Of a DNA stretch of 64,000 bases, positions 1-64,000 are shown in pieces (positions within the stretch are counted from its first letter, which is position 1; the number at the start of each line of letters is the position of its first letter). The stretch is from the IMG/VR virus record IMGVR_UViG_3300002053_000019, positions 1-64,000 of that record; one strand, given 5' to 3'. The DNA is from a virus. Under the pieces are notes generated by a model that saw only the letters and a program-made list of their open reading frames with translations, was not told where the DNA came from and ran no database searches. The position numbers were made by a program, and so were the translations under genes.

Positions 1-56
1 TTATATCTACACTCTCCTTTTTCCCATTGCTTATACGGACCTTTGTATAGCCCCCT

Positions 57-245
57 TCATTTGACTTTCAAACCAGCAAGTCTCTTTCGACATCTGCAAA
101 GTTCTAAAATTGCAGAAAATAATTCATCAGCTTCACCATAGGTTAATACTATATCCCAATGAAAATAACCTTCGTTTCTTTCCATACCTCTCTTCAATGT
201 CTTTTTCAATTCGCTTAATCGTTTATAGCTCACACAAATTGGCAT
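57..245 (-). CDS. hypothetical protein, 62 aa
   Basis: Small charged protein of unknown function, not recognised as a family member. The start at 245 is chosen because GGGAGGAG lies a few bases upstream; an in-frame ATG 20 codons earlier has no ribosome binding site. It has a paired cysteine motif (CRCRK) near residue 50 and a basic C-terminus. It is the last complete gene of the leftward arm in this window. The 56 bases beyond it hold no gene, only an SD-like AAAAAGGAG that may serve a gene outside the window. Confidence 0.65.
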   Translation of the reverse strand: MPICVSYKRLSELKKTLKRGMERNEGYFHWDIVLTYGEADELFSAILELCRCRKRLAGLKVK

Positions 246-323
246 ATTCTCCTCCCTTGGATTTACCCCGTCTCTCATTACACTCGTTACAAGTGCAATT
301 ATCACTATATCTATGGATGTATT

Positions 324-482
324 TCATTCTTTCTTCTCTTCTTTCCCATCCTCTTTCGAGTTAACTGTCTCGATACAATACATAACTTGGTTTGCCATGA
401 CCAAGACTTTATAGCGATTTCTCGCTGCTTCTAAGCTTGGTGCCCTTACTCGTACCTTAGTTGTTATTTTGTACTCAGGCAT
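324..482 (-). CDS. hypothetical protein, 52 aa
   Basis: Small protein of unknown function. The start is set by AAGGAGG eight bases upstream of the ATG at 482; a longer reading frame of ten more codons lacks an SD. The N-terminal half (EYKITTKVRVRAPSLEAARN) looks like a strand followed by a helix, and the C-terminus is a Lys/Glu tail. It follows the gene at 496-786 closely, consistent with one leftward operon. Confidence 0.65.
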   Translation of the reverse strand: MPEYKITTKVRVRAPSLEAARNRYKVLVMANQVMYCIETVNSKEDGKEEKKE

Positions 483-495
483 TCTCTTACCTCCT

Positions 496-786
496 TTATA
501 CTGAATCGACATAGACTTTCTTAACTTCGTATATCCCCGTCCTGTTATTCCATTGGATTATGAAATCTATGCAAGCTCTTTGGGTGACTGTAGCCACTCC
601 AGAAGAGGAGAGTCCGATATGTGCTTCTAATTTTTGCAACATCTCCCTGACCTCTGTCACTCTCTCTTTATTGAAGAACATCATTGTATATTCTTCACCG
701 TTGGGTGCTGGGAATGTAATCTTTGGCGTTGGTGTCCATATATCCGCCAATGCTATGTTGTTTTCTTGTGCTTTCTTTGTGTGCAT
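496..786 (-). CDS. hypothetical protein, 96 aa
   Basis: Unrecognised protein with a strand-rich middle (ITFPAPNGEEYTMMFF) followed by a helix. The ATG at 786 is preferred over an ATG 17 codons upstream because a purine-rich AAAGGGAT precedes it. It begins one base after the stop of the DUF2828 gene (788), so the two are probably translated from the same mRNA and may be functionally linked. No catalytic motif is visible. Confidence 0.65.
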   Translation of the reverse strand: MHTKKAQENNIALADIWTPTPKITFPAPNGEEYTMMFFNKERVTEVREMLQKLEAHIGLSSSGVATVTQRACIDFIIQWNNRTGIYEVKKVYVDSV

Positions 787-787
787 C

Positions 788-2263
788 TTATCCCTTTGTC
801 CTCCTTTTCCTTGGAATCTTAATCTTATATTTCTCAAGCGTCCTTAACATAACACCTTTAGGAGTCAAGTCTTCCGCACCAAAGATGGCTTTCAATATAG
901 CTGGACTAAAGCCAGATACTAATGCCACATTCTTATGTTTCGTAGTCGTTGGTTGTCCCGCATAACCAGTCGTATTCCAATAGACAACTTGAGGAATATC
1001 ATATCCAGCCTCAAGCCATTCATCCAATACATTCTCAACCTCTGCTTTCTTACCTGTTGTTCCTTGATGGAACTGCATATCAGAAACGATAAGAAGCATA
1101 TTAGGCATGCCCTCTTTCGATACGTTGAAGAACTTCGCTGCTTTTAATAATGTTCTTAATGCTTTAGCTATCTGCGTAGAGCCAACCGCACCATCAAAGA
1201 TGGTATGACTCTTCACCGCTTGAGAGAACTTCATACCATTCCAATCCTTAAGTTTGCCCTCAGAGCAGAAAGCTAGGAACTTCTTATAGAATGGATTGTC
1301 CTTGGGAATCTTAGCGGAGCAGTATAATGCCATCCCTTGGCTGATGTGAACAGCTTGCACAGAGCCACTTACTGCTGTGCTCATAGAACCAGAAGTATCA
1401 CAGACTACAATAGGTCTTGCTCCTGTTTCCATGTAATTTGGTAGGGCATCAAACTGTGCATCGGCAATCTTGCTATCACCACTAAGTACAGTTCTTACAC
1501 AGTCGTGTGGAAACAGCACATCACTATGGATAGTCGCTTTGCCCTTTTCCAAAGCTTCCTTATACGCTTCGAATCTCTCCGCATCATGCCTTCCAAATGC
1601 TTTGGTGTAGCGTGCCATAGCCACTGAAGGAACATGCTCGTATGTAATTTTGTTCCATTGATTTGAACACATCTTATACTCAACGATGTGGTCTTTCCGA
1701 ATCTCAGCGAGGATTTTCCTAAATGCCCTCTCATTTAACGAGCCTGCTCTTCGCAAAGGCTTATCGCTTCTGTCTGCCCACTTAGCAGCCAGCACATCCT
1801 TCTCACTCAAAGCGTGTGTCCATAGCTTTACAGCTATCTTCTCACACTCTGTGCCGAATAGAGTGCGAAGGTCATCCCACCTTCCAACCAATGGAATCCA
1901 GCCAATATTGAGGTCAATCCATCTTGGGTCTTCCTTAGCCAACCATCCAAGACAGGCTCTGAATCCACTTCTATTCCCTGCTCCACCACGACAATCTCTC
2001 AGCCATAATAGAAGCTTAAAAGATACTGTTGGGTCAACTATCCAGGTCTTTTGGAACAGAGATAAAGCGGAATCTTCGCTGCCGTAGAAGGTTCCCTTCT
2101 TAATAAATAGAGAACCAGCCTTACTAAAGAATTCCACAGCATGGTCTAGAGAATGCTCATACTGTTTCGCTCCTTCATGTGTCTTATCAGGAGTCTTTGG
2201 AATCCTATAGTCTTCCCCTTCCATCTCTTCATCTTCAAATTCGTCTTCGTAATCGTCCCACAT
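788..2263 (-). CDS. DUF2828 / TROVE-vWA (Ro60-like) protein
   Basis: 491-residue protein with an acidic N-terminal tail, an alpha-helical TROVE-like first half (WLRDCRGGAGNRSGFRACL and repeated helices) and a C-terminal von Willebrand A-type domain. The metal-ion adhesion motif DTSGSMS is at about residue 288, followed by SDMQF and a YWNTTGY...SGFSPAILKAIF ending characteristic of DUF2828. TROVE/Ro60 proteins bind misfolded or small structured RNAs. DUF2828 members occur in phages, giant viruses and eukaryotes, and their biochemistry is largely unknown. The start at 2263 has AAGGAGGAT upstream, whereas a longer frame to 2320 would overlap the previous gene. RNA binding is inferred from the family; the presence of a large structured RNA in the same arm makes it an attractive partner. 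Confidence 0.8.
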   Translation of the reverse strand: MWDDYEDEFEDEEMEGEDYRIPKTPDKTHEGAKQYEHSLDHAVEFFSKAGSLFIKKGTFYGSEDSALSLFQKTWIVDPTVSFKLLLWLRDCRGGAGNRSGFRACLGWLAKEDPRWIDLNIGWIPLVGRWDDLRTLFGTECEKIAVKLWTHALSEKDVLAAKWADRSDKPLRRAGSLNERAFRKILAEIRKDHIVEYKMCSNQWNKITYEHVPSVAMARYTKAFGRHDAERFEAYKEALEKGKATIHSDVLFPHDCVRTVLSGDSKIADAQFDALPNYMETGARPIVVCDTSGSMSTAVSGSVQAVHISQGMALYCSAKIPKDNPFYKKFLAFCSEGKLKDWNGMKFSQAVKSHTIFDGAVGSTQIAKALRTLLKAAKFFNVSKEGMPNMLLIVSDMQFHQGTTGKKAEVENVLDEWLEAGYDIPQVVYWNTTGYAGQPTTTKHKNVALVSGFSPAILKAIFGAEDLTPKGVMLRTLEKYKIKIPRKRRTKG

Positions 2264-2301
2264 AATTAATCCTCCTTCCTTTCGTAACTGTAATACTATA
2301 G

Positions 2302-3183
2302 TTACTCCTTCCTTATACACGCAGTCCCATTGAATTCTTCAGATGCTCTAAAATATCTACCAGTGAACTGGATAGTATCCACATGTGAGTATAATATACC
2401 AGACCACATTCCAAATCGAGATTGATGCCAATTAATATGGAACAAGATTGTGTATTCTTCATCGCTTGGTAGATATCTTAAGTCCCAGTACCCTTGTAAT
2501 GGTCTGAAATAGTTGTAAGTATCCCTTCTCGTCATCTCAAATTCAAGTATTTGATAGGGCAGAAGGCACTCCTCACACTCCACAATCATCTGCCCAGTAG
2601 CATTCTTATCTTCATCTAATTTTCCATATAGGGTGTAGAAGACATCACAAGGTGCTACTTGTGGAGCTCTCCAATCTCCTTGAGGAAGCCATCTTATGTG
2701 TGGACTTGAGGTATGCCATGATGGGTCGCCAGTATGATATAGGAAATGTCTATTCAGTTCCCAAAAGAAAGCTGTACCTACAAACGCATCATTCCCTTGT
2801 CCTTCGTCATCCCCCATATGTATCACGATAGTATTTGGTGCCCTGTAGTACCCATCTAGACAGCCATATGCAGTACGCATTTCTTTAGTGTCTAGCTGTT
2901 CCTTATCTACACACCGTTTATTCCAAGGGCGTATAACTACTCGTAGCTGTTGAGGATTTAGCGATGTTTCGAATAGCCCATTCATGATAGTAAACGCTTC
3001 ATCTAACGCTTCCCATTCTATTTCATTCCAATCCTCATAAAGCCAGTGCTCTTCGTACTGGTTGATGGCTCTATCTCTTGCTTTGATGAGTATCCCATTA
3101 GGCGTGGTAGTAGTCCACGCATCAGAGATAGAACAAGTTGCCATTAACAATAACCACGCTAATATAACAATGAACTTCGTCAT
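2302..3183 (-). CDS. exported protein of unknown function, 293 aa
   Basis: The N-terminus (MTKFIVILAWLLLMATCSI) is a signal peptide with a cysteine at residue 17, so it could be an exported lipoprotein (imperfect lipobox MATC) or a cleaved secreted protein. The mature part is rich in Trp, Tyr and acidic residues. It has a segment FFWELNRHFLYHTGDPSW around residues 140-160 that resembles the zinc-site helix of lipoprotein-like metallopeptidases, but with W-E-L-N-R in place of HExxH, so activity is doubtful. GGAGGGCTGAAAG precedes the ATG. The stop lies 38 bases before the DUF2828 start. Confidence 0.7.
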   Translation of the reverse strand: MTKFIVILAWLLLMATCSISDAWTTTTPNGILIKARDRAINQYEEHWLYEDWNEIEWEALDEAFTIMNGLFETSLNPQQLRVVIRPWNKRCVDKEQLDTKEMRTAYGCLDGYYRAPNTIVIHMGDDEGQGNDAFVGTAFFWELNRHFLYHTGDPSWHTSSPHIRWLPQGDWRAPQVAPCDVFYTLYGKLDEDKNATGQMIVECEECLLPYQILEFEMTRRDTYNYFRPLQGYWDLRYLPSDEEYTILFHINWHQSRFGMWSGILYSHVDTIQFTGRYFRASEEFNGTACIRKE

Positions 3184-3186
3184 CTT

Positions 3187-3435
3187 TCAGCCCTCCAATA
3201 CTCTTTCGTGTGAAAGGTTATAATGATATTTCTCGAAGTTAGGGAATTTTCCTAGCGATTCTTTGATAGTCTCCCTAATTGAGTCGGACTTCCCTAAGCC
3301 AAACCATTTGTCAAATAAACGGGCGAATGGCGTGTAATTGAATAGGGCGAATAGTCTATCAGCCTCTTCCTCTCTCTCTAATATAAGTTGTAGGCTCAGA
3401 TTAAATTTCCTTTCGAAAGAACTTTTAACTATCAT
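3187..3435 (-). CDS. hypothetical protein, 82 aa
   Basis: Unrecognised mostly helical protein (LSLQLILEREEEADRLFALF; charged coiled-coil-like segment). The ATG at 3435 is placed eight bases after AAGGAGG; an in-frame GTG three codons earlier falls inside the SD. The leader (AAGGAGGTGAATAAGATG) is nearly identical to that of the next gene upstream (AAGGAGGTGGATAAGATG). Confidence 0.65.
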   Translation of the reverse strand: MIVKSSFERKFNLSLQLILEREEEADRLFALFNYTPFARLFDKWFGLGKSDSIRETIKESLGKFPNFEKYHYNLSHERVLEG

Positions 3436-3440
3436 CTTAT

Positions 3441-3698
3441 TCACCTCCTTTGAGAACGAGCTTCTTCCTTTTCGACTGCATTTGCTATTTCCCTCTCGGT
3501 GAAGACCACGTATGGGTCTTTATTCCATTTATGGTTGGCGTCGTCAAGTACCATAGCCTTCAGCTTTCCACACTTACTACATATAAGCAGCTTTTTAACT
3601 GCAATCGACTTTCTCTCATACCTTTTGCCGTAGCGCATAAGGTATGATATAGCCTCGAAAGATATGGCTAATATAGCCTTCCATTTATGCCAACACAT
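3441..3698 (-). CDS. hypothetical protein with CxxC knuckle, 85 aa
   Basis: Small basic protein with an amphipathic N-terminal region and a single CSKC knuckle at about residues 40-43, suggesting a zinc site completed by His or by dimerisation. The start ATG at 3698 has AAGGAGG upstream with eight-base spacing. It lies six bases upstream of the next gene, so it is operonic. Function unknown. Confidence 0.65.
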   Translation of the reverse strand: MCWHKWKAILAISFEAISYLMRYGKRYERKSIAVKKLLICSKCGKLKAMVLDDANHKWNKDPYVVFTEREIANAVEKEEARSQRR

Positions 3699-3713
3699 CT
3701 TATCCACCTCCTT

Positions 3714-3896
3714 CTACTCCTTATCTAAATCCTTCAAGACATTATTATAGTAGGCCATTGAGGCTTCGAATAGTGCAATATCACTAAGTTGCACCGAATA
3801 CGTTTTCATTAGCTTAAGTATATCAGCCAAGGCTTTCTTTTGTCTATAGTACAACTTAGAACTTCTCTCCTTAGCTATCTCCATATTAAGTACCAT
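3714..3896 (-). CDS. hypothetical protein, 60 aa
   Basis: Helical protein, Lys/Arg-rich at the N-terminus and acidic at the end (NNVLKDLDKE). The ATG at 3896 has a moderate SD (TTAGGTGG); upstream in-frame GTG codons overlap that SD and are unlikely starts. It begins just beyond the stop of the PagL-like gene (3902). Function unknown. Confidence 0.6.
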   Translation of the reverse strand: MVLNMEIAKERSSKLYYRQKKALADILKLMKTYSVQLSDIALFEASMAYYNNVLKDLDKE

Positions 3897-3901
3897 CTCT
3901 C

Positions 3902-4468
3902 TCACCACCTAAATCCTGTATTTACTCCGAAAGTATTTATTCCTCTATCACCAGGTCTTAAAGAAGATAAATGAGAATATCTTCCACCAAGAGTAAACTC
4001 TACTCTTTCCCATTTAATAGGATATATGAAACCAAGTCCACCATCTATTAATCCTATAATGCCAGGATGTAAGATATTAGGACGTTCACTAGCATCTGTG
4101 TATCCAACACCAACTCCCATGTCAAAATAGAATCTCAACTTGCGTGGATAACAATCCTCTGCAGAGATGTATATAGCAGGGTCAAAGCGGATAATGAAAG
4201 ATGTGCCCATTTGTATGCCAGAAGATTCCTCATACCAAACTTTACCTACATGTCCCTCAGCTCTTAGGCTTAACCAATCATTGATATATTTACCACGAGA
4301 GATGCATAGTTTCCCTGATGTCGCTCCCTTCTGCATCGTATAGGCTTGGTCAAACTGCCAGTACCAACCATCTTCAGCTCTTGCTAATTTAACATAGAAA
4401 ATGAGCATTGCTAAAATAGCAATGATTACATAGATGATTGTCCCATACCTGTAGAGAAACTTATCCAT
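3902..4468 (-). CDS. PagL-like lipid A 3-O-deacylase (outer-membrane acyloxyacyl hydrolase)
   Basis: 188-residue protein with an N-terminal membrane/signal segment (residues 8-31) and a beta-barrel-like remainder of alternating strands ending in an aromatic residue (GVNTGFRW), typical of outer-membrane proteins. Near the end, RYSHLSSLRPGDRGIN carries the His-x-Ser pair (His166, Ser168) that forms the catalytic dyad of PagL, followed by the Pro-Gly loop. Known PagL removes the 3-O-linked acyl chain of lipid A in the outer membrane and has a similar length. GAGGAGGAAT precedes the ATG. The third catalytic residue (Glu in PagL) is not obvious; Asn178 lies near that place. An alternative is a generic outer-membrane barrel protein. 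Confidence 0.6.
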   Translation of the reverse strand: MDKFLYRYGTIIYVIIAILAMLIFYVKLARAEDGWYWQFDQAYTMQKGATSGKLCISRGKYINDWLSLRAEGHVGKVWYEESSGIQMGTSFIIRFDPAIYISAEDCYPRKLRFYFDMGVGVGYTDASERPNILHPGIIGLIDGGLGFIYPIKWERVEFTLGGRYSHLSSLRPGDRGINTFGVNTGFRW

Positions 4469-4469
4469 A

Positions 4470-4709
4470 TTAATTCCTCCTCAATGCCTCTTTAAATAAT
4501 TCAGCATTCTCACCACAATGTTCGCTGGTTAACCTGACGTTAACCACAGTATTAGGGAATCGTATTAGGTCTCTCCCTTCTACTTCATGGTCTTCAAGAA
4601 CTCTTTGGCAGCGATGACAAATATAAGCAGGGATTCTTCGATTCTTTGTCTTCACTACCTCTATTAGTTCTATGTTACTGGAATTACACGCTTTATGATA
4701 TGGTCTCAT
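4470..4709 (-). CDS. hypothetical zinc-knuckle protein, 79 aa
   Basis: Contains CHRC at about residues 31-34 plus upstream His/Cys (HKAC), so a small zinc site is likely. AAGGAGAGCG lies before the ATG, which overlaps the stop of the preceding gene (TAATG), indicating translational coupling. It shares the IxxICHRCxR(R/V) context with the protein at 4898-5164, suggesting duplicated miniproteins. Function unknown. Confidence 0.65.
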   Translation of the reverse strand: MRPYHKACNSSNIELIEVVKTKNRRIPAYICHRCQRVLEDHEVEGRDLIRFPNTVVNVRLTSEHCGENAELFKEALRRN

Positions 4710-4897
4710 TACGCTCTCCTTATGTTGAATTGACTACCACAATCTTCGCATTTGAGTCCTATGACACTGTGATTCTCGTCGAATAAGAAAACGAGTAGAC
4801 CATGCGCCCTACTAGCCACTCTCTTCTTCTCTTTCTCCACTCTACAAGAGCAGTAGAGATTATATAAATAGCTGATGACCGTTCGCTCTTCACTCAT
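4709..4897 (-). CDS. hypothetical zinc-ribbon protein, 62 aa
   Basis: Carries CSC near residue 17 and CEDC near residues 50-53, a two-knuckle arrangement suited to one zinc ion. GGAGG precedes the ATG at 4897, which directly abuts the stop of the next gene upstream (TAAATG). No known family recognised. Confidence 0.6.
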   Translation of the reverse strand: MSEERTVISYLYNLYCSCRVEKEKKRVASRAHGLLVFLFDENHSVIGLKCEDCGSQFNIRRA

Positions 4898-5164
4898 TTA
4901 GCCCAGCCTCCTGTAGATATATTCTCTTGCTTTTTTCTTAGAACGGAATCGTTTAATGTCTCCTTCTACTCTTCGACAGCGATGACAAATGTTGTTCATC
5001 ACTTCGTAGAGTTTTCCTTTCGCCTCAAATGGATTCCAAATCCAAATCAGAGAGCATTCCCCTTTCCTAGATACGAAAGTTTCAATGTAACTACCAAAGA
5101 CATTGAGCTTATCTTTCCCTCTGTAGAAGGGATGTTTCCTTCTTTTCATTATGACTTCTGTCAT
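4898..5164 (-). CDS. hypothetical basic protein with CHRC motif, 88 aa
   Basis: Strongly basic protein (KRRKHPFYRGKDK; SKKKAREYIYRRL) with a central CHRC motif, so nucleic-acid contact is possible but unproven. The start at 5164 sits in an ATGA overlap with the upstream membrane-protein gene and has GAGAGGAC as SD; a longer frame starting 12 codons earlier would run into that gene. Confidence 0.6.
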   Translation of the reverse strand: MTEVIMKRRKHPFYRGKDKLNVFGSYIETFVSRKGECSLIWIWNPFEAKGKLYEVMNNICHRCRRVEGDIKRFRSKKKAREYIYRRLG

Positions 5165-5328
5165 CTTACCGTCCTCTCTATTAGTTTCCCTATAATCCAA
5201 GCACTTAAGAATAATGCGAATCCACCTATCACAATAGCTACTGCCTCTTCAGGATTGGTAAACATTGCTAGAAGAATTACAAGTGCGAGAAGTATTTCAA
5301 TAATAGGTTTGTCTTTCTTTCTATCCAT
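5161..5328 (-). CDS. small two-helix membrane protein, 55 aa
   Basis: Encodes MDRKKDKPIIEILLALVILL followed by a short loop (FTNPEE) and a second hydrophobic helix (VAIVIGGFALFLSAWIIG), then a basic end. GAGGA lies upstream of the ATG and the stop overlaps the next start (ATGA), good evidence for a real coupled gene. Two-helix miniproteins of phages can be holins, antiholins or envelope modulators; which one cannot be told here. Confidence 0.65.
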   Translation of the reverse strand: MDRKKDKPIIEILLALVILLAMFTNPEEAVAIVIGGFALFLSAWIIGKLIERTVR

Positions 5329-5429
5329 TTTGCTATCCTCAACGCCTTCTTCTTACCGTATCTTCTCTTCAGTTTATATTCAATAACTAGGATTTTGTTT
5401 CTGGCGAAGTGTTCGATAGTTCTTCGCAT
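5277..5429 (-). CDS. possible overlapping small basic protein, 50 aa
   Basis: The 58 bases between neighbouring genes are explained by an open frame that starts inside the upstream gene (ATG at 5429, GGAG 11 bases before it) and ends inside the downstream one. The product is highly basic (KLKRRYGKKKALRIAKWIER). Overlaps of 43 and 52 bases on either side are large, so it may be fortuitous. Confidence 0.35.
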   Translation of the reverse strand: MRRTIEHFARNKILVIEYKLKRRYGKKKALRIAKWIERKTNLLLKYFSHL

Positions 5430-5581
5430 CTCTCTATTGACTCCTTGAAGTGGTCGAGAAAGTCTTCAAATAGTTTCTTTCTCCATCTCCAAAATATAGG
5501 AGCAATCCTCCTGATGATACCATCCTCATCAACATCTATTCCTACTGTGGCAAATGCCATACTTACATAGTAGCTTCTCAT
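5387..5581 (-). CDS. hypothetical protein, 64 aa
   Basis: Unrecognised protein with a hydrophobic N-terminal strand region, a basic WRWRKK segment and an acidic helix (FEDFLDHFKESIERCEEL). AAAGGAAG precedes the ATG at 5581, which comes one base after the preceding gene's stop. Function unknown. Confidence 0.6.
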   Translation of the reverse strand: MRSYYVSMAFATVGIDVDEDGIIRRIAPIFWRWRKKLFEDFLDHFKESIERCEELSNTSPETKS

Positions 5582-5582
5582 C

Positions 5583-5750
5583 TCACTTCCTTTTATATCT
5601 TTTTCTGTTAGCTTCAGCTATAGCTAACTGTCTTGGAGTATGGAATCTTGTTGGGACATGCACACCTATCTCCAGCTCCTCTTGATGATACTGTTTGTGT
5701 GCTTCCCAATATCTTTTATCAACGCGTTTGCCACAAAGTGTGCATTTCAT
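5583..5750 (-). CDS. C2H2 zinc-finger-like miniprotein, 55 aa
   Basis: Begins MKCTLCGKRVDKRYWEAHKQ and continues YH, a classic C-x2-C-x12-H-x3-H-like finger, followed by a basic C-terminus (ANRKRYKRK). Nucleic-acid binding is plausible by family. GGGAGAAA is the SD; the start at 5750 overlaps the upstream gene's stop (ATGA). Confidence 0.7.
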   Translation of the reverse strand: MKCTLCGKRVDKRYWEAHKQYHQEELEIGVHVPTRFHTPRQLAIAEANRKRYKRK

Positions 5751-6016
5751 TCTATTTCTCCCATCTCTATCTTCTTCCAATGCTCGTAATATCCATGCCC
5801 GCAATAAGGACAATGGAATGTTTTGTTAAAGACTTCTTGCGGATTATTCTTCTCTTCATTAATCAAATCCGTATAGTTTCTTCTCTTCCCTAATACTTTG
5901 ATTCCTTCTACGAATCCACATCCTACACATTGTATAGGATATCTAGGGTTTTTGTAACAAGCGATATAGGTAGGTCTTTTACACCAGCTTGGTTTTAATT
6001 GTTTTGTTAGTGCCAT
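5747..6016 (-). CDS. zinc-ribbon protein, 89 aa
   Basis: Contains four Cys positions in two knuckles (CVGC near residue 30 and CPYC near residue 69) plus an N-terminal CKRP..C. This fits a zinc ribbon of 40-50 residues. AAAAGGAGAG lies before the ATG. It is coupled to the next gene by an ATGA overlap. No specific function recognised. Confidence 0.65.
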   Translation of the reverse strand: MALTKQLKPSWCKRPTYIACYKNPRYPIQCVGCGFVEGIKVLGKRRNYTDLINEEKNNPQEVFNKTFHCPYCGHGYYEHWKKIEMGEIE

Positions 6017-6299
6017 CTTGTTCTCTCCTTTTGCATATTGGACAGTATTTCCTTGCGTTCTTCTTATTCTTTATTAATCTTTCATATTGTTTACTCCCCT
6101 TCCATAAGCCAAATACCACAAACGGTATTCGCTTCTTATAGTATGCTTCTATATATTTCACTCCACTCTTACCAGTAGCGTGGAGTTGTAACCTCTTGTA
6201 AAGATTGAGTTTCTTGCATGAACCGATGTAATGTTGGGCAGGTCTGGTGGGATTTAACGGTGAGATAAAATGAAGCCCATAGACGATTTCAGTTTGCAT
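5979..6299 (-). CDS. GIY-YIG nuclease-like protein
   Basis: 106-residue protein whose first 85 residues match the GIY-YIG fold of small phage/bacterial nucleases: IVYGLHF, then QHYIGSCK in the second YIG-like position, the conserved Arg in LYKRLQLH, and the Glu-containing YERLIKNKKNARKYCPICK ending. GIY-YIG proteins cleave DNA using one metal ion. Here the GIY strand is degenerate (VYGLHF), so activity is uncertain. GGGAAG is a weak SD, and the start overlaps the upstream acetyltransferase gene by 46 bases. Confidence 0.65.
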   Translation of the reverse strand: MQTEIVYGLHFISPLNPTRPAQHYIGSCKKLNLYKRLQLHATGKSGVKYIEAYYKKRIPFVVFGLWKGSKQYERLIKNKKNARKYCPICKRREQDGTNKTIKTKLV

Positions 6300-6715
6300 T
6301 GTGCTTCCCTATAATGTAAACGAATCATAGAATATTGATTTGGTTGAAAGTTTGCACATAGTAATCCTGCTTGTTTATATGTATTACATTGTTGACAAGC
6401 ATTGGATTCAATACTAAAGTTCGCACAAGTATTCTTTAAAGGCTTCAATGCTACGAAGCCTCTCTTTACGTAGAAATCGTATTTATGATGGGCACAGTCT
6501 AATTTTGGAGTCCTATGTAGTTCCTTATTACAATAGGATACCGCGGCCTCTAACAATGCAGTTCCATATCCTTTCTCTCTATATGCTTCTTTTATATAAA
6601 AGCCCGCAATATATCCCGTCTCATCTACCTCTAGTTCTCCAATAGATTCTTCTCCTGAAAGGAGTTCTATCTTTTCCCAGCTACCGAAGGCACGTCTTAC
6701 TATCTCCATCTTCAT
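6254..6715 (-). CDS. GNAT-family acetyltransferase with Cys-rich tail
   Basis: Residues 1-90 form a GNAT core: a strand pair ending AGFYIKEAYREKGYGTALLE, in which RxxGxG binds acetyl-CoA, then a helix and YDFYVKRGFVAL. Residues 95-153 are an added segment with three cysteines (C97, C107, C110) and CANF repeated twice, possibly a zinc knuckle. GNAT enzymes acetylate amines; the substrate is unknown. AAAGGGGAA precedes the ATG at 6715, and the start overlaps the upstream stop. Confidence 0.7.
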   Translation of the reverse strand: MKMEIVRRAFGSWEKIELLSGEESIGELEVDETGYIAGFYIKEAYREKGYGTALLEAAVSYCNKELHRTPKLDCAHHKYDFYVKRGFVALKPLKNTCANFSIESNACQQCNTYKQAGLLCANFQPNQYSMIRLHYREAQCKLKSSMGFILSHR

Positions 6716-6903
6716 TGGGATTCCCCTTTCTCTATTGCTCCGATTCCTAAGAATGCACGAAGCCTTCCAAGTAATCCAATGTTAGGTTCTTCCCTATCTT
6801 TCTCCTCATTATAGAGCCTTTGCGCTCTCTTCCTTGTAAGGTCAAACTTATGATAGACGGAAGTCCCTCTTAATCTCTTGTTTAAGTTGGCGAAAGGTTG
6901 CAT
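6712..6903 (-). CDS. hypothetical protein, 63 aa
   Basis: Basic N-terminal half (NKRLRGTSVYHKFDLTRKRAQ) and a short hydrophobic helix (IGLLGRLRAFLGIG) near the end. GGAGAAATAGG gives a good SD before the ATG at 6903. No family recognised. Confidence 0.6.
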   Translation of the reverse strand: MQPFANLNKRLRGTSVYHKFDLTRKRAQRLYNEEKDREEPNIGLLGRLRAFLGIGAIEKGESQ

Positions 6904-6904
6904 C

Positions 6905-7063
6905 CTATTTCTCCTTCCTTAATACTTTGATAGTACTCTTCGCGGCTTTATCCCATTTACGTCTGGTCTTTTCTGATGCATATTTAAAAGTCTTTCCCTT
7001 TTCGAGTAGTTCCTTTACTTCTTCCTCACTCTTCGCTTCGAGTATCTGATTCCTTAGCGACAT
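6905..7063 (-). CDS. small basic coiled-coil protein, 52 aa
   Basis: Encodes a short, highly charged helical protein (ILEAKSEEEVKELLEKGKTF then KTRRKWDKAAKSTIKVLRKE). AAGGAGGTG precedes the ATG with ideal spacing, and its stop lies one base before the next start. The strong SD and tight packing support a real gene despite the size. Confidence 0.65.
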   Translation of the reverse strand: MSLRNQILEAKSEEEVKELLEKGKTFKYASEKTRRKWDKAAKSTIKVLRKEK

Positions 7064-7075
7064 AAAGCACCTCCT

Positions 7076-7258
7076 TTATGTAACTGCGAATATGGGATAA
7101 ATACCCAGCTCTCCCCTATCAATGGCATTCAATGTTTCTTCTGAGCAGAGCTCATTCAAATATTCTATGATGACACGCCACGCTATTCGCTTTGCTTCCC
7201 TTATTGAACGCCGCTCTGCTGGGTTATAACTGATTGTTCCATTAGAATTCCATCTCAT
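7076..7258 (-). CDS. hypothetical protein, 60 aa
   Basis: Unrecognised protein, basic in the middle (ERRSIREAKRIAWRVIIEYL) and acidic later. GGAAG lies before the ATG at 7258. It follows the 7262-7528 gene by three bases, so the two are cotranscribed. Confidence 0.6.
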   Translation of the reverse strand: MRWNSNGTISYNPAERRSIREAKRIAWRVIIEYLNELCSEETLNAIDRGELGIYPIFAVT

Positions 7259-7261
7259 GGC

Positions 7262-7528
7262 TTACTTCCTTTCTTCTGGATGACCACAAAATATACAATG
7301 GTCATAGTCTTCATCGACGTATACACAGTGGTCAATAGGAGAATTAGGGCATTCCCATCCATCTTCTAAACTGAATGAGACTGTGCTGACCTCCTCTATA
7401 TCTGTGCACTGACGGATGATTTCTTTGCCCAATTTCTTCAAGGCACTTTCCTTCCTTGCTTCAGCGTCATCGATTAATAGTTGCATAGCCTTGATATTAG
7501 CAACTAATCCCATGAATCCTTCGAGCAT
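7262..7528 (-). CDS. Cys/His-rich phage protein, 88 aa
   Basis: Helical N-terminal 50 residues followed by a Cys/His block: ECPNSP, DHCVYVDEDYDHCIFCGHPE, which contains C-x2-C and additional Cys/His ligands and resembles a C-terminal zinc knuckle seen in other phage small proteins. ATAGGAGG precedes the ATG at 7528. Function unknown. Confidence 0.65.
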   Translation of the reverse strand: MLEGFMGLVANIKAMQLLIDDAEARKESALKKLGKEIIRQCTDIEEVSTVSFSLEDGWECPNSPIDHCVYVDEDYDHCIFCGHPEERK

Positions 7529-7539
7529 ATCTTAACCTC

Positions 7540-7719
7540 CTATACCATCTCAGGGTGTGCCTTAGCTACCCTTTTAGATAGCTTCAGTCCTTCTTGCACT
7601 TCCTCTTTCTCTATAGGAATGTTATGTCCACACCCTGAGCAATGGAGATATGAACAGCAAGTGATTAACATTCCTTTACCACAGATAGGACAAGCTTTTG
7701 GTTCAATAAATGTATTCAT
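7540..7719 (-). CDS. zinc-ribbon miniprotein, 59 aa
   Basis: Encodes MNTFIEPKACPICGKGMLIT followed by CCSYLHCSGCGHN, a textbook two-knuckle zinc ribbon (C-x2-C, about 14 residues, C-x2-C), then a charged helix. GGGGAG lies seven bases before the ATG at 7719. The start overlaps the stop of the upstream HNH-like gene. Confidence 0.7.
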   Translation of the reverse strand: MNTFIEPKACPICGKGMLITCCSYLHCSGCGHNIPIEKEEVQEGLKLSKRVAKAHPEMV

Positions 7720-7958
7720 GGTCGCACTCCCCTTTCTCTTTTATATCTCCCATTTTGCTTGACAAATATCTCTATTTGCCTTGGCTTCTTAACTATGGGA
7801 GTGGGATTGCATTTAACATGGGCGAGCTTATAGGAAGTGGTATGATGACCCAAGACTTTATACATAGTGGGATATAACTCTGGAGATTTTCTGCTAACTA
7901 ACTGATTGCATATTTGACAAATCCCTCTGTATCTATGCACAATATCTTTGAGCCTCAT
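7716..7958 (-). CDS. HNH-like zinc protein, 80 aa
   Basis: Has CQICNQLV near residue 14, a central GHHTTS and LAHVKCNP near residue 50, the spacing of a minimal HNH/zinc-knuckle nuclease fold. The catalytic core residues cannot be assigned with certainty, so it may be a non-catalytic zinc protein. The start at 7958 follows AAGGGAGG; a longer frame from 8012 would run through the terminator hairpin at 7990-8029 and is rejected. Confidence 0.55.
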   Translation of the reverse strand: MRLKDIVHRYRGICQICNQLVSRKSPELYPTMYKVLGHHTTSYKLAHVKCNPTPIVKKPRQIEIFVKQNGRYKRERGVRP

Positions 7959-7989
7959 ATAATCACCTCCCTTATGTGGTAAGTAGATA

Positions 7990-8029
7990 AAATAAAAGGG
8001 GAGCAAGGCCAAGAACCTTACTCCCCTTT
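7990..8029 (-). terminator. rho-independent terminator
   Basis: Read on the minus strand, AAAGGGGAG (8029-8021) and an inner AAGG pair with CCTT and CTCCCCTTT (8003-7995), followed by a T-rich run (TTTTATTTTAT). It sits at the 3' end of the gene-free structured stretch and just upstream of the 7716-7958 gene, so it probably ends the large RNA. Confidence 0.8.
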
Positions 8030-9060
8030 CTGATGTTATTCCTTTTTAGTTTCTCTTCGGCATTGGAACAACTACTATATTGAAGCACTCAGTTTCATGT
8101 TATCGTGTTGAACTGAGTGGGTAAACCATCACTCTCTATTGACTTAGAAGCTTCCGCTTCTCTCTCTGCATTTTAGTTGACGGCTTTCCACTTTAGTCCG
8201 CCTGATTACCAGATTAGGATGAACGCTTGTATTAACTCCCATATCATCCTTACTTGGAGCATATAATCTATGTAGGCTTTTATTCCTTGCCATAGATAGC
8301 AGGTAATATTTCAGCTCTCCTTGGTTTATCTCCGAACGTAACCAACTTGGTTACTTGACTGTTTCCCTCTCTCCGCTTACTCAAGTGTATAAGCAGAATT
8401 CACGGCTTATTTCTTGCCTTAATCTGTAGCTTAGATAGGCAAGCTACTTTAGGCAATAACACCGTGAGAGAGTAAACCCAAGAGCTTTCTCCGTTACCAC
8501 GGCTTCGGTATACCCCGCAGGATAACCAGCGTTTTTGTTGACGGGGAACTCGCATCCATAAGGCGTTGCCTTTATCCGCTGTTACAAGCTGGCATCACCA
8601 GTCCATCTGTGCAACTGGCTTGCTACTTGTTAAGAATCGCTATGTTACAGTAAGGTATCCGCTTAGGGTATATATCCGACCACCTTTCGTATGGCTCCAC
8701 CCATCATCTTCTAACCCTCACATAGCTAATAGTTGTCACCAAGCTAATGAAACTTGATGGAAAGTTTAAAGGAGTTTAACCATTTTTCGTTGACTATCGC
8801 ATCCCTTGTGTGAGATACCAGTTAAGGGATGTCCAAGTTATCCACTCCTCAAGGCAGGCATATAATATTTGAGTCCTCTAAGGTTCGCATTTATCCGAAA
8901 GTTAATTGGCATTATGACGAATAAATCATTTGAACCGCTCTACCCTTATATGCCACATATATTCAGGCACTTTCAAGCCTTGGCTATATGCAAGCCATAT
9001 ATGATGTTATCTCTATGCTTATATTAGCCATAGAGAATTGCATCCATACCATAGAATAGA
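8030..9060 (-). ncRNA. candidate large structured ncRNA (GOLLD/ROOL-type)
   Basis: About 1030 bases without a credible gene in an otherwise packed arm, closed by a terminator on the minus strand. It is full of perfect inverted repeats. Examples: GTAACCA/TGGTTAC (8338-8354); GTAGCTT/AAGCTAC (8426-8447) nested in TTGCCT/AGGCAA (8413-8456); ATAAGC/GCTTAT (8389-8410); AAGGC/GCCTT (8560-8572); CCAGT/ACTGG inside CAAGC/GCTTG (8586-8622); CATCCCTT/AAGGGATG (8800-8831); CTCTATG/CATAGAG (9011-9035). Phages are known to carry giant ornate RNAs such as GOLLD (about 800 nt) and ROOL (about 600 nt). Size and setting favour GOLLD, but I cannot verify the consensus from sequence alone. Strand is inferred from the terminator and the flanking genes; the 5' end is approximate. 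Confidence 0.6.
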
Positions 9061-9065
9061 GTAGG

Positions 9066-9317
9066 TCAGTCTATAAATTGTTTCATATCACCAGCTTTGC
9101 GAAGAATAATAGTGGGAATAAACTTCTTCTTAGCTATTCCCCTTGCATTCTTATTGAATATCTTAATCTTCGCTCTGCCCTTTACCATCAAAGCACCCTC
9201 ATTACATTTGCCATACCGAACTCTATGGCGTATAATATCCCAGTTGGTATGACCCTTAAGGTGTCGCTTTATATGTCCGTAAGCGTGGCGTCTATGATAG
9301 CATTTAATTCCTATCAT
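9066..9317 (-). CDS. hypothetical highly basic protein, 83 aa
   Basis: Extremely basic protein (KCYHRRHAYGHIKRHLKGHT; KGRAKIKIFNKNARGIAKKK), suggestive of nucleic-acid binding. GGAGCTTAAAG precedes the ATG at 9317; the start overlaps the end of the upstream gene by 14 bases. It is the last gene before the structured RNA region. Function unknown. Confidence 0.6.
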   Translation of the reverse strand: MIGIKCYHRRHAYGHIKRHLKGHTNWDIIRHRVRYGKCNEGALMVKGRAKIKIFNKNARGIAKKKFIPTIILRKAGDMKQFID

Positions 9318-9504
9318 CTTTAAGCTCCACAAAGAGCAGAGTCTTAAGCATCTCCATCACTTCCCAATATGCGGAAGCCTTACCCTCAAAGTAAGCCTTA
9401 AGTTGCTTACTATTTCTCTTCTCTTCTGCTTCTTCCACAATGGTCTGTGCTGTATGATGCTTAGACGCTAAACTCTCCAGTATTCTTTCGATAGCCTTTC
9501 TCAT
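9304..9504 (-). CDS. hypothetical helical protein, 66 aa
   Basis: Helical, charged protein ending in EGKASAYWEVMEMLKTLLF, a pattern common in small uncharacterised phage proteins (AYxEVxxxL). AAAGGAGCG precedes the ATG. It overlaps the upstream stop by four bases, indicating coupling. Confidence 0.65.
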   Translation of the reverse strand: MRKAIERILESLASKHHTAQTIVEEAEEKRNSKQLKAYFEGKASAYWEVMEMLKTLLFVELKDDRN

Positions 9505-9680
9505 ATGCCACGCTCCTTTCTGCTACCAATATTCCTGCGTTTTATTTCAGCAGGATAATAGCACTTAAAGTCCTGCGTGGCATTAGGCTTCTTATGGAGC
9601 AGATTCATTTTGAGCCTGTCGCCGCAGGATTGACAGCATTTAGTCGGATGTAAGTCCGTGTTTTTATAAGGCTTCTTCAT
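9501..9680 (-). CDS. Cys-rich small protein, 59 aa
   Basis: Contains CCQSCGDRL near residue 15 and a later Cys (FKCYYP), enough for a single zinc knuckle. The ATG at 9680 has AAAGGGGAAAG upstream; an in-frame start 12 codons earlier lies within the preceding membrane-protein gene. Function unknown. Confidence 0.6.
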   Translation of the reverse strand: MKKPYKNTDLHPTKCCQSCGDRLKMNLLHKKPNATQDFKCYYPAEIKRRNIGSRKERGI

Positions 9681-9807
9681 CGACTTTCCCCTTTCTATCT
9701 CCTTTAATCGTTCCATACACTATTAAGTATGCTAATACACACAAGCAAGGAAACCACAAAGGAGATGTGAAGAATAGAATTGTCAGCATAAATGCATATG
9801 CTTCCAT
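9664..9807 (-). CDS. small membrane protein, 47 aa
   Basis: Encodes a single long hydrophobic segment (AFMLTILFFTSPLWFPCLCV then LAYLIVYG) followed by a basic/acidic tail. GAAGGAGAAT lies before the ATG at 9807. It is the first gene downstream of the hammerhead ribozyme, so it would be translated from the 3' cleavage product. Confidence 0.6.
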   Translation of the reverse strand: MEAYAFMLTILFFTSPLWFPCLCVLAYLIVYGTIKGDRKGKVDEEAL

Positions 9808-9834
9808 ATTATTCTCCTTCCCGACTAACCTACT

Positions 9835-9854
9835 CTATTCAATTTTCAAAGAAC
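9835..9854 (-). promoter_or_regulatory. repeated upstream motif, copy 1
   Basis: On the minus strand this reads GTTCTTTGAAAATTGAATAG and matches 17 of 20 positions in a second copy at 10637-10656. Both copies stand upstream of a leftward gene after an RNA-processing or termination site. The first half also forms the outer strand of hammerhead stem II. It may be a promoter or leader element; neither is proven. Confidence 0.4.
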
Positions 9855-9978
9855 GGGGACTCATCAGTGTAGCTATGAGCTACATATAGGGGAGCATCAG
9901 ATTGATTTGGGTTTGCATTCACGCAGTTTAGTTGCGGAAATCAACCTTCAACTGCTCCCTCTATTTCGTCCTTCTATG
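9846..9978 (-). ncRNA. type II hammerhead ribozyme
   Basis: All conserved core elements are present on the minus strand, in the type II (stem II open) order. They are GGAC-GAAA (9971-9964), stem III beginning UAG (bulged A) GGGAGCA and closed by UGCUCCC-CUA, the cleavage triplet AUA (9887-9885), stem I UGUAGCU/AGCUACA with a 3-nt loop (9884-9868), CUGAUGA (9867-9861), then GUCC. Stem II is AGAAGGAC pairing with GUCC-CCG-UUCU, with a three-base bulge. The stem III loop carries its own pairing (GGUUGAUUU/AAAUCAAUC and CGCA/UGCG). Self-cleavage is predicted between 9885 and 9884, separating upstream from downstream genes of the leftward transcript. Confidence 0.88.
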
Positions 9979-9979
9979 C

Positions 9980-10024
9980 AGGTTGGAATTGTCCGTATAA
10001 GGGTTTAATTGCTGTATCCAACCT
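9980..10024 (-). other. 8-bp hairpin next to the ribozyme
   Basis: AGGTTGGA (9980-9987) is perfectly complementary to TCCAACCT (10017-10024), enclosing 29 bases. It lies directly 5' of the ribozyme on the minus-strand transcript and just after the stop of the 10035-10208 gene. It could protect the new 3' end or insulate folding. No T-run follows, so it is not a typical terminator. Confidence 0.55.
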
Positions 10025-10034
10025 TCATATAGGA

Positions 10035-10208
10035 TTAATCGCCGATAGACACCTTCAACTCCTCTTCTAGTAGCGGCTTCAATTCCGCCCTATCCTGTGC
10101 ATTGAACCCCTTGATTTCACGAGCGAATTCGCCAACAGACTGGTTATGGAGTTTACCAAAGAATCGGCTACAAGCAGCAGCAAAACTAATCTTCTCTCCG
10201 TCTGCCAT
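10035..10208 (-). CDS. hypothetical protein, 57 aa
   Basis: Small protein starting MADGEKISFAAACSRFFGKL and continuing with charged helices (LKPLLEEELKV); no family recognised. AAAGGGG precedes the ATG at 10208; an upstream in-frame GTG is too close to the SD. The gene is followed by the hairpin and the hammerhead ribozyme. Confidence 0.65.
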   Translation of the reverse strand: MADGEKISFAAACSRFFGKLHNQSVGEFAREIKGFNAQDRAELKPLLEEELKVSIGD

Positions 10209-10297
10209 TCTTATCACCCCTTTCTTATTTGGATTTAAAAGAACAATATAGATAAGGGATAAGGGAAGGATAGAAGATGGGAAGTAATCAAGACCAT

Positions 10298-10570
10298 TTA
10301 GTAGCGGTATCTAAACGCCCTTAGAACCGCCCAGAGCTTTTTCAGTTCGAGCTTATTTAGCATGGCTACATCCCATGAGAAGTGAATAGGGTAGCCATTA
10401 AGGGTATACATCGAATCGACAGGAACCAACTCTTCTATGACCTTTGGCATTGACTCTTTACCTTTCTTTTTTTGCCAATATATGTCATGAAGAATGGAAG
10501 ATGTACATCGGTATCTATTGACCAACTTCTCATCCAACTCAATCGGCATATTGTTGACAACGATTACCAT
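10298..10570 (-). CDS. hypothetical protein, 90 aa
   Basis: Unrecognised protein with a strand-rich N-terminus (MVIVVNNMPIELDEKLVNRY) and an aromatic, basic C-terminus (LWAVLRAFRYRY). AAAGGGGAAT is the SD. The 89 bases between its stop and the next gene show nothing I recognise. Confidence 0.65.
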   Translation of the reverse strand: MVIVVNNMPIELDEKLVNRYRCTSSILHDIYWQKKKGKESMPKVIEELVPVDSMYTLNGYPIHFSWDVAMLNKLELKKLWAVLRAFRYRY

Positions 10571-10592
10571 AGCGTATTCCCCTTTCTGCAGT

Positions 10593-10615
10593 AAAGGGAA
10601 CTGCGACTTCCCTTT
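10593..10615 (-). other. leader hairpin before the 10298-10570 gene
   Basis: AAAGGGAA and TTCCCTTT form an 8-bp stem with a 7-base loop in the 5' leader. It is flanked upstream by a long polypurine tract on the minus strand (GGGAAA repeats, 10608-10636). It could compete with the SD (AAAGGGGAA), whose sequence resembles the stem arm. Confidence 0.45.
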
Positions 10616-10636
10616 CCTTCTTCCTTTCCCTTTCCC

Positions 10637-10656
10637 TTATTCTATTTTCAAAGAGC
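10637..10656 (-). promoter_or_regulatory. repeated upstream motif, copy 2
   Basis: On the minus strand reads GCTCTTTGAAAATAGAATAA, almost the same as the copy at 9835-9854. It lies between the terminator at 10681-10727 and the 10298-10570 gene, a good position for a promoter that restarts transcription. Confidence 0.4.
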
Positions 10657-10680
10657 TGTAAAGTGGTGTCAAATAGGCAT

Positions 10681-10727
10681 AAAAAAAGCCCATATAGACG
10701 ACCATTATAGTCAATCCATATGGGCTT
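10681..10727 (-). terminator. rho-independent terminator
   Basis: On the minus strand AAGCCCATA...TATGGGCTT forms a 9-bp stem whose 3' arm runs straight into seven T residues. It lies 130 bases downstream of the 10856-11224 gene and ends that transcript. Confidence 0.85.
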
Positions 10728-10855
10728 ATATATGCTGTTATAAGCAGGAATCTGATTGACAGATTATATCGTTATATCGCTCGGCTTATAAGACGGTCTA
10801 TATAGGCAACAAAAGGTCGCTTAGATGATGTAATCTACAAACAACTTGGTGCAGA
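10728..10855. other. intergenic, possible hairpin
   Basis: No gene seen. GTAATCT and AGATTAC (about 10841-10859) form a 7-bp inverted repeat beside the stop of the 10856-11224 gene, without a T-run. Otherwise nothing supported. Confidence 0.4.
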
Positions 10856-11224
10856 TTACAAATCAAGCAATTCGGCCAGCAAGGTCATGTTCTTCTTCGT
10901 GGACTCCTTGACCTTATGCTCAACGGTCTTGACGAAAGATAGGCTAAATCCGCCCTTCACAGGCTTGCCGTATATCTTTCCTTCCCGAATGAGTTTCTGG
11001 CTTTCATCGATAGGGTCATAACCCAGCTCTCGAAGAGTGTCATTTAGCGACTTCATCTTCTGGTCGCCAATGACTGGCTTGAAATAGACGGTATGGCAAG
11101 AATAGACGACTCTAGGCTTGCCATCATTCCCTAACTTAGGTGTGCCATCTTCGTTCTTTAGTGGCACTCCCCTTTCAGCGGCTTTGATATAAGCACTGAT
11201 AACTGCTTCTGCAGTAGGCTTCAT
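10856..11224 (-). CDS. hypothetical protein, 122 aa
   Basis: Unrecognised protein. It has an N-terminal helix (AEAVISAYIKAAERGVPLKN), a loop with repeated Asp-Gly turns, a middle that reads like a small helix-turn domain (SLNDTLRELGYDPIDESQKL) and a basic C-terminal helix. AAAGGAGAACACT gives a clear SD. It is the first well-supported gene of the leftward arm and ends in its own terminator, so it may be expressed separately and early. A regulatory role is possible but not shown. Confidence 0.65.
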   Translation of the reverse strand: MKPTAEAVISAYIKAAERGVPLKNEDGTPKLGNDGKPRVVYSCHTVYFKPVIGDQKMKSLNDTLRELGYDPIDESQKLIREGKIYGKPVKGGFSLSFVKTVEHKVKESTKKNMTLLAELLDL

Positions 11225-11239
11225 AGTGTTCTCCTTTCC

Positions 11240-11580
11240 ACTCCATCTGGAGTGCGATAATGAGGGTTTAGTAGCACATAGATAGCCTATACAGACCGCC
11301 TAACAAGCCGAACGATATGTAGTTTAGAAAGAGCGTCATCGTTGCATCCGTTTGCACCGATGATTCAGTCGGCCTAACCGACTTTCGACCCCAACTTAAC
11401 ACGATTTTGGTTATCCACATCGGTCGGATGGGCAAAAACTCCAATGATTTTCGATACTTCCGAATCCAAATCCACAAATTTCGATATTTCAATCGGAGAA
11501 GTGCCACCTAACCAAGGTTGTGATGAACCACATACCCCCCCACCATGCCTAAACAATCCCTTACACCGACTCCGTTTCAT
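11240..11580. other. structured strand-switch region, no confident gene
   Basis: Holds AGTCGG/CCGACT (11367-11383) nested inside ACCGATG/CATCGGT, and near-repeats around ATTTTCGATA (about 11440-11490). Weak leftward frames exist: 68 codons at 11374-11580 with CGAGG as a poor SD, and a 23-codon hydrophobic peptide at 11268-11339. Codon use is richer in CGN/CCG/TCG than in neighbouring genes, so I do not call them. A divergent region like this is a common place for origins and control sites. Confidence 0.4.
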
Positions 11581-11633
11581 ATAAAAACCTCGATATATAA
11601 CATAGAATGCTTATCTGGACTGGAAAACCCATA

Positions 11634-11661
11634 AACTTGCCGGAAATTACAACATTTCTTA
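11634..11661 (+). promoter_or_regulatory. shared upstream motif (CCGGAAATTAC), copy 1
   Basis: A stretch reading AACTTGCCGGAAATTACAAC and on into a T-rich run is almost the same as one at 54790-54817, in the same orientation. Here it precedes the first rightward gene by about 160 bases. This suggests a phage-specific promoter or other control element for rightward transcription. Confidence 0.45.
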
Positions 11662-11738
11662 CATAGATAAAGGTATATATCTTATAGAAGCCAATAACTT
11701 GGTTATATATTATTTGGAAAATGCGCATTGGCGCAATT

Positions 11739-11816
11739 AATTTGGGCCCCATTGACAATTTGTACCATCCCATCACCTCCTTGAGCGGGAAATCCTCCTT
11801 TATGGGGCCCTAAATT
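11739..11816. repeat. inverted repeat around GGGCCC at the strand switch
   Basis: AATTTGGGCCCCAT (11739-11752) is repeated inverted as ATGGGGCCC-T-AAATT (11802-11816), with one extra base, spaced by about 50 bases. The right arm lies directly before the first rightward ATG (11822). Likely an operator or a transcript structure; on the minus strand two SD-like AAGGAGG sequences lie between the arms. Confidence 0.5.
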
Positions 11817-11821
11817 TAAAT

Positions 11822-12073
11822 ATGAAGAGTATAAAGGGTATAGTTACTAGAGAAAGATGTCATCTGTGTAATAAGATAAACTCTGTTGGGTTTTGGGTTC
11901 CTAATAAGGTATGGAAGGCTGTTGTACCCAAGAACCTACAAGAATCTGTATTATGCATAGCCTGTTTTACCGACTTTGCGGATGAAAGACTTATAGAATG
12001 GGATGAGGAAATAGCATTCTTTCCTGTCAGTCTAATCAATCATCTTAGATTTATAGAGGTTATAGATAAATGA
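11822..12073 (+). CDS. zinc-knuckle protein, 83 aa
   Basis: First rightward gene. Has CHLCNK near residue 13 and CIAC near residue 45, a two-knuckle zinc site, with a conserved-looking VGFWVPNKVWKAVVP between them that resembles small uncharacterised phage proteins. No clear SD precedes the ATG, unlike its neighbours, so leaderless or structured initiation is possible. Function unknown. Confidence 0.65.
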   Translation: MKSIKGIVTRERCHLCNKINSVGFWVPNKVWKAVVPKNLQESVLCIACFTDFADERLIEWDEEIAFFPVSLINHLRFIEVIDK

Positions 12074-12174
12074 AGAACTTAATAAAGAGGATAGGGAGAT
12101 GGATTATGGATTCCCTGGAGACTGTAGGGAAGATATATGACAGATATCCTTGGTATCCTTTAGGAGGATTATAA
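12070..12174 (+). CDS. small peptide, 34 aa
   Basis: A short frame beginning in an ATGA overlap with the preceding gene and ending in a TAATG overlap with the next. The product is MKNLIKRIGRWIMDSLETVG followed by KIYDRYPWYPLGGL, an amphipathic basic helix with an aromatic tail. Coupling at both ends supports translation, but the SD is weak. Confidence 0.45.
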   Translation: MKNLIKRIGRWIMDSLETVGKIYDRYPWYPLGGL

Positions 12175-12425
12175 TGAAAGAGGATTATAAGGATTATATA
12201 TTAGAGATTGGGCTTCCGGAAGGATTTAAACTTCTGGACTGTAATAGTGAGATACTAGGATGGAAAGCTCCTAATGGAGAGGCAGCTAGACTTGGTATTA
12301 TATCCATAGATACATGCCCTATTAGAATGTTTGTAAAGGTAGTTGGTTTCGAGGACTTCCGAGCTCCTGTAAGATCCTGGGGAGAGAGACGTATATATGA
12401 TACAGATAAGGCAGATCAATCCTAA
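12174..12425 (+). CDS. hypothetical protein, 83 aa
   Basis: Unrecognised alpha/beta protein. The ATG at 12174 is chosen because AGGAGGATTATA precedes it; a start 8 codons upstream would lie before the SD. It overlaps the downstream acetyltransferase-like gene by 29 bases. Confidence 0.65.
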   Translation: MKEDYKDYILEIGLPEGFKLLDCNSEILGWKAPNGEAARLGIISIDTCPIRMFVKVVGFEDFRAPVRSWGERRIYDTDKADQS

Positions 12426-12834
12426 AGAGTTTGCTGAGGTCTTCCAGGCTGAGAATAAATGGAAGGAACATACTCAGAAGAGATTCCGTAAGGATACCAT
12501 AGAGATGGTAGCCACAGGGGAAGGTATAGATTGGATGGCCGTAGCCGAAGAGGACGGTCAGATGGTTGGAATTACCTTCACCATAGAGCGCCAGGGAACT
12601 CATTGGGGCTGTACAATAGTTAAGAAGGAATATAGGAAGTCAGGTATAGGTAGGAAGTTATTATCCTATAGAAAGAAACATTGCCCTTATAGGGTGGTAT
12701 CCAAGGTCGGATGTACCAATCTGGCCTCCATAAAAGTCTGCTTGCAGGCTGGGATGGAGCTTAAGGATGCTAAGTTAGCGGATCTAAAGGAAGAATTTCC
12801 CGATCCGGATCCGATATTATTATTAATGGAATAG
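12397..12834 (+). CDS. GNAT-family acetyltransferase-like protein
   Basis: 145 residues with a GNAT layout: MAVAEEDGQMVGITFTIE as the central strands, CTIVKKEYRKSGIGRKLLSY with the acetyl-CoA-binding RxxGxG-type turn, and VGCTNLASIKVCLQAGMEL as the final strand-helix. The substrate is unknown. It starts inside the end of the preceding gene. A second GNAT lies in the leftward arm and a third in the glycan island, and the three are not close copies. Confidence 0.65.
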   Translation: MIQIRQINPKEFAEVFQAENKWKEHTQKRFRKDTIEMVATGEGIDWMAVAEEDGQMVGITFTIERQGTHWGCTIVKKEYRKSGIGRKLLSYRKKHCPYRVVSKVGCTNLASIKVCLQAGMELKDAKLADLKEEFPDPDPILLLME

Positions 12835-12843
12835 GAGGATACA

Positions 12844-13026
12844 ATGATTAAAGTAACTTGGAAAAGTGGCGAGGAGAATGTATTCCATGGGAATGGAATG
12901 AGAGTAGTTGGGGATTATATTGAGATCTATGAAGGGGCATTGGATTCCTGCTGCCCCATAGCTATTCTAGCAGGAGTGATGGTTCAGAAAGTGATGTATA
13001 TATTCGACGTAGAGGAGGAAGAATAA
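12844..13026 (+). CDS. hypothetical protein, 60 aa
   Basis: Small protein with a beta-rich start (MIKVTWKSGEENVFHGNGMR) and a hydrophobic middle (CCPIAILAGVMVQKVMYIF), possibly membrane-associated. AATAGGAGGAT precedes the ATG; its stop overlaps the next start. Confidence 0.6.
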   Translation: MIKVTWKSGEENVFHGNGMRVVGDYIEIYEGALDSCCPIAILAGVMVQKVMYIFDVEEEE

Positions 13027-13460
13027 TGGACGAAAGGCCTAAAGAAAGTATATATTCCAGTAGCCTGGATATAGAACATCAGCTTATAAATCTTGTTCTA
13101 CAGGATGTGAGTGGAACAGTAGAGCCCTCTAAGTTTGGAGATTGTCATAATTATAGGCTACTTATGACTAGACAGGGAGCTGTTGATATGGCTGCTCATC
13201 TCATGTGTACTATATTCGCACTTGATTGTAGTATAGACCATGAGAGCCCCTCCACCGTTTTAGAGGATGTACAGGACGCAGTGCATAGAATCTTGGAGAA
13301 ATGGAGAGAGGAAAATAAGGAGGTAGAAGAGGATGGAACTGAAAGTGAGCCAACTTGTGAAGTATGTGGGGACAGATTACCCAAGCTTGACGGGGAAGTT
13401 AGCGAGAGTGGAGAGGCTGGATTACAACAGCCGACCAGTGATTCGCTTCCCGTTTCCTGA
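13026..13460 (+). CDS. hypothetical protein, 144 aa
   Basis: Unrecognised. Residues 1-100 are mixed with a helical middle; the last 45 residues are acidic/Ser-rich with CEVCGD. GAGGAGGAAGAAT precedes the ATG. The last 128 bases overlap, in another frame, a well-formed gene at 13333-13512, so the C-terminal tail may be a by-product of overlap or of a frameshift. Confidence 0.55.
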   Translation: MDERPKESIYSSSLDIEHQLINLVLQDVSGTVEPSKFGDCHNYRLLMTRQGAVDMAAHLMCTIFALDCSIDHESPSTVLEDVQDAVHRILEKWREENKEVEEDGTESEPTCEVCGDRLPKLDGEVSESGEAGLQQPTSDSLPVS

Positions 13461-13512
13461 TTATGTATCGGCTACGGTTAAAGAATCTGATATAGAGGTG
13501 CTAAGTGAGTAG
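13333..13512 (+). CDS. hypothetical protein, 59 aa (overlapping gene)
   Basis: Frame with AAGGAGG nine bases before the ATG, encoding a balanced protein-like sequence (KVSQLVKYVGTDYPSLTGKL, then RPVIRFPFPDYVSATVKESD). It looks like a small beta-barrel domain for binding, in composition better than the competing frame. It also overlaps the next gene's GTG start. Confidence 0.6.
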   Translation: MELKVSQLVKYVGTDYPSLTGKLARVERLDYNSRPVIRFPFPDYVSATVKESDIEVLSE

Positions 13513-13693
13513 TCTAAAAGGCTTCCTCATATCCATACTGCTCTTTGTGGCAGTGGCGTTGATTATGATCTGTAGAGTGGTATTTTCCCCTCTACTGATC
13601 TCATGGGAATGGCTATGGGATAGTCATGATAGAATATGGCCAGAAGTAGCTATGGATTATTTTAAAGACTTAGTCGGGAGGAATAATGACTGA
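13505..13693 (+). CDS. single-span membrane protein, 62 aa
   Basis: GTG start with AGAGGTGC upstream. A strong transmembrane segment (FLISILLFVAVALIMICRVV, residues 7-26) is followed by a Trp-rich, amphipathic outside part. Could be a small envelope protein or a spanin/holin-like product; no proof. Confidence 0.6.
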   Translation: MSSLKGFLISILLFVAVALIMICRVVFSPLLISWEWLWDSHDRIWPEVAMDYFKDLVGRNND

Positions 13694-13829
13694 TAAGTGT
13701 GTGCATTGTGGCAAGGCACTAGAGAACGTCTTTGCTATATATATGTATAATAAGAAGCTTTATTGCTCTAAAGAATGTAAGGATATAGTACGATTTGAGG
13801 AGATAGCCAAAGATGCAAGTGAAGTATAA
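13686..13829 (+). CDS. zinc-finger miniprotein, 47 aa
   Basis: Encodes MTDKCVHCGKALENVFAIYM and then KKLYCSKECKD, that is C-x2-C ... C-x3-C, a TRASH/treble-clef-like zinc site. Coupled to the preceding stop by overlap; GGAGGAAT is the SD. Confidence 0.65.
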   Translation: MTDKCVHCGKALENVFAIYMYNKKLYCSKECKDIVRFEEIAKDASEV

Positions 13830-14157
13830 GGGTATATTATTAGATTTAGAATATCACCTAGGGAATAAAATTAACCTTACAGGAGATATGGGGCGAGTCG
13901 TAGACGAGCAGAAGGCTGGGATGTTAATGACCTACGTAGTCAACACATATCTTACTGGCGTATTAACGCACTCTAAGGTAGAGAAATTATTGACAAAATT
14001 ATTGAAAAAAAGGATGAAACAAGCTATTAAGTTTGTGTATAAGGAACTCCAGTCAGGAGCGTACGATGCTACAAAGGAGGAAAAGAAGGATGGAGATGGA
14101 GAGGCTAGACCAGAGCCCGACAAAGGAACAGATGAAGCCCAAAGTGGGCAGATGTGA
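13813..14157 (+). CDS. hypothetical protein, 114 aa
   Basis: Helical protein with a basic stretch (KLLTKLLKKRMKQAIKFVYK) at residues 61-80 and a disordered acidic tail. GAGGAG lies about ten bases before the ATG, inside the upstream gene. The tail region also encodes the start of the next gene in another frame. Function unknown. Confidence 0.6.
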   Translation: MQVKYKGILLDLEYHLGNKINLTGDMGRVVDEQKAGMLMTYVVNTYLTGVLTHSKVEKLLTKLLKKRMKQAIKFVYKELQSGAYDATKEEKKDGDGEARPEPDKGTDEAQSGQM

Positions 14158-14260
14158 ATATTGTAAAAAAGATAAGGAATTAGCTGGAACCGTTGGTGGA
14201 TTACCTATTTGCTATAGTTGTCGAAACGAGCTGAGGGAGATCTATGGACACGGAGTCTAA
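14090..14260 (+). CDS. four-Cys zinc protein, 56 aa
   Basis: Has CEYCKKDKELAGTVGGLPIC then YSC, two C-x2-C knuckles about 15 residues apart, matching a small zinc ribbon. The ATG at 14090 follows AAAGGAGGAAAAGAAGG. Function unknown. Confidence 0.65.
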   Translation: MEMERLDQSPTKEQMKPKVGRCEYCKKDKELAGTVGGLPICYSCRNELREIYGHGV

Positions 14261-14438
14261 GAAAAATTTAAGAGCGTATAGAAATGAGGATGATCATTGC
14301 TGGTGGTGTGGTAAAATGGTTATTACTGCTGCTGGTGGAGACCCTGAACATTCGACTTTCTGCTCTCGTGACTGTGAAGATAGATGGAAAAGAGCTATTG
14401 GAGAGATAGAAGATAGGTTTAAAGAATGGGAGGACTAA
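14244..14438 (+). CDS. treble-clef-like zinc protein, 64 aa
   Basis: Contains CWWCGK near residue 19 and a later HSTFCSRDCEDRW, the C-x2-C ... C-x3-C pattern of MYM/TRASH-type fingers, as in the 13686-13829 product. GAGGGAGATC precedes the ATG, which overlaps the previous stop. Confidence 0.65.
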   Translation: MDTESKKNLRAYRNEDDHCWWCGKMVITAAGGDPEHSTFCSRDCEDRWKRAIGEIEDRFKEWED

Positions 14439-14744
14439 ATGGGAGAGTGTAAAAAATGTGGTGAGTGCTGTAAATGGGTTTATATTTCCTCTCTAAAAAC
14501 TCCTGAGATAGATGATGAATGGTGCAAAGGCAGAGGAATCATCTATGATATAAAAGGAGCCTATATTATATTTAAGATACCCTTAAAATGTAAATATCTT
14601 ACAGAGGATAACCTATGTAGCATACATGATCATAAGCCTGACGTATGTAATAGCTTCCCAGAAAAAACACATAGGTTTTTAATCCCAGAGGAGTGTAGGT
14701 ATTATGACGCCCCAATACCAGAAGTACCAGAAACGGCTGATTAA
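14439..14744 (+). CDS. YkgJ-family Cys-cluster protein
   Basis: 101 residues beginning MGECKKCGECCKW, with LKCKYLTEDNLCSIHDHKPD and a following Cys, the eight-cysteine pattern of the YkgJ/UPF0153 family thought to bind zinc or an iron-sulphur cluster. The biochemical role of the family is not well established. The 3' end overlaps the carboxypeptidase gene by 41 bases. Confidence 0.75.
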   Translation: MGECKKCGECCKWVYISSLKTPEIDDEWCKGRGIIYDIKGAYIIFKIPLKCKYLTEDNLCSIHDHKPDVCNSFPEKTHRFLIPEECRYYDAPIPEVPETAD

Positions 14745-15498
14745 GATATGCGGAGAACGTGGCTACTGGATGAAGGTCTTGGGATTCGTAGGCGATAAGC
14801 CTATATGGTTTGTTAGTATAGATGGTCCTATAGACCAATCAGAAATGTCCCCTTCAAGCCAAGTACCTAAGATACTAGTTGTGGCAGGATTTCATGGGGA
14901 GGAAAAAGCGGGTCCTTGGGCCATCCTGGAATGGCTAGCAACTTATGAAGTAGAGGACGCCACCTATATCTCTGTAATACCAGTTGTTAATCCAACGGCA
15001 TTTAATCTAGGTAAGCGTTATAATACATGGGGAGAACGAAGCAATGCAGGATTTAGAGGAAGGGACGGTCTTTCAGAAGAAGGCAAGATTCTTATGGCTA
15101 ATAAGGACCTTATATTGGACTGCGCTCATAATGGCATGCTATCTCTCCACGAAGATATAACATGTCCAGATTATTATGCATATACATTTGAAAAGTCTAA
15201 AGAGCCAGGTAAATTTACTTGTGGGCTCCTAGATGAATTATCTAAGCATTTTGAGAAACCAGCGAATAACGAAACAATTTATACAGATGCAGAGAATCCT
15301 GGCCCTTATATAGTGAATGGCTTAGTATATAAACATAAAGATGGATCATTTGAGGACTGGCTTTTCCACGAGGGAGTAGCCAGAACGGCAGTAACGGAAA
15401 CGCCGGGCAAGAGAATTCAGTTACAACGGCGGATTAAGGCCAATGTAGATATTATTAATAGATTCATAGAGTTGTGTACGGAGACCTGTAATGAATAG
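14704..15498 (+). CDS. M14-family zinc carboxypeptidase
   Basis: 264-residue protein with the M14 zinc site: GFHGEE (His64, Glu67), LSLHED (His149), the substrate-binding segment PTAFNLGKRYNTWGERSN, and the catalytic Glu in AVTETPGKR (Glu232). It resembles the MpaA/succinylglutamate desuccinylase-like group. In phages such enzymes may trim peptidoglycan peptides, acting as lysins or remodelling factors, but a carboxypeptidase with another peptide substrate is possible. GAGGAG precedes the ATG. No signal peptide is visible, so periplasmic access would need a holin or lysis. Confidence 0.75.
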   Translation: MTPQYQKYQKRLIKICGERGYWMKVLGFVGDKPIWFVSIDGPIDQSEMSPSSQVPKILVVAGFHGEEKAGPWAILEWLATYEVEDATYISVIPVVNPTAFNLGKRYNTWGERSNAGFRGRDGLSEEGKILMANKDLILDCAHNGMLSLHEDITCPDYYAYTFEKSKEPGKFTCGLLDELSKHFEKPANNETIYTDAENPGPYIVNGLVYKHKDGSFEDWLFHEGVARTAVTETPGKRIQLQRRIKANVDIINRFIELCTETCNE

Positions 15499-15676
15499 GA
15501 TACAAATTGATGCGAGATTGTCTAATAAAAAGACTTTTGTTCCCAGAAACTGTGAGGTTTGCCCAATGTTGGCATGTGGCATGGTAGATTGGTGTAACTA
15601 TTATAATAAGCGCATAGATGTACCAGATTCTAAGCCAGATTTTTGTGAAGTGAAATCTATTATAGTGGAGGAATAA
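15491..15676 (+). CDS. Cys-rich protein, 61 aa
   Basis: Carries seven cysteines or nearly so (CEVCPMLACGMVDWCNYY and FCEV), spacing that suggests a metal or cluster site. The ATG overlaps the carboxypeptidase stop. Function unknown. Confidence 0.6.
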   Translation: MNRIQIDARLSNKKTFVPRNCEVCPMLACGMVDWCNYYNKRIDVPDSKPDFCEVKSIIVEE

Positions 15677-15677
15677 T

Positions 15678-15971
15678 ATGTCAGAGGAGATGGCACAGAA
15701 AAAGAAAGAAGAAGAGGAAGCTATAGAAGCGGCTAAGGAAGAGTGGAAAGAATCCATGAAGCATGATATATGCCCAAGCTGCGGTACTAAAACTATAAAT
15801 TTTCCTGATAAGTGGACCAAGTTAACGAATTGCCAAGGGTTTTTAATGCTTGGTGCTTTAGTTTGCCCTAATTGTGGTATACTATTTGTTCCTCTTTCAA
15901 TTAGAAAGATGATGATAGAGGATATTAGAAAGACCATAGAATCTCCTAGTCGTATAGTATTAGCAGGATAA
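15678..15971 (+). CDS. zinc-ribbon protein with acidic helix, 97 aa
   Basis: An N-terminal Lys/Glu coiled-coil helix (about 30 residues), then CPSC and CPNC knuckles 30 residues apart forming a zinc ribbon, then a hydrophobic-basic end. GGAGGAAT is the SD. Function unknown. Confidence 0.65.
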   Translation: MSEEMAQKKKEEEEAIEAAKEEWKESMKHDICPSCGTKTINFPDKWTKLTNCQGFLMLGALVCPNCGILFVPLSIRKMMIEDIRKTIESPSRIVLAG

Positions 15972-15974
15972 TAT

Positions 15975-16223
15975 ATGAGAGATAATCATAGAGAAACAGT
16001 AATTCTACCATCAGACTTTGAGGAATGGGAATCCGCTCGGAATGGTGAAAGTTATACAAAAAGAAGAAGTGGCTATATTAAAATCTATACCCCAGAAGAG
16101 GTTATAGAATTTGCCAAAATTCATCCAGAAACAGTCCTTTCATTTGGTGCGTGGAAGGCTGAGCGGGATCGTAAAAATCTAGTAGATTCAGCTAGTTGTA
16201 TCTTGCCGTGGAATCGGAGTTGA
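15975..16223 (+). CDS. hypothetical protein, 82 aa
   Basis: Unrecognised; charged, with SGYIKIYTPEEVIEFAKIHP as a possible helix-containing core. AGCAGGAT precedes the ATG. No motif seen. Confidence 0.6.
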   Translation: MRDNHRETVILPSDFEEWESARNGESYTKRRSGYIKIYTPEEVIEFAKIHPETVLSFGAWKAERDRKNLVDSASCILPWNRS

Positions 16224-16229
16224 TGTCAT

Positions 16230-16556
16230 GTGAGCGAAACATGCGAGCTTTGTACAAGTTGTCCACATAGGGATTATTGCAGTTCTCTATGTCCAGAAGC
16301 AGAACTATATGTAAAGCAAGATGAAGCCCCCCAGAATGAGCTTACCATAGGCGTTCCCACATATGGCAGATGGCCTGATTCAAAAGAGAAAGCCCTATTT
16401 ACTAAACGAGAGAAAGAAGTTCTCTCACGCCTAATCGACGGGAAATCAAGAGAAGAAATTGTACAAGAGCTTGATATCACTCTAGAAAATCTACGAGATA
16501 TTATTAGAAGAATACGCAGAAAGCGTGAGAAAATTATACCCAAGATAGATGGGTGA
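16230..16556 (+). CDS. Cys-cluster plus LuxR/sigma-type HTH regulator
   Basis: 108 residues, GTG start with GGAG ten bases upstream. The N-terminus has CELCTSCPHRDYC and LC (five cysteines, a metal or Fe-S cluster site). Residues 57-100 (FTKREKEVLSRLIDGKSREE and following) form a LuxR-type or sigma-70 region 4 HTH. This suggests a DNA-binding transcription factor, possibly redox- or metal-responsive, for the late genes that follow. Target unknown. Confidence 0.6.
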   Translation: MSETCELCTSCPHRDYCSSLCPEAELYVKQDEAPQNELTIGVPTYGRWPDSKEKALFTKREKEVLSRLIDGKSREEIVQELDITLENLRDIIRRIRRKREKIIPKIDG

Positions 16557-16653
16557 CTATGCGCCCACATAGAACTCCTTGGGCCTAGCACAGACTAATA
16601 TAGAGCCGGAAGCGGTGGGATAACGTATATATGGGGACCCTGCCTTATATATT

Positions 16654-16764
16654 ATGGCTACAACAGTTATCGTTATATATGGTTGCAGAGGAACAACGAA
16701 TATTCTTCCAGCACGTCTGGAGAAAGATATAAAACCACGTCCAAAGAAAGGCGGGAGGAAGTAA
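16654..16764 (+). CDS. small basic protein, 36 aa
   Basis: A short frame MATTVIVIYGCRGTTNILPA ending in a basic KPRPKKGGRK tail, with its stop two bases before the next ATG. No strong SD, so support is moderate. The 97 bases before it hold no gene that I can see. Confidence 0.4.
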   Translation: MATTVIVIYGCRGTTNILPARLEKDIKPRPKKGGRK

Positions 16765-16766
16765 TT

Positions 16767-16931
16767 ATGCCGTATAGGATTGAGAAGCAAGGCGGGAGAT
16801 ACGCCATCATTAATAAAGAAACAGGCAAAGTTGTTGGACATTCCGATTCTCTAGAGAAAGCCAAAGCTTCCGTAAGAGCCAGGTTGGCTGGAGAGCATGG
16901 ATGGAAGCCAACTGGTAAGAAAAGGAGTTAA
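16767..16931 (+). CDS. small basic phage protein, 54 aa
   Basis: Start MPYRIEKQGGRYAIINKETG with GGGAGGAAG as SD; continues with KVVGHSDSLEKAKASVRARL. Resembles the short beta-hairpin plus helix proteins often found before phage packaging genes. Function unknown. Confidence 0.65.
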   Translation: MPYRIEKQGGRYAIINKETGKVVGHSDSLEKAKASVRARLAGEHGWKPTGKKRS

Positions 16932-16932
16932 T

Positions 16933-17160
16933 ATGGCAGAGAGATTGGAAAATCTAACTCCAGAGGAAGAGAAGCATGTTGAAAGAGTTATGAATCTCTT
17001 TAATAGGAGACGGCTCCGTTCCTCCGATGGAGAAACTGTTACGGATAGAAGTAAAGCCCTAGCTATCGCTTATTCAGAAGTTAGAGCTAAAAGAGCCCAC
17101 GGTGGGTTCGAAGAAAGAACATGGAAAGGACGCAAAAGACTGCGCCCCAAGAAAGCTTAA
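16933..17160 (+). CDS. hypothetical basic protein, 75 aa
   Basis: Starts MAERLENLTPEEEKHVERVM with AAAAGGAG upstream. Residues 33-60 (TVTDRSKALAIAYSEVRAKR) match small phage proteins with a KAxAIAYS motif near packaging/capsid genes. Function unknown. Confidence 0.65.
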   Translation: MAERLENLTPEEEKHVERVMNLFNRRRLRSSDGETVTDRSKALAIAYSEVRAKRAHGGFEERTWKGRKRLRPKKA

Positions 17161-17174
17161 GGAGTGATGTATTA

Positions 17175-17384
17175 ATGTCAGATCAAGCTGCATTTGGACC
17201 CAGTGGTGGGGAATCTGATGTGAAAGTGCCTGAGAATAAGGCCCCTGGTTGCAAAACTAAGAGCTCAATGGATGTTGTAATGGTTCCTGATAATCCGAAA
17301 GAACCAACTCAAGGTAGGCCAAGCGAAGGTATCGATTTACAGAAACAATCTGAGGATTTCACTGACCCTCTTTGTTTAGGGTAA
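17175..17384 (+). CDS. hypothetical Pro/Ser-rich protein, 69 aa
   Basis: Low-complexity, probably disordered (MSDQAAFGPSGGESDVKVPE). AAGGAGTGATG precedes the ATG at 17175; an earlier in-frame start overlaps the previous gene. Function unknown. Confidence 0.55.
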   Translation: MSDQAAFGPSGGESDVKVPENKAPGCKTKSSMDVVMVPDNPKEPTQGRPSEGIDLQKQSEDFTDPLCLG

Positions 17385-17398
17385 AGTGATATAGTGTT

Positions 17399-17599
17399 AT
17401 GGATATAACAACTAAGAAGGCCAATAGACCAAAGTCTGAAAAATTAGATCCGTCTACCCTTATGGACTCTGGCAGGATAGCACATCCTCCTAGGTTAAAA
17501 CGACCCGATGATGCTCCTCTTAGAGAAACTTTAGGTAGAGAAGTGTTTATTAAAGGGACACCTCCTAAGGTGTTAGAGGTTGTGATCAAGTCTGAGTGA
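17399..17599 (+). CDS. hypothetical protein, 66 aa
   Basis: Basic and Pro-rich (RPKSEKLDPSTLMDSGRIAH). The SD is weak. Its stop overlaps the presumed CTG start of the terminase small subunit, so it is probably coupled to packaging. Confidence 0.55.
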   Translation: MDITTKKANRPKSEKLDPSTLMDSGRIAHPPRLKRPDDAPLRETLGREVFIKGTPPKVLEVVIKSE

Positions 17600-18116
17600 T
17601 ACCGCTATTGATGTTGAAGTTATAGAAGATATCGAAGACGATGGAGAAGAAAGTTCTCCTCGTGCACCTTATTTAAAAACATTAAGTCCAGAAGAAGCAA
17701 AATTCGTACAGCTAGTTGGAGCTGAAGGATATACTCTTGCGGATGCATATAGAGAAGTATATCCTGAGCGTGCATCTTCAAAATGGTTGGGAAGGTACGC
17801 TTCCAAATTAGCAAAATCACCTAGAATTAGAGAACAGATAGAGCTCCTGCAGCAAGCTGTACGGGCTCATTTTGTTATTATGGCCCCAAAGGCCGCGGAT
17901 CGTATAGAAGAGTTGGCAGAAACTGCCAAAAGTGAAAAGGTTAAACTCGCTGCTAATCAGGAGATCCTGAGGCAGGGTGGAATAACTCCACCTCAAAGAG
18001 TAGAAAGCATACATATAGGTATTTTTGGAAATGCATCTGCTGAGGATATGCGAAATGTGGTAAGAGCTAAGATCGCAGAGGCAAAATATGATGAAACTGG
18101 GAGGTTGATTGACTAA
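17592..18116 (+). CDS. terS: terminase small subunit (non-ATG start)
   Basis: The frame between the preceding stop and 18116 reads as a continuous TerS-like protein of 174 aa: an acidic N-terminus, then FVQLVGAEGYTLADAYREVY and WLGRYASKLAKSPRIREQI, the helix-turn-helix DNA-recognition pattern of TerS, followed by helices and a C-terminal tail. No ATG, GTG or TTG lies before this homology; a CTG at 17592 (CTGAGTGA) overlaps the previous stop in the manner of an ATGA coupling site. Starting at TTG 17787 would cut off the recognition domain. TerS picks the phage DNA for packaging with TerL. Confidence 0.75.
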   Translation: MSDTAIDVEVIEDIEDDGEESSPRAPYLKTLSPEEAKFVQLVGAEGYTLADAYREVYPERASSKWLGRYASKLAKSPRIREQIELLQQAVRAHFVIMAPKAADRIEELAETAKSEKVKLAANQEILRQGGITPPQRVESIHIGIFGNASAEDMRNVVRAKIAEAKYDETGRLID

Positions 18117-18493
18117 TGCCAAGTTACGGGCGAAAAAAGCACTCTTTTAGTTTTGCAGCAACTGGAACTTCGTACGTAGATTGGGATATTGATTTTGTGA
18201 ATTGGTTGTTCCATTCCTGGGTCGTGCAGGTACCCACATTTTCAGGGGATACTACTTCTAATTCTGGTTGTTCTGGAATCAATATATCAATTATAGATGA
18301 AGACGGATATGTGCTGTATACAAGTACCGAGTATCCTTCAGCAGGAACAGTAGTAGTGACTGGTATGGATTCGCTTATGGGCGCTGGAAGAGAGATTACT
18401 ATCCGTGCACAACTAGCCGGAGGATCAACGATAGTTGAAGTTCCACATCCTGAAGCAAATGCTGATGTCATATTAGTACTTTATATCTGGTAA
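18116..18493 (+). CDS. virion structural protein, beta-rich, 125 aa
   Basis: Beta-rich, Gly/Ser/Thr-rich protein (TGTSYVDWDIDFVNWLFHSW; ITIRAQLAGGSTIVEV). TAATG overlap with TerS. Composition and position suggest a head or fibre accessory protein; no family recognised. Confidence 0.55.
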   Translation: MPSYGRKKHSFSFAATGTSYVDWDIDFVNWLFHSWVVQVPTFSGDTTSNSGCSGINISIIDEDGYVLYTSTEYPSAGTVVVTGMDSLMGAGREITIRAQLAGGSTIVEVPHPEANADVILVLYIW

Positions 18494-18499
18494 AAGATT

Positions 18500-19243
18500 A
18501 TGGGCATGCGAACGTATTATGATGAAGATGAAGTAGCACACAAGGTCTCCATCATACGGAGGCATCGTAGTGGTGTAAGCTTCATACCAACAAATATTAG
18601 TGGATGTATACTTTGGCTTCGTTCTGACCTTGGTATAACAATGGATGGTTCTAATCGTGTTAGTAAATGGGCAGACCAGAGTGGAATTGGAAATGATTTC
18701 TCTCAGTCTATAGATGCCAATAAGTTTGTCTGGACTGACAGTGAGTTAAATGGGTATCCAGGACTTATAGCAGATGGTTCAAGTGATGAGATGCATTGCG
18801 TAGGATTTACGTATATGCAGCCGATTGATTTTTACATGGTTGTAAAACAGATATCTTGGACTTCAACCGATAGGATTATGGGAGATACGGCGGCCCATGG
18901 CTATGCTTTTAATATAGCACAATTGCTGGTCGGGTCTCCTGATATTGCCATTTACTCTGGTACGGATTGGGTTTGCGTTAATAGTGATTTAACGGTTGGA
19001 AGCTATAAATTACTCCAGGCAACATTTAACGGGGCTTCATCTCTAACCAGGGTGAACGGAGGTTCACCTGTAACTGGAAATCCTGGGGTTGTGGGTTCAA
19101 CAGACCTTTGGCTTGCAAGTATTGATGGGGCAAATCATGGAAATATTAGTTTTGTAGAGATCGTTGCGTACAACTCAGCCATTGGTGACAGTGACCGAAT
19201 AAATTTACAAAATTATTTCAACGGAAAATACATAATTTATTAA
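18500..19243 (+). CDS. lectin/LamG-like structural protein
   Basis: 247 residues with a concanavalin A-like beta-sandwich look. After a short N-terminal arm comes CILWLRSDLGITMDGSNRVS then KWADQSGIGNDFSQ, a pattern common in LamG-fold virion proteins, followed by GYPGLIADGSSDEM and repeated strands ending in an aromatic. It shares its core with the next gene. Glycan or cell-surface binding is the usual role. Confidence 0.6.
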   Translation: MGMRTYYDEDEVAHKVSIIRRHRSGVSFIPTNISGCILWLRSDLGITMDGSNRVSKWADQSGIGNDFSQSIDANKFVWTDSELNGYPGLIADGSSDEMHCVGFTYMQPIDFYMVVKQISWTSTDRIMGDTAAHGYAFNIAQLLVGSPDIAIYSGTDWVCVNSDLTVGSYKLLQATFNGASSLTRVNGGSPVTGNPGVVGSTDLWLASIDGANHGNISFVEIVAYNSAIGDSDRINLQNYFNGKYIIY

Positions 19244-19267
19244 AAGTAGGAGATATGCAATATACTA

Positions 19268-19990
19268 ATGAGACTCCCACGAAGTAAGATTGAATCACCG
19301 TATATAGCTAAAGCAGTAAAAAGATACCGTCCTGGTGGCTTTATGCCCACGCAATTTGATGGATGTATCCTTTGGCTGCGTGCTGATTTGGGGATAACAA
19401 TTGATGTAGGAGTATCAGAATGGAAAAATCAAGCAGCAGATAATCTTCATCCTGTTCAAGCAAATACAGATTATCAACCAACTGTACATAATAATGCGAT
19501 TAATGGGCATGCTGCTATCCAATTTGATGGCACTGATGATTATCTTCAATGTACTGATACATTAGCACAGCCGTATATTTATTATATAGTATTAAACCAT
19601 ATAACTTATGAATTTTCAGATTATATATATGCGGGAGCAGGATTATCTAATGCAGGTAATATAATTACCTGGACAAATTACTATTTACATTCAGGATCCT
19701 CCGTTGATACTGGTATAAATGCATCTAGTAAATCTGGTGTATGGGTTATACTTTCTGTGTTATATAATGGAGCAAATTCTAAATTTCGATTAAATAATGG
19801 AGAATGGGTAACGAGTCTTGATCCTGGAACAGATGCTGGTGGAGGAGTTACTCTTGGTGGGTATCCTCCTGCTAGTAACTGGGCTAATGTAGAATATGCA
19901 GAAGCCATTACTTATCTTGAAGATAAAACTATATTAGGAGAAGATTCTATAATTTTAAATTATCTTAATTCAAGATACGCAATATATTAA
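19268..19990 (+). CDS. lectin/LamG-like structural protein, paralogue
   Basis: 240-residue relative of the preceding gene: CILWLRADLGITIDVGVSEW, NGHAAIQFDGTDDYLQC, ending LNSRYAIY, in the same order of motifs. Tandem duplication with strong divergence suggests receptor-diversified lectin domains. Confidence 0.6.
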   Translation: MRLPRSKIESPYIAKAVKRYRPGGFMPTQFDGCILWLRADLGITIDVGVSEWKNQAADNLHPVQANTDYQPTVHNNAINGHAAIQFDGTDDYLQCTDTLAQPYIYYIVLNHITYEFSDYIYAGAGLSNAGNIITWTNYYLHSGSSVDTGINASSKSGVWVILSVLYNGANSKFRLNNGEWVTSLDPGTDAGGGVTLGGYPPASNWANVEYAEAITYLEDKTILGEDSIILNYLNSRYAIY

Positions 19991-20005
19991 AAAGGAGTGA
20001 TATTA

Positions 20006-20122
20006 ATGATAACAGCATTTTTGATTGGTGTAGGAATTGGTATTGGTGCAGGAGCATTTGGGCTCTATTTAGCGATTAAGAGAAGGATTATATCTGTTAA
20101 GATAGATGAGCCTTCAAATTAA
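20006..20122 (+). CDS. small membrane protein, 38 aa
   Basis: One hydrophobic, glycine-rich span (AFLIGVGIGIGAGAFGLYLA) and a short basic/acidic end. AAAAGGAGTGAT is a good SD. Small hydrophobic proteins here can be virion or lysis components. Confidence 0.6.
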   Translation: MITAFLIGVGIGIGAGAFGLYLAIKRRIISVKIDEPSN

Positions 20123-20135
20123 GGAGTGAAAGTTA

Positions 20136-20717
20136 GTGGACTTACTCAATATATTACAAGGAAGGCAATCTATATGGGCACCCCAAATGCCACAACCACT
20201 TCCTGAATGGCCTCAACTTCCTGGCCCAAGAAGTCCAGAACCGACAGAAGGAGCAGAAAGAGGAAGAGGAGGTTGGGCGGATTACTTTCAAGGACGAGTT
20301 TCAGATTGGGTACAAAGGCAACGGGAAAGAATGAATATGCTAAGAGGTATGCCAATACCTCAGCCATTACAATTCAGTCCACAGATTCCGCCATTTGGTG
20401 GGACCCAACCGATACCATTGATGCAATTTGGTGGACGGCTCATGCCAGGACAAACTGGGATAGTCGGGGAAGCTGGAAGACCTGAAATGGTAACTGCTGG
20501 ACAAGGAGGAGCAAGAGTTACTCCGATGATGCCTCAGCAAGGATTAGTTCCTCCCACAGGACAAGGACCAAATTGGGCGGAGTTGTTACCATTTATTTTG
20601 ATGGCCCTACAACAGCTACAGCAAGGTGGAATCGGAGGACTTGGACAGCCTAATTGGGGGATGCCGAGACAGATGACTGGCACGCCAAATATATCGCCTC
20701 CAACGCGATCTAGGTAA
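20136..20717 (+). CDS. Pro/Gln/Gly-rich structural protein
   Basis: 193 residues, GTG start with AAGGAGTG upstream. Low complexity with Pro-rich N- and C-thirds. It contains GQTGIVGEAGRPEMVTAGQG, a motif like GExGPE seen at the C-terminus of phage tail length proteins, though the gene is far too short to be one. Probably a virion assembly protein. Confidence 0.5.
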   Translation: MDLLNILQGRQSIWAPQMPQPLPEWPQLPGPRSPEPTEGAERGRGGWADYFQGRVSDWVQRQRERMNMLRGMPIPQPLQFSPQIPPFGGTQPIPLMQFGGRLMPGQTGIVGEAGRPEMVTAGQGGARVTPMMPQQGLVPPTGQGPNWAELLPFILMALQQLQQGGIGGLGQPNWGMPRQMTGTPNISPPTRSR

Positions 20718-20720
20718 TTT

Positions 20721-22130
20721 ATGGAATATGATGTCACGACCGAACAAAAGCTAAGATCTTTTGAGAAGTTGTTTAATTACAGACCTAATAATTTGAAATT
20801 GGCAAATATGCATAAGAGCGATTCCAAGACTCGTTTGATTCTTGGAGGTAAAAGGTCTGGCAAAACAACTTTTGGAGTCGTAGAGTGTGCATGGGCTGGA
20901 TTAGGAATACACCCGTATTTGAGTTATCCAGAGCCTCCACTGAACATCCGAATTTGTACCACTTCATTGACATCAGGAATAAAGGGAATCATTCTTCCTA
21001 TGTTATATGATTGGATTCCCAAACATGCCATAAAGAAATATTGGGCAGACGACCATATCCTAGAATTAGTGAATGGTACTTTATTCGATCTCAAATCCTA
21101 CGAAATGGATTTGGATAAGTTTGAAGGTGTCGCAAGGCACTTGGTATGGATGGATGAGGAGCCTCCCAAAGCTATCTATCAATCAAATCAATTGCGTACT
21201 ATCGCAGCGGATTTAGGAATGGGCGAGATGGGAGGAAAGTTATTAATAACTTGTACTCCATTATACGGCATGACATGGTTATATTCTGACCTCTACGACA
21301 ATACGGAGGCCAAGCCACCTATTGTCGAACACTGTCATGTTACAATATTTGAGAATCCGACATTGCCTTTAGCCGCCATAGAAGCTGTAAAGAAAGATCC
21401 TGCTATGAAGGATAATCTTGAGGCAGCCCTGTATGGGCGATTCTTCTCCAGATCTGGCCTTGTTTATCCAGAATTTGGGGATAGAAATTTAATGAAGCCA
21501 ATAACAGAAATTCCTGATGATTGGCTAGTTGTAATGGGAATAGATCCTTCTGGAGGTAGACACCCACATGGTGTTGTATTCTGCGGACTTACGAAAAGCA
21601 ATATATGGGTTGTTTTTGATGAGGTACTTCAGACAGGGACTATTGATGAGTTGGTTAAAGAGATACAGAAAAGGCTCGGAAAAAGATTCCCGCCAAACTT
21701 AGTGGTGATGGATACTTCTGGCAAAGCGAAGCAAACTATCTCTGGAAAGAGTATTAAGGATATATTAGAAGCCCCTCCATACCGTTTGTACATAGAAGAT
21801 GCGAGTAAGGATATTGAGGCGGGGCGACTGACAATGACTCAGTTATTGGATCCTGGCAAAATGCCTGATGGTAAGTTAATGGAGCCGAAATTATATGTCA
21901 CTGAGAATTGCCACAACTTGAAGCGAGAATTCAGAAACTATATATGGGATAACTGGACTCCAAAGAAAGCGGATAAGTCGGACCCAAAGGAAAGACCGCT
22001 AAAGAAAGATGATCACTTGTTGGATGCTCTACGTTATGTCGTTATGCTTAACATTGTGTACCGACATCCAAAAATGACGTACAAACCAAAGCTTCCACAA
22101 GATGCTAGTAGGGTGACGGGATATTTCTAA
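20721..22130 (+). CDS. terL: terminase large subunit
   Basis: 469 residues. An N-terminal ATPase has Walker A GGKRSGKT (42-49), Walker B VWMDEE (142-147) and a coupling motif LLITCTPLYGMTW. The C-terminal RNase H-like nuclease has its first acidic residue in MGIDPSGG (Asp275), VVMDTSGK and the final HLLDALRY. It powers DNA translocation into the prohead and cuts the genome. It is separated from TerS by five genes, so the packaging pair is split. Confidence 0.95.
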   Translation: MEYDVTTEQKLRSFEKLFNYRPNNLKLANMHKSDSKTRLILGGKRSGKTTFGVVECAWAGLGIHPYLSYPEPPLNIRICTTSLTSGIKGIILPMLYDWIPKHAIKKYWADDHILELVNGTLFDLKSYEMDLDKFEGVARHLVWMDEEPPKAIYQSNQLRTIAADLGMGEMGGKLLITCTPLYGMTWLYSDLYDNTEAKPPIVEHCHVTIFENPTLPLAAIEAVKKDPAMKDNLEAALYGRFFSRSGLVYPEFGDRNLMKPITEIPDDWLVVMGIDPSGGRHPHGVVFCGLTKSNIWVVFDEVLQTGTIDELVKEIQKRLGKRFPPNLVVMDTSGKAKQTISGKSIKDILEAPPYRLYIEDASKDIEAGRLTMTQLLDPGKMPDGKLMEPKLYVTENCHNLKREFRNYIWDNWTPKKADKSDPKERPLKKDDHLLDALRYVVMLNIVYRHPKMTYKPKLPQDASRVTGYF

Positions 22131-22438
22131 TGCTTACAGGAAGAAATCCAGATACAGGAGAATTTCAGGAAGTATCAGTTACTAGTGGTGGAGAAGTCTT
22201 AATAACAGGAGACATTGAAGCCGCTGCTGGCCCTACTGATGTGTATAAAGCGTCGGATATAGATGAGGGAACTACTAGCTATTTTGGTTTTATTGATGCG
22301 GATGGAAATTGGTATATTTTGAAACTAACTGATACTCAAGCACGATATGCCGTTGGTACACCCCCAACATCCGCTTATACTGATGCCTGGACTGCTAGAG
22401 CTAGTCTAACTTATTATTATTTTTATGAGGTGTTTTAA
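22130..22438 (+). CDS. small virion-associated protein, 102 aa
   Basis: Begins inside the TerL stop. Contains YKASDIDEGTTSYFGFIDAD followed by GNWYILKLT, a beta-sandwich-like stretch frequent in uncharacterised phage structural proteins. Function unknown. Confidence 0.55.
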   Translation: MLTGRNPDTGEFQEVSVTSGGEVLITGDIEAAAGPTDVYKASDIDEGTTSYFGFIDADGNWYILKLTDTQARYAVGTPPTSAYTDAWTARASLTYYYFYEVF

Positions 22439-23998
22439 TTGGCAACACCAAGCTATACGACAGGATTAACAGGATTACTTCTTGAAATGCCAAGTACTTC
22501 AGGGTGGACAGCCCTTGGTGGTGGAGCTGGTGCATTAAATGCTCCTGAGACCGATGTTTTTATCCAAGGAGCAAATTGCATTGATAAAGGTTATTGGTCA
22601 TCTGCCATTAAAGGTATGATCTATAATATGGGATCTGACCAAGCTATTCCTGCTGACAATGCCCTTTACATATGGTTCCAATATACCGCTCCTCCTTCAT
22701 TAGATACAGAAGCTAATGGTGGAATCCGAGTAATAATTGGAAGTGGAACTGGTGATTATAATTATTGGTATGTAAAAGGGAAAGATACTTATACTTACGG
22801 TGGCTGGTTTTGTGCTGTAGTAGATCCTACTATCACTCCTGATAGTGCAGTTGGTTCTCCAACAGGTGCTCATCAATATTTTGGTGGAGTAGCAAATCTC
22901 CCTGGAGATGGTCCTAGTAAAGGGTATCCTTGGTGTATAGATGCTTTTAGATACGGAAGAGACTTTTATATAGGGAATGGAGAAGATGGAGACGAAGCTA
23001 CTTTTGCGGGAGCAGCGGCTACAAATGATTTATCTGGAAATAGGTATGGACAATTCCAGGCAATAGATGGTGGATATTTAATGCAGTGCCGCCTAGTTAT
23101 TGGGACTGCGACTTCTGCTGTGTATTTTGAGGATGCAAATACTCAAGTAATTATAGCCAATACTAAAAGAGTTTGTGCTGATTTTAATAAACTCGAAGTT
23201 AATAATGCTTCAAGTTATGTATCTTGGACAGCAATTTCATTCTTAGCTCTTGGAACAGTTTCAAGAGGTGATTTTGAAGCGGTAGATGACGCTGATATAA
23301 ATATAGATTCCTGTACTTTTACGGATATGGGAACCTTCCTATTTAAAAGCAATAGTGCAATCGATAACACTACCTTTAGACGATGCGGCCAGGTTACACA
23401 GAATTCAGCTGAATTTGGTGGATGTATATTTGCTAATTCTTATGCTGCAATAGCTTTGTGTGCCAATGATCCCTCAAAACTTACTGATTGCTCGTGGACT
23501 TCAACTGGAACTGGTCATGGTATTGAATTTACTACTACAGGTGAATACACATTCAATGGAAATTCATTCAGTAATTATGGAGCAGATGAAACAACTGATG
23601 CGGCCATCTATAATAATTCAGGTGGGCTAATCACTCTAAACATTGGTGGTGGAGGGGATGGTAGTCCGACAGTTCGAAATGGATCAGGAGCCTCTACAGT
23701 ACTTTGTGCTGGATTAGTCACATTAACATTAACAAACGTGTTCTCTGGCAGTGACGTAAGGATTTTCGACCAAGCTGGACCACCTCCAAATATCTTAGCT
23801 TCGGCAGATCCTTTTACTGCAGCTGGATCAACAGGGAATTTCGAATATTCTTATACATATTCTCCTGATACATATGTGGATGTTGTAATTCATAAAGAAG
23901 ATAAACAATGGTATTTTATTAACGATTATTTATTGGGGAATGCAGATGCTAGCATCCCAATTTCCCAGTTAACTGATAGACAATACACAAACCCTTAA
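22439..23998 (+). CDS. beta-helix structural protein, 519 aa
   Basis: TTG start with GAGGTG upstream. The C-terminal half is a run of short strands with N/T/S/C-rich turns (CTFTDMGTFLFKSNSAIDNT; GIEFTTTGEYTFNGNSFSNY) typical of a right-handed parallel beta-helix, as in tailspikes and surface virion proteins. No enzymatic residues can be assigned. Confidence 0.55.
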   Translation: MATPSYTTGLTGLLLEMPSTSGWTALGGGAGALNAPETDVFIQGANCIDKGYWSSAIKGMIYNMGSDQAIPADNALYIWFQYTAPPSLDTEANGGIRVIIGSGTGDYNYWYVKGKDTYTYGGWFCAVVDPTITPDSAVGSPTGAHQYFGGVANLPGDGPSKGYPWCIDAFRYGRDFYIGNGEDGDEATFAGAAATNDLSGNRYGQFQAIDGGYLMQCRLVIGTATSAVYFEDANTQVIIANTKRVCADFNKLEVNNASSYVSWTAISFLALGTVSRGDFEAVDDADINIDSCTFTDMGTFLFKSNSAIDNTTFRRCGQVTQNSAEFGGCIFANSYAAIALCANDPSKLTDCSWTSTGTGHGIEFTTTGEYTFNGNSFSNYGADETTDAAIYNNSGGLITLNIGGGGDGSPTVRNGSGASTVLCAGLVTLTLTNVFSGSDVRIFDQAGPPPNILASADPFTAAGSTGNFEYSYTYSPDTYVDVVIHKEDKQWYFINDYLLGNADASIPISQLTDRQYTNP

Positions 23999-24014
23999 GG
24001 AGGTTGAATAAACT

Positions 24015-25598
24015 ATGGCAATTATGGTTGATCCCGATTATTTAAATGACGGGACAGAAATTATTATTACTCCAGCTAGTAAGACTGTGCAGCTAGTAGA
24101 AACTGGCAATCTGACGAGTGATGGAGTAACTATCAAATGTGTTTATTCGAAATTGAAGGAACTATGGAAAACGAATAATACATACATAAAGTATGCATTT
24201 CCTATGACTCCAATTACGGACGAGCAGTTTGAAATGGTTAATGACTGGGATTGGGCAGATAGTACTACACGATACCTACTTAGAACTGGTGGGTGGGCTG
24301 TTAAGAATACTGGTGGAATTTCTACCGCAGAATGGTCTGGTATTGTAGGACTAGGTAGCCTTGAATCAGATGCTCAGGTATACTTTCAGCAAGGCTTAGC
24401 AGGAGCAGCAGGAAGTGCTGCATCTAATTTCCAATTAACAGGGCAAGTAAATCAGGCTATCCAAGTTTATGCATCTGGTGGGGATGATTTTAGATCATAC
24501 TTAAAATTATTCTGTCGACATTGGGGATATTCGTTTGCTCAAGTTGAAATAGATGATATTGGTGTTTCAACTCTTACTTATCAGGCATATCGATTCCCAT
24601 TGACTCATGTAGCAGATCCTAAAGTTACTCAACCAATGTCAGCGATGTCTGCATCTCCATATACCGATATTAGTGCTGCTTGGTATTCGGCCGCTCAGCA
24701 AAGAGATATTGGAGGAACAAATCGTGATTTCCACGTCATAATTGATGCTTCTGATGAAAACCTTGAAGATGCATATATGAGAATACAGTATTTATTGCTA
24801 TCAGGTGGAAATATTAATACTGGCGGAACTTATGGAACAGTAGTTGGAGACACAGCAGATCACCTGTTACATTTTACTGGAGACACTCTATATACAGAAT
24901 TCTATTCTATTGAACCTACTGGTGGAACATATATAGATAATTTCCAAACTGATGACATCAATCGACTAATCTTTGTAGATGATACTGGAACAGAACGGCA
25001 ATTCCCATATACTGCAGTCCTTACGCTTCAGTTTGGAGCTAATGTCTACGGCGATTCTAATTCTAAATATTGGGTATATTTTACGGATATTCCAAGTGGT
25101 AATTATGGAGATTCGGATGCTTATTTAGTTAATACAGATAATTATGTTGCTACTGTTGCTAGAGCACGTAATTCTAATACCGCATACTTAACTGCAGCCA
25201 ATGCTCATGGATTGTCTGCTGAGGATGGTATCGAAGTAGTGGATGTTGGTGGAGCTGGATATAATGGTGTATGGATAGTTTTAGATACTCCAAGTAACAC
25301 TGAACTATCTTATGCTTGTACAGCTGGAGATGAAAGTTATACTGCTGATACTGATGGAACAATCTATGAGCAAATGGCTGGTAAAGTATGGGGACAATCC
25401 TCTGTTCAGAAATCATTTGCCTATGATACTAATAGCCAGGGTGGAAGAACATCTGGTTCTAATGCAGACGTAACTGCGGTATCTATTGGCCTATCGTCTT
25501 CTCAGTTTGTTCTAGCAACTGGAACTATTCAGAGAAGTACTGCCAACTCGGTTTCATTGGTTTCGGCCTTGGAAAGAAACTACCAGAATCCTGCATAA
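24015..25598 (+). CDS. virion structural protein, 527 aa
   Basis: Begins after AAGGAGGTTGAATAAACT. Beta-rich with Gly/Thr/Ser repeats, hydrophobic strands and aromatic turns (TGGWAVKNTGGISTAEWSGI). Gene order before the portal suggests a capsid/neck-associated or fibre protein. I do not recognise a family with certainty. Confidence 0.55.
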   Translation: MAIMVDPDYLNDGTEIIITPASKTVQLVETGNLTSDGVTIKCVYSKLKELWKTNNTYIKYAFPMTPITDEQFEMVNDWDWADSTTRYLLRTGGWAVKNTGGISTAEWSGIVGLGSLESDAQVYFQQGLAGAAGSAASNFQLTGQVNQAIQVYASGGDDFRSYLKLFCRHWGYSFAQVEIDDIGVSTLTYQAYRFPLTHVADPKVTQPMSAMSASPYTDISAAWYSAAQQRDIGGTNRDFHVIIDASDENLEDAYMRIQYLLLSGGNINTGGTYGTVVGDTADHLLHFTGDTLYTEFYSIEPTGGTYIDNFQTDDINRLIFVDDTGTERQFPYTAVLTLQFGANVYGDSNSKYWVYFTDIPSGNYGDSDAYLVNTDNYVATVARARNSNTAYLTAANAHGLSAEDGIEVVDVGGAGYNGVWIVLDTPSNTELSYACTAGDESYTADTDGTIYEQMAGKVWGQSSVQKSFAYDTNSQGGRTSGSNADVTAVSIGLSSSQFVLATGTIQRSTANSVSLVSALERNYQNPA

Positions 25599-25611
25599 CT
25601 AGGAGGATGGC

Positions 25612-26064
25612 ATGGCGTATACTTTCGATGGTACTAATAAAATTATCACGTACTCTATTGGAACAACTGCAATAGATGTGAAAGATATCTATTCCAGATG
25701 GAAGAATTGGGTCCAAGATGAAGGAAGTATGTATCTAAAAGCTATAGATATTGTTGGTGGGGATCCAGTTGATGAAATTAATGGGATTTATATTTCTACG
25801 TATGTATTTCTTATAAATGGTTGGAGGATTCGGCCAGCAGAGGAGAATCATAAGGTAAAAGTACATAGTGGGATCCTACTGACTGATATTGGAGAAAGTC
25901 CCTTTATCTCAACTGTAGGAAGTTATAATGTACTTGTAGAGTATTCACAGCCAGTTACTTCACAGACTGTAATGCTAGAAACGGGAATTAGTGGATTAAC
26001 ACAGGAAGAAAGTGAACAGTTATTTAAAGCATTAACTACTGCAAAATTCTTGGCTTTGAAATAG
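25612..26064 (+). CDS. virion structural protein, 150 aa
   Basis: Beta-rich (NKIITYSIGTTAIDVKDIYS; GSYNVLVEYSQPVTSQTVML) with a short C-terminal helix rich in Glu. Strong SD (AGGAGGATGGC). Probably works with the neighbouring structural proteins. Confidence 0.55.
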   Translation: MAYTFDGTNKIITYSIGTTAIDVKDIYSRWKNWVQDEGSMYLKAIDIVGGDPVDEINGIYISTYVFLINGWRIRPAEENHKVKVHSGILLTDIGESPFISTVGSYNVLVEYSQPVTSQTVMLETGISGLTQEESEQLFKALTTAKFLALK

Positions 26065-26072
26065 GAGTACTG

Positions 26073-26432
26073 ATGAATTGGTTATATAATATATTATCTC
26101 CTAGAAATGAATTAGAATCGATAGAAGCGATGCTGGTCCACAGATTACCAGAATTCTTATACACGTCAGTTCCTGATATAGCGTTTCCTGAGCCGACGAC
26201 CAGTGAATTGTTAAATAACTTGATTAGACATGATTTTATTATACATCCTTCGACAGGGAATGTTATGACCGCATGGGATGTTAATAAAGTAGTAAAAGAT
26301 AATTTAAAAACTATCTCCCATAATATGGCTTTAGAGTCACAAGTTGTGGAGAAAATCAAACCTATTCTTACGCGAGGTCTTCTTCCGGAATACCAATCAC
26401 CAGGATGGGCACGATTTCTAAGATATTTGTAG
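26073..26432 (+). CDS. hypothetical protein, 119 aa
   Basis: Mixed helical protein with TSVPDIAFPEPTTSELLNNL. Not recognised. It sits directly before the portal gene and may aid neck assembly. Confidence 0.5.
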   Translation: MNWLYNILSPRNELESIEAMLVHRLPEFLYTSVPDIAFPEPTTSELLNNLIRHDFIIHPSTGNVMTAWDVNKVVKDNLKTISHNMALESQVVEKIKPILTRGLLPEYQSPGWARFLRYL

Positions 26433-26443
26433 GAGGTTTAATA

Positions 26444-26653
26444 ATGCCGAAGAAGAGCGATAACGAAATGAATGGAGAACAATCATACATATCTAAGATT
26501 GAAAGTGCAGCTAGAAAAAAGATGTATGATTTTCTAGGGTGGAAGAAAGAACAAGGCCCAGAAGCTCCAAGGGCTTGGAGAGCAAGAAAAGAACAAGGTC
26601 CAGGATTCTGGGGAGCAGATATTGGAGTTTCAGAAGAGAAAAAGAAAAAGTAA
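26444..26653 (+). CDS. hypothetical basic protein, 69 aa
   Basis: Start at 26444 follows TAGGAGGTTTAATA; a longer frame is rejected. Highly charged, with a near-repeat of KEQGP(EAPRAWRAR/GFWGAD) and a Lys-rich end. Function unknown. Confidence 0.55.
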   Translation: MPKKSDNEMNGEQSYISKIESAARKKMYDFLGWKKEQGPEAPRAWRARKEQGPGFWGADIGVSEEKKKK

Positions 26654-26663
26654 GGGGTAAATT

Positions 26664-28466
26664 ATGCCTATAATTGCTGCGCATCAAGGAATGATGTCCG
26701 ACGTCCCATTGAAAGAGGATCCAGCTACACATATTGCTAACCTGTATCTATCTGGAAAACAGTGGCGTCAGGCAACGGAAGATAGGTGGAAGAGATTCTA
26801 TAAACTCTACCGAAGTTATAGAGACGCAAGTTCCCATCCGTTTAAAAGTAACATCTTTGTTCCTTATATATTTTCTATTGTGGAAAGTTTAGTTCCAAAG
26901 ATGTTGGGTACGGTATTTAATACTAGGCCGATCATATCAATCCAGCCTAGAAAGGGAAGAACAGTTGGCCTCTGTAAGTTATTGGAATCATTACTGGAAT
27001 ATCAACTAGACGAAGAGCAATTAGAGTTCTTCTCTAAGATTTTGGAGTTCTTCAAAGAGACTTGTATTTATGGAACTGCATTCATGAAAGTAATTCCAAG
27101 ATTTAATGATGATGAGTTAGTTTCTTTCAACTATATAGATTTAGAACCAATTGACCTATTTAATATATTTCCTGATTACCGTGCCAAATCGATACGGCGG
27201 ATGAAATATATAATTCAGCTATCCTATATGGACTTGGATGAACTACAACATATGGAGAAACAAGGGTTCTACAAGAATGTAAAGGAAGTAGGAAATATAT
27301 TAGAGGCTAATATGAATATTGATGAGGCTAAACGACAAAGGTTGGCTTCAGTCGGAATCTTAGATGAGTATGGATTCGATGCACAGCGTAAAACAGTTGA
27401 AGTTTTAGAATATTGGGACAGAGATAAGATTTATGTAATCGGCGGAAGAAAAGTAATTCTTAAGGAAGAGGATAACCCATTTAGCGGCTTGTTGCCCTAT
27501 ATAATGGCAAGATATGTACCAGTTCAACACGAACTATATGGAATTGGAATCCCAGAAGTCGCAGAATCTTTACAAGAAGAACTTAATACTGTACGTAATC
27601 AGAGAATGGACAATGTTAATTTAATCATTAATCGAATGTTTGTTGCTCATAAATACGCAGACATTGACTTTGACCAATTAGTATCATATCCAGGAAATGT
27701 AATCTTAACTAATAACATGGATGCCGTAAAGCCTTTAGATACAAGAGACATTACCAAATCGGCCTACATGGAAGAAGAAATTATTAAGAGAGACATAGAT
27801 AACGCTACTGGAGAATTTGCTTATTCGCGAGGAGAAGCACCAGAAAGACGAGAAACAGCAACAGGAATAGTTAGACTGCAGCAAGCCGCTAATATTAGAT
27901 TTGACACAATAGTGAAATCATTAGAGTTTACTGTACTACGACATATCGCTAAGATGTTCTTATGGTTAGATTACCACTTCTTGTCACCAGAAGCGATGGC
28001 TAAAATTGTTGGGCAAGAAGAATTCATGAAGTATAATGGAATAGAGTTTTATAATCAGGATATAGAAGATGTTTTAAAGCAGTATAACTTCCAGCCTATG
28101 GGCTCCGCTACTACGGCTGTAAAAGAAGTACGAATCCAGCAAATGATGCAAGCCTATAGATTGTTTAATATGGATCCAATGATCAATCAGTTAGCATTAA
28201 GGAGAATGGTCCTTAGTGCATTGGAAATCAAGAATGAAGACGAATTACTTCAGCCACCTCCCATGATGGGACCAGGAGCAGGAATGCCTGGAATGATGGG
28301 GCCTGGACAAGCTGGTCCTGGCGGGGTACAAGCTCCAGCTCCTCCTCAAGCTCCGCAACCTGGTCAGAAGGCTATCCCAGCAGAACGGCAAATGGCCGAA
28401 ATGATGAGGGTAGCTGGTGGTGGCCTTATCAAAGGAGGCCCGACGTTTCCTCAAAACGTGGGCTAA
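26664..28466 (+). CDS. portal protein
   Basis: 600 residues. The N-terminal clip/wing region (WKRFYKLYRSYRDASSHPFK then SNIFVPYIFSIVESLVPKML) is the portal signature, with GTAFMKVIPRF and LLEYQLDEEQ segments. The central helical stem and crown are followed by a Gly/Pro/Met-rich C-terminus (PGAGMPGMMGPGQAGPG). It forms the dodecameric DNA entry vertex with TerL. Length fits podovirus-type portals. Confidence 0.88.
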   Translation: MPIIAAHQGMMSDVPLKEDPATHIANLYLSGKQWRQATEDRWKRFYKLYRSYRDASSHPFKSNIFVPYIFSIVESLVPKMLGTVFNTRPIISIQPRKGRTVGLCKLLESLLEYQLDEEQLEFFSKILEFFKETCIYGTAFMKVIPRFNDDELVSFNYIDLEPIDLFNIFPDYRAKSIRRMKYIIQLSYMDLDELQHMEKQGFYKNVKEVGNILEANMNIDEAKRQRLASVGILDEYGFDAQRKTVEVLEYWDRDKIYVIGGRKVILKEEDNPFSGLLPYIMARYVPVQHELYGIGIPEVAESLQEELNTVRNQRMDNVNLIINRMFVAHKYADIDFDQLVSYPGNVILTNNMDAVKPLDTRDITKSAYMEEEIIKRDIDNATGEFAYSRGEAPERRETATGIVRLQQAANIRFDTIVKSLEFTVLRHIAKMFLWLDYHFLSPEAMAKIVGQEEFMKYNGIEFYNQDIEDVLKQYNFQPMGSATTAVKEVRIQQMMQAYRLFNMDPMINQLALRRMVLSALEIKNEDELLQPPPMMGPGAGMPGMMGPGQAGPGGVQAPAPPQAPQPGQKAIPAERQMAEMMRVAGGGLIKGGPTFPQNVG

Positions 28467-28480
28467 TATAGGAGACTAAT

Positions 28481-28798
28481 ATGCCAAAAAGCAGATTAGA
28501 AATGGTAATGGCTGATGAAGCTACTAAAGTAGATGACTCAGCTAAACTACGGCAGCAAGCCGATGAATTTTATGCCTTGAAAGTCACGCTCGATAGTCGT
28601 GGCTGGAAAGAGATTATTGGTAAGTATCTAGCAAACCGCCTAGATCTTAACAGATTTCTCCAAACTAAAACAACTCAAGAAAGGCACGAAATGTATGGTG
28701 CTCTTAACGAGGTGCAAGAATTTATAAGTTTCTTAGAACAGAAACTCAAAGATGGAGAAAAGGCAGTTATGGTACTTAACCGAAGGGAGGAAAAATGA
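28481..28798 (+). CDS. hypothetical helical protein, 105 aa
   Basis: Helical, charged protein (KLRQQADEFYALKVTLDSRG) with an overlap of the scaffold start at its end. Position between portal and scaffold suggests a head-assembly accessory; no family known. Confidence 0.55.
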   Translation: MPKSRLEMVMADEATKVDDSAKLRQQADEFYALKVTLDSRGWKEIIGKYLANRLDLNRFLQTKTTQERHEMYGALNEVQEFISFLEQKLKDGEKAVMVLNRREEK

Positions 28799-29895
28799 GT
28801 AAAACAATGGACGACTTACAAAGTCAAGTTAACGACATGCAGATGGGTCTAACTTCGGACGACGATCTGCAAGCCCTGTTCGATGGTCTACCAGAAGTGG
28901 GAACGACTGAACCCGTACAGGCTGCTTCGGCGGGAGATAATCCGCCAACACCTCCGGCCCCTGAGCCAACCCCTGCTCCTGCGCCAGCTCCGGCCCCACA
29001 GCCGACGCCTGCGCCGAAGCCAGAACCTACTCCGGCACCAACGCCGGATCCGACCCAGGGAAAACCGCCCGTTTCTGATGTGCCTGACAAATTCAGAGAC
29101 GTGGATGTGCAAGCTTCATTGAATAAAGCCGTAAAATCGTATGAGGAATTAGAAGCTCGGCACGCAGCTCAAGAAAAAGAGCTAGCAAATTTGAGGAAAC
29201 TAGTTGGTCAATTGACTACTGGTACTACTCCTCAGCCGACTCCTAGCGTACCTACACAGGTTCCGGTAGCGACACCGACAGTAGTGGACGAGGAAATTCC
29301 CGATTCGGATTACTTCGAAAAACCCAATGAAGCTGTAGGCAAAAAGGTCCTTCAGGATCTTAATAAATATGCTCCTGAATTGATCGCTAAGAAGATCATG
29401 GAGTATCACGATTGGAATACCCGCCAGATGATACTTCGAGATTTTCGAAGGGAACATCCAGATTTCGATAATTATGTTCAGGATATTCTACAAATCGCTC
29501 AGGCTCGGCCTGATATAGATAGATTACCTCCTGATCAATCATTGCCTATGTTATATGATTTAGCTAAAGAAAGAGCTAGATTAAAACTTGAGACAATGAA
29601 GAGAGATCTAGGTATTCCTGAGATAACGCCTGCGCCTCAACCTGCACCAGCCCCCGCACCTTCAACAGAAGAGATAGCGAAGATGGTTCAGGCTAGGTTG
29701 ATCGAAGAAATCAATCGACGAAGACGCGCTTCAGGCATCACTGGAGCAGAAGGAACGCCCCCTGTGAATCCACAGGATAGAGCAACTCCGGCTCCGAAAC
29801 CACAAGAGAAAACCTACGGTGAAGAGGTTTTCGATAGAATGATGGCTACTAAACCAAAGCATCCTGATGATATATTGGGAACTGCGAGGTTATAA
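28795..29895 (+). CDS. scaffolding-like protein, Pro-rich
   Basis: 366 residues with a long Pro/Ala tract (PTPAPAPAPAPQPTPAPK, about residues 55-85), a coiled-coil stretch (ARHAAQEKELANLRKLVGQL), an acidic middle and a second Pro/Ala linker before a basic C-terminus. Extended, low-complexity, and directly before the capsid gene: typical of a scaffold. No protease domain is visible. Confidence 0.65.
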   Translation: MSKTMDDLQSQVNDMQMGLTSDDDLQALFDGLPEVGTTEPVQAASAGDNPPTPPAPEPTPAPAPAPAPQPTPAPKPEPTPAPTPDPTQGKPPVSDVPDKFRDVDVQASLNKAVKSYEELEARHAAQEKELANLRKLVGQLTTGTTPQPTPSVPTQVPVATPTVVDEEIPDSDYFEKPNEAVGKKVLQDLNKYAPELIAKKIMEYHDWNTRQMILRDFRREHPDFDNYVQDILQIAQARPDIDRLPPDQSLPMLYDLAKERARLKLETMKRDLGIPEITPAPQPAPAPAPSTEEIAKMVQARLIEEINRRRRASGITGAEGTPPVNPQDRATPAPKPQEKTYGEEVFDRMMATKPKHPDDILGTARL

Positions 29896-29939
29896 GCTAT
29901 CACTTGCACATTTTATAAAGAGGAGGTGCTTCATAGACT

Positions 29940-31127
29940 ATGGCAGTGACCGTTATTTCTGGTGCAACCGGAAGTTTAGGAACTAATGCTATTTTAGCAG
30001 CTCAGAAAGTTGTTGACATTAGCGATAAGATCTACTTACTGGAACCCAACGCGGCTCCTTTATATGTTCTTGTTTCTAAGTTAGGGAAAGACGTTACTAT
30101 CAATCCAGCTTTTAGTTGGTTGGAAGACGAGCTTCAGCCCTCTTGGACAACTCTTGCAGTTTCAGCAGCAGCAGGCGATGGCACTCTGACGGCGTCTAAC
30201 GGATACGTTAATAAATTTGATCTGTTGAAAGTCCCTTCTACGGGCGAGGTTATGCTTGCTCATACAGTGTCTTCGACAGCAGTTCAGGTTTATCGTGCGT
30301 ACGGTACGACAATCGCAGCGTGCGCTGATGCTGGTGTTGATATCCTAATTCTTGGTCCAGCTTTTGCAGAAGGTTCTCTTGGAACAGACCTTGCAACCGT
30401 AACAACCCAGACAAATGAGGTATGGAATTATACTCAGTTGTTTAGAAAGTCCTGCGAAGTAACTCGTACATTGGCTAATACCGAGCTCTATGGTGGGCCC
30501 GAAAGGAACAACCAGAGGAGAAAGAAAGGTATCGAGCTTATGCGAGATTTCGAAAGGATGTTCTTGTTCGGCGAAGGACTCCAAGATACTGGTGCTGGTA
30601 AAGACACTAACCTAACCCATGCGCGTAGGACAATGAGAGGAGTAGATTCTTTTATTGCTTCTAATGCGACTGCGGCAGGCGGAGTTCTTACCGAATCAGA
30701 ATTTGAGGCTTTCTTGCGAACCGTATTTCGGTACGGCGGATCATCCAGGTATTTGTTCTGCGCTCCCCTGATCCTTTCAGTGATCAGCCAGTGGGCACAG
30801 GGTAAACTCCAGATGTTCCCTAAGGACAAGAGTTATGGTGTTGCTATTACTCAGTATCTGTCTCCTCAGGGCTCAGTGAATTTGATTCGTGAGTTCATGT
30901 TGGAGAATGCTGGTGGAGTTTCTAGTGTTTCCTACTATGGCGGATATGCCTTTGCACTCGCTCTAGAAGAGATCAGGTATCGTTACCTGCAGAACAGAGA
31001 TGTTCAGCTTGAAACTGATATCCAGGCTCCTGGGGACGATTCGTTCAAAGATCAGTATATCTGCGAAGTTAGTATGGAATTTCGTCAGCAGAGAATGCAC
31101 GGAAAACTTACTGGCGTGACTGGTTAA
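29940..31127 (+). CDS. major capsid protein (SU10/DUF5309-like, HK97 fold)
   Basis: 395 residues. The sequence contains FSWLEDELQPSW near residue 58, the NEVWNYTQLFRKSCEVTRTL block and SSRYLFCAPLILSVISQWAQ, which recall the SU10/DUF5309 capsid family of podovirus-like phages. It forms the icosahedral shell. The strong SD GAGGAGG fits high expression. A hairpin follows the gene. Confidence 0.82.
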   Translation: MAVTVISGATGSLGTNAILAAQKVVDISDKIYLLEPNAAPLYVLVSKLGKDVTINPAFSWLEDELQPSWTTLAVSAAAGDGTLTASNGYVNKFDLLKVPSTGEVMLAHTVSSTAVQVYRAYGTTIAACADAGVDILILGPAFAEGSLGTDLATVTTQTNEVWNYTQLFRKSCEVTRTLANTELYGGPERNNQRRKKGIELMRDFERMFLFGEGLQDTGAGKDTNLTHARRTMRGVDSFIASNATAAGGVLTESEFEAFLRTVFRYGGSSRYLFCAPLILSVISQWAQGKLQMFPKDKSYGVAITQYLSPQGSVNLIREFMLENAGGVSSVSYYGGYAFALALEEIRYRYLQNRDVQLETDIQAPGDDSFKDQYICEVSMEFRQQRMHGKLTGVTG

Positions 31128-31177
31128 TTCTAGTTATTCCAAGTTTTCTTTAGCATAGATACTATAGATTTATTGCT

Positions 31178-31202
31178 CCATTAGCGAAAGGGCGTCTAAT
31201 GG
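31178..31202 (+). terminator. hairpin downstream of the capsid gene
   Basis: CCATTAG and CTAATGG form a 7-bp stem around an 11-base loop with a further CG/CG pair. No T-run follows, so it may be an mRNA-stabilising or weak termination element that limits read-through from the abundant capsid transcript. Confidence 0.45.
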
Positions 31203-31227
31203 ATGAATATAGATGGAGGTGGAGCTG

Positions 31228-31644
31228 ATGTCAAAACCCACGGAAGTTCATGACCCTTTACTTATTTATATTGCTGCTGCATTAGACATTGCTGGTAGCA
31301 TAAGAATTGAAGTACCTAGGAAAACTGGAGAAGACAAAGGAGCATCCCTTTTAGTATGGATTCAATCAAAGAAATTCAAATTGATGGAATTATTACAAAG
31401 GAGAGGAGCTTTTGTTACTCCTGTATCTGATGGACAATTTAGAGGAAAATGGAAGGATAAGAAAGCAGCAAGACTGCTTAGGCAATTATTGCCTTATCTC
31501 CATTTAAGAAGAGAACAAGCAAAGATTGGGGTAGAGTTCATGGATGAAAGAGAACTGAACCCGACCGAACATACCGATGCGATATACCGTCTCAGGCTTA
31601 AGCTACAAAAGAAAGCGGATGAAGAGGACGGAAAGGAGAGATAA
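31228..31644 (+). CDS. LAGLIDADG-like protein lacking catalytic acid
   Basis: 138 residues from the ATG at 31228 (GGAGG eight bases upstream). The N-terminal motif AAALDIAGSIRIE is the LAGLIDADG helix, and KKAARLLRQLLPYLHLRREQ with GVEFMD matches the C-terminal part of the fold. The normally acidic position of the motif is Ala22 (D-I-A-G instead of D-A-D-G), so cleavage is unlikely. It may be a domesticated DNA-binding protein or a decayed homing endonuclease next to the capsid gene. Confidence 0.6.
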   Translation: MSKPTEVHDPLLIYIAAALDIAGSIRIEVPRKTGEDKGASLLVWIQSKKFKLMELLQRRGAFVTPVSDGQFRGKWKDKKAARLLRQLLPYLHLRREQAKIGVEFMDERELNPTEHTDAIYRLRLKLQKKADEEDGKER

Positions 31645-31646
31645 AT

Positions 31647-32168
31647 ATGGCTATATTTGCAAGTAGAATGAGAAGTCTAGTAGTGATTTTAGTTCCAACT
31701 GAAACTGTCCTAGACGAGCTTAGACGACCCATGACTATTAAAGGTAAGAAAGCTACCTTTGCTAATGGTCGATATAAAACTGATGACCCGAAAGAAATTG
31801 AGATGTTAAGAAATCATGCACAGTTTAATATTGAATTTTTTGAGGTCACAGATGAAGCAAAAAGGATTAAAGAATTCCATGAAACTAAAGTTATTCATGG
31901 TGCATTAGGTGCTGGCCCAAAAGTGGAGGGAGATATAGCTCCTCCAGCGATTCCGAGTTTAAAAGAAGAAATTTTGGCAGCAGTTGATGTTAAAATAACC
32001 AACGTAATGGGACAGATTTTGTCAGCCATTGAAGGGATGCCAAAGCCCGCAGCTGATGAGCCTGTAAAACCCAAGAAAATATTTACGTGCCCTATCTGCA
32101 AAGAGCCTTTCCCAAGTGGTATTGCAGTTGGGAAGCACAAGAAAGAGGCACATCCTGAGGTGAGTTAA
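31647..32168 (+). CDS. virion protein with C-terminal C2H2 finger
   Basis: 173 residues. The N-terminal 85 form an alpha/beta domain (VVILVPTETVLDELRRPMTI; HAQFNIEFFEVTDEAKRIKE). After a Pro-rich linker there is a C-terminal FTCPICKEPFPSGIAVGKHK with a following His, a C2H2 zinc finger. Its place between capsid and adaptor suggests a head-completion or minor capsid protein. Confidence 0.55.
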   Translation: MAIFASRMRSLVVILVPTETVLDELRRPMTIKGKKATFANGRYKTDDPKEIEMLRNHAQFNIEFFEVTDEAKRIKEFHETKVIHGALGAGPKVEGDIAPPAIPSLKEEILAAVDVKITNVMGQILSAIEGMPKPAADEPVKPKKIFTCPICKEPFPSGIAVGKHKKEAHPEVS

Positions 32169-32171
32169 ACT

Positions 32172-32894
32172 TTGAATTTTAGTACTCTAAAAGAACGAGT
32201 TACGGAGTATCTTGAAGATCGTACAGATACTGATTTTCAGATTAAAGTTGGTAACTGGATTAATGATACTCGGAAGGACTTGGCCCTAGAGTATGAATTT
32301 GATTACCTGTATGTGGAGGCAACCTATTCCACGAGCGCGGGCTCGGCGGAGTACGCGTTGCCTTCTAGTTTTATAGGTCTAGAAGACGTATGGGTAGGGA
32401 CCAAGAAATTAGAGAGATTATATCTTCCTGAGAGAGATGTGCTTTCTCCAACTGATGTTGATAGCCCTTCTGGAGAGACTTTCTTACTACCAATAGAACA
32501 GGGATTAAGTGGAGACAGCAACCAGTCGATTCCAGATTATTATATAATTAGAGGCTTTGCACTTGAGCTATGGCCCGTCCCTGATGCTGCATATACTCTG
32601 AAGATTAAGTATTATGCACAGCCTACAGATTTTACTTTAGATGCAGACTACGATCATATTTCAAATTTCCATTTTGATGCCGTGATTTGGGGAGCTGCAT
32701 TGCGTGGAGCCATATACTTAGATGATAATGATAAGATTCAAAAATACGAAGGGTATTATCAGAAGGCCATAGAGAAGATGATAATGAAAGAGAAAAAGAG
32801 AGTGGCTAAAGATCAGCGCCCAAGAATGAAGACTTTCAAAGATTTCTATCTGCCTACATTTAAACGTATGACGAAGATGATACCAATAGAATAA
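32172..32894 (+). CDS. head-tail adaptor (connector) protein
   Basis: 240 residues, TTG start. NFSTLKERVTEYLEDRTDTD then FQIKVGNWINDTRKDLA, followed by AEYALPSSF and a C-terminal helical pair, is the pattern of podovirus adaptor proteins that attach below the portal. Its position matches. Confidence 0.7.
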   Translation: MNFSTLKERVTEYLEDRTDTDFQIKVGNWINDTRKDLALEYEFDYLYVEATYSTSAGSAEYALPSSFIGLEDVWVGTKKLERLYLPERDVLSPTDVDSPSGETFLLPIEQGLSGDSNQSIPDYYIIRGFALELWPVPDAAYTLKIKYYAQPTDFTLDADYDHISNFHFDAVIWGAALRGAIYLDDNDKIQKYEGYYQKAIEKMIMKEKKRVAKDQRPRMKTFKDFYLPTFKRMTKMIPIE

Positions 32895-32904
32895 GGGATC
32901 TGTA

Positions 32905-34029
32905 ATGGGATTTAAAGAAGATTTTGAAAACCTTAAACAGGAAATTTCAGGATTACAAGAAAAAGTAGAGAAATTTCGTAAGCTATCTTATACATATGCT
33001 AACATGGATAGCATACAAGAATTATATAATAAGATATTAGTCGCTCCGATAATAACTGATTTCTCTTACGCTAAACATTCGTCTATTCATGGTAGTGGTG
33101 GGATTGACCCATTAGATCATGGTACTTTAGATGGGTTAACTGATGATGATCATCCACAATACTCATTAGTGGATGCAACTAGAGCCTTCACTGGAGCCTT
33201 AACTGGTACTAGCGGTTATTTCGCTACATCAGTTAGTGCTGATGCTTTTGATGGCGGAGTAATGGCTACGCGTGTGAATAGTGGATCAGATACGGCGCGT
33301 AGACCTAGATTCAACTTTATAGAAGGGGATTATATCTCCATTGTAGCTACAGACAATCCTGCTGGTGATGAGACTAATATAACTATTGGAGCAGATGCTC
33401 AAGGTTTTGATCCCACAAGCTATGCAGAATTTTATGATGATTTCATGTCCATTAATGGTGTTGCATCCCCAGTTATCTCTGATAAACCTTGGATTTTTAT
33501 AGGAGTATATGGATGGTCTGAAGACAATAATGGGGTTATACTTATTCGATCAGATGCAACAAATAGAGGACATTTTAGTCAATCTGATGGTAGTGGTACT
33601 TTCGCAAAAACTTGGATATATTCTCTTAATCCAACTTTTATTTCTCGCATTGCTCAACTTGGAGCTAGTGCGAGCACTCGAAGACTAGGACTCGTTGATG
33701 CTACTCTAAATACGGCGGCTGAACCAGATAATGGGATTTATTTCAGATTTACAGTAGATGGGAATTACATAGCTGTTTGCAGATCAGGTGGATCTGAAGA
33801 TACTATTGATACAAACGTAGCCGCTGCTGACGGAACTTTCAATATATTGAAATTCGTTGTATCTGGAGATGGAACATCGGTTGAATTTTTCGTAGATGGA
33901 GTTTCCAAAGGAAGCATAACTAATTACATCCCAACAGTTATATTAGGAATTAGTTTTGGAAGTAATACCACAGGAACAGGTAGAGGAGTATATATAGATT
34001 TTGTTCATGTTAGACAGGATAGATCATGA
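32905..34029 (+). CDS. tail fibre/appendage protein
   Basis: 374 residues. A coiled-coil N-terminus (ENLKQEISGLQEKVEKFRKL) is followed by HGSGGIDPLDHGTLDGLTDD and DHPQY, a knob-like module widespread in phage tail fibres, and then a beta-sandwich C-terminal domain (FNILKFVVSGDGTSVEFFVD) for receptor binding. Confidence 0.65.
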   Translation: MGFKEDFENLKQEISGLQEKVEKFRKLSYTYANMDSIQELYNKILVAPIITDFSYAKHSSIHGSGGIDPLDHGTLDGLTDDDHPQYSLVDATRAFTGALTGTSGYFATSVSADAFDGGVMATRVNSGSDTARRPRFNFIEGDYISIVATDNPAGDETNITIGADAQGFDPTSYAEFYDDFMSINGVASPVISDKPWIFIGVYGWSEDNNGVILIRSDATNRGHFSQSDGSGTFAKTWIYSLNPTFISRIAQLGASASTRRLGLVDATLNTAAEPDNGIYFRFTVDGNYIAVCRSGGSEDTIDTNVAAADGTFNILKFVVSGDGTSVEFFVDGVSKGSITNYIPTVILGISFGSNTTGTGRGVYIDFVHVRQDRS

Positions 34030-34151
34030 CAATCATTCCAACAAAACTGTGTTTGCTACGACGAGGAGAAATATGCACTAATTGTGGTGCCTGCGAGTCG
34101 TGGTGGAATGATACATGGTGTGATGTTTCGTATAAGGAGAAAAAGAAATAA
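34026..34151 (+). CDS. Cys-rich miniprotein, 41 aa
   Basis: Overlaps the fibre stop (ATGA) and ends in a TAATG overlap with the next gene. Contains CTNCGACESW and another Cys (DTWCDV), a compact metal-site-like motif. Supported by coupling at both ends. Confidence 0.55.
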   Translation: MTIIPTKLCLLRRGEICTNCGACESWWNDTWCDVSYKEKKK

Positions 34152-34867
34152 TGGCATGGTTAGCATACTGGCCAACAGAAAGCGTAGAAGTAAGTGGTAG
34201 TACAACCCAAATAAGAGCTAATTGGGCCGCGATGCAAGCATGGTGGGAAGTGGAACATGTTAGTATAGCCAGTGCTTCTTCAGGAGCAGGGCAACATTTA
34301 GCTGGGACTGTTGGATTTGTAATTTGGGGAGACTTCTCTGCCCTTCCAAGTACCGCTGCAACGGGAGCCCTCGCTTATACTGATATTGGATTCTTTATAT
34401 ACACCCCCAACGATGCATGGGACTCGATAACAGAGACTTATTGGTCCAGAATTAGACAAAGTAATTTAGATTATCTTAATACATCTTATAATGATTTAGT
34501 AATACCAGCAAGTACTTGGACTAAAATGGCGATGAGTGCAACTAGCTCTCATCTTATATATGATTCAATGTCCGAGTATTCAACAGCGGCCAATAGGTGG
34601 ACAGCGAAAGAAGAAGGATTTTATATGGTTATAGGAAATATCGTATTTCCTGATGCGGAGACTAATTATCAAAAGGCCGCAGCTATTTCACAAAATGGTG
34701 CTGCAGTTGCGGTTGGAAGAAAATATGGATCTCCAGTAAAGTCGGTACTAGTAAAAGATGTCCTGTATATTGATACTGGAGATTATTTAGAATTATATGG
34801 ATGGCATAATCATACAGCAGCAGTAACTGCTGATGCCGCTACATTAATGATACAAAGGGTGAGCTAA
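34151..34867 (+). CDS. fibre-type structural protein 1 of 3
   Basis: 238 residues. The N-terminal 100 residues (NWAAMQAWWEVEHVSIASAS then GAGQHLAG) correspond to a module also found in the next two genes. The C-terminal part is a short beta domain with the IQR ending. The shared module is probably an attachment anchor to the tail. Confidence 0.6.
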   Translation: MAWLAYWPTESVEVSGSTTQIRANWAAMQAWWEVEHVSIASASSGAGQHLAGTVGFVIWGDFSALPSTAATGALAYTDIGFFIYTPNDAWDSITETYWSRIRQSNLDYLNTSYNDLVIPASTWTKMAMSATSSHLIYDSMSEYSTAANRWTAKEEGFYMVIGNIVFPDAETNYQKAAAISQNGAAVAVGRKYGSPVKSVLVKDVLYIDTGDYLELYGWHNHTAAVTADAATLMIQRVS

Positions 34868-36522
34868 TGGCGTACGCAGAATGGAATACCTCCGTTCCTA
34901 CAACTGGGACTAAAATAGTTAATATACCTAGTGTTCATTCGAAAAACTGGTACGCTTTCCAATATACTTTAGAAGAGGAACACTATGGATTTAGTAGTCC
35001 ACTTTCTGGAAGACATATGCTTGGAAGGACTACTATGGTTAGTGCCGCTCCTTCGGCAACCATTTTAGGAATAGCTGCCCCATTTACAGGAGCAATGGGT
35101 TGGGATACTGATTCTGGACAGGGTTGGCTCTATGATGGGGATGCCTGGGTTGTCTGGTCAGAATTGCCAAATAGTAGAGTATTTGCATATATAGGAACAA
35201 ATCAAACAATACCTGAAACTTTAGATAATTGTGATTCTATAACAGGCTGGCAAACCACTAATACATGCGCGTGCACTATCTCTTCAGATACTTCTCAAAA
35301 ATGGGAGGGATCTGCATCTATAAAAGTAATACTTGCACCAGCAGAAACAAGTGAGTTTATGGCCTTCGAAACATATACTACTTGTGCAGTAGCGGGTCAG
35401 GCATATCCAACATGGTTTGCTCAACAGTTTGAGACCCCTGAAGCTGCCGAAGTGAACTTTAATAAAGCTTCAATATATATAGCACGCAATACCTTTACGG
35501 AAATTCCTATGGCATTTTATTATATTTATACTGATAATGGCGCCACAGGTGGGGATGCCGGACCTGAAACCATGATAGCTTCCGGTACTAAAACTATGTC
35601 TTGGTCCTCCTCATATACATATGAATGGAAGGAATGCACTTTTACTACAGTTTCTACTGGATCAAGTGGTACTAAATATTGGTTAGTAATAAATGACCCG
35701 AATCTCGTACTGGAAGAGCATTATATAGCAATAGATGGAGATGAAGGATATACAGATGGTATATATAAGTTGGGGACTACATTTGCAAACATGGCCACTG
35801 CGGCAGCAGATATGGCGTTTAGAATAGAGGCCTCTACTGGTAGAGATGATTTTTATGTCTATAAAGATTTAGTTCCTTATAAAGATTTTACAGGACTAGG
35901 TAATTATAATTCCTATGTAAAATCGGATACTAATACTGGTTCCTCAGTAATAGCACATGCTTTTGGGAAATACTCAATAGATGAAAATACTCGTAGCTTA
36001 ACAATAACTCAAACTGCTAATTGGGAAGAATTTCGATCAACTATTGGAGAGATCCCTTATTACTCTATAGCTCATATAGGATATCATATTACTGCCACTA
36101 ATTCTGGGAATATATGGTTCGACTTTATTACTGTTGGGGATTTCAGTGGTAGCAAAGCTACAGTTGAATTTGATACGGAGAGTTTAGATTCTTTGGGAGA
36201 ATGGGACGCCTCAACATATACTTTTACCGCATGTGCAGATGGATACTATGAGTTATTGTCCTCCTTAACCCTAAGTGGATATGGCGGAACTGAAGTATCA
36301 ACTTACTTTGTGGTATCTAATATTGGGAGCGAGCCAGTTACAGCTGGAAAAAGCGAAATGATAGCGTTATCTGATGATTCTTTTACAATAACATCGAACA
36401 CTATAGCGAAAGTAGTAAGTGGTGGAACAGTTAATTTACAAATAGCTCAAGATTGTCCAATAATCTTTACGATACTTAGTGGAGAGGACAAATCATTTTT
36501 GAAAATTCATAAACTTTCTTAG
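34867..36522 (+). CDS. fibre-type structural protein 2 of 3
   Basis: 551 residues. Shares the N-terminal anchor (NWYAFQYTLEEEHYGFSSPL then SGRHMLG) and continues GAMGWDTDSGQGWLYDGDAW; the long remainder is beta-rich, with an ending DKSFLKIHKLS. Likely a receptor-binding or decoration subunit. Confidence 0.6.
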   Translation: MAYAEWNTSVPTTGTKIVNIPSVHSKNWYAFQYTLEEEHYGFSSPLSGRHMLGRTTMVSAAPSATILGIAAPFTGAMGWDTDSGQGWLYDGDAWVVWSELPNSRVFAYIGTNQTIPETLDNCDSITGWQTTNTCACTISSDTSQKWEGSASIKVILAPAETSEFMAFETYTTCAVAGQAYPTWFAQQFETPEAAEVNFNKASIYIARNTFTEIPMAFYYIYTDNGATGGDAGPETMIASGTKTMSWSSSYTYEWKECTFTTVSTGSSGTKYWLVINDPNLVLEEHYIAIDGDEGYTDGIYKLGTTFANMATAAADMAFRIEASTGRDDFYVYKDLVPYKDFTGLGNYNSYVKSDTNTGSSVIAHAFGKYSIDENTRSLTITQTANWEEFRSTIGEIPYYSIAHIGYHITATNSGNIWFDFITVGDFSGSKATVEFDTESLDSLGEWDASTYTFTACADGYYELLSSLTLSGYGGTEVSTYFVVSNIGSEPVTAGKSEMIALSDDSFTITSNTIAKVVSGGTVNLQIAQDCPIIFTILSGEDKSFLKIHKLS

Positions 36523-36529
36523 GAGATAT

Positions 36530-38278
36530 ATGTCGACGTGGAGACCAACTAGACCAAATTCATCTGATGATATCGCTGATATCCCTAGTTTGACTCAGGA
36601 TAATTTTAGTGCTATAGAGGCCGTATTAGGAGTAGAACATTATACTATTACCCATGCTCTTAGTGGTCTACATAAAGGTGGAATAGCAGGAGGAATGTTT
36701 GTAGGTACTACCGCTCAAATCGCGGCTTTATCAAATCCTCCTACTGGAGCGATGGCACAAGATACAGATCTTGGTGTTGTAGTAGAGTATAGAGGGGGTG
36801 CCCTTGGTTGGGATAAGATCGGGCAAAGTGAATGGTCTAGATCGGCTGCCTATCCAACTACCGCAGTCGCCGTTACCGCAGATGAGCCTCCTTATACTAT
36901 AATATGGGATACAGAGATATATAATACTCTTAGTGAAATGAATACAGCAGATGGAGTTTTTACAGCGAAAGCTAGTGCTGGGTCCTATACTATTGTTGTA
37001 TCACTAGGATTGGTAGCCTCTGGTACTCAAGTGGTAGAGGGGTACGCACTTCCTGTAGGAGATTACGCGGTTACTTGGAGTAGGGTGACTACTGGAGCAA
37101 CCTACAATTATGAAACAGTAGATGATTACCCAGGAGCGGATGACGCAGATTATAATGCTGCATGGACAGAGGGACGAGAGGACGAATTCTATGTGGGAAG
37201 TTTAGAAGATTCTTGGACTACTGGAGAAGATAGTTATTATAGCCTTAAATTAAATGCCGCTAATCATGCTGGTGCTCAGGGATTTATGCTTAGTGCTAAT
37301 TCTGTAATTAATCATGTAGAGTTATCTTTAGATAAGCAGAGTCCTGGAGCTGCACAAAATACTAAGGTAGTCTGGGCAGAAATATGGTATGGAGATCCTA
37401 GTACTGACGTCCCATCGGGGGATTCAACTAATTATATTGCTAGAAGTAGCAGTGCTACATTTCAAACTATCCCTACTGCTGGTCCAACTTGGATTAACTT
37501 CTATTTTAATCCTCCTGTAATTCTATCTGCTGATACAGAATATCATATAGTAGCACAAGCAGATTATGGTAGTTCTCTTACTGAATATATAAGATGGGCG
37601 AAGGATACTAGTATAGCGGAATCTGGGAATGGCGGTGGATCAATAGCTAATGATAGTTGGGTATGGACATGTGAAGCAGATGATACGAATACATTATTTA
37701 AAATCTATACGCAACCTTATATACCTGCCGGGTCTACAGGGATTAAAGTTATGACTCATTATAGGGCACGTGCTCAAGGAACCACGGAAGCGACTATAGA
37801 TTCCTTTATAGTTACACCGAATGGCAAAAGTTATGGAATAACTGAGGAACTAACAACTGGACCATTTGTAGATTATGAATGGGAATGGGATTATGATCCG
37901 GAAACAAATGAATTATGGACTCCCTCAGGAGCTATGCAAATATTAAGATATGGGTATGATTTATGTAATGAATCCCCAACAAGTGCTTCTTCCGCAAATA
38001 TTTCCCAGATGTATTTAGAATGGACATGGAATCCTCCCAGACCAATAGTTACTATAGGACTATATAAAGATGATGTACTATTTGAAGCCTCGAAAACTCC
38101 CCTTTTTGAAGCTGGGGAAGCTTCTTACCAGACTGCACAGTTATTCTCTACAGCTAGATTAACGGCTGGACAGGATTTACGAGTAAAAGTGGATAAGACA
38201 TTAGTGGATGATGAGATAGTCGTAGATTCTAAATATACATGGATTTCAATTCATAGAGTTAGTGGAGCGGTATTATAA
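36530..38278 (+). CDS. fibre-type structural protein 3 of 3
   Basis: 582 residues. The anchor is again visible (NFSAIEAVLGVEHYTITHAL then SGLHKGG, and GAMAQDTDLGVVVEYRGGAL), with a distinct beta-rich C-terminal part ending KYTWISIHRVSGAVL. The three proteins differ mainly in their C-terminal two thirds, as expected of a tail surface set evolving by domain exchange. Confidence 0.6.
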   Translation: MSTWRPTRPNSSDDIADIPSLTQDNFSAIEAVLGVEHYTITHALSGLHKGGIAGGMFVGTTAQIAALSNPPTGAMAQDTDLGVVVEYRGGALGWDKIGQSEWSRSAAYPTTAVAVTADEPPYTIIWDTEIYNTLSEMNTADGVFTAKASAGSYTIVVSLGLVASGTQVVEGYALPVGDYAVTWSRVTTGATYNYETVDDYPGADDADYNAAWTEGREDEFYVGSLEDSWTTGEDSYYSLKLNAANHAGAQGFMLSANSVINHVELSLDKQSPGAAQNTKVVWAEIWYGDPSTDVPSGDSTNYIARSSSATFQTIPTAGPTWINFYFNPPVILSADTEYHIVAQADYGSSLTEYIRWAKDTSIAESGNGGGSIANDSWVWTCEADDTNTLFKIYTQPYIPAGSTGIKVMTHYRARAQGTTEATIDSFIVTPNGKSYGITEELTTGPFVDYEWEWDYDPETNELWTPSGAMQILRYGYDLCNESPTSASSANISQMYLEWTWNPPRPIVTIGLYKDDVLFEASKTPLFEAGEASYQTAQLFSTARLTAGQDLRVKVDKTLVDDEIVVDSKYTWISIHRVSGAVL

Positions 38279-39879
38279 TGCCTTATGAAAAGTACGTTAT
38301 AGAGAAATTTCAAGTTGGACTGATAGATGAGAATGAATTATCTAAATTGAGTCATCCTCCTGGAGCATCTATAGATTGTCAAAATGTTATTTGGATGCCT
38401 AGTGGGGCGCTGACTAAGCGAAAAGGCCTTAGAAAGCTAAATGCTGTGGGCCCATTAGTAGACTCTGCTATAGTCCATATGCAGCAGATGAAGGACAAAA
38501 ATGGGTCTGATTATGTTGTAGCCTTTTCCTGTGCTTCAGGGAGTACCTCCGCTAGTATTGGTAGATTTGATGATTCTAGTGGGATTGGAACGTTCCATCC
38601 TATATATGTGGATGGATGGCTAGTAGGAGATGGGCATCCAGTTTCAACTACAACTTTCATGGGATCTGGAGCTTGGACTTCTTGGAGTAATGTAGGTCCA
38701 ATATATGGATGGGATGCCGCTGCAGCAACCCCATCAGCAGCTGTCCCAATAACAGATACTCCTAGTGGAGCAAAAGTTGTAGTTGCTTTTGGTAATTTCT
38801 TATTTCTTTGTAATATGTTGGGGGATACTGGTGCGGAAGCTGGCGTGCAGCAAAGATCCAGAATTAGATGGTCTGCTGCTAGAGATTGGACAGATTGGCC
38901 TGTCACATATTATATGGATTTGGACACGGATGATGGAGACGAGATAAAAGCAGCCACTATGTTCCGTAACTCCCTAATAATATTCAAGGAATTTAAGATG
39001 TACGCTATACGTTGGGTTGGTGGCACGGAGTTATTTAGGGCAGAGCGTATAGATGATAGTGTAGGGTGTGTCGGCCCAAATGCATGGGTAGAGTCTGGCG
39101 GAGATTTATACTTCCTAGGCTGCCAGGTGCCTTATAAGTACACAGGACAAGGAGTACCAGAAAGTATAGGCGACGCGGTACAGAGTACATTTGATGAGAT
39201 GGATCTTACTATTAGTCAAATGAATGATGTAGATAGTGATGAAGAATTCTATGAAGTTATGTTTAACATGGCTACAAGTGATTCTGAAGCTGCCAGGAAA
39301 GATACACAACTTGTATATGATACACGATTTGGTAGTTGGACTAGATTTGATATGACAGCCTCTTGTATACGTGGGATAGATTATGGCACTAATGCTATGT
39401 ATATTACTTTAACACAGCCATATTCCGCGTATGCTGGTACACAAATTAGAGATTGGGCAGGGGCTAAAGAAGGAATGTTGGCAGTAGGCTCATACTCTGG
39501 AGATATCAGAGAGTATGGACTATCAAATAATGATGATGGAGTGGCCATCGAAGGATATTGGAAAAGTAGATGGATAGATTTTGGAGATCCTACAGTTAAT
39601 AAACGTCTATATAGAGTGACATTCTTTGTAGAGAAAGAATTGGGAGATTATGATTTTACGTTTGAACTCTATACAGATTGGGATCAGGATAATCCAGTTC
39701 TTACAAAATTAGTATCTTTAACAGGTGCCACAGAGGAAACGGTATTGGAGCAGAAGATAGACTTTACAAAGCCTTGTAGATCTGCACAATTTAAATTTTA
39801 TACAAATGAACTCATAAGCCCTTTTACTATTCATAAGGTCATAATTGAATACTTAGTAAGAGGCAGAACAAAAACATAA
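38278..39879 (+). CDS. tubular tail protein (beta-propeller-like)
   Basis: 533 residues. An N-terminal GASIDCQNVIWMPSGALTKR pattern is found in podovirus tail tubular/stabilisation proteins; the middle (IRWSAARDWTDWP and ETS-rich repeats such as AATMFRNSLIIFKEFKMYAI) suggests a beta-propeller. It probably extends the portal-adaptor channel. Confidence 0.65.
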   Translation: MPYEKYVIEKFQVGLIDENELSKLSHPPGASIDCQNVIWMPSGALTKRKGLRKLNAVGPLVDSAIVHMQQMKDKNGSDYVVAFSCASGSTSASIGRFDDSSGIGTFHPIYVDGWLVGDGHPVSTTTFMGSGAWTSWSNVGPIYGWDAAAATPSAAVPITDTPSGAKVVVAFGNFLFLCNMLGDTGAEAGVQQRSRIRWSAARDWTDWPVTYYMDLDTDDGDEIKAATMFRNSLIIFKEFKMYAIRWVGGTELFRAERIDDSVGCVGPNAWVESGGDLYFLGCQVPYKYTGQGVPESIGDAVQSTFDEMDLTISQMNDVDSDEEFYEVMFNMATSDSEAARKDTQLVYDTRFGSWTRFDMTASCIRGIDYGTNAMYITLTQPYSAYAGTQIRDWAGAKEGMLAVGSYSGDIREYGLSNNDDGVAIEGYWKSRWIDFGDPTVNKRLYRVTFFVEKELGDYDFTFELYTDWDQDNPVLTKLVSLTGATEETVLEQKIDFTKPCRSAQFKFYTNELISPFTIHKVIIEYLVRGRTKT

Positions 39880-39892
39880 GGGGTGTAATAAA

Positions 39893-40837
39893 ATGGGTAA
39901 TGGATGGGAAGTAACAAGTTTTCCGGAGGATCCAGCAGGATATTTAAATATGCCAGCTTCTTATTATGGAACGCCTGTATCATATGATTATACAAATTCC
40001 TGGTATTCAGATCCGAACCTATGGAAAATACTAGGAGGATTTGGAGCTACTCTTGGATCTTCTCTACTCGGTGGTGGGGGAGGCGGAGGTGCTGGTAAAG
40101 CAGGAACTACAGCCACAGCTGGTAAAATTCCTAAGCCAATCAAACAAACAGCAAAAATGGTTCAGGAACAATGGCCACAAGCTGCTACAACTCCAGAACA
40201 AGAAGCATATTATTATGGTTCAGTTGTGCCAGCTCTATTAAGTGGAGAGGTAGACCCATTCTCTGCTAACATCCTCAGACTTATAGCAGGTGGAGGCCCT
40301 GGAATGTATATGCCAGACGTGGCCGCTATGAGGGCCCCTTATGAGACGATGCTTAGATTAGGTGGAGAACAAGCTGCACGTTTATATGACCAGCTCCTTG
40401 GAATAGGTGCAGGTGGTATTTCTGGCCTTGGTGCTGGACAGCCAGAGGCCGCTGCTGCTTATGGTAGAGAAATGGCGATGTTGCCTATCATGCAACAGAT
40501 TGCACAGCAAGAACAGGCCATTGCCCAGATGCAGCAGCAAGCAATGGGCATGTATCCTCAATATGGAATGGAGGCATTAAGACTTCTGCCCGCAACTGAA
40601 GTTCAAAACCTACAAAATATGGCTACTAGAATGGCCATGATGGGATTTCCTTATGAGGCTATACTTAGGAATATACAAGAATATGCAAAAACATTGACTG
40701 GTTTATACGCCCCATTTACAGGGCAATTACCACAAGTAACGACTATGGAACCTTCGCAGGGTAGTCTTTGGGCCCAAGTTCTAGGACAAGGACTCGGAGC
40801 TCTGGGTAGTTATTTACTACAACCAACAAAAACATAA
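39893..40837 (+). CDS. internal virion protein, Gly-rich
   Basis: 314 residues with a hydrophobic Gly-rich segment (GGFGATLGSSLLGGGGGGGA, about residues 48-67), a helical middle (Ala/Met/Gln-rich) and AYGREMAMLPIMQQIAQQEQ. Such amphipathic Gly-rich proteins of podoviruses are ejected and form the trans-envelope channel. The assignment rests on composition and position. Confidence 0.5.
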   Translation: MGNGWEVTSFPEDPAGYLNMPASYYGTPVSYDYTNSWYSDPNLWKILGGFGATLGSSLLGGGGGGGAGKAGTTATAGKIPKPIKQTAKMVQEQWPQAATTPEQEAYYYGSVVPALLSGEVDPFSANILRLIAGGGPGMYMPDVAAMRAPYETMLRLGGEQAARLYDQLLGIGAGGISGLGAGQPEAAAAYGREMAMLPIMQQIAQQEQAIAQMQQQAMGMYPQYGMEALRLLPATEVQNLQNMATRMAMMGFPYEAILRNIQEYAKTLTGLYAPFTGQLPQVTTMEPSQGSLWAQVLGQGLGALGSYLLQPTKT

Positions 40838-40855
40838 TTAGGAGAGAGAAAATAT

Positions 40856-42796
40856 ATGGCAACATTATGGGGACATTTACCAGAAAGTCCGCCAGCAGAA
40901 ATTATAGAACCAGCGCTTAGACAGATAGCCGCACAGGCTATAGCTGGAGCTGGTGGAGTTGCGCCTGATGTATTTACAGGCAGTCCAGCATGGGAGGCAC
41001 AAAGACGAGTTCCTCAAACTTGGGGAGATCTACTTCGTTTATTGCTCGGTGGAGGAATGACAGGATATATTCCTCCTGAAAGGTTGGAACAGCTTAGGAC
41101 CCCAACTGGACCTTCAATGATAGGAAGAAGTCCTGAGGAACAGGCTGCGATTGCTGCAGCTAGTGTTCCGGCAGTCCCTTCTAGAGCCATGTTTGGAGTG
41201 GAAGAAGGAATGGCAGGATTACCAACGCCAACTCCTACTGTACCGACTCCTGTGACCCCTCCTACAGCAGCTCCTAAACCGAAGACAGGGGAACGACCAT
41301 TATATGGCGTTGTTCCGCCTAAGGCGAAGGAAGGTGCAGCATACGAGGCACTTACCGGAGAGGCCGTGCCCCCTGCGGAACCAGAAGAAGAGGAAATGCC
41401 TTTTGCACTTCCTCCTTTTCCAGAAGGAGTGGACTTTGAAAGTGAAATGAGAAGGATAGCTGCGACAGCTCCTAGGACTCCAGAAGAGATCGCTGGACCT
41501 AGGCCAACTATTCCTAGAGCACCACTTCCTTTAGAATTACTTAGACAATTCTCTTATGGGATGCTCTACGGTGGAGCTAGAGGAGCAGAAGAGCACGAAC
41601 GTAGAATACAAGCGGTATTAGATAAACAATATGATGACAAATTACAGATGGCTGTTGCTGCTGCTAGTGAAGAGAGAAAGGCAGAGTATGCTATATTAAG
41701 TAATAAAGTAGAACAGCAAAAGATTGCTGAGGAAGGTTATGGCAAGTATTTAGAGCACATTGGAAGAGTTTATCCTGAGTCATTTACTACGCGTCCAGAA
41801 GTTTTAGGAGCAGCTATGCGACTTTGGCACATGGATGAGAAGGCTATAAATGAATTTTTAGCTTCTCGTAAACGTCCTGATGGTACTTATGATCTGGGGA
41901 AATCAGAAGTAGATAGAAAAGTGCATGCGTATAAGACACAGGCTAGAGCAATGAAGATAATGTATCCCGCTCTTTCGGAAGAGGAAATTGCAGAGATCGT
42001 CGTAACTGGTGGATTTATAGATCATACTAAACGATTTGAGAATAGAATGATGAGTGATCTAGCTGCTGCTCAACAGAAAGGGGACATGAAAGAATATAAT
42101 AAACTATTGGATCAATTTACTGCATATAAAAGTGCTATGCAGAAAAGTGCATTACGTGAATCCATGGACAAAATGACAGTTTTATACCAAATGAAAGATG
42201 TAATCGTGAAGAATCAAGGACAGGATTTCTTCAACTGGTTATCACAAAGTGCATATGCCAGCCTATTTGGAGCCAGAGTTCCTCATCCCTCTGAGATAGA
42301 GAAGGTTACAAAAGAAAAGGAAATGACTCCAACAGAGAAAGCTAAGATGCAAGAGATGAGATTGAAATATACAGGTCTTCCTGGAATTCTCGTTCTAATG
42401 TACCCAGAACAGGCCACAAAGGAAGGCGGCATTCTATTTGAACAAGAGAATGCTAGAAAGGTAATTGACAAATATAATATGGTAAAAGCCGAAGTTCAGG
42501 ATATGATTCAGAAAGGACAAACTCCTGAGAAGGCCATGAAACATATTAATAAACAGGTGTCTAAAGAAGAACAAGCTCTATTATGGAAAATGGCAGATAC
42601 GACTAGAATATACATGACTTCCGTGGACCCGTTAACTGGGAAATTAAGAACAGATCCCACTGGGCGTCCACGATCAGAGATTCTTAGACACGTTATGATA
42701 ACTCCTGATAACTTTTTACAAATTATAGAATTAATAGATATGGGGGAAACTAATATAAATATTATTAGATATTTCCGAACTCCTCCTACCAAATAA
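40856..42796 (+). CDS. internal virion (ejection) protein, 646 aa
   Basis: Begins after AGGAGAGAG. N-terminal low-complexity Pro/Ala/Glu regions (residues 90-200), followed by a long helical charged region (HERRIQAVLDKQYDDKLQMA to residue 600). No catalytic site seen. Its place between the Gly-rich protein and the 2332-aa protein fits an ejection protein complex. Confidence 0.5.
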   Translation: MATLWGHLPESPPAEIIEPALRQIAAQAIAGAGGVAPDVFTGSPAWEAQRRVPQTWGDLLRLLLGGGMTGYIPPERLEQLRTPTGPSMIGRSPEEQAAIAAASVPAVPSRAMFGVEEGMAGLPTPTPTVPTPVTPPTAAPKPKTGERPLYGVVPPKAKEGAAYEALTGEAVPPAEPEEEEMPFALPPFPEGVDFESEMRRIAATAPRTPEEIAGPRPTIPRAPLPLELLRQFSYGMLYGGARGAEEHERRIQAVLDKQYDDKLQMAVAAASEERKAEYAILSNKVEQQKIAEEGYGKYLEHIGRVYPESFTTRPEVLGAAMRLWHMDEKAINEFLASRKRPDGTYDLGKSEVDRKVHAYKTQARAMKIMYPALSEEEIAEIVVTGGFIDHTKRFENRMMSDLAAAQQKGDMKEYNKLLDQFTAYKSAMQKSALRESMDKMTVLYQMKDVIVKNQGQDFFNWLSQSAYASLFGARVPHPSEIEKVTKEKEMTPTEKAKMQEMRLKYTGLPGILVLMYPEQATKEGGILFEQENARKVIDKYNMVKAEVQDMIQKGQTPEKAMKHINKQVSKEEQALLWKMADTTRIYMTSVDPLTGKLRTDPTGRPRSEILRHVMITPDNFLQIIELIDMGETNINIIRYFRTPPTK

Positions 42797-42809
42797 TAAG
42801 GGGTAATTT

Positions 42810-45800
42810 ATGCCTTTAGAGGAACAAGTACAACAGTTAATAGATTTAATTAAAGAAAAAGAAGAACCTACTGTAGCTCCCACACCCACTCCAAAGCCAA
42901 CGGCTCCGGAAGAGCCCGCAGCGCCAACAGGAGAAGGAGTCGCCGATGTGTTGGCAATGCAGAGGGAACAGACAGCTCCCTTTATGATAACACAAAGAGA
43001 TATAGGGGCTTTAGGGCATCTATTAACTGGTTTTAAACTAGGATTGTATGGTGAATTAGACTTTTTAGATAAAGCATCTGAATGGGTATCTAATCTTACA
43101 GGATTAGAGAAAGGCGGGGTCTTTGGTGAATTAAGAGACAAAGTTGCGCCGGAAGATTACGAATTATCTGACACTGGTCTAACCGCTACCATCCTAAGAG
43201 CTGTAGGCATGCTTCCTGTCCAATTGGGAGCAGCTATGATGGCTGGAGGAATTGGTGGTGGTATCCTTAAAATAGCTAGATTACCACAAGCAGTAATCCT
43301 TGGTCGTGGCGGTATATCATTAGCCAGAGGTGCAGCAATGCCACTGAAGGGTGCTAGAATGTTTGGCCTAGGAATGCCTACTGGATTTGGTTTAATGGGA
43401 GCAGCAAGAGCAGGAGTCCAACCAGAACCTTCTGCTGCAGAAATGATTAAACATGGTTTGACAGGCGCTGGAATGGGCTTTGGACTAGAGGCTTTGGCTC
43501 CTATGAGAGCTATAGCTCGTATCCCAGGTACAGCTGGTATATTTGGTGGATTAACCGCACTAGAGGGTGCACCTGCTGAGGAGACGATTGCTCAGACTTT
43601 AGTTGGAGGTCTTTTGGGACTTCTTGGTAGACGTCCTAAATATCCTGAAGCTCCACTTCCTACTGCTGAAGTGCCTGCTGCTGCTGGAGTACCTCCAAGA
43701 GCACCAGAACAGATGGGCCTTCCGTTAAGAGTACGTAGACCTATGGCTCCTATAGAAGAAGGAGTAGAGCAACTTCCTCTTCCATTAAGAGTTACTGAAC
43801 CAATGGAAAGAGAAGCTCCTCCTAAAGTAGCCGCTCCAGTAGTGGAGAAACCTACTACGGTGGAGGCACAACCAAAGCCTGATTCATTATATATTTCTAG
43901 AAATGAGATTATAGATGGTTTAGTTGTTAAGAAAGATTTTAGACGAGGAGTACTTGAGCAGCTTTCTGATCCAGTTCTTGCGTGGTTGAATACCTCAAAA
44001 ACCATAAAGGGATCACAAGTAACATTTGATCCTACGACTAAAGCGGTAATAAAGAAGGTTGGTCGCAAGAGAGTCGTAGGTAAAATGACCGATAAAGAAC
44101 TTGTGGACGAGTCAAATACTACGATGTCCATGACTCGCTATAATCAAGTCATGACTGAACTGAAATCCAGACAACTTAGAGACATCGCTCTTGGTAAGGA
44201 ACGGGTCGATTTAGCGGAAGAAGTTTCGGTCAGGGAACCAGTACGCAAACCAACAGTAGCTGAAGGAATGGAAGGGGCTACTCCTGTGGAGCGTATTCCT
44301 TATAGGAATGCATTAGTACAGGCTGCATATGGAGAAATTACTGAAGGTTTTCCAGAGAAGCGCTTAACTATAGATGAATTCTTAGAGACTGCTAAAGGTG
44401 TATATAAATTAACTCCAGAAGAACGTATAGAATTAACCAGACTTCTTAATGGAGAAGGATGGAGAATTATTGGCGAAGGGGAAACCCTAGATAAATTGGT
44501 TGGACGTAGAATAGAAGAACAGATGAAGGAACCTCCTAGAGTACCTGAGGAACTGACAGCCGAAGAAATTAAAGCTATAGCTAAACAAGATTGGGAAAAG
44601 ACACATGATGAATATTTGAAAAAGGCAAGAGAAGATAAACTTATTCCCAGTGAAGAAGAATATAATAAACTTTCCCTATCTGAGAAAGAAGAAATCACTG
44701 ATTTTTTGGATGATGTGTATGAGCTTTATGGTGAGATAGAAGCTTTAAAGGCCCAGAAAAAGTTCGATAAAAAGACAGCGAATACTTATTCAAGGAAAGT
44801 AGGGATTGTAAAAGGCAATATAAATAGGATCTTCAGTGCGGCCATGCGTGAGAGAGCAGGACGAGTAAAGGTCCCTGAAGAGATGGTGAGGAAATATGGG
44901 CTTCCTGAAGAGAAGCCTGAAAAAGTCGAAGTACCGAAGAAAGTTCCTGAAAAGGTGAGAGAGATCACAGGAGCAAAGGCACTTTATATAGATAAAGCTG
45001 TTGAGTTATGGGGAGAGAAAGCCAGGATGAATTTGGCCAGCCTCTCCGTCACAGACTTGATGAGAATTGTAGAAGGCAAGCTTACTCCAGAAGAGTATTC
45101 AATTACTCCTAGTGGAAGATTAGTAAAGATTCCTTCAAAAGTAGCAAAACCTGTTGAAATTAAAGGACTTAAAGTAAGATTCAAAGAACATCCAGAAGAT
45201 CCAAATATCATGACAGCTATCGCTGGTGTGCCAGGAGCTGAGGCTATAGGTTTATGGTCAATTCGATTGCCTGTAGAAAGAAAACCTGGGGAGAAAGTTG
45301 GATGGTATAGCATAGAAGCGGATGTTACCCCTGAATTTACACGAAAGGGAATAGGCACTGCTATGTTTGATGCTATTGAAAAACAATATGGTGAACATTT
45401 AGGTAGAGTAGGAGAACTTACTGGAGCTGGAGCCAAATTTGTTGAGGGCCTAAAAAGAAAAGGAAGAAAATATAAGGATATTGATGTTGAAGAGGTAGGA
45501 ATAGAACCAGAAGCTCCTCCTAAAGTAGAAGCTCCAATCAAAGCTCCAAAATTGAGTAAAAAGGAAGAAGCTGGGATTAAACTTGAGCTTACTACTATTC
45601 GAGAGAAGTATACTGGTAGACCAGATTTAGAGAAAATTGTTGCTTCATACGAAAAGCATAGACGAAGTGGCTTGAATATTAAAGCTGCTGTAGAGGCCAT
45701 GCGGCAGGAAATAGGTCTTCCTGAGAAAAAGGAAGCCGTTACTAAACCAGAAGCTTTAACAGAAGGAGAAAAGATTATCACTGGCCTCAGAGAAGAATTA

Positions 45801-48800
45801 AAGGCTGAAGGCAAGAAGACTCCTGAAGAAGTTCTTCGAGAAAAAGCCAAAGAACCTACAGAGGCTGAGACTTGGGCTGTGCCTGAAGAGCCAAAGAAAG
45901 CTCCAGAAGGCGACATTGCGATGGAAGTCACGATGATTAGAACACGGTATAAAGATCGTGCCAATGTAGATAAGATGGCTGAATTATATGAACGATACAG
46001 GAAAGAGGGTCTTGATGTGCAGGAAGCAGCACAACGTGCTGGCAAGGAAGTTGGATGGGAGGTTAAAGCTCCTGCTCCAAAAGCTGCACCTACTAGAGGA
46101 AAGCCCTCTGCTGAGAAGGCTACGGCTAAATTAGAAAAAGAAATAGATAAGGAACTTAGAGACCTATATAGTTTAGCACTTAATAGAGCCTTAGGGGAAG
46201 GATTATCTGAAACTGAAGCTATTACAAAAGCAGACGCTGCTCTTTCTAAACCAGAGGTTAAAACCTATGTAGAAAATCGTAGGAAAGGAATGAGTAGGGA
46301 CGAAGCAACTCAGAAAGTTAGGGATAAGACTACTACTAGAGTTATTCTTCGAAAATCAGATGGAACAGAGCATGTAGTTACTAAGAAAGTTGCTAAGGAT
46401 GTTGCAGATGCTGCGGTCGAACAAGTAGATAAGACTGTTGAAACTGCTGTCAAAATGGGAGCAGATCCTGAAATTGCTAAACAGGTTGCAGATTATAGAC
46501 CCGAAGTAAAATCAGATACTTTGATACGGCCAGAAGGGATGGAGCATTATCCAAATCCCAACGAGATCTTTATAAGCGCAATACTATCTCCGACGAAACT
46601 GGCGGAGGGATTGCCAAAGATAAAGAATGAAGTTAAACTCCTTACAGATCAATTAAATCGTATGCTTTCGTCAGCAGAGGGTATAAGAAAGGAGCTTGAC
46701 AAGCCTGGCTTAAATTTGGACAAGAGAATGGATTTAGAAGCCAAGATTAGGGCTCAAGCCAATCTTAAGAACCAAATAGTTAGAGAACTAAGTGAGTATA
46801 CTGCGGCTGCCAGATATCTAGAAGAGAATATGAAAGCGGCCCCACAAGCACTTAAAGTTGAAAAACGCTTCCAAGATGCTCAAGGTGGAGTTACAATTAT
46901 CTCTGAAAAGATTCCTGGTGGAGACAAGTTCTACATGTTGCAGGATGAGATGGGGCATGCTCCTCATATAGATTCTAGAGTTAAATATGCTGGAGCTGCT
47001 GAACTTGCGGAATCAAAAGATGAAGTTAAAGTTAAGATCTTAAATATAGATAAGAATATTGATCCTAGATTCGGTCGTATGCTTCTAGATTCAATACAAG
47101 AGAAGTATATGATGGGAGAGAAAGGAAAGAAAGTAACACGAGAGCCAGGAGCAGGAGGCTCTATATGGGATGCCGCAGGGGATAAAGATGCGGATAGAAT
47201 TGTAGAAGAAGTCGGATATGATAAAACGAGTAAAGAAGCTGTTGGTAAAGAAGGAGCGTATCAAGAGCAGGGATTACTAGAGAAGTTTTGGTATTCTTGG
47301 AGAGGCTATCCAGGAGAGCGAGAACAATTTAGAACAGCCATGAGAGCTGCTCATGATATTCGTGGTAATATAGATCCTTGGTTGACTGGTGTGGAATCTC
47401 GACGAGTTCCTACTAAAGAAGATATGGTTTCTGTGCTTGATTTAGGATCAGATCCTGTATCAAGTAAAAATCCTATAATTGCATGGGCTGCTGGATTAGC
47501 CAAACAGCAAGAAGAAAGAATGAGCATATATATTAAGAGAGCCACAAAATATTTAGATGAGCATATGGGGTGGTTAAGACAGGATAAAGCAAAGAATAAA
47601 GAATTCGTATACCATATGCATGGCATAAGGAAGTCTAATGATCCTCGTATATTAGAGACTGAGAAAGCCGTTAGAAGGGTTGAAGATGATGTTGCCCAGA
47701 TGTTCGATTTGGAGAAACGAGGTCTATATAGGAAAGGGCACTTTGGTTTGATTATAGATCGACAAAAAGCTTGGGATTACTTTAGTCAGCCACTAGCTCT
47801 GGCAAGCGAATTTAGAGAATTACCAGTAAAGATTCAAGCAATGTTGACGGAGAATAATTGGGTAAGAGCTAAGTACTTAGTTGACAAGTTTAAAGTTTGG
47901 GATAAGATTCCTAGGGAAGAGAAGGCATGGATTGAAGATCATATTTTTCCTTGGGGAGGCATATTCACTGATTGGATGAAATCTCCTGGATTCTTACAGA
48001 GGATGTTGCCTAAGGAATATCATGTGAAATACTTCCAGGAAAGAAAATCTAATATGGAATTCTTGGCAAAAGAAGACGCCTGGAATACTATGCAGATATA
48101 TCTACATAGTGCTGTTAGAGGCGGGATGTGGAATGATTATTTGCAGACAGTACGTCCAGTAATAAATCAATTGAATTTTGCCAATAAACCAGGGAGCGTT
48201 AGACATTACTTAGAAACCTATGTTAAGAACCTAGTGTATCCTGATACTGGATATCTGGATACTAAGTGGAATTCTTTAGTGATGGAAGTCGGTAGAATTC
48301 TTGGACGGGATTTTGGTGGAGCGGCTTACTTTATGCCAAGAAAACTAGCTGCCATGTATGGCAGAGCATTATATAGAGGAGCTTTAGGACCAGATACTGC
48401 AGTACGAAATTTAACACAAACTCTACATACTTGGGCAAACTCTGGGGAGCTCTCTACTTTAACTGGTTTGAGAGACTACCTGCATGGTATCACTACTCAG
48501 AAACTAGAGAAGGTTGGAGTGAAAGTAAAAGTTCCTAAGAAATTCAAAGATTTCAAAGAATATTATGACATAGTTGACGAGTTTTTAGGGCATGATTTTG
48601 AGAAATTGTATAAGAATGATAAGACCACTATGGATAATATAAGGAAGGCATCTACTTGGATTACAAGGATGGCCCTATTCCCTATGCATCTTACTGAAAA
48701 TATTAATAAAGGTATTGCATACATGGCAGGATTGCATGAAGGAATAGAAAAAGGATTAGATTATAGAACTTCACACTTAATAGGAGTAAGTAAAGCTTCT

Positions 48801-49808
48801 AAATTCCAAAACTTCGATTTAAGAATGACAGAAGCACAATGGTATGCGGTAAATAAGATGACGGAGTCACAATATGGGTACACTACAGTCCATACATCTC
48901 CTTATCTATATGGTACTGGAAAGAAGTTCTTTACTCCATTTTGGTCATTCCCTTTGAAAACTTTCCAATTCTTAGGAAATGGCATTAAAGAAAGTTTTAT
49001 ATCTGAAGATGCAGCCAGGTTAACTAGATTCTTAGCCCTAACAGGATTCTTCGCATCTGCTCCAGTTATACTAGCTGAGATGCTAGGAGTTGATACATTC
49101 GCTCTTTGGGGCAAAGGAGCACTCCCCTTTAATATCTACCCAGCCTGGATGAAGGGAATGGGAGATATCTATACTGCCCTTGGTGGGAATGATCCAAGTT
49201 ACTTAGACCAAGAGCGGGCACAAAGAGCTGGTATGAGTTTTGTTGGATTATTGGCTGTTCCACAATGGAGAGCAGGGAAAAAGCTTATAAAGAATATCGA
49301 AGATCTACAAAAAGGATATGAGACTTGGGGTCCTGGAGAGCATCCATTTAACTCGATTAATATAGCTTCAGTAATTCTAAAGATGTGTGGATTCCCTCCG
49401 ATAGAGTCTAAAGAAGCTAGAGACCTATTGAAGGAACTTCGTAGAGAAGAAATGAGTGTCTACAAGAAGCATGATTATGTAAAGAAAATTGCAGATATAT
49501 ATGAGAAAGGTGGCATGAAAGCCATTGACAGTGTTAGAAAGATAATTGGTAAGGCTAGAGAGGAGGGTATAAATATTAGGCCACAGGATATATCTAGTTA
49601 TCGTAGATTAAGAGAACTAGACATCTACACTATGAAGCTACTCCGTGGTAAGAAAGAGCTTAGAAGAGGAATCTGGGGAGAAAGGCTACGAGAGGCTAGA
49701 GAAGAATATCTTGGAAAGAAGAAGTATGGTACACGACCTATCTGGTCATTACCAAGACAAATAGAACCTAGGGAAGAGGAGAGCTTCCAGGGTATAGGAG
49801 AAGAATAA
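42810..49808 (+). CDS. giant internal virion protein, 2332 aa
   Basis: Very large multidomain protein: a Pro/Glu linker start, a Gly/Ala hydrophobic segment (about 128-160), a Lys/Glu-rich helical region and a GNAT-like fold at about residues 786-893 (GWYSIEADVTPEFTRKGIGT). A repeated 50-residue unit occurs twice (about 917-969 and 1034-1086, both with IR(E/T)(K/R)Y and YE(K/R)...GL). A long helical second half ends with a membrane-active-looking segment (FASAPVILAEMLGVDTF, about 2025). Giant polyvalent proteins are ejected by some podoviruses; enzymatic activity of the GNAT-like module is untested. Confidence 0.65.
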   Translation: MPLEEQVQQLIDLIKEKEEPTVAPTPTPKPTAPEEPAAPTGEGVADVLAMQREQTAPFMITQRDIGALGHLLTGFKLGLYGELDFLDKASEWVSNLTGLEKGGVFGELRDKVAPEDYELSDTGLTATILRAVGMLPVQLGAAMMAGGIGGGILKIARLPQAVILGRGGISLARGAAMPLKGARMFGLGMPTGFGLMGAARAGVQPEPSAAEMIKHGLTGAGMGFGLEALAPMRAIARIPGTAGIFGGLTALEGAPAEETIAQTLVGGLLGLLGRRPKYPEAPLPTAEVPAAAGVPPRAPEQMGLPLRVRRPMAPIEEGVEQLPLPLRVTEPMEREAPPKVAAPVVEKPTTVEAQPKPDSLYISRNEIIDGLVVKKDFRRGVLEQLSDPVLAWLNTSKTIKGSQVTFDPTTKAVIKKVGRKRVVGKMTDKELVDESNTTMSMTRYNQVMTELKSRQLRDIALGKERVDLAEEVSVREPVRKPTVAEGMEGATPVERIPYRNALVQAAYGEITEGFPEKRLTIDEFLETAKGVYKLTPEERIELTRLLNGEGWRIIGEGETLDKLVGRRIEEQMKEPPRVPEELTAEEIKAIAKQDWEKTHDEYLKKAREDKLIPSEEEYNKLSLSEKEEITDFLDDVYELYGEIEALKAQKKFDKKTANTYSRKVGIVKGNINRIFSAAMRERAGRVKVPEEMVRKYGLPEEKPEKVEVPKKVPEKVREITGAKALYIDKAVELWGEKARMNLASLSVTDLMRIVEGKLTPEEYSITPSGRLVKIPSKVAKPVEIKGLKVRFKEHPEDPNIMTAIAGVPGAEAIGLWSIRLPVERKPGEKVGWYSIEADVTPEFTRKGIGTAMFDAIEKQYGEHLGRVGELTGAGAKFVEGLKRKGRKYKDIDVEEVGIEPEAPPKVEAPIKAPKLSKKEEAGIKLELTTIREKYTGRPDLEKIVASYEKHRRSGLNIKAAVEAMRQEIGLPEKKEAVTKPEALTEGEKIITGLREELKAEGKKTPEEVLREKAKEPTEAETWAVPEEPKKAPEGDIAMEVTMIRTRYKDRANVDKMAELYERYRKEGLDVQEAAQRAGKEVGWEVKAPAPKAAPTRGKPSAEKATAKLEKEIDKELRDLYSLALNRALGEGLSETEAITKADAALSKPEVKTYVENRRKGMSRDEATQKVRDKTTTRVILRKSDGTEHVVTKKVAKDVADAAVEQVDKTVETAVKMGADPEIAKQVADYRPEVKSDTLIRPEGMEHYPNPNEIFISAILSPTKLAEGLPKIKNEVKLLTDQLNRMLSSAEGIRKELDKPGLNLDKRMDLEAKIRAQANLKNQIVRELSEYTAAARYLEENMKAAPQALKVEKRFQDAQGGVTIISEKIPGGDKFYMLQDEMGHAPHIDSRVKYAGAAELAESKDEVKVKILNIDKNIDPRFGRMLLDSIQEKYMMGEKGKKVTREPGAGGSIWDAAGDKDADRIVEEVGYDKTSKEAVGKEGAYQEQGLLEKFWYSWRGYPGEREQFRTAMRAAHDIRGNIDPWLTGVESRRVPTKEDMVSVLDLGSDPVSSKNPIIAWAAGLAKQQEERMSIYIKRATKYLDEHMGWLRQDKAKNKEFVYHMHGIRKSNDPRILETEKAVRRVEDDVAQMFDLEKRGLYRKGHFGLIIDRQKAWDYFSQPLALASEFRELPVKIQAMLTENNWVRAKYLVDKFKVWDKIPREEKAWIEDHIFPWGGIFTDWMKSPGFLQRMLPKEYHVKYFQERKSNMEFLAKEDAWNTMQIYLHSAVRGGMWNDYLQTVRPVINQLNFANKPGSVRHYLETYVKNLVYPDTGYLDTKWNSLVMEVGRILGRDFGGAAYFMPRKLAAMYGRALYRGALGPDTAVRNLTQTLHTWANSGELSTLTGLRDYLHGITTQKLEKVGVKVKVPKKFKDFKEYYDIVDEFLGHDFEKLYKNDKTTMDNIRKASTWITRMALFPMHLTENINKGIAYMAGLHEGIEKGLDYRTSHLIGVSKASKFQNFDLRMTEAQWYAVNKMTESQYGYTTVHTSPYLYGTGKKFFTPFWSFPLKTFQFLGNGIKESFISEDAARLTRFLALTGFFASAPVILAEMLGVDTFALWGKGALPFNIYPAWMKGMGDIYTALGGNDPSYLDQERAQRAGMSFVGLLAVPQWRAGKKLIKNIEDLQKGYETWGPGEHPFNSINIASVILKMCGFPPIESKEARDLLKELRREEMSVYKKHDYVKKIADIYEKGGMKAIDSVRKIIGKAREEGINIRPQDISSYRRLRELDIYTMKLLRGKKELRRGIWGERLREAREEYLGKKKYGTRPIWSLPRQIEPREEESFQGIGEE

Positions 49809-50839
49809 TGAATATATTTATGATAAGTAACTTTGGAGAAAGCGTAGCTTTGGCACAGGCTTTGGAAAAAGAGAAACATGAACTCTCCTTCTTTATTAAG
49901 AAACGTCCATATAAGAAAATAGGAGATGGACTAGTAAACAAAGTGTCGGATCCTGGTTCTTTATTTACTAAATCGGATTTGATAATTGTGGATGACATTG
50001 GATCAGGAGCTTTTGTAGATAAGGCCAAAAAGATGGGACACTCAGTCATTGGACCAGGAACGGCTATAGAGAATCTGGCAACTGATTTTAGTCTTATGAT
50101 AGATGTTCTCTCCGCTCTTAAAGTCAAAATAGCTACTGATAAAACTGAAGGTCAAATGGCTGTTGTTGGGGCATGGTTTGATGGAGAGAAATTTATTAAG
50201 CCTATACTAGTTGGAACTAAATATGTGAGATTTGCGGCTGGAGATCTAGGTCCCGTAACACGAGGTACTGGAATCTGTGCTATGTCTTCCATTAGATCTA
50301 AGTTATTTCATGAGACATTATCTAATTTACAAGCATTCTTGGCATCGGTAAACTTTGTAGGATTTATCAGTCTAGATTGCTTAATAAATAATGATACTGT
50401 ACATGTGAAATCTATACATCCTTCTTTAGGATTTCCAAATGGAATAATTATGAGTGAGATGTTTTTAAACTCAGCGGGAGATTTCTTGAAGAAATTATAC
50501 AATAAAGAAGTATCTAATGCCCCTGTAAGGATAGACCGTATTCATGTGGGAATTCCTATATTCGTGCCAAATTGGCCTATATTACTTTCAGATTCTTTAG
50601 TAGAAATAAATACTCCAGCTTTTATCCCAATAGGAGTATCTAAAGAAGAAGATTATATACAGATGAGGATAGATGGCCTAGCTGGAATGGCAGTAGGGCA
50701 TGGTTCCTCTGTCGTGGAAGCACGAAATATAGCCTATAAGGCAGCAAATAAAATTAAACATCCTAATGTATTATATAGGAATGATATTGAATTAGATAAT
50801 CAATTCAATAGATTAAGAGAAAAGGGTTGGTGGAAGTAA
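49808..50839 (+). CDS. PurD-like protein lacking ATP-grasp core
   Basis: 343 residues. The N-terminal domain (MNIFMISNFGESVALAQALE; VIGPGTAIENL) looks like the PurD N-domain. The region from KPILVGTKYVRFAAGDLGPV through TRGTGICAM corresponds to the DxGPNTGGMG segment, and GLAGMAVGHGSSVVEARNIA to the C-terminal domain. The B-domain region with the ATP-binding Lys-rich loop is shorter and altered, so it is probably not an active glycinamide ribonucleotide synthetase. Its place inside the internal virion protein cluster is unusual. Confidence 0.6.
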   Translation: MNIFMISNFGESVALAQALEKEKHELSFFIKKRPYKKIGDGLVNKVSDPGSLFTKSDLIIVDDIGSGAFVDKAKKMGHSVIGPGTAIENLATDFSLMIDVLSALKVKIATDKTEGQMAVVGAWFDGEKFIKPILVGTKYVRFAAGDLGPVTRGTGICAMSSIRSKLFHETLSNLQAFLASVNFVGFISLDCLINNDTVHVKSIHPSLGFPNGIIMSEMFLNSAGDFLKKLYNKEVSNAPVRIDRIHVGIPIFVPNWPILLSDSLVEINTPAFIPIGVSKEEDYIQMRIDGLAGMAVGHGSSVVEARNIAYKAANKIKHPNVLYRNDIELDNQFNRLREKGWWK

Positions 50840-52164
50840 TGCCCTTAGCGGATGACCTGTCTAAGGTTAAATATGGCCCATCTAGTAGTCCATATGGTGG
50901 ATCACCGTACGCAGGAGCAGCAGGCTCACTCGCAGGTGGAGCTGCTAGTACTTTACTAGGTAGCCTATTAGATTATTCAAATCCTTATCAAAGATCTCTT
51001 GGCAAACTTGGTGGACAGCTAGCTGGAGGCCTCACTAGTGCGATGCTACAACCAGGGCCTTTTGATTTAGGACAATGGGCAACTTATGGAGGATTACCTG
51101 CATTAGGTGGGACTGTAGGAGGACTTCTAGGAGGAATGGTCGATGAACAATGGGGAGCTCCTGTTGGTTCATATCTTGGAAGTTTAGGGGTGAACGCATT
51201 ACTAGGAGCGCCAGCGTTAGCATCTGGTTTAATGGGACTTCCTAATTTAGCATTGGGTATCGGTACTCAATTCATAGACGATCCACAACTTAGACAAGCT
51301 CTTAATGTAGGACTTTCACCAATGTTAAGTACTGTAACTCCTTGGATTGGAGAAGCTCTTGGTTTAATATCCGCACCCCTTGCAACTAGTATGATGTGGG
51401 CAGGCCCAATTGGTGCGGCGCTTGGGATGGGATTGGCCGCATGGCAAGGACATAAAGAACATAAAGCAAAACAGCATATGAGTGAGAAACAACATTATGC
51501 TTATTATACTGGATTAAAAGAGGCGGAACCAGCATTATCTCAAATAACAGAAGATATATTTGATATAGGGCGACAAAGAATACTTGAAATAGAAGCTAGG
51601 GGAGAAAACCCAGCGGATTATGGATTAGATAGATTTGGATTTACACAAGACGAATGGAACTATGTATCAGGTCAAATGAGACAGGGAGCAGCTAGTACGC
51701 AACTTGGTCAAACGGACATAAGAGTACCAGGAACAGGATTTGAGAGAGGAACTTTTGTACCGGCAACCCCAGCAGAGGCAGCATTTACTCCGTCATGGGC
51801 CATAAGATCGTCTTACGCACATCATCCGGCACCAATGAGGGATGTACAGCAGTATGAACAATGGTTATACAATATGGCTGGTGGGATGGCCCCATTCTTA
51901 GAGCCAGGACAAAGATCTGGAAGTCCAAAAGATATAGATAATTATATTGCCTATCTAAATTATGAAACTGCTAAAATGTTAGGAGAGGAATATGATCCAA
52001 CATTATATTCAGGATCGTATGAACCAGTTTCAAAGACAATAACAAGATATCAGAAAGAGAGAGCTGCAGCAGAGCGATACGAAGCCTATCAACAGAAATT
52101 AGAAGAAGAACAACGGGCACAGGCAGCATTAATGGAACAATATGGAGATATGGGAGGCTATTAA
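50839..52164 (+). CDS. internal virion protein, Gly/Ala-rich membrane-active
   Basis: 441 residues from the ATG at 50839 (GGTGGAAGTA upstream). Residues 25-180 contain repeated Gly/Ala/Leu-rich amphipathic segments (AGAAGSLAGGAASTLLGSLL; GGTVGGLLGGMVDEQWGAPV). The second half is helical and charged, ending EEQRAQAALMEQYGDMGGY. Likely an ejection channel component. Confidence 0.5.
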   Translation: MPLADDLSKVKYGPSSSPYGGSPYAGAAGSLAGGAASTLLGSLLDYSNPYQRSLGKLGGQLAGGLTSAMLQPGPFDLGQWATYGGLPALGGTVGGLLGGMVDEQWGAPVGSYLGSLGVNALLGAPALASGLMGLPNLALGIGTQFIDDPQLRQALNVGLSPMLSTVTPWIGEALGLISAPLATSMMWAGPIGAALGMGLAAWQGHKEHKAKQHMSEKQHYAYYTGLKEAEPALSQITEDIFDIGRQRILEIEARGENPADYGLDRFGFTQDEWNYVSGQMRQGAASTQLGQTDIRVPGTGFERGTFVPATPAEAAFTPSWAIRSSYAHHPAPMRDVQQYEQWLYNMAGGMAPFLEPGQRSGSPKDIDNYIAYLNYETAKMLGEEYDPTLYSGSYEPVSKTITRYQKERAAAERYEAYQQKLEEEQRAQAALMEQYGDMGGY

Positions 52165-53078
52165 TGCCATATCCTGATATAACAACAACAGAATTAATAA
52201 AGGCAGGAGCTACTCCAGAAGAAGCTCAAATGATAGCAGAATGGGAAGAAAATGCTAGAACACAAGCATTATCCTGGATTGCACAGGAATACCCTTGGAT
52301 GTACAGTCAGGTAAAGAATATGAATATTGGTGTTCCAACTCCCTCTAGATTGAAAACCTTCTTTGGAGAACCAAAAGCCCCTGTTGAAGGAATGACTAAA
52401 ACGTATCCTATAAATATAGGATGGGGGGATGTATTAGCAGATAGACTTCCTTCAAGAATGTACGGAGTTGGAGTTCAAGAAACTCCAAATGTATTATTTA
52501 GTTTGGCCGCGACAGATCTTCCAGGTGTAATTGGACATGAATTATTCCATAAAGTACAAAAATACCCCGAAGCTTCTGATATTATAAAAGAATATATGAA
52601 AACATTTTGGGGATCACAACGAGGAGCAACATATTGGGAAGGATATTCTCCAGAAATAGATCCTTATGGTGCAGTTGCAGAGATAATGGCTAGACAAATT
52701 TTCAATCCAGGCATGCAATGGAATTTTGAAAGGATGCGGGGACCTCTATTACAATTTACTCCAAAAGAAGAAAGTCTTATTCAAGATATGAGAAGATGGT
52801 TGAGAACGGGCTCGACAGGATTTCAAGTAAATCCAGAATATCACGGAGTAGAAGTCCCAGGCCCTGGCGGAACTGTATCTAGTGAGAGAACTATTACTAT
52901 AGAGATGGATGGTATGTACTATAATATACCTACATTAGTTGGGGGAGAACAATTAACTACAGATGAGGCTGTAAGACAATTTAAAGAGGGCAAGATCCCT
53001 GCCGTTGGAGTAGCTGATACTAGAGAAGCAGCGGTAAAGGGAGCCCAAGAACGCAGCGGGATGCTAGGAGGACAGTAA
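52164..53078 (+). CDS. zinc metallopeptidase-like virion protein (HExxH)
   Basis: 304 residues. GVIGHELFHKVQKY has the HExxH zinc motif (His125, Glu126, His129), and YGAVAEIMAR supplies a possible third ligand (Glu173). The C-terminal 60 residues (ERTITIEMDGMYYNIPTLVG then GEQLTTDEAVRQFKEGKIPA) are a small domain also seen at the end of other phage structural proteins. It may cleave peptides in the envelope or help mature virion proteins. Confidence 0.6.
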   Translation: MPYPDITTTELIKAGATPEEAQMIAEWEENARTQALSWIAQEYPWMYSQVKNMNIGVPTPSRLKTFFGEPKAPVEGMTKTYPINIGWGDVLADRLPSRMYGVGVQETPNVLFSLAATDLPGVIGHELFHKVQKYPEASDIIKEYMKTFWGSQRGATYWEGYSPEIDPYGAVAEIMARQIFNPGMQWNFERMRGPLLQFTPKEESLIQDMRRWLRTGSTGFQVNPEYHGVEVPGPGGTVSSERTITIEMDGMYYNIPTLVGGEQLTTDEAVRQFKEGKIPAVGVADTREAAVKGAQERSGMLGGQ

Positions 53079-53079
53079 G

Positions 53080-53349
53080 ATGTTAGATGCACAATTGATA
53101 GATTTCATGACTGAAACAGCGAAATCTTTAGGTGAGATAAAAGCTACTCAAAGAGCGATGAAAGAGGATATCACAGAGATGAAGGAACAATGTAAAGAAA
53201 TTCCTACTATGAAGCAGAGTCTCACTAATCATTTGTCTACTCATGATAAATTAAAAAACCGCCTCCTATATCCTATTTTTGTAGGAATATGTATTACTAT
53301 AGCTGGTATAGCTGGTGGAATCTCTAAATATGTACTTCATTTATTTTAA
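53080..53349 (+). CDS. holin/XhlA-like membrane protein
   Basis: 89 residues: an acidic-basic coiled-coil N-terminal half and one C-terminal transmembrane segment (YPIFVGICITIAGIAGGISK). This layout matches XhlA/haemolysin-type phage proteins that help holins or attach enzymes to the membrane. It lies between the two HExxH genes. Confidence 0.6.
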   Translation: MLDAQLIDFMTETAKSLGEIKATQRAMKEDITEMKEQCKEIPTMKQSLTNHLSTHDKLKNRLLYPIFVGICITIAGIAGGISKYVLHLF

Positions 53350-53358
53350 GGTGATACA

Positions 53359-54783
53359 ATGGTAGAACGCTATATAGATCCTGAAAGACTAAGAGAAATG
53401 GAAGAAGCTAAGCAGTTCCCTACTGGTCCATTAGAACTAGGAGGAGTAACAGAACAGCCATTCACTTGGCACGATCTCCTAACTCTATTTGAACCTAGGG
53501 CTACTGAGGCTGGAAGAGAAGATATCGAAAAACGATTAAAAGAAGGTACTAAAGAATTTAAGGAATATGTTAAAGAACCAGCAGGAGAAGAAGGCGAAGC
53601 AATGAAATGGCTAGGCCACATGACTTCTCCTGGAGGATTCCTCTCCATACCAGGAGTAGCAGACATCGGCAGTGCCATTTGGGATATAATTGATCTTCCA
53701 GGGCTAGATATTAAAGATATTCCTAGATTAGCAGGCAAAGCTCTTGGGCCAGAAGCCTTAACGGCCTGGTTGAAATTCATGGTTAGACCAGAAGCTAGAC
53801 ATCTATGGGGGCCTAGGGCCATAAAATATTGGGACGAGCTTGTACAAGAAGCCAAACATCTATCTCCTCGTACTGCTAGATATACTGAAAGAGCTGGAGA
53901 AGGTAGATTTGGAGTACCACTGTGGGGAGGCAGAAGAGCTACCACAGGAGAAATAGCAGAGCAAGGTGGTAGGGAACTTGGACTATCAGCACAGATATTC
54001 TATAAGCCAGAATTTGATTATAGAGATTGGTGGGCGTGGTCAAAAGGATATAAGACTGGTAAGACTAGACTTGCCAATTTAGCAACTGTTATACATGAGG
54101 AAGTTCATGCTGCATTTCGCAAAGGAGATCCAGCATTAGACGCATTAGCGCAGCAAGTGCATAGAATAATTGGAGAAAAGGATCTTAAGAGAGCATTTAG
54201 TCATGTACCAAAATATACTAAAGATACTTCCCAAGAACTCGCTGAAGAAGTGGTAGCTAGAGCATATGCAAGTGCTTTAACTGGTTCTAGGTCAACTGTA
54301 CATATAAGTAGAATAATGGATGATCCTACTTTTACTGCAGCTTTACAATATGCTGCAAAGAATCCAGATGCTGGTGTATGGGAACTTCAAAGGAAATTTC
54401 CAAAATTGTTTCCTGCGGATTATAAATATATGCCAACTAAAACAGCAAGAAGAACTATAGTAGATCAAAGAACTGAATTATCTAAAGCCTATACAGAAGA
54501 AGAAATAAGAAGGATGCGTAGAGAAGAAGTTCGGAAAACGACGGCGAAGCCTGCTGGGGGAGCCAAGAAGATAACTAGTCAAGAGAAAGGCACACGAGTC
54601 ATGGAAGCCCCCACTGAACTTACTCCCGCCCAAAGAGAGACTGGAACATGGATTAGAGTGGGCGATAAGTATGTGAATTTTATGGACGATCCACGAATGT
54701 GGCCAGCTAGTGTTGAGCCAGACGCTAGAGATACCCTTCTGAGATTGAGGGCTCAGGAGCTTTATAGGCGAAAGACTAAATAA
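53359..54783 (+). CDS. HExxH protein, virion-associated, 474 aa
   Basis: Carries VIHEEVHAAF (His246, Glu247, His250) and SQELAEEVVARAYA with a further Glu at 296/297 as a likely third ligand, a gluzincin-like site. The N-terminal 200 residues are Glu/Lys/Pro-rich and helical, and the last 100 are basic. It is unlike the other HExxH protein in sequence, so probably a separate acquisition. Virion role inferred from position. Confidence 0.55.
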   Translation: MVERYIDPERLREMEEAKQFPTGPLELGGVTEQPFTWHDLLTLFEPRATEAGREDIEKRLKEGTKEFKEYVKEPAGEEGEAMKWLGHMTSPGGFLSIPGVADIGSAIWDIIDLPGLDIKDIPRLAGKALGPEALTAWLKFMVRPEARHLWGPRAIKYWDELVQEAKHLSPRTARYTERAGEGRFGVPLWGGRRATTGEIAEQGGRELGLSAQIFYKPEFDYRDWWAWSKGYKTGKTRLANLATVIHEEVHAAFRKGDPALDALAQQVHRIIGEKDLKRAFSHVPKYTKDTSQELAEEVVARAYASALTGSRSTVHISRIMDDPTFTAALQYAAKNPDAGVWELQRKFPKLFPADYKYMPTKTARRTIVDQRTELSKAYTEEEIRRMRREEVRKTTAKPAGGAKKITSQEKGTRVMEAPTELTPAQRETGTWIRVGDKYVNFMDDPRMWPASVEPDARDTLLRLRAQELYRRKTK

Positions 54784-54789
54784 ATAGGC

Positions 54790-54817
54790 AACTTACCGGA
54801 AATTACGACACTTTTTA
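54790..54817 (+). promoter_or_regulatory. shared upstream motif (CCGGAAATTAC), copy 2
   Basis: Almost the same as the stretch at 11634-11661 and in the same orientation. It lies directly after the HExxH gene and before the exported protein, decoration protein and glycan genes, as a promoter for this block would. Only two copies were found by eye. Confidence 0.45.
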
Positions 54818-54851
54818 GGAGGTGGCCATATATATAGTATATGGAGACATA

Positions 54852-55247
54852 GTGAAAAAACTTCTATGTGTAGTAATCACAATTTCCCTCCTTTTAATTC
54901 CCACCTATATTCCAGCTAAAGAAATTTCCTATATAGATCAGCAAGTTAGACAATTTAAATCAATTCTTGCTGGAAAACCTGAATGGGAAGTTACATTAGA
55001 TGGACATAAGTATATGATTGAGTACAAAGAAAAGTCTAAAGTCCTAACGTTTTCAGAGAGTTGCGAAGGTCTCTGGCTTAAAGTATATTATTTTGAGAAA
55101 ACAGGACAGTTTAGTTGGGAGGGCTACGTAGAAGATCGAATGCTCCCCTTTCAATCAATATCAAAGCAGAGAGGCTCTGCTTTGATGGATATGTTTTTAG
55201 ATAGATTAGAAGAAAAAGGCTTAGCAGCTCCATTAATGGAGATCTAA
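54852..55247 (+). CDS. exported protein, 131 aa
   Basis: GTG start with GGAG five bases upstream. The N-terminus MKKLLCVVITISLLLIPTYI is a signal peptide with a probable cleavage after PAKE or nearby. The mature part has strands (WEVTLDGHKYMIEYKEKSKV) and no recognisable motif. An in-frame GTG at 54822 overlaps its own SD and is less likely. Confidence 0.65.
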   Translation: MKKLLCVVITISLLLIPTYIPAKEISYIDQQVRQFKSILAGKPEWEVTLDGHKYMIEYKEKSKVLTFSESCEGLWLKVYYFEKTGQFSWEGYVEDRMLPFQSISKQRGSALMDMFLDRLEEKGLAAPLMEI

Positions 55248-55265
55248 GAAGGAGGTGTATTGACG

Positions 55266-55637
55266 ATGGCAGGAACCGTAACATTGGAAATGACGGCAGG
55301 CGGACGAAGGCCCATGAGGTTGATTGGAGATAAAGATCTAGTCGTAGTTGTGGGAAGATTTACTTTCGACAGTGAGTACGTTACTGGTGGGGAGGATCTT
55401 ACTGCAGCAGATTTAGATTTACAAGAGATTATAACTCTTATCCCTTCTCCACTTTTCTCGGGTGGATCTACTAACAGAGGAGGCGGAATCCCTGTAGTGT
55501 ATGATCATGATAACTCTAAGATTATTGCTATAGGACCAAGCGCAGTCCCTGGTGGATCTGATCTCTCTTTTGAGGTTCAGAATGGCACCGACCTCTCTGC
55601 TTTTTCATGCCGCTTCATCGCAATAGGATATCAATAA
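55266..55637 (+). CDS. probable capsid decoration protein, 123 aa
   Basis: The ATG at 55266 follows AAGGAGG; an in-frame TTG two codons earlier is possible. The motif TFDSEYVTGGEDLTAADLDL is shared with small beta-rich phage structural proteins. Likely a decoration or minor capsid protein. It sits apart from the capsid gene, next to the glycan island, so it could be the target of glycosylation (inference). Confidence 0.55.
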   Translation: MAGTVTLEMTAGGRRPMRLIGDKDLVVVVGRFTFDSEYVTGGEDLTAADLDLQEIITLIPSPLFSGGSTNRGGGIPVVYDHDNSKIIAIGPSAVPGGSDLSFEVQNGTDLSAFSCRFIAIGYQ

Positions 55638-55667
55638 TCCTACCGTTTGACAATCCCAAAATAGGCA

Positions 55668-55687
55668 GGGGCCAGACCCCTGGCCCC
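55668..55687 (+). terminator. strong GC-rich hairpin
   Basis: GGGGCCAG-ACCC-CTGGCCCC, a perfect 8-bp stem between the decoration protein and the first glycosyltransferase. The following bases are AAAGCC rather than a T-run, so it may act as an mRNA stabiliser or a factor-dependent stop rather than a classic terminator. Confidence 0.55.
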
Positions 55688-55710
55688 AAAGCCTAGCAAA
55701 GGAGACTTAC

Positions 55711-56805
55711 ATGTTAGAAACACAAATCGAAGCTATTCATTATAAGAATAGATTGGAAGATATTGACTTTACAAAGAAACTTAAAGTAGCAATCGTGGCT
55801 GGAGATCGTTCTGGCCCATTTTACCACGACTATGGAGTCCCCATCCCTTTCTTTCAAAGCGTGACAGGATTAGAATTTACATGCTTTGATGCTTTAAACC
55901 CCCTCGTACAGAAAGGCCATGATATTATCCAGTTCCAAAGACAGTACTCTCCTGAATCCTGTATGATACTTAGAAAACTGCGGGAAGAAGGGGTAGTTAC
56001 TATGGCTTTGGTGGATGATAATGTCTGGGAACTTCCAGATACTAATCCTGCTAAAGCGACCTATCAAGGAGATATACTGGAGCGTTATCAATTAATCTTA
56101 TCCGAGACGCATTCCATATGTACATCTACGCCCTACCTAAAACAGCTTATCAAACCATTTAATCCGAATGTCTACATATGGAGAAATCTTGTAGACCCCT
56201 CCATCGCACAATTCCGCTATTTCGACAGAGATAATCCAGAAGAAATAAGGATTGGCTGGACTCTCACTATCCATCACGCTGGGGATGCTGGAATTGCTAT
56301 GCCTGCTCTAGTGGACATTTGCAGAAAGTATCCTCAAGTAAAGCTTATATTCATGGGATGGATGCCGCCTTACATAGTGCAGAATGTACCAAAAGAAAGA
56401 TATGAGTATTATGACTTTGTGCCAGTAGATGCCTTTTATGCTTGCTTTGGTTCATTGGATTTTGATATAGGCATTGCTCCATTAGAGGATAACGGATTCA
56501 ATTGGGGCAAAACAGCTAGGAAGATGCAGGAATACGCTATTTTGAAGATTCCTGCTATTGTATCCCCTGTTAGGCCATATGACGAATGGAGTGATGGAGA
56601 TACTTGCTTGAAACCAAAAGATAATACACATGCGAATTGGGTTAAGGCATTAAGTAGAATGATTGAGGAAAAAGAACTTAGAGAGAAATTAGTAGAGAAT
56701 GCATACATCCAAGTAATGGAAAATCATGATATAAATAAATACATTTTTGAGAGGGCAATCCCCTACTATGAAACATATGAGAAAGTTCAAAAAGGAGAAT
56801 TATAA
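55711..56805 (+). CDS. glycosyltransferase, GT-B fold (GT4-like)
   Basis: 364 residues. GT-B pattern: N-terminal Rossmann half and a C-terminal half with IRIGWTLTIHHAGDA, VKLIFMGWMPP, DIGIAPLEDNGFNWGKTARK and MQEYAILKIPAIVSPV, the donor-binding region of GT4-like enzymes. It opens a row of sugar-transfer genes and overlaps the next by one base. Donor and acceptor unknown. Confidence 0.8.
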   Translation: MLETQIEAIHYKNRLEDIDFTKKLKVAIVAGDRSGPFYHDYGVPIPFFQSVTGLEFTCFDALNPLVQKGHDIIQFQRQYSPESCMILRKLREEGVVTMALVDDNVWELPDTNPAKATYQGDILERYQLILSETHSICTSTPYLKQLIKPFNPNVYIWRNLVDPSIAQFRYFDRDNPEEIRIGWTLTIHHAGDAGIAMPALVDICRKYPQVKLIFMGWMPPYIVQNVPKERYEYYDFVPVDAFYACFGSLDFDIGIAPLEDNGFNWGKTARKMQEYAILKIPAIVSPVRPYDEWSDGDTCLKPKDNTHANWVKALSRMIEEKELREKLVENAYIQVMENHDINKYIFERAIPYYETYEKVQKGEL

Positions 56806-58952
56806 TGGGAGATGCAAAACGTAGAGAACAAGCAGGACAGATGCCTTGGCAGCGCCCTCAAGAAGGCCCTCGCCATCTGCCGCCAAATATAACTCCAGGG
56901 CAAATAGTACCTTCTGGGCATAAAGTAATAGCATTTTTAGCCCCAGCTTTAGATTGTTGTACGGAGAAAATTATAGGAGAAATGGCTCCTTACTGGCAGA
57001 AAGATAAATATTTTACTGTAGTGGTAAATGAAAAGAAGTGCAAAGAAGTGTTAAAATTTATGCCGCATATAGTGGTACTATTTCGCGTGGCCACGAAACA
57101 GATCCAAATTCCAGAGGTTCAAGAAATTGGTGGGTTTGTAAAACACATGCAAGGATTAGGGGTTAAAGTATTTTATTATATAGATGACTTACTCATTAAT
57201 GCAAATAAGGGAGCCCCCATGTTCCTAGCATCTTTATGTGACGAAATAATCGTAGCCACAGATCGGCTCAAACAAATATTTAGAACTAATATAGGGCTCA
57301 AGCCTATTAATATAATTAAAACACATATAGATTTACCAGCTATAGATTCTTTTCCAAGATCTCCATTAGTTCCATTTAGTGGATATAATATTTTAATGTC
57401 AAGCTCTGGTAGAATTGGAACGCTTATGATGATGCGTATTATGGATTATATGAACCAACACCCAGAGAAATATAAAGATGTGAATATGTTATTCATAGCT
57501 GGTGGGGTATCACAAATTCGAAGTGTTGTGAATAAATTTAGGAATATCAAAAAGCATTATTTCGAATTTATGCCGTCACGAGATTTCTATAGTGTATGTA
57601 AAAGTGTGGACTTAATTCTATCTCCAGGAGAAATAGGAGACCTAGATTATATGATTCCAAGAGAGCAGCAACAGGCGTGGTTGGATTCAAAAAGCTGTTT
57701 GAAATATACACTAGCAGGAGCCGCCGGAATTCCTTGTATTGCAAGTAGAAAACAAGCAGAATACGCATCTGCTATTAAGCACGGAGAGACAGGGTTCTTA
57801 GCCGATTCTCTAGAAGAATGGATGAGATATATTGATTTATGTCATGAAGATAAAGAAGCGGCTACGAAGATCGGAGAAGCTGCTAGGAAGGATATGGAGG
57901 ATAATTGGAATATTACGAAAAGAGCTAATGATTTCTTAGATGTCCTTACTGGAAGACAAAGGCCTGGAATTAATACTAATAAGATATGGCTTCCATTGTA
58001 TGGAGGCGGAGGACCAGGAACTTTCTCCAGTGTAATGCATAAGTACGTCCCACAAATAGATTCTAAATGGGAAACTGTAGAATTTCTTTCCGATCCAGTA
58101 CAGGCTGCAATTGTTGTTGCATATATAGGTGCACCTGCGGCCATAAAGAAGAAGGAAGAAAATTCATCTATAAAATTAATATCTAGAGTAGATGGACTGC
58201 CTTATAATCTGGATACTGGAGAATTGCAGATGGAACACTTGAATATTATGCAAGAAGTAATGCACAAAGCAGATATAATAGTATATCAAAGCGAATTTTG
58301 CAAAAGAGCATGGGCTCCTTATACTAAAGGGATTGCGACTCCGTCTACTATAATTCCTAATGGAGTAGATAGAGAGATATTTTCTCCAGAAGGAGAAAAG
58401 TTCCCTATGGATAAAACAAAGTTCAATATACTACACGTGAACTATTCCACCTTTCAGCATAAGAGAAAGGATCTGTTAGAGGATATTATTAAATATGCCG
58501 GAGAGAATTTGCCCAATGTCCACTTTACTTTAGTGGGACAGTATATAGATACTACGATCATCAAAGACATGCAGAAATGGGCAGCTTATGATAATGTCAC
58601 CTATATTGGAACAATCACTGGACAGTATGAAGCAGCACGTAGAAAGTTAGCTAGTCTATACCGTGCAGCTGACGCCCTACTTTTTACCTCCAAGATGGAG
58701 GGAAGTCCAAATACCGCATTAGAAGCTTTTGGATGTGGACTACCAATCATATATAACACAGAGGCTGATATAATCCCAGAGTTACAGGGAGAGACTGGAT
58801 TTGGATTTCACGATGCAGAATCTTTTGAGCAGATTGTTAGAAATTGGGATACTAAATTGATTGAATTTATTAAGAAAGAGAAATTACCTAAACTGGCAGT
58901 GAAATACTCTGCGGAGAATATGGTGAAAGCTTATCTGGAGATCCTTAAATGA
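56805..58952 (+). CDS. two-domain glycosyltransferase (tandem GT-B)
   Basis: 715 residues with two GT-B-like halves. The first (about 40-385) has GTLMMMRIMDYMNQH and ASAIKHGETGFLADSLEEW. The second (about 390-715) has TIIPNGVDREIF, HVNYSTFQHKRKDL and EGSPNTALEAFGCGLPII (Glu632 and Glu640 of the EX7E motif). It may add two sugars in succession, or one half may be regulatory. Confidence 0.75.
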   Translation: MGDAKRREQAGQMPWQRPQEGPRHLPPNITPGQIVPSGHKVIAFLAPALDCCTEKIIGEMAPYWQKDKYFTVVVNEKKCKEVLKFMPHIVVLFRVATKQIQIPEVQEIGGFVKHMQGLGVKVFYYIDDLLINANKGAPMFLASLCDEIIVATDRLKQIFRTNIGLKPINIIKTHIDLPAIDSFPRSPLVPFSGYNILMSSSGRIGTLMMMRIMDYMNQHPEKYKDVNMLFIAGGVSQIRSVVNKFRNIKKHYFEFMPSRDFYSVCKSVDLILSPGEIGDLDYMIPREQQQAWLDSKSCLKYTLAGAAGIPCIASRKQAEYASAIKHGETGFLADSLEEWMRYIDLCHEDKEAATKIGEAARKDMEDNWNITKRANDFLDVLTGRQRPGINTNKIWLPLYGGGGPGTFSSVMHKYVPQIDSKWETVEFLSDPVQAAIVVAYIGAPAAIKKKEENSSIKLISRVDGLPYNLDTGELQMEHLNIMQEVMHKADIIVYQSEFCKRAWAPYTKGIATPSTIIPNGVDREIFSPEGEKFPMDKTKFNILHVNYSTFQHKRKDLLEDIIKYAGENLPNVHFTLVGQYIDTTIIKDMQKWAAYDNVTYIGTITGQYEAARRKLASLYRAADALLFTSKMEGSPNTALEAFGCGLPIIYNTEADIIPELQGETGFGFHDAESFEQIVRNWDTKLIEFIKKEKLPKLAVKYSAENMVKAYLEILK

Positions 58953-59485
58953 AGATAGATCTAGGCGGCGGGCTGCGCTCTAGAAGAGGTTATGTTAATT
59001 TTGATATTATAGAGGCACCCACCGTAGATGTAAGATGTGATCTTAGAAATGGAATTCCATGTAAAGATGAATCTGTGGAAGGTATAATTACACTGGAATT
59101 TCTAGAACATCTTACTAAATCAGAAGCAGAATTGTTATTGAAAGAATGCTATAGAGTACTTAAGAAGGGAGGAGAACTAATAATAAGTTGTCCAGATTTC
59201 TTAGGCACCATAAGAGCTTTTAGTATCGCATATGACAACCGCCAAATCCGATATCTTTATACACAGATATATGGAGGGCAAACTACTCCATATGATTTTC
59301 ATAAAAGTGGTTGGATATTACCAGAATTAGCCATACTCCTTTCCAACATTGGATTTACAGATATAGAAGATTGTAAACTAGAATTTCTCAGACAATGCAA
59401 AAGAGATCCTGAATTTCCAGGAGGACGCCCATTTACTGCTGAAGAATTTGCTGATATCAAGCTTAATATAAAGGCTATAAAATGA
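58949..59485 (+). CDS. SAM-dependent methyltransferase
   Basis: 178 residues, class I Rossmann fold: motif I MKIDLGGG (3-8), VNFDIIEAP, the acidic IITLEFLEHL and LLKECYRVLKKGGELIISCP. The reduced N-terminus means the SAM-binding glycine motif begins at once. Substrate presumably a glycan or sugar nucleotide, by context only. Confidence 0.75.
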   Translation: MKIDLGGGLRSRRGYVNFDIIEAPTVDVRCDLRNGIPCKDESVEGIITLEFLEHLTKSEAELLLKECYRVLKKGGELIISCPDFLGTIRAFSIAYDNRQIRYLYTQIYGGQTTPYDFHKSGWILPELAILLSNIGFTDIEDCKLEFLRQCKRDPEFPGGRPFTAEEFADIKLNIKAIK

Positions 59486-60321
59486 AACCATTAATCATTA
59501 TTCAGATACTTGGACGCGGAGAAACCGCTAGTAAATGCTTTAATCTATTAAATCGAAATACGAAGCGGGAAGAATATGAATTATGTATTGTAGATCAGGA
59601 TGCTACTGAAAAGGCGAAGAAAGCAATACAGGAAGTTAGTCCAGATTATAAAATAACTAGGGAATTTAATTCTGGGATTGTATTTGGTATTAATGAGGCC
59701 GCTGCTAAGTTTAGAAAACCTGGACAATCTATCATTAAGATAGATGACGACGTACATATTCTATCTGATACTTGGTTAGAATTATTTAATAAAGTATTAG
59801 CTACACCTAAAATAGGATCTTGTCTGGGGAGACGTCCTACATTCTTTATAGATGCTCCAGAAAGATTCCCATTATATATAAAGATGCCCAAATATGAAAT
59901 AGATGGAATATGGGTCGAAGAACCCATAAATGGATTAGTCGGTTGCTGGTGGGCTATAGGAGGTGATGTCCTGGATAAGTTAGGATATTTAAATGAGGCA
60001 ACACAGAATGATGATATGGATTATTTTATTAGGATGAAGGCATTGGGCTGGAAATCGGTATATATTCCAGATGCTATTTGTTACCAGCCATTTGATGAGC
60101 CAATAGATCATCCTACTTATGGAATCGTTAGAAAGCTTGTTAGCCAACAATCTACACTCGCCCAAAATTACTATTCAATTTATAACTCTGGACAATTATT
60201 ATATCTTCCTAGTATATTCGATAACAATGGAGATAATCTATTTTATCTTAAAGAAGCTCAAAAGATGTATAAGGAGTATGAAAATGAGACTAAGCGATGC
60301 CGTACAAAAGGCATTGAATGA
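59482..60321 (+). CDS. glycosyltransferase family 2-like (GT-A)
   Basis: 279 residues. N-terminal Rossmann-like GT-A domain with the metal-binding SIIKIDDDVHIL (Asp88-Asp90), GCWWAIGGDVLDKLG as the acceptor loop, and NDDMDYFIRMKALGWKSVYI as the catalytic Asp region. Likely adds a sugar to a surface glycan. Overlaps both neighbours. Confidence 0.78.
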   Translation: MKPLIIIQILGRGETASKCFNLLNRNTKREEYELCIVDQDATEKAKKAIQEVSPDYKITREFNSGIVFGINEAAAKFRKPGQSIIKIDDDVHILSDTWLELFNKVLATPKIGSCLGRRPTFFIDAPERFPLYIKMPKYEIDGIWVEEPINGLVGCWWAIGGDVLDKLGYLNEATQNDDMDYFIRMKALGWKSVYIPDAICYQPFDEPIDHPTYGIVRKLVSQQSTLAQNYYSIYNSGQLLYLPSIFDNNGDNLFYLKEAQKMYKEYENETKRCRTKGIE

Positions 60322-60817
60322 AAATAGAAAAATAAATATTGATATTGGCTGTGGCCCAAAACCTGTACAAGGGTTTTTTGGGATTGACATGCAGGAGGAT
60401 CTACATCCAGATATAGTTTGTAACCTTGAGAAAGAGAAGCTTCCTCTACCAGATAATTCTGTTGGAGCAGTTTATTCCTGCTATTTTCTGGAACATATAA
60501 ATAATGTGTTGGATATTATGGATGAGATTTGGAGAGTCACAGTTCCAGGAGCGTTAACAATTATTATAGTTCCACATTGGGCATGGGACGGACAGCATAA
60601 GGATCCCACACACAAAACGACATTTAGTGAAGACAGTTATAAATATTGGGATTCTAGAGATGTGTCAGTTCCACACTATGGGCATGTGTCTAAATTTGAT
60701 TTAGTCGATTTGAAGTTTAGGTTTGCTCCTTGGGCAACGGATGAGCATAAGGCTACATCTAAAATGTATAGAAATGTAATAGAAAATATGACTTTTATAT
60801 TAAGGACAGTAAAATGA
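60284..60817 (+). CDS. SAM-dependent methyltransferase 2
   Basis: 177 residues from the ATG at 60284, which has GGAG seven bases upstream inside the preceding gene; a longer frame from 60119 lacks an SD. Motif I INIDIGCGPK (18-27), FFGIDM, LEHINNVLDIMDEIWRVTVP. Distantly related to the 58949-59485 enzyme but with a longer C-terminal part. Acceptor unknown. Confidence 0.72.
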   Translation: MRLSDAVQKALNENRKINIDIGCGPKPVQGFFGIDMQEDLHPDIVCNLEKEKLPLPDNSVGAVYSCYFLEHINNVLDIMDEIWRVTVPGALTIIIVPHWAWDGQHKDPTHKTTFSEDSYKYWDSRDVSVPHYGHVSKFDLVDLKFRFAPWATDEHKATSKMYRNVIENMTFILRTVK

Positions 60818-63087
60818 AAATATTATGGTTCCCAATTGGGGATATCAATACGGCTAGTACTAGAATTATGTGTTATCTACCATCCGCTTGGTTAAACAAG
60901 AATGGAATACAATCAGATGTATTCTCTGGAATAGAAGATGCCAAAGAATATGATATATTGATTTTCCAGAAAGTATATGATAACTCATTCCAGGATTTAG
61001 CAAAAGAGATGAAAAGTTTAGGAAAGAAGATCATATATATTATTGATGATTTATACGAAGAAGGCTTTCCGATGGCCAAGATGGCCGATATCGTAGTTTG
61101 TGGATCTGATTATATAAAAGAGTGGATTCGCCCATTTACTAAGGCTGAACTCCATGTAATGGATGATGCATATGAAACTCCTAAAGATCTGTGTAAGAAG
61201 TCATACGATCCGAAAGATAGATTAAAGGTGACTTGGTTCGGAACGTTGTTACACTTTCCACAGGCGGAAGAGATGCGTCCAATCATCGAACAATTAGGAT
61301 TCAAATATGAGACCATTACAGCACATGCGCAAGCGACAAAGCGATGGAGTTTGGACACTATTTGGGATGACCTATTAAATACTGATGTTATAATCATTCC
61401 ATTCTTAGGTGAGCTGCCTCCATATGAATTAGCTAAAGGGAATAATCGACTCACCCAATCAATGGTTTTAGGCCTACCAGTGGTAACTTCCCCTATTCCG
61501 GCGTATCTGCCAATTATTAAACAGGGGAAAAACGGATTTATTTGTTATAATAATACTAAAGAAGATTTTGTCAACTATTTGACATTATTGAAAGATCACA
61601 CCTTACGTTCAAAAATAGGAGCACGAGCTAGGTTAGACGTAATAGAAGAATATTCCATTGATTCCATTGGGAAAAGATGGTTAAAGATTCTGAACAATGT
61701 AAAGCATATACCAACTAAGAAGAGTAAAGGTTCAGTACTTTTGTATTACCCTGAAGTATCATATATAAAAACTCCAGGGCTACACAGAGCACCATATTCT
61801 ACACTAAGTATAGCACAGCCATTAATAGATGAGGGGTATGAAGTAGATCTATTTGATGCAAGAGTGGACGATGTGCGCCTGTTAAATAATTATCTATCGA
61901 AAAAGCCCATCTTTATAGGAGTTAGCAGTCTAATTGGACAACAGCTAAGAGATGCTGGAAATTTTGCTAGGTACATAAAATCATTGAACTTACCTACTCC
62001 AATAGTTTGGGGAGGCTGGGCAGCGTCCTTGATTCCAGAGGATTTGATAAAAGAGTCATTTGTAGATATTGTGGCTAAAGGGCAGTTTGAGCATCGGATA
62101 AATAACCTAATAGAGGATATCCAATCTGGAGAAAAGTCTTGTCCTGGCGCACTGTGGAAGGCTGCAGATGGTAATTTGACGGATACTGGAGCCCCCTCTT
62201 TACCAGACAAGCTTAGCAAGGCTCCCGTAGAATTGCTAGATTTAGATAAGTATGGCCCTTATTGGGGGTTTTTGACTAGCCTAGGTTGCTATATGCGATG
62301 TAAATTCTGTAGTGGGGCATCTATCTGGAACAGGAAATACAGATGTAAGGACATAGATGATGTCATCCAAGAGTTAATATACGTCATTAAGACTAAAAAG
62401 CATGTGATACATTTAAATCTAGATGATGATGAATTCTTTTGGAATAAGAAGAGGGTCATAGAATTCTGTGAGAAATGGATAAATACTAAATTAAATCGTT
62501 TTCCTATATCTACGTTAGTTCACGTCCGAGCCGCTTTGACATATCCTAATGATTTGTACCATTTAATGCATAGAGCCGGAATTAGAGAGGTACTAATAGG
62601 GGCGGAAAGCGGAAGCCAGACAATCCTAGATAGGCTAGATAAACGACAAACTAAAGATCATGTTTTACAGTTCGTTGAAAAGATCACTCAATTTGGGATG
62701 ATTCCTGATTTATCTACTATGACTGGATTTCCTGATTCTGATGAGATAGGAGATTTTAAAGAAACTATCTTAATGTTGCAAGAAGCTTATCGGATTAATC
62801 CACATATGAAGTTCAAGTTGTTTTGGGTAAGGCCCTATCCAGGTGCCGGATTATTTGAAGACTTTAAGGCACAGGGTTATAGGATGCCACAAACATTTAA
62901 GGAATGGACTGAGTATACCTTACGCTACACCCCATCTTGGGTGAGTAGAGAATTATCGGATATGGTAAATTTCTTTTTAGCTAAATACTTACCAGAACAT
63001 GGATGGGTATTTACATGGGATAACTTTATTAATGAGTTTTGGAGATGTAGGGAACTAGATCAAATACCAATACAGAGAGGAATGTAA
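60814..63087 (+). CDS. glycosyltransferase fused to B12-binding/radical-SAM domain
   Basis: 757 residues. Residues 1-300 look like a GT-B glycosyltransferase (DRLKVTWFGTLLHFPQAEEM; LTQSMVLGLPVVTSPIPAYL). Residues 310-440 look like a cobalamin-binding Rossmann domain, and residues 470-700 are radical SAM with CYMRCKFC (Cys492, Cys496, Cys499) binding the 4Fe-4S cluster, then LNLDDDEFFW and GIREVLIGAESGSQTI. A separate-chain origin of the two parts is suggested by a Lys/Ser-rich linker near residue 305. B12-radical SAM enzymes catalyse methylation or rearrangement of unactivated carbons; here the product is unknown. Confidence 0.72.
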   Translation: MKILWFPIGDINTASTRIMCYLPSAWLNKNGIQSDVFSGIEDAKEYDILIFQKVYDNSFQDLAKEMKSLGKKIIYIIDDLYEEGFPMAKMADIVVCGSDYIKEWIRPFTKAELHVMDDAYETPKDLCKKSYDPKDRLKVTWFGTLLHFPQAEEMRPIIEQLGFKYETITAHAQATKRWSLDTIWDDLLNTDVIIIPFLGELPPYELAKGNNRLTQSMVLGLPVVTSPIPAYLPIIKQGKNGFICYNNTKEDFVNYLTLLKDHTLRSKIGARARLDVIEEYSIDSIGKRWLKILNNVKHIPTKKSKGSVLLYYPEVSYIKTPGLHRAPYSTLSIAQPLIDEGYEVDLFDARVDDVRLLNNYLSKKPIFIGVSSLIGQQLRDAGNFARYIKSLNLPTPIVWGGWAASLIPEDLIKESFVDIVAKGQFEHRINNLIEDIQSGEKSCPGALWKAADGNLTDTGAPSLPDKLSKAPVELLDLDKYGPYWGFLTSLGCYMRCKFCSGASIWNRKYRCKDIDDVIQELIYVIKTKKHVIHLNLDDDEFFWNKKRVIEFCEKWINTKLNRFPISTLVHVRAALTYPNDLYHLMHRAGIREVLIGAESGSQTILDRLDKRQTKDHVLQFVEKITQFGMIPDLSTMTGFPDSDEIGDFKETILMLQEAYRINPHMKFKLFWVRPYPGAGLFEDFKAQGYRMPQTFKEWTEYTLRYTPSWVSRELSDMVNFFLAKYLPEHGWVFTWDNFINEFWRCRELDQIPIQRGM

Positions 63088-63100
63088 GGAGGTGTTTTAA

Positions 63101-63619
63101 ATGGTAGTAAAAACTAATAGATTAAATATGCGCCCCCTCAAAGATGAGGACGTAGAACTGATCCGGCAATGGAGAAATAATCATAGAGATTCTTTCTTTG
63201 ATGCATCTGAGATTACTAAAGAGATGCAAAGAGCATGGTATCAAAGATATAAAGAAACCGATGGGAAAGATCAGATGTTTATTATGTGCCTGAAAGATGG
63301 TACTGCTATCGGACAGGTCGCTATCTACAATATCAATGTAGCGGATAGAAATGCTGATTTTGGAAGATTCCTTTTACTTGAAGAATATAGAGGGCATGGT
63401 TATGCTGAAGAATGTGTGAAAGGAATGATGGAATATTGTTTTGAAACCCTTCGGCTTTATAAGGTTAAGATCCAGGTACACTTGGATAATATAGACGCTA
63501 TTGCTATATATGCAAGATCTGGATTCAAAACTACTACAAGACCAATCCTTTATATGGAGAGGGTCAATCCTAATTATGATTGGAAGAAGCCTATAACAAT
63601 CGCAGGAGAGAAAGAATGA
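63101..63619 (+). CDS. GNAT acetyltransferase (RimJ/RimL-like)
   Basis: 172 residues. LNMRPLKDEDVELIRQWRNN at the start and NADFGRFLLLEEYRGHGYAE with the acetyl-CoA RGHG turn, then VQVHLDNIDAIAIYARSGFK, are typical of RimJ/RimL-type and sugar N-acetyltransferases of the PseH/FdtC kind. Directly before a sugar aminotransferase, so N-acetylation of an amino-sugar nucleotide is the most economical reading. AAGGAGGTGTT is the SD. Confidence 0.75.
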   Translation: MVVKTNRLNMRPLKDEDVELIRQWRNNHRDSFFDASEITKEMQRAWYQRYKETDGKDQMFIMCLKDGTAIGQVAIYNINVADRNADFGRFLLLEEYRGHGYAEECVKGMMEYCFETLRLYKVKIQVHLDNIDAIAIYARSGFKTTTRPILYMERVNPNYDWKKPITIAGEKE

Positions 63620-64000
63620 GACAAGTTACTTTATTCAAAAGCCTTATTTGTCCAGAAGCACATGAACGAGTTAAGAAAGTATTAGAAAGTGGGTGGATAG
63701 GACAAGGGCCTGTTGTTAAGGAATTTGAGGAGGCTTTCGCAGGATATATTGGGACCAAATACGCAGTAGCCACAAATTCTGGCACGGAAGCTCTGAGAAT
63801 AGCTGTACTTTCTATGGGCCTGAAGCCTGGAACTAAGGTATTAACCACTCCGAATACCTTCGTATCTACTAACCATGTCTTGTTGCAGAGTGGCCTAGAG
63901 CCTATATTCTGTGATATAGATCCTAGTAATGGTAATATTGATGTGGAATCTGTATACTATATGCTTAGAAATACTCCTGATATAAAAGGAATTATGATAG
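63616..64000 (+). CDS. DegT/DnrJ/EryC1/StrS aminotransferase, N-terminal part
   Basis: Runs off the right edge with 128 codons visible. Starts in an overlap with the GNAT stop (ATGA). MRQVTLFKSLICPEAHERVK, WIGQGPVVKEFEEAFAGYIG, VATNSGTEALRIA and KVLTTPNTFVSTNHVLL are the PLP-dependent sugar aminotransferase pattern; the catalytic Lys would lie beyond the window. These enzymes make amino-deoxy sugars on nucleotide carriers. Confidence 0.85.
   Translation, partial: MRQVTLFKSLICPEAHERVKKVLESGWIGQGPVVKEFEEAFAGYIGTKYAVATNSGTEALRIAVLSMGLKPGTKVLTTPNTFVSTNHVLLQSGLEPIFCDIDPSNGNIDVESVYYMLRNTPDIKGIMI

Follow-up and report, generated by a model that had tools for sequence, protein, structure and literature searches.

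A candidate gene for a large structured noncoding RNA in the leftward operon of an uncultured tailed phage

A region of about 1.07 kb in the genome of an uncultured phage is, we conclude with moderate confidence, the gene of a large, free-standing structured noncoding RNA, encoded on the minus strand of a leftward operon and ending at a terminator. The 64-kb stretch analysed here (the window) belongs to a record of 82,957 bases from a tailed phage that encodes major capsid, terminase and portal proteins and whose minus strand carries genes at about 0.5-11.5 kb. An identical stretch is found in a record of 112.9 kb (G001). The phage is a large, uncultured tailed phage of more than 100 kb with a bacterial host. 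Only a handful of giant, ornate phage RNAs have been described, and what they do is an open question. If the reading presented here is true, it would add one more class that Rfam lacks, from a phage group sampled little so far, organised like an RNA operon and accompanied by a conserved neighbouring gene termed HTV, and such a class would offer a new way to learn the roles and protein partners of giant RNAs.

A preliminary description had placed a gene-free, highly structured region at 8030-9060; the region is real, and its coordinates are corrected here to 7994-9065 on the minus strand. The features of the region and its edges are as follows.

7994 to 9065, minus strand (read right to left): candidate noncoding RNA gene, about 1.07 kb, recognised by the lack of a credible ORF, folding energy (MFE z) and an excess of stems; the 5' end is a probable position.
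7994 to 8030, minus strand (8030-7994): intrinsic terminator with a 17-bp stem, a loop of 3 and a U-rich tail, the putative 3' end of the RNA.
7716 to 7958, minus strand: next downstream gene, with its own Shine-Dalgarno (SD) sequence and a start about 35 nt past the terminator.
8937 to 8954, minus strand: GGCATATAAGGGTAGAGC, the 5' side of a predicted helix of moderate pairing probability for which an alternative pairing exists, followed by the motif GGYAGAG.
9066 to 9317, minus strand: last small ORF before the focal RNA, 83 aa from an ATG, of no known family.

The absence of genes bears out: neither strand of 7994-9065 contains a credible ORF, and codon scores, SD sequences, Pfam, PHROG and tblastx agree. 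Flanked by an ORF that ends at 9066 and a gene whose start is at 7958, the interval 8013-9065 is the longest ORF-free gap in the window when ORFs of at least 70 aa are counted. Most genes adjoining the region possess an SD and have positive codon scores. Frames of 31-63 aa inside it are few, with codon scores that are negative or near zero and no SD; the exception, a 34-codon TTG frame, scores +5.6 but also lacks an SD. Searches of the region gave no match in Pfam, nothing meaningful in PHROG and no tblastx match to the relatives described below. We consider the region noncoding because codon scores and SD sequences separate the neighbouring genes from these inner short frames, which have no family or translated match.

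The description of the region as highly structured also holds, with a minus-strand MFE z of about -5 (-5.3 with 20 shuffles, -4.9 with 30). Four perfect Watson-Crick stems of at least 8 bp are present against 0.8 expected in shuffles (maximum 3; n=60), and the minus strand is predicted to form 19 helices of at least 5 bp with a mean pairing probability above 0.8. The plus strand folds well too (z -3.9 to -4.2). Elsewhere in the genome several 400- or 1076-nt tiles, some of them in coding DNA, have z values of -4 to -7; because such tiles fold equally well, folding energy is not by itself diagnostic, a low z in short tiles was not accepted as proof of an RNA, and the case for the focal RNA rests on the combined evidence. 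The minus-strand terminator noted previously is confirmed as a 17-bp intrinsic terminator at 8030-7994, the strongest perfect-stem intrinsic terminator found in the 83-kb record and its sole minus-strand stem of at least 12 bp with a U-rich tail. The focal RNA would be transcribed leftward along with the surrounding genes, and this terminator, which is evident in the sequence, would set its 3' end. Because so strong a terminator separates the two, the product is probably a free-standing RNA rather than the leader of the next gene.

Membership in GOLLD or ROOL, or alternatively a new class, had been suggested; a large structured minus-strand noncoding RNA remains the best reading, but Rfam does not recognise it as GOLLD, ROOL or HEARO. 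Searched at gathering scores, the window contains no match to Rfam 15. With E<=5 and lax filters, weak chance matches alone came up in the focal region; the best, rli52 on the terminator hairpin, scored 26.8 bits where the gathering score is 70. The models for GOLLD, ROOL and HEARO, the families proposed for checking, failed to match even at these permissive thresholds, and we therefore do not assign the RNA to any of them. A blastn search of 50,697 phages and about 40 related records recovered G001 alone, at 100% identity; short matches in five other records (G008, G010, G012, G017 and G041) lie in coding DNA and were rejected. Searches with HTV, TerS and a Ro-like protein produced no closer relative of the locus. 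The focal RNA thus fits no known RNA family and is absent from Rfam and, G001 aside, from the phage records searched. It is noncoding, structured beyond shuffles and equipped with its own terminator, general traits of large structured phage RNAs. A typical ROOL is about 600 nt and lies near tRNA islands, whereas a tRNA search of the 64-kb window found no tRNA gene.

The same arm encodes several other proteins. At 788-2320 on the minus strand lies a 510-aa protein with DUF2828 and DUF7788 that matches PHROG 850, 'RNA-binding protein' (E 3e-95); we take it to resemble Ro60/TROVE proteins, and it is a possible partner of the focal RNA, encoded on the same strand. Small minus-strand genes at 5979-6299 and 6254-6715 encode a GIY-YIG-like protein (below cut-off) and a GNAT acetyltransferase, respectively.

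A capsid search retrieved 19 loci, four of those in large records (the identical one apart) counting as absent or fragmentary, and three records, G005 (102.6 kb), G013 (110.2 kb) and G016 (106.5 kb), span the corresponding arm, with major capsid proteins 57-61% identical to that of the window phage; a capsid profile search of genome contigs gave no match. All three have, in that early arm and immediately behind the HTV gene, 0.8-0.9 kb of noncoding sequence, the largest or near-largest such stretch of the respective genome.

G005, 16208-15356, minus strand: noncoding RNA-like stretch.
G005, 16084-16153, minus strand: tRNA-Ile (GAT) near the 5' end of that stretch, 49.6 bits.
G005, 16699-16663 with 16169-16204: HTV-flanking repeat.
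G013, 95630-96441, plus strand: noncoding RNA-like stretch.
G013, 95208-95246 with 95677-95715: HTV-flanking repeat.
G016, 791-1723, plus strand: noncoding RNA-like stretch.
G016, 387-418 with 828-859: HTV-flanking repeat.

The G013 and G016 stretches are homologous (blastn E 1e-9), and their alignment has the properties of a conserved RNA. Its alifold energy is -88.8 versus -39.6 +/- 6.0 in column shuffles (z -8.2), the antisense value is weaker (-68.9), and two-sided compensatory pairs number 47 versus 29 +/- 5 in column shuffles. Just 6 of 19 alignment gaps have a length that is a multiple of 3. Two cores stand out: all 31 pairs of the first are kept in both phages, 11 of them changed on both sides, as are all 13 of the second, with 5 changed on both sides, and structures slid along the cores lose most of their pairs. 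At the end of the G016 stretch is a 17-bp terminator resembling the one in the window. The tRNA-Ile of G005 is close to T4-type phage tRNAs, and a phage-record search with the G005 stretch returned tRNAs as its only matches. With Rfam, the three counterparts did not match GOLLD or ROOL, and tRNAs alone were found. On account of the covariation and pair conservation between G013 and G016, the G016 terminator and the G005 tRNA, the counterparts are very likely real structured RNAs. Scans of 2.9 million viral contigs with the motif A and motif B patterns recovered G013 and G016 as the only true members, and the same scan of genome contigs recovered none. The pair supplies a core, backed by covariation, with which other metagenomes can be screened. 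A record that looked like a further one of the G005 type (L181) proved essentially identical. Just after the giant RNA of G013, a strong second inverted repeat (96491-96516 with 96880-96905; 26 nt, 96%) surrounds two small ORFs.

The relation of the focal RNA to these counterparts is one of arrangement. Local alignments of the focal RNA to them score at shuffle level, and overall the four RNAs share about as many k-mers as chance predicts. The two G013/G016 cores served to build covariance models R1 and R2, which gave no significant match in the window or in G005; their matches in two other records (L140 and L157) were unconvincing. Covariation is seen in the G013/G016 counterpart, whereas the sole homologue of the focal RNA is identical to it. 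All four RNAs have the motif GGYAGAG on the sense strand (each counterpart has one or two copies) and none has it on the antisense strand; judged from genome rates (P about 0.02), this sharing is no more than suggestive. In the window, several small ORFs and about 1.8 kb of DNA separate the end of HTV from the focal RNA downstream of it, whereas the counterparts lie directly beside HTV. Directly after HTV the window has instead a structured segment of about 180 nt (10855-10679, minus strand), which ends in a terminator-like hairpin with seven T (10722-10679). Because there is no sequence link and the position is similar but not identical, we call the focal RNA an architectural counterpart, not a proven homologue, of the other three. 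Its upstream features are listed here.

10856 to 11224, minus strand: HTV gene, 122 aa, conserved in G005, G013 and G016 beside their RNAs.
11285 to 11318, minus strand: left arm of repeat IR1, which flanks HTV (34 nt, 85%, duplex -55 kcal/mol).
10774 to 10807, minus strand: right arm of IR1.
10648-10606 with 10245-10285: IR2, a weaker, purine-rich repeat around a 90-aa ORF, with a boxA-like string before it.
9823 to 10034, minus strand: structured noncoding segment upstream of IR3 (z -3.9 sense, -2.6 antisense).
9835 to 9853, minus strand: TTCTTTGAAAATTGAATA, a boxA-like string overlapping the left arm of IR3, with a second copy at about 10637-10654, before IR2.
9823 to 9843, minus strand: left arm of IR3, which with the right arm encloses the small ORFs at 9066-9807.
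9051 to 9071, minus strand: right arm of IR3, at the 5' edge of the focal RNA (19/21 match, duplex -29.5 kcal/mol).

HTV proteins share the motif [IL]HTV[FY]SGLN and match one another (window against G016, E 5e-5; G005 against G013, E 1e-4); an AlphaFold model of HTV was too poor for use (pLDDT 56). When long-range inverted repeats were scored over spans of up to 4 kb, the top-scoring repeat of the genome flanked HTV in all four phages, with arms of 32-39 nt, and IR1 is the strongest such repeat of the window's record. Arm sequences differ from phage to phage. Among equal-length arms, 10 of 12 transition differences are of a type that keeps the sense transcript paired through G-U (one-sided P 0.019), a bias that favours pairing in RNA. 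Segments upstream of the repeats are structured in three of the phages (z -3.1 to -3.9 in G013, G016 and the window), G005 being the exception. We tentatively raise the possibility that a clade of uncultured phages of about 100-113 kb carries a new, fast-evolving class of giant RNA in which a long-range stem closes a loop of small ORFs (HTV or others); a structured segment would precede this loop, and an ornate domain of 0.8-1.1 kb plus a terminator would follow it. The focal RNA would be one such element, diverged beyond sequence recognition.

How the 5' end of the focal RNA arises bears on the main alternative. No promoter-like site was found near 9065, and the end near this position would probably arise when a longer transcript is cleaved or trimmed at the 20-bp IR3 stem or close to it, a step that may be analogous to leader-trailer processing of rrn transcripts. 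The string at 9835-9853, presumably akin to rrn boxA, conforms to TTTGAAAA[CT]NGAAT, which occurs at two places only in 83 kb, before IR2 and before IR3. Within the upstream segment, a hammerhead reading of 9871-9840 on the minus strand (CTGATGAGTCC...GAAA) was rejected, since it has a core-like sequence but no proper stem II and Rfam gives no match. The segment at 9823-10034 is possibly a 5' domain of the focal transcript. Under the rival explanation the segment at 10034-9823, the IR3 stem with its enclosed small ORFs and the focal region constitute one transcript unit, a composite RNA whose rRNA-like leader-trailer helix, following a boxA-like site, serves mainly antitermination, processing and control of the enclosed ORFs. 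The HTV-flanking repeats of all four phages, the G-U bias of their arms, the confinement of the boxA-like string to the two repeats and the structured upstream segments of three of the four phages fit this explanation, as does the order in rRNA operons, where the leader-trailer helix cut by RNase III has boxA ahead of its left arm (PMC10250234). However, the IR3 score is near genome background (30.1 bits versus 31.9 elsewhere), so that its meaning rests on its place; the rrn helix encloses the RNA and not a preceding gene; no boxA-like string was matched in the relatives; and the upstream segment of G005 is unstructured. We regard the composite RNA as rather unlikely.

That the region is a neutral spacer or the remnant of a decayed gene, folding by chance, is improbable. 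The lack of a non-identical homologue of the focal RNA and a folding energy that is not unique in the genome are what such a spacer would give, but 1 kb of it would be out of character where genes nearly touch, and it leaves unexplained the strong terminator, the excess of stems and the similar-sized counterparts in relatives, two of them with covariation, while tblastx, Pfam and PHROG reveal no trace of a protein. A function at the DNA level, for example as a replication origin or a packaging site, would likewise suit noncoding sequence rich in inverted repeats, but it is very improbable, given that an equivalent noncoding block sits at another place, in the divergent-promoter region (about 11.2-11.8 kb; G013 94280-95215; G016 106060-436), that G013/G016 covariation is stronger on the sense strand and that arm mismatches favour G-U.

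The preferred reading, a free-standing noncoding RNA, can be set beside known systems. HEARO and the omega RNAs of the IS200-IS605 type are also noncoding RNAs near small ORFs in mobile DNA, but the focal RNA has no Rfam match, is much longer and adjoins no such nuclease gene. The rrn leader-trailer with boxA is similar in that a boxA-like string lies just ahead of the left arm of a long-range helix (PMC10250234), but the window helix encloses small ORFs upstream of the RNA rather than the RNA itself. ROOL, like the focal RNA, is a large structured RNA of phages and prophages with no known protein partner (PMC12286853), but the focal RNA lacks an Rfam match, exceeds the typical ROOL in length and is away from any tRNA island. 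GOLLD is likewise phage-borne, often longer than 800 nt and ornately folded, with an unknown cellular role, and the tRNAs reported in its linkers are paralleled by the tRNA-Ile of the G005 counterpart (PMC12286853). Compared for the GOLLD traits of a conserved 3' half, a variable 5' half and, in some members, a linker tRNA, the set shows a tRNA in the G005 counterpart only and not in the focal RNA, and has too few homologues for a comparison of halves. Neither the focal RNA nor its counterparts match Rfam's GOLLD, and they differ from it also in their early-arm operon context with HTV. GOLLD and ROOL, of all large phage RNAs the two best known, assemble into RNA-only cages of unknown purpose (PMC12286853), and by analogy the focal RNA would probably act as a free-standing folded RNA or scaffold of this general kind.
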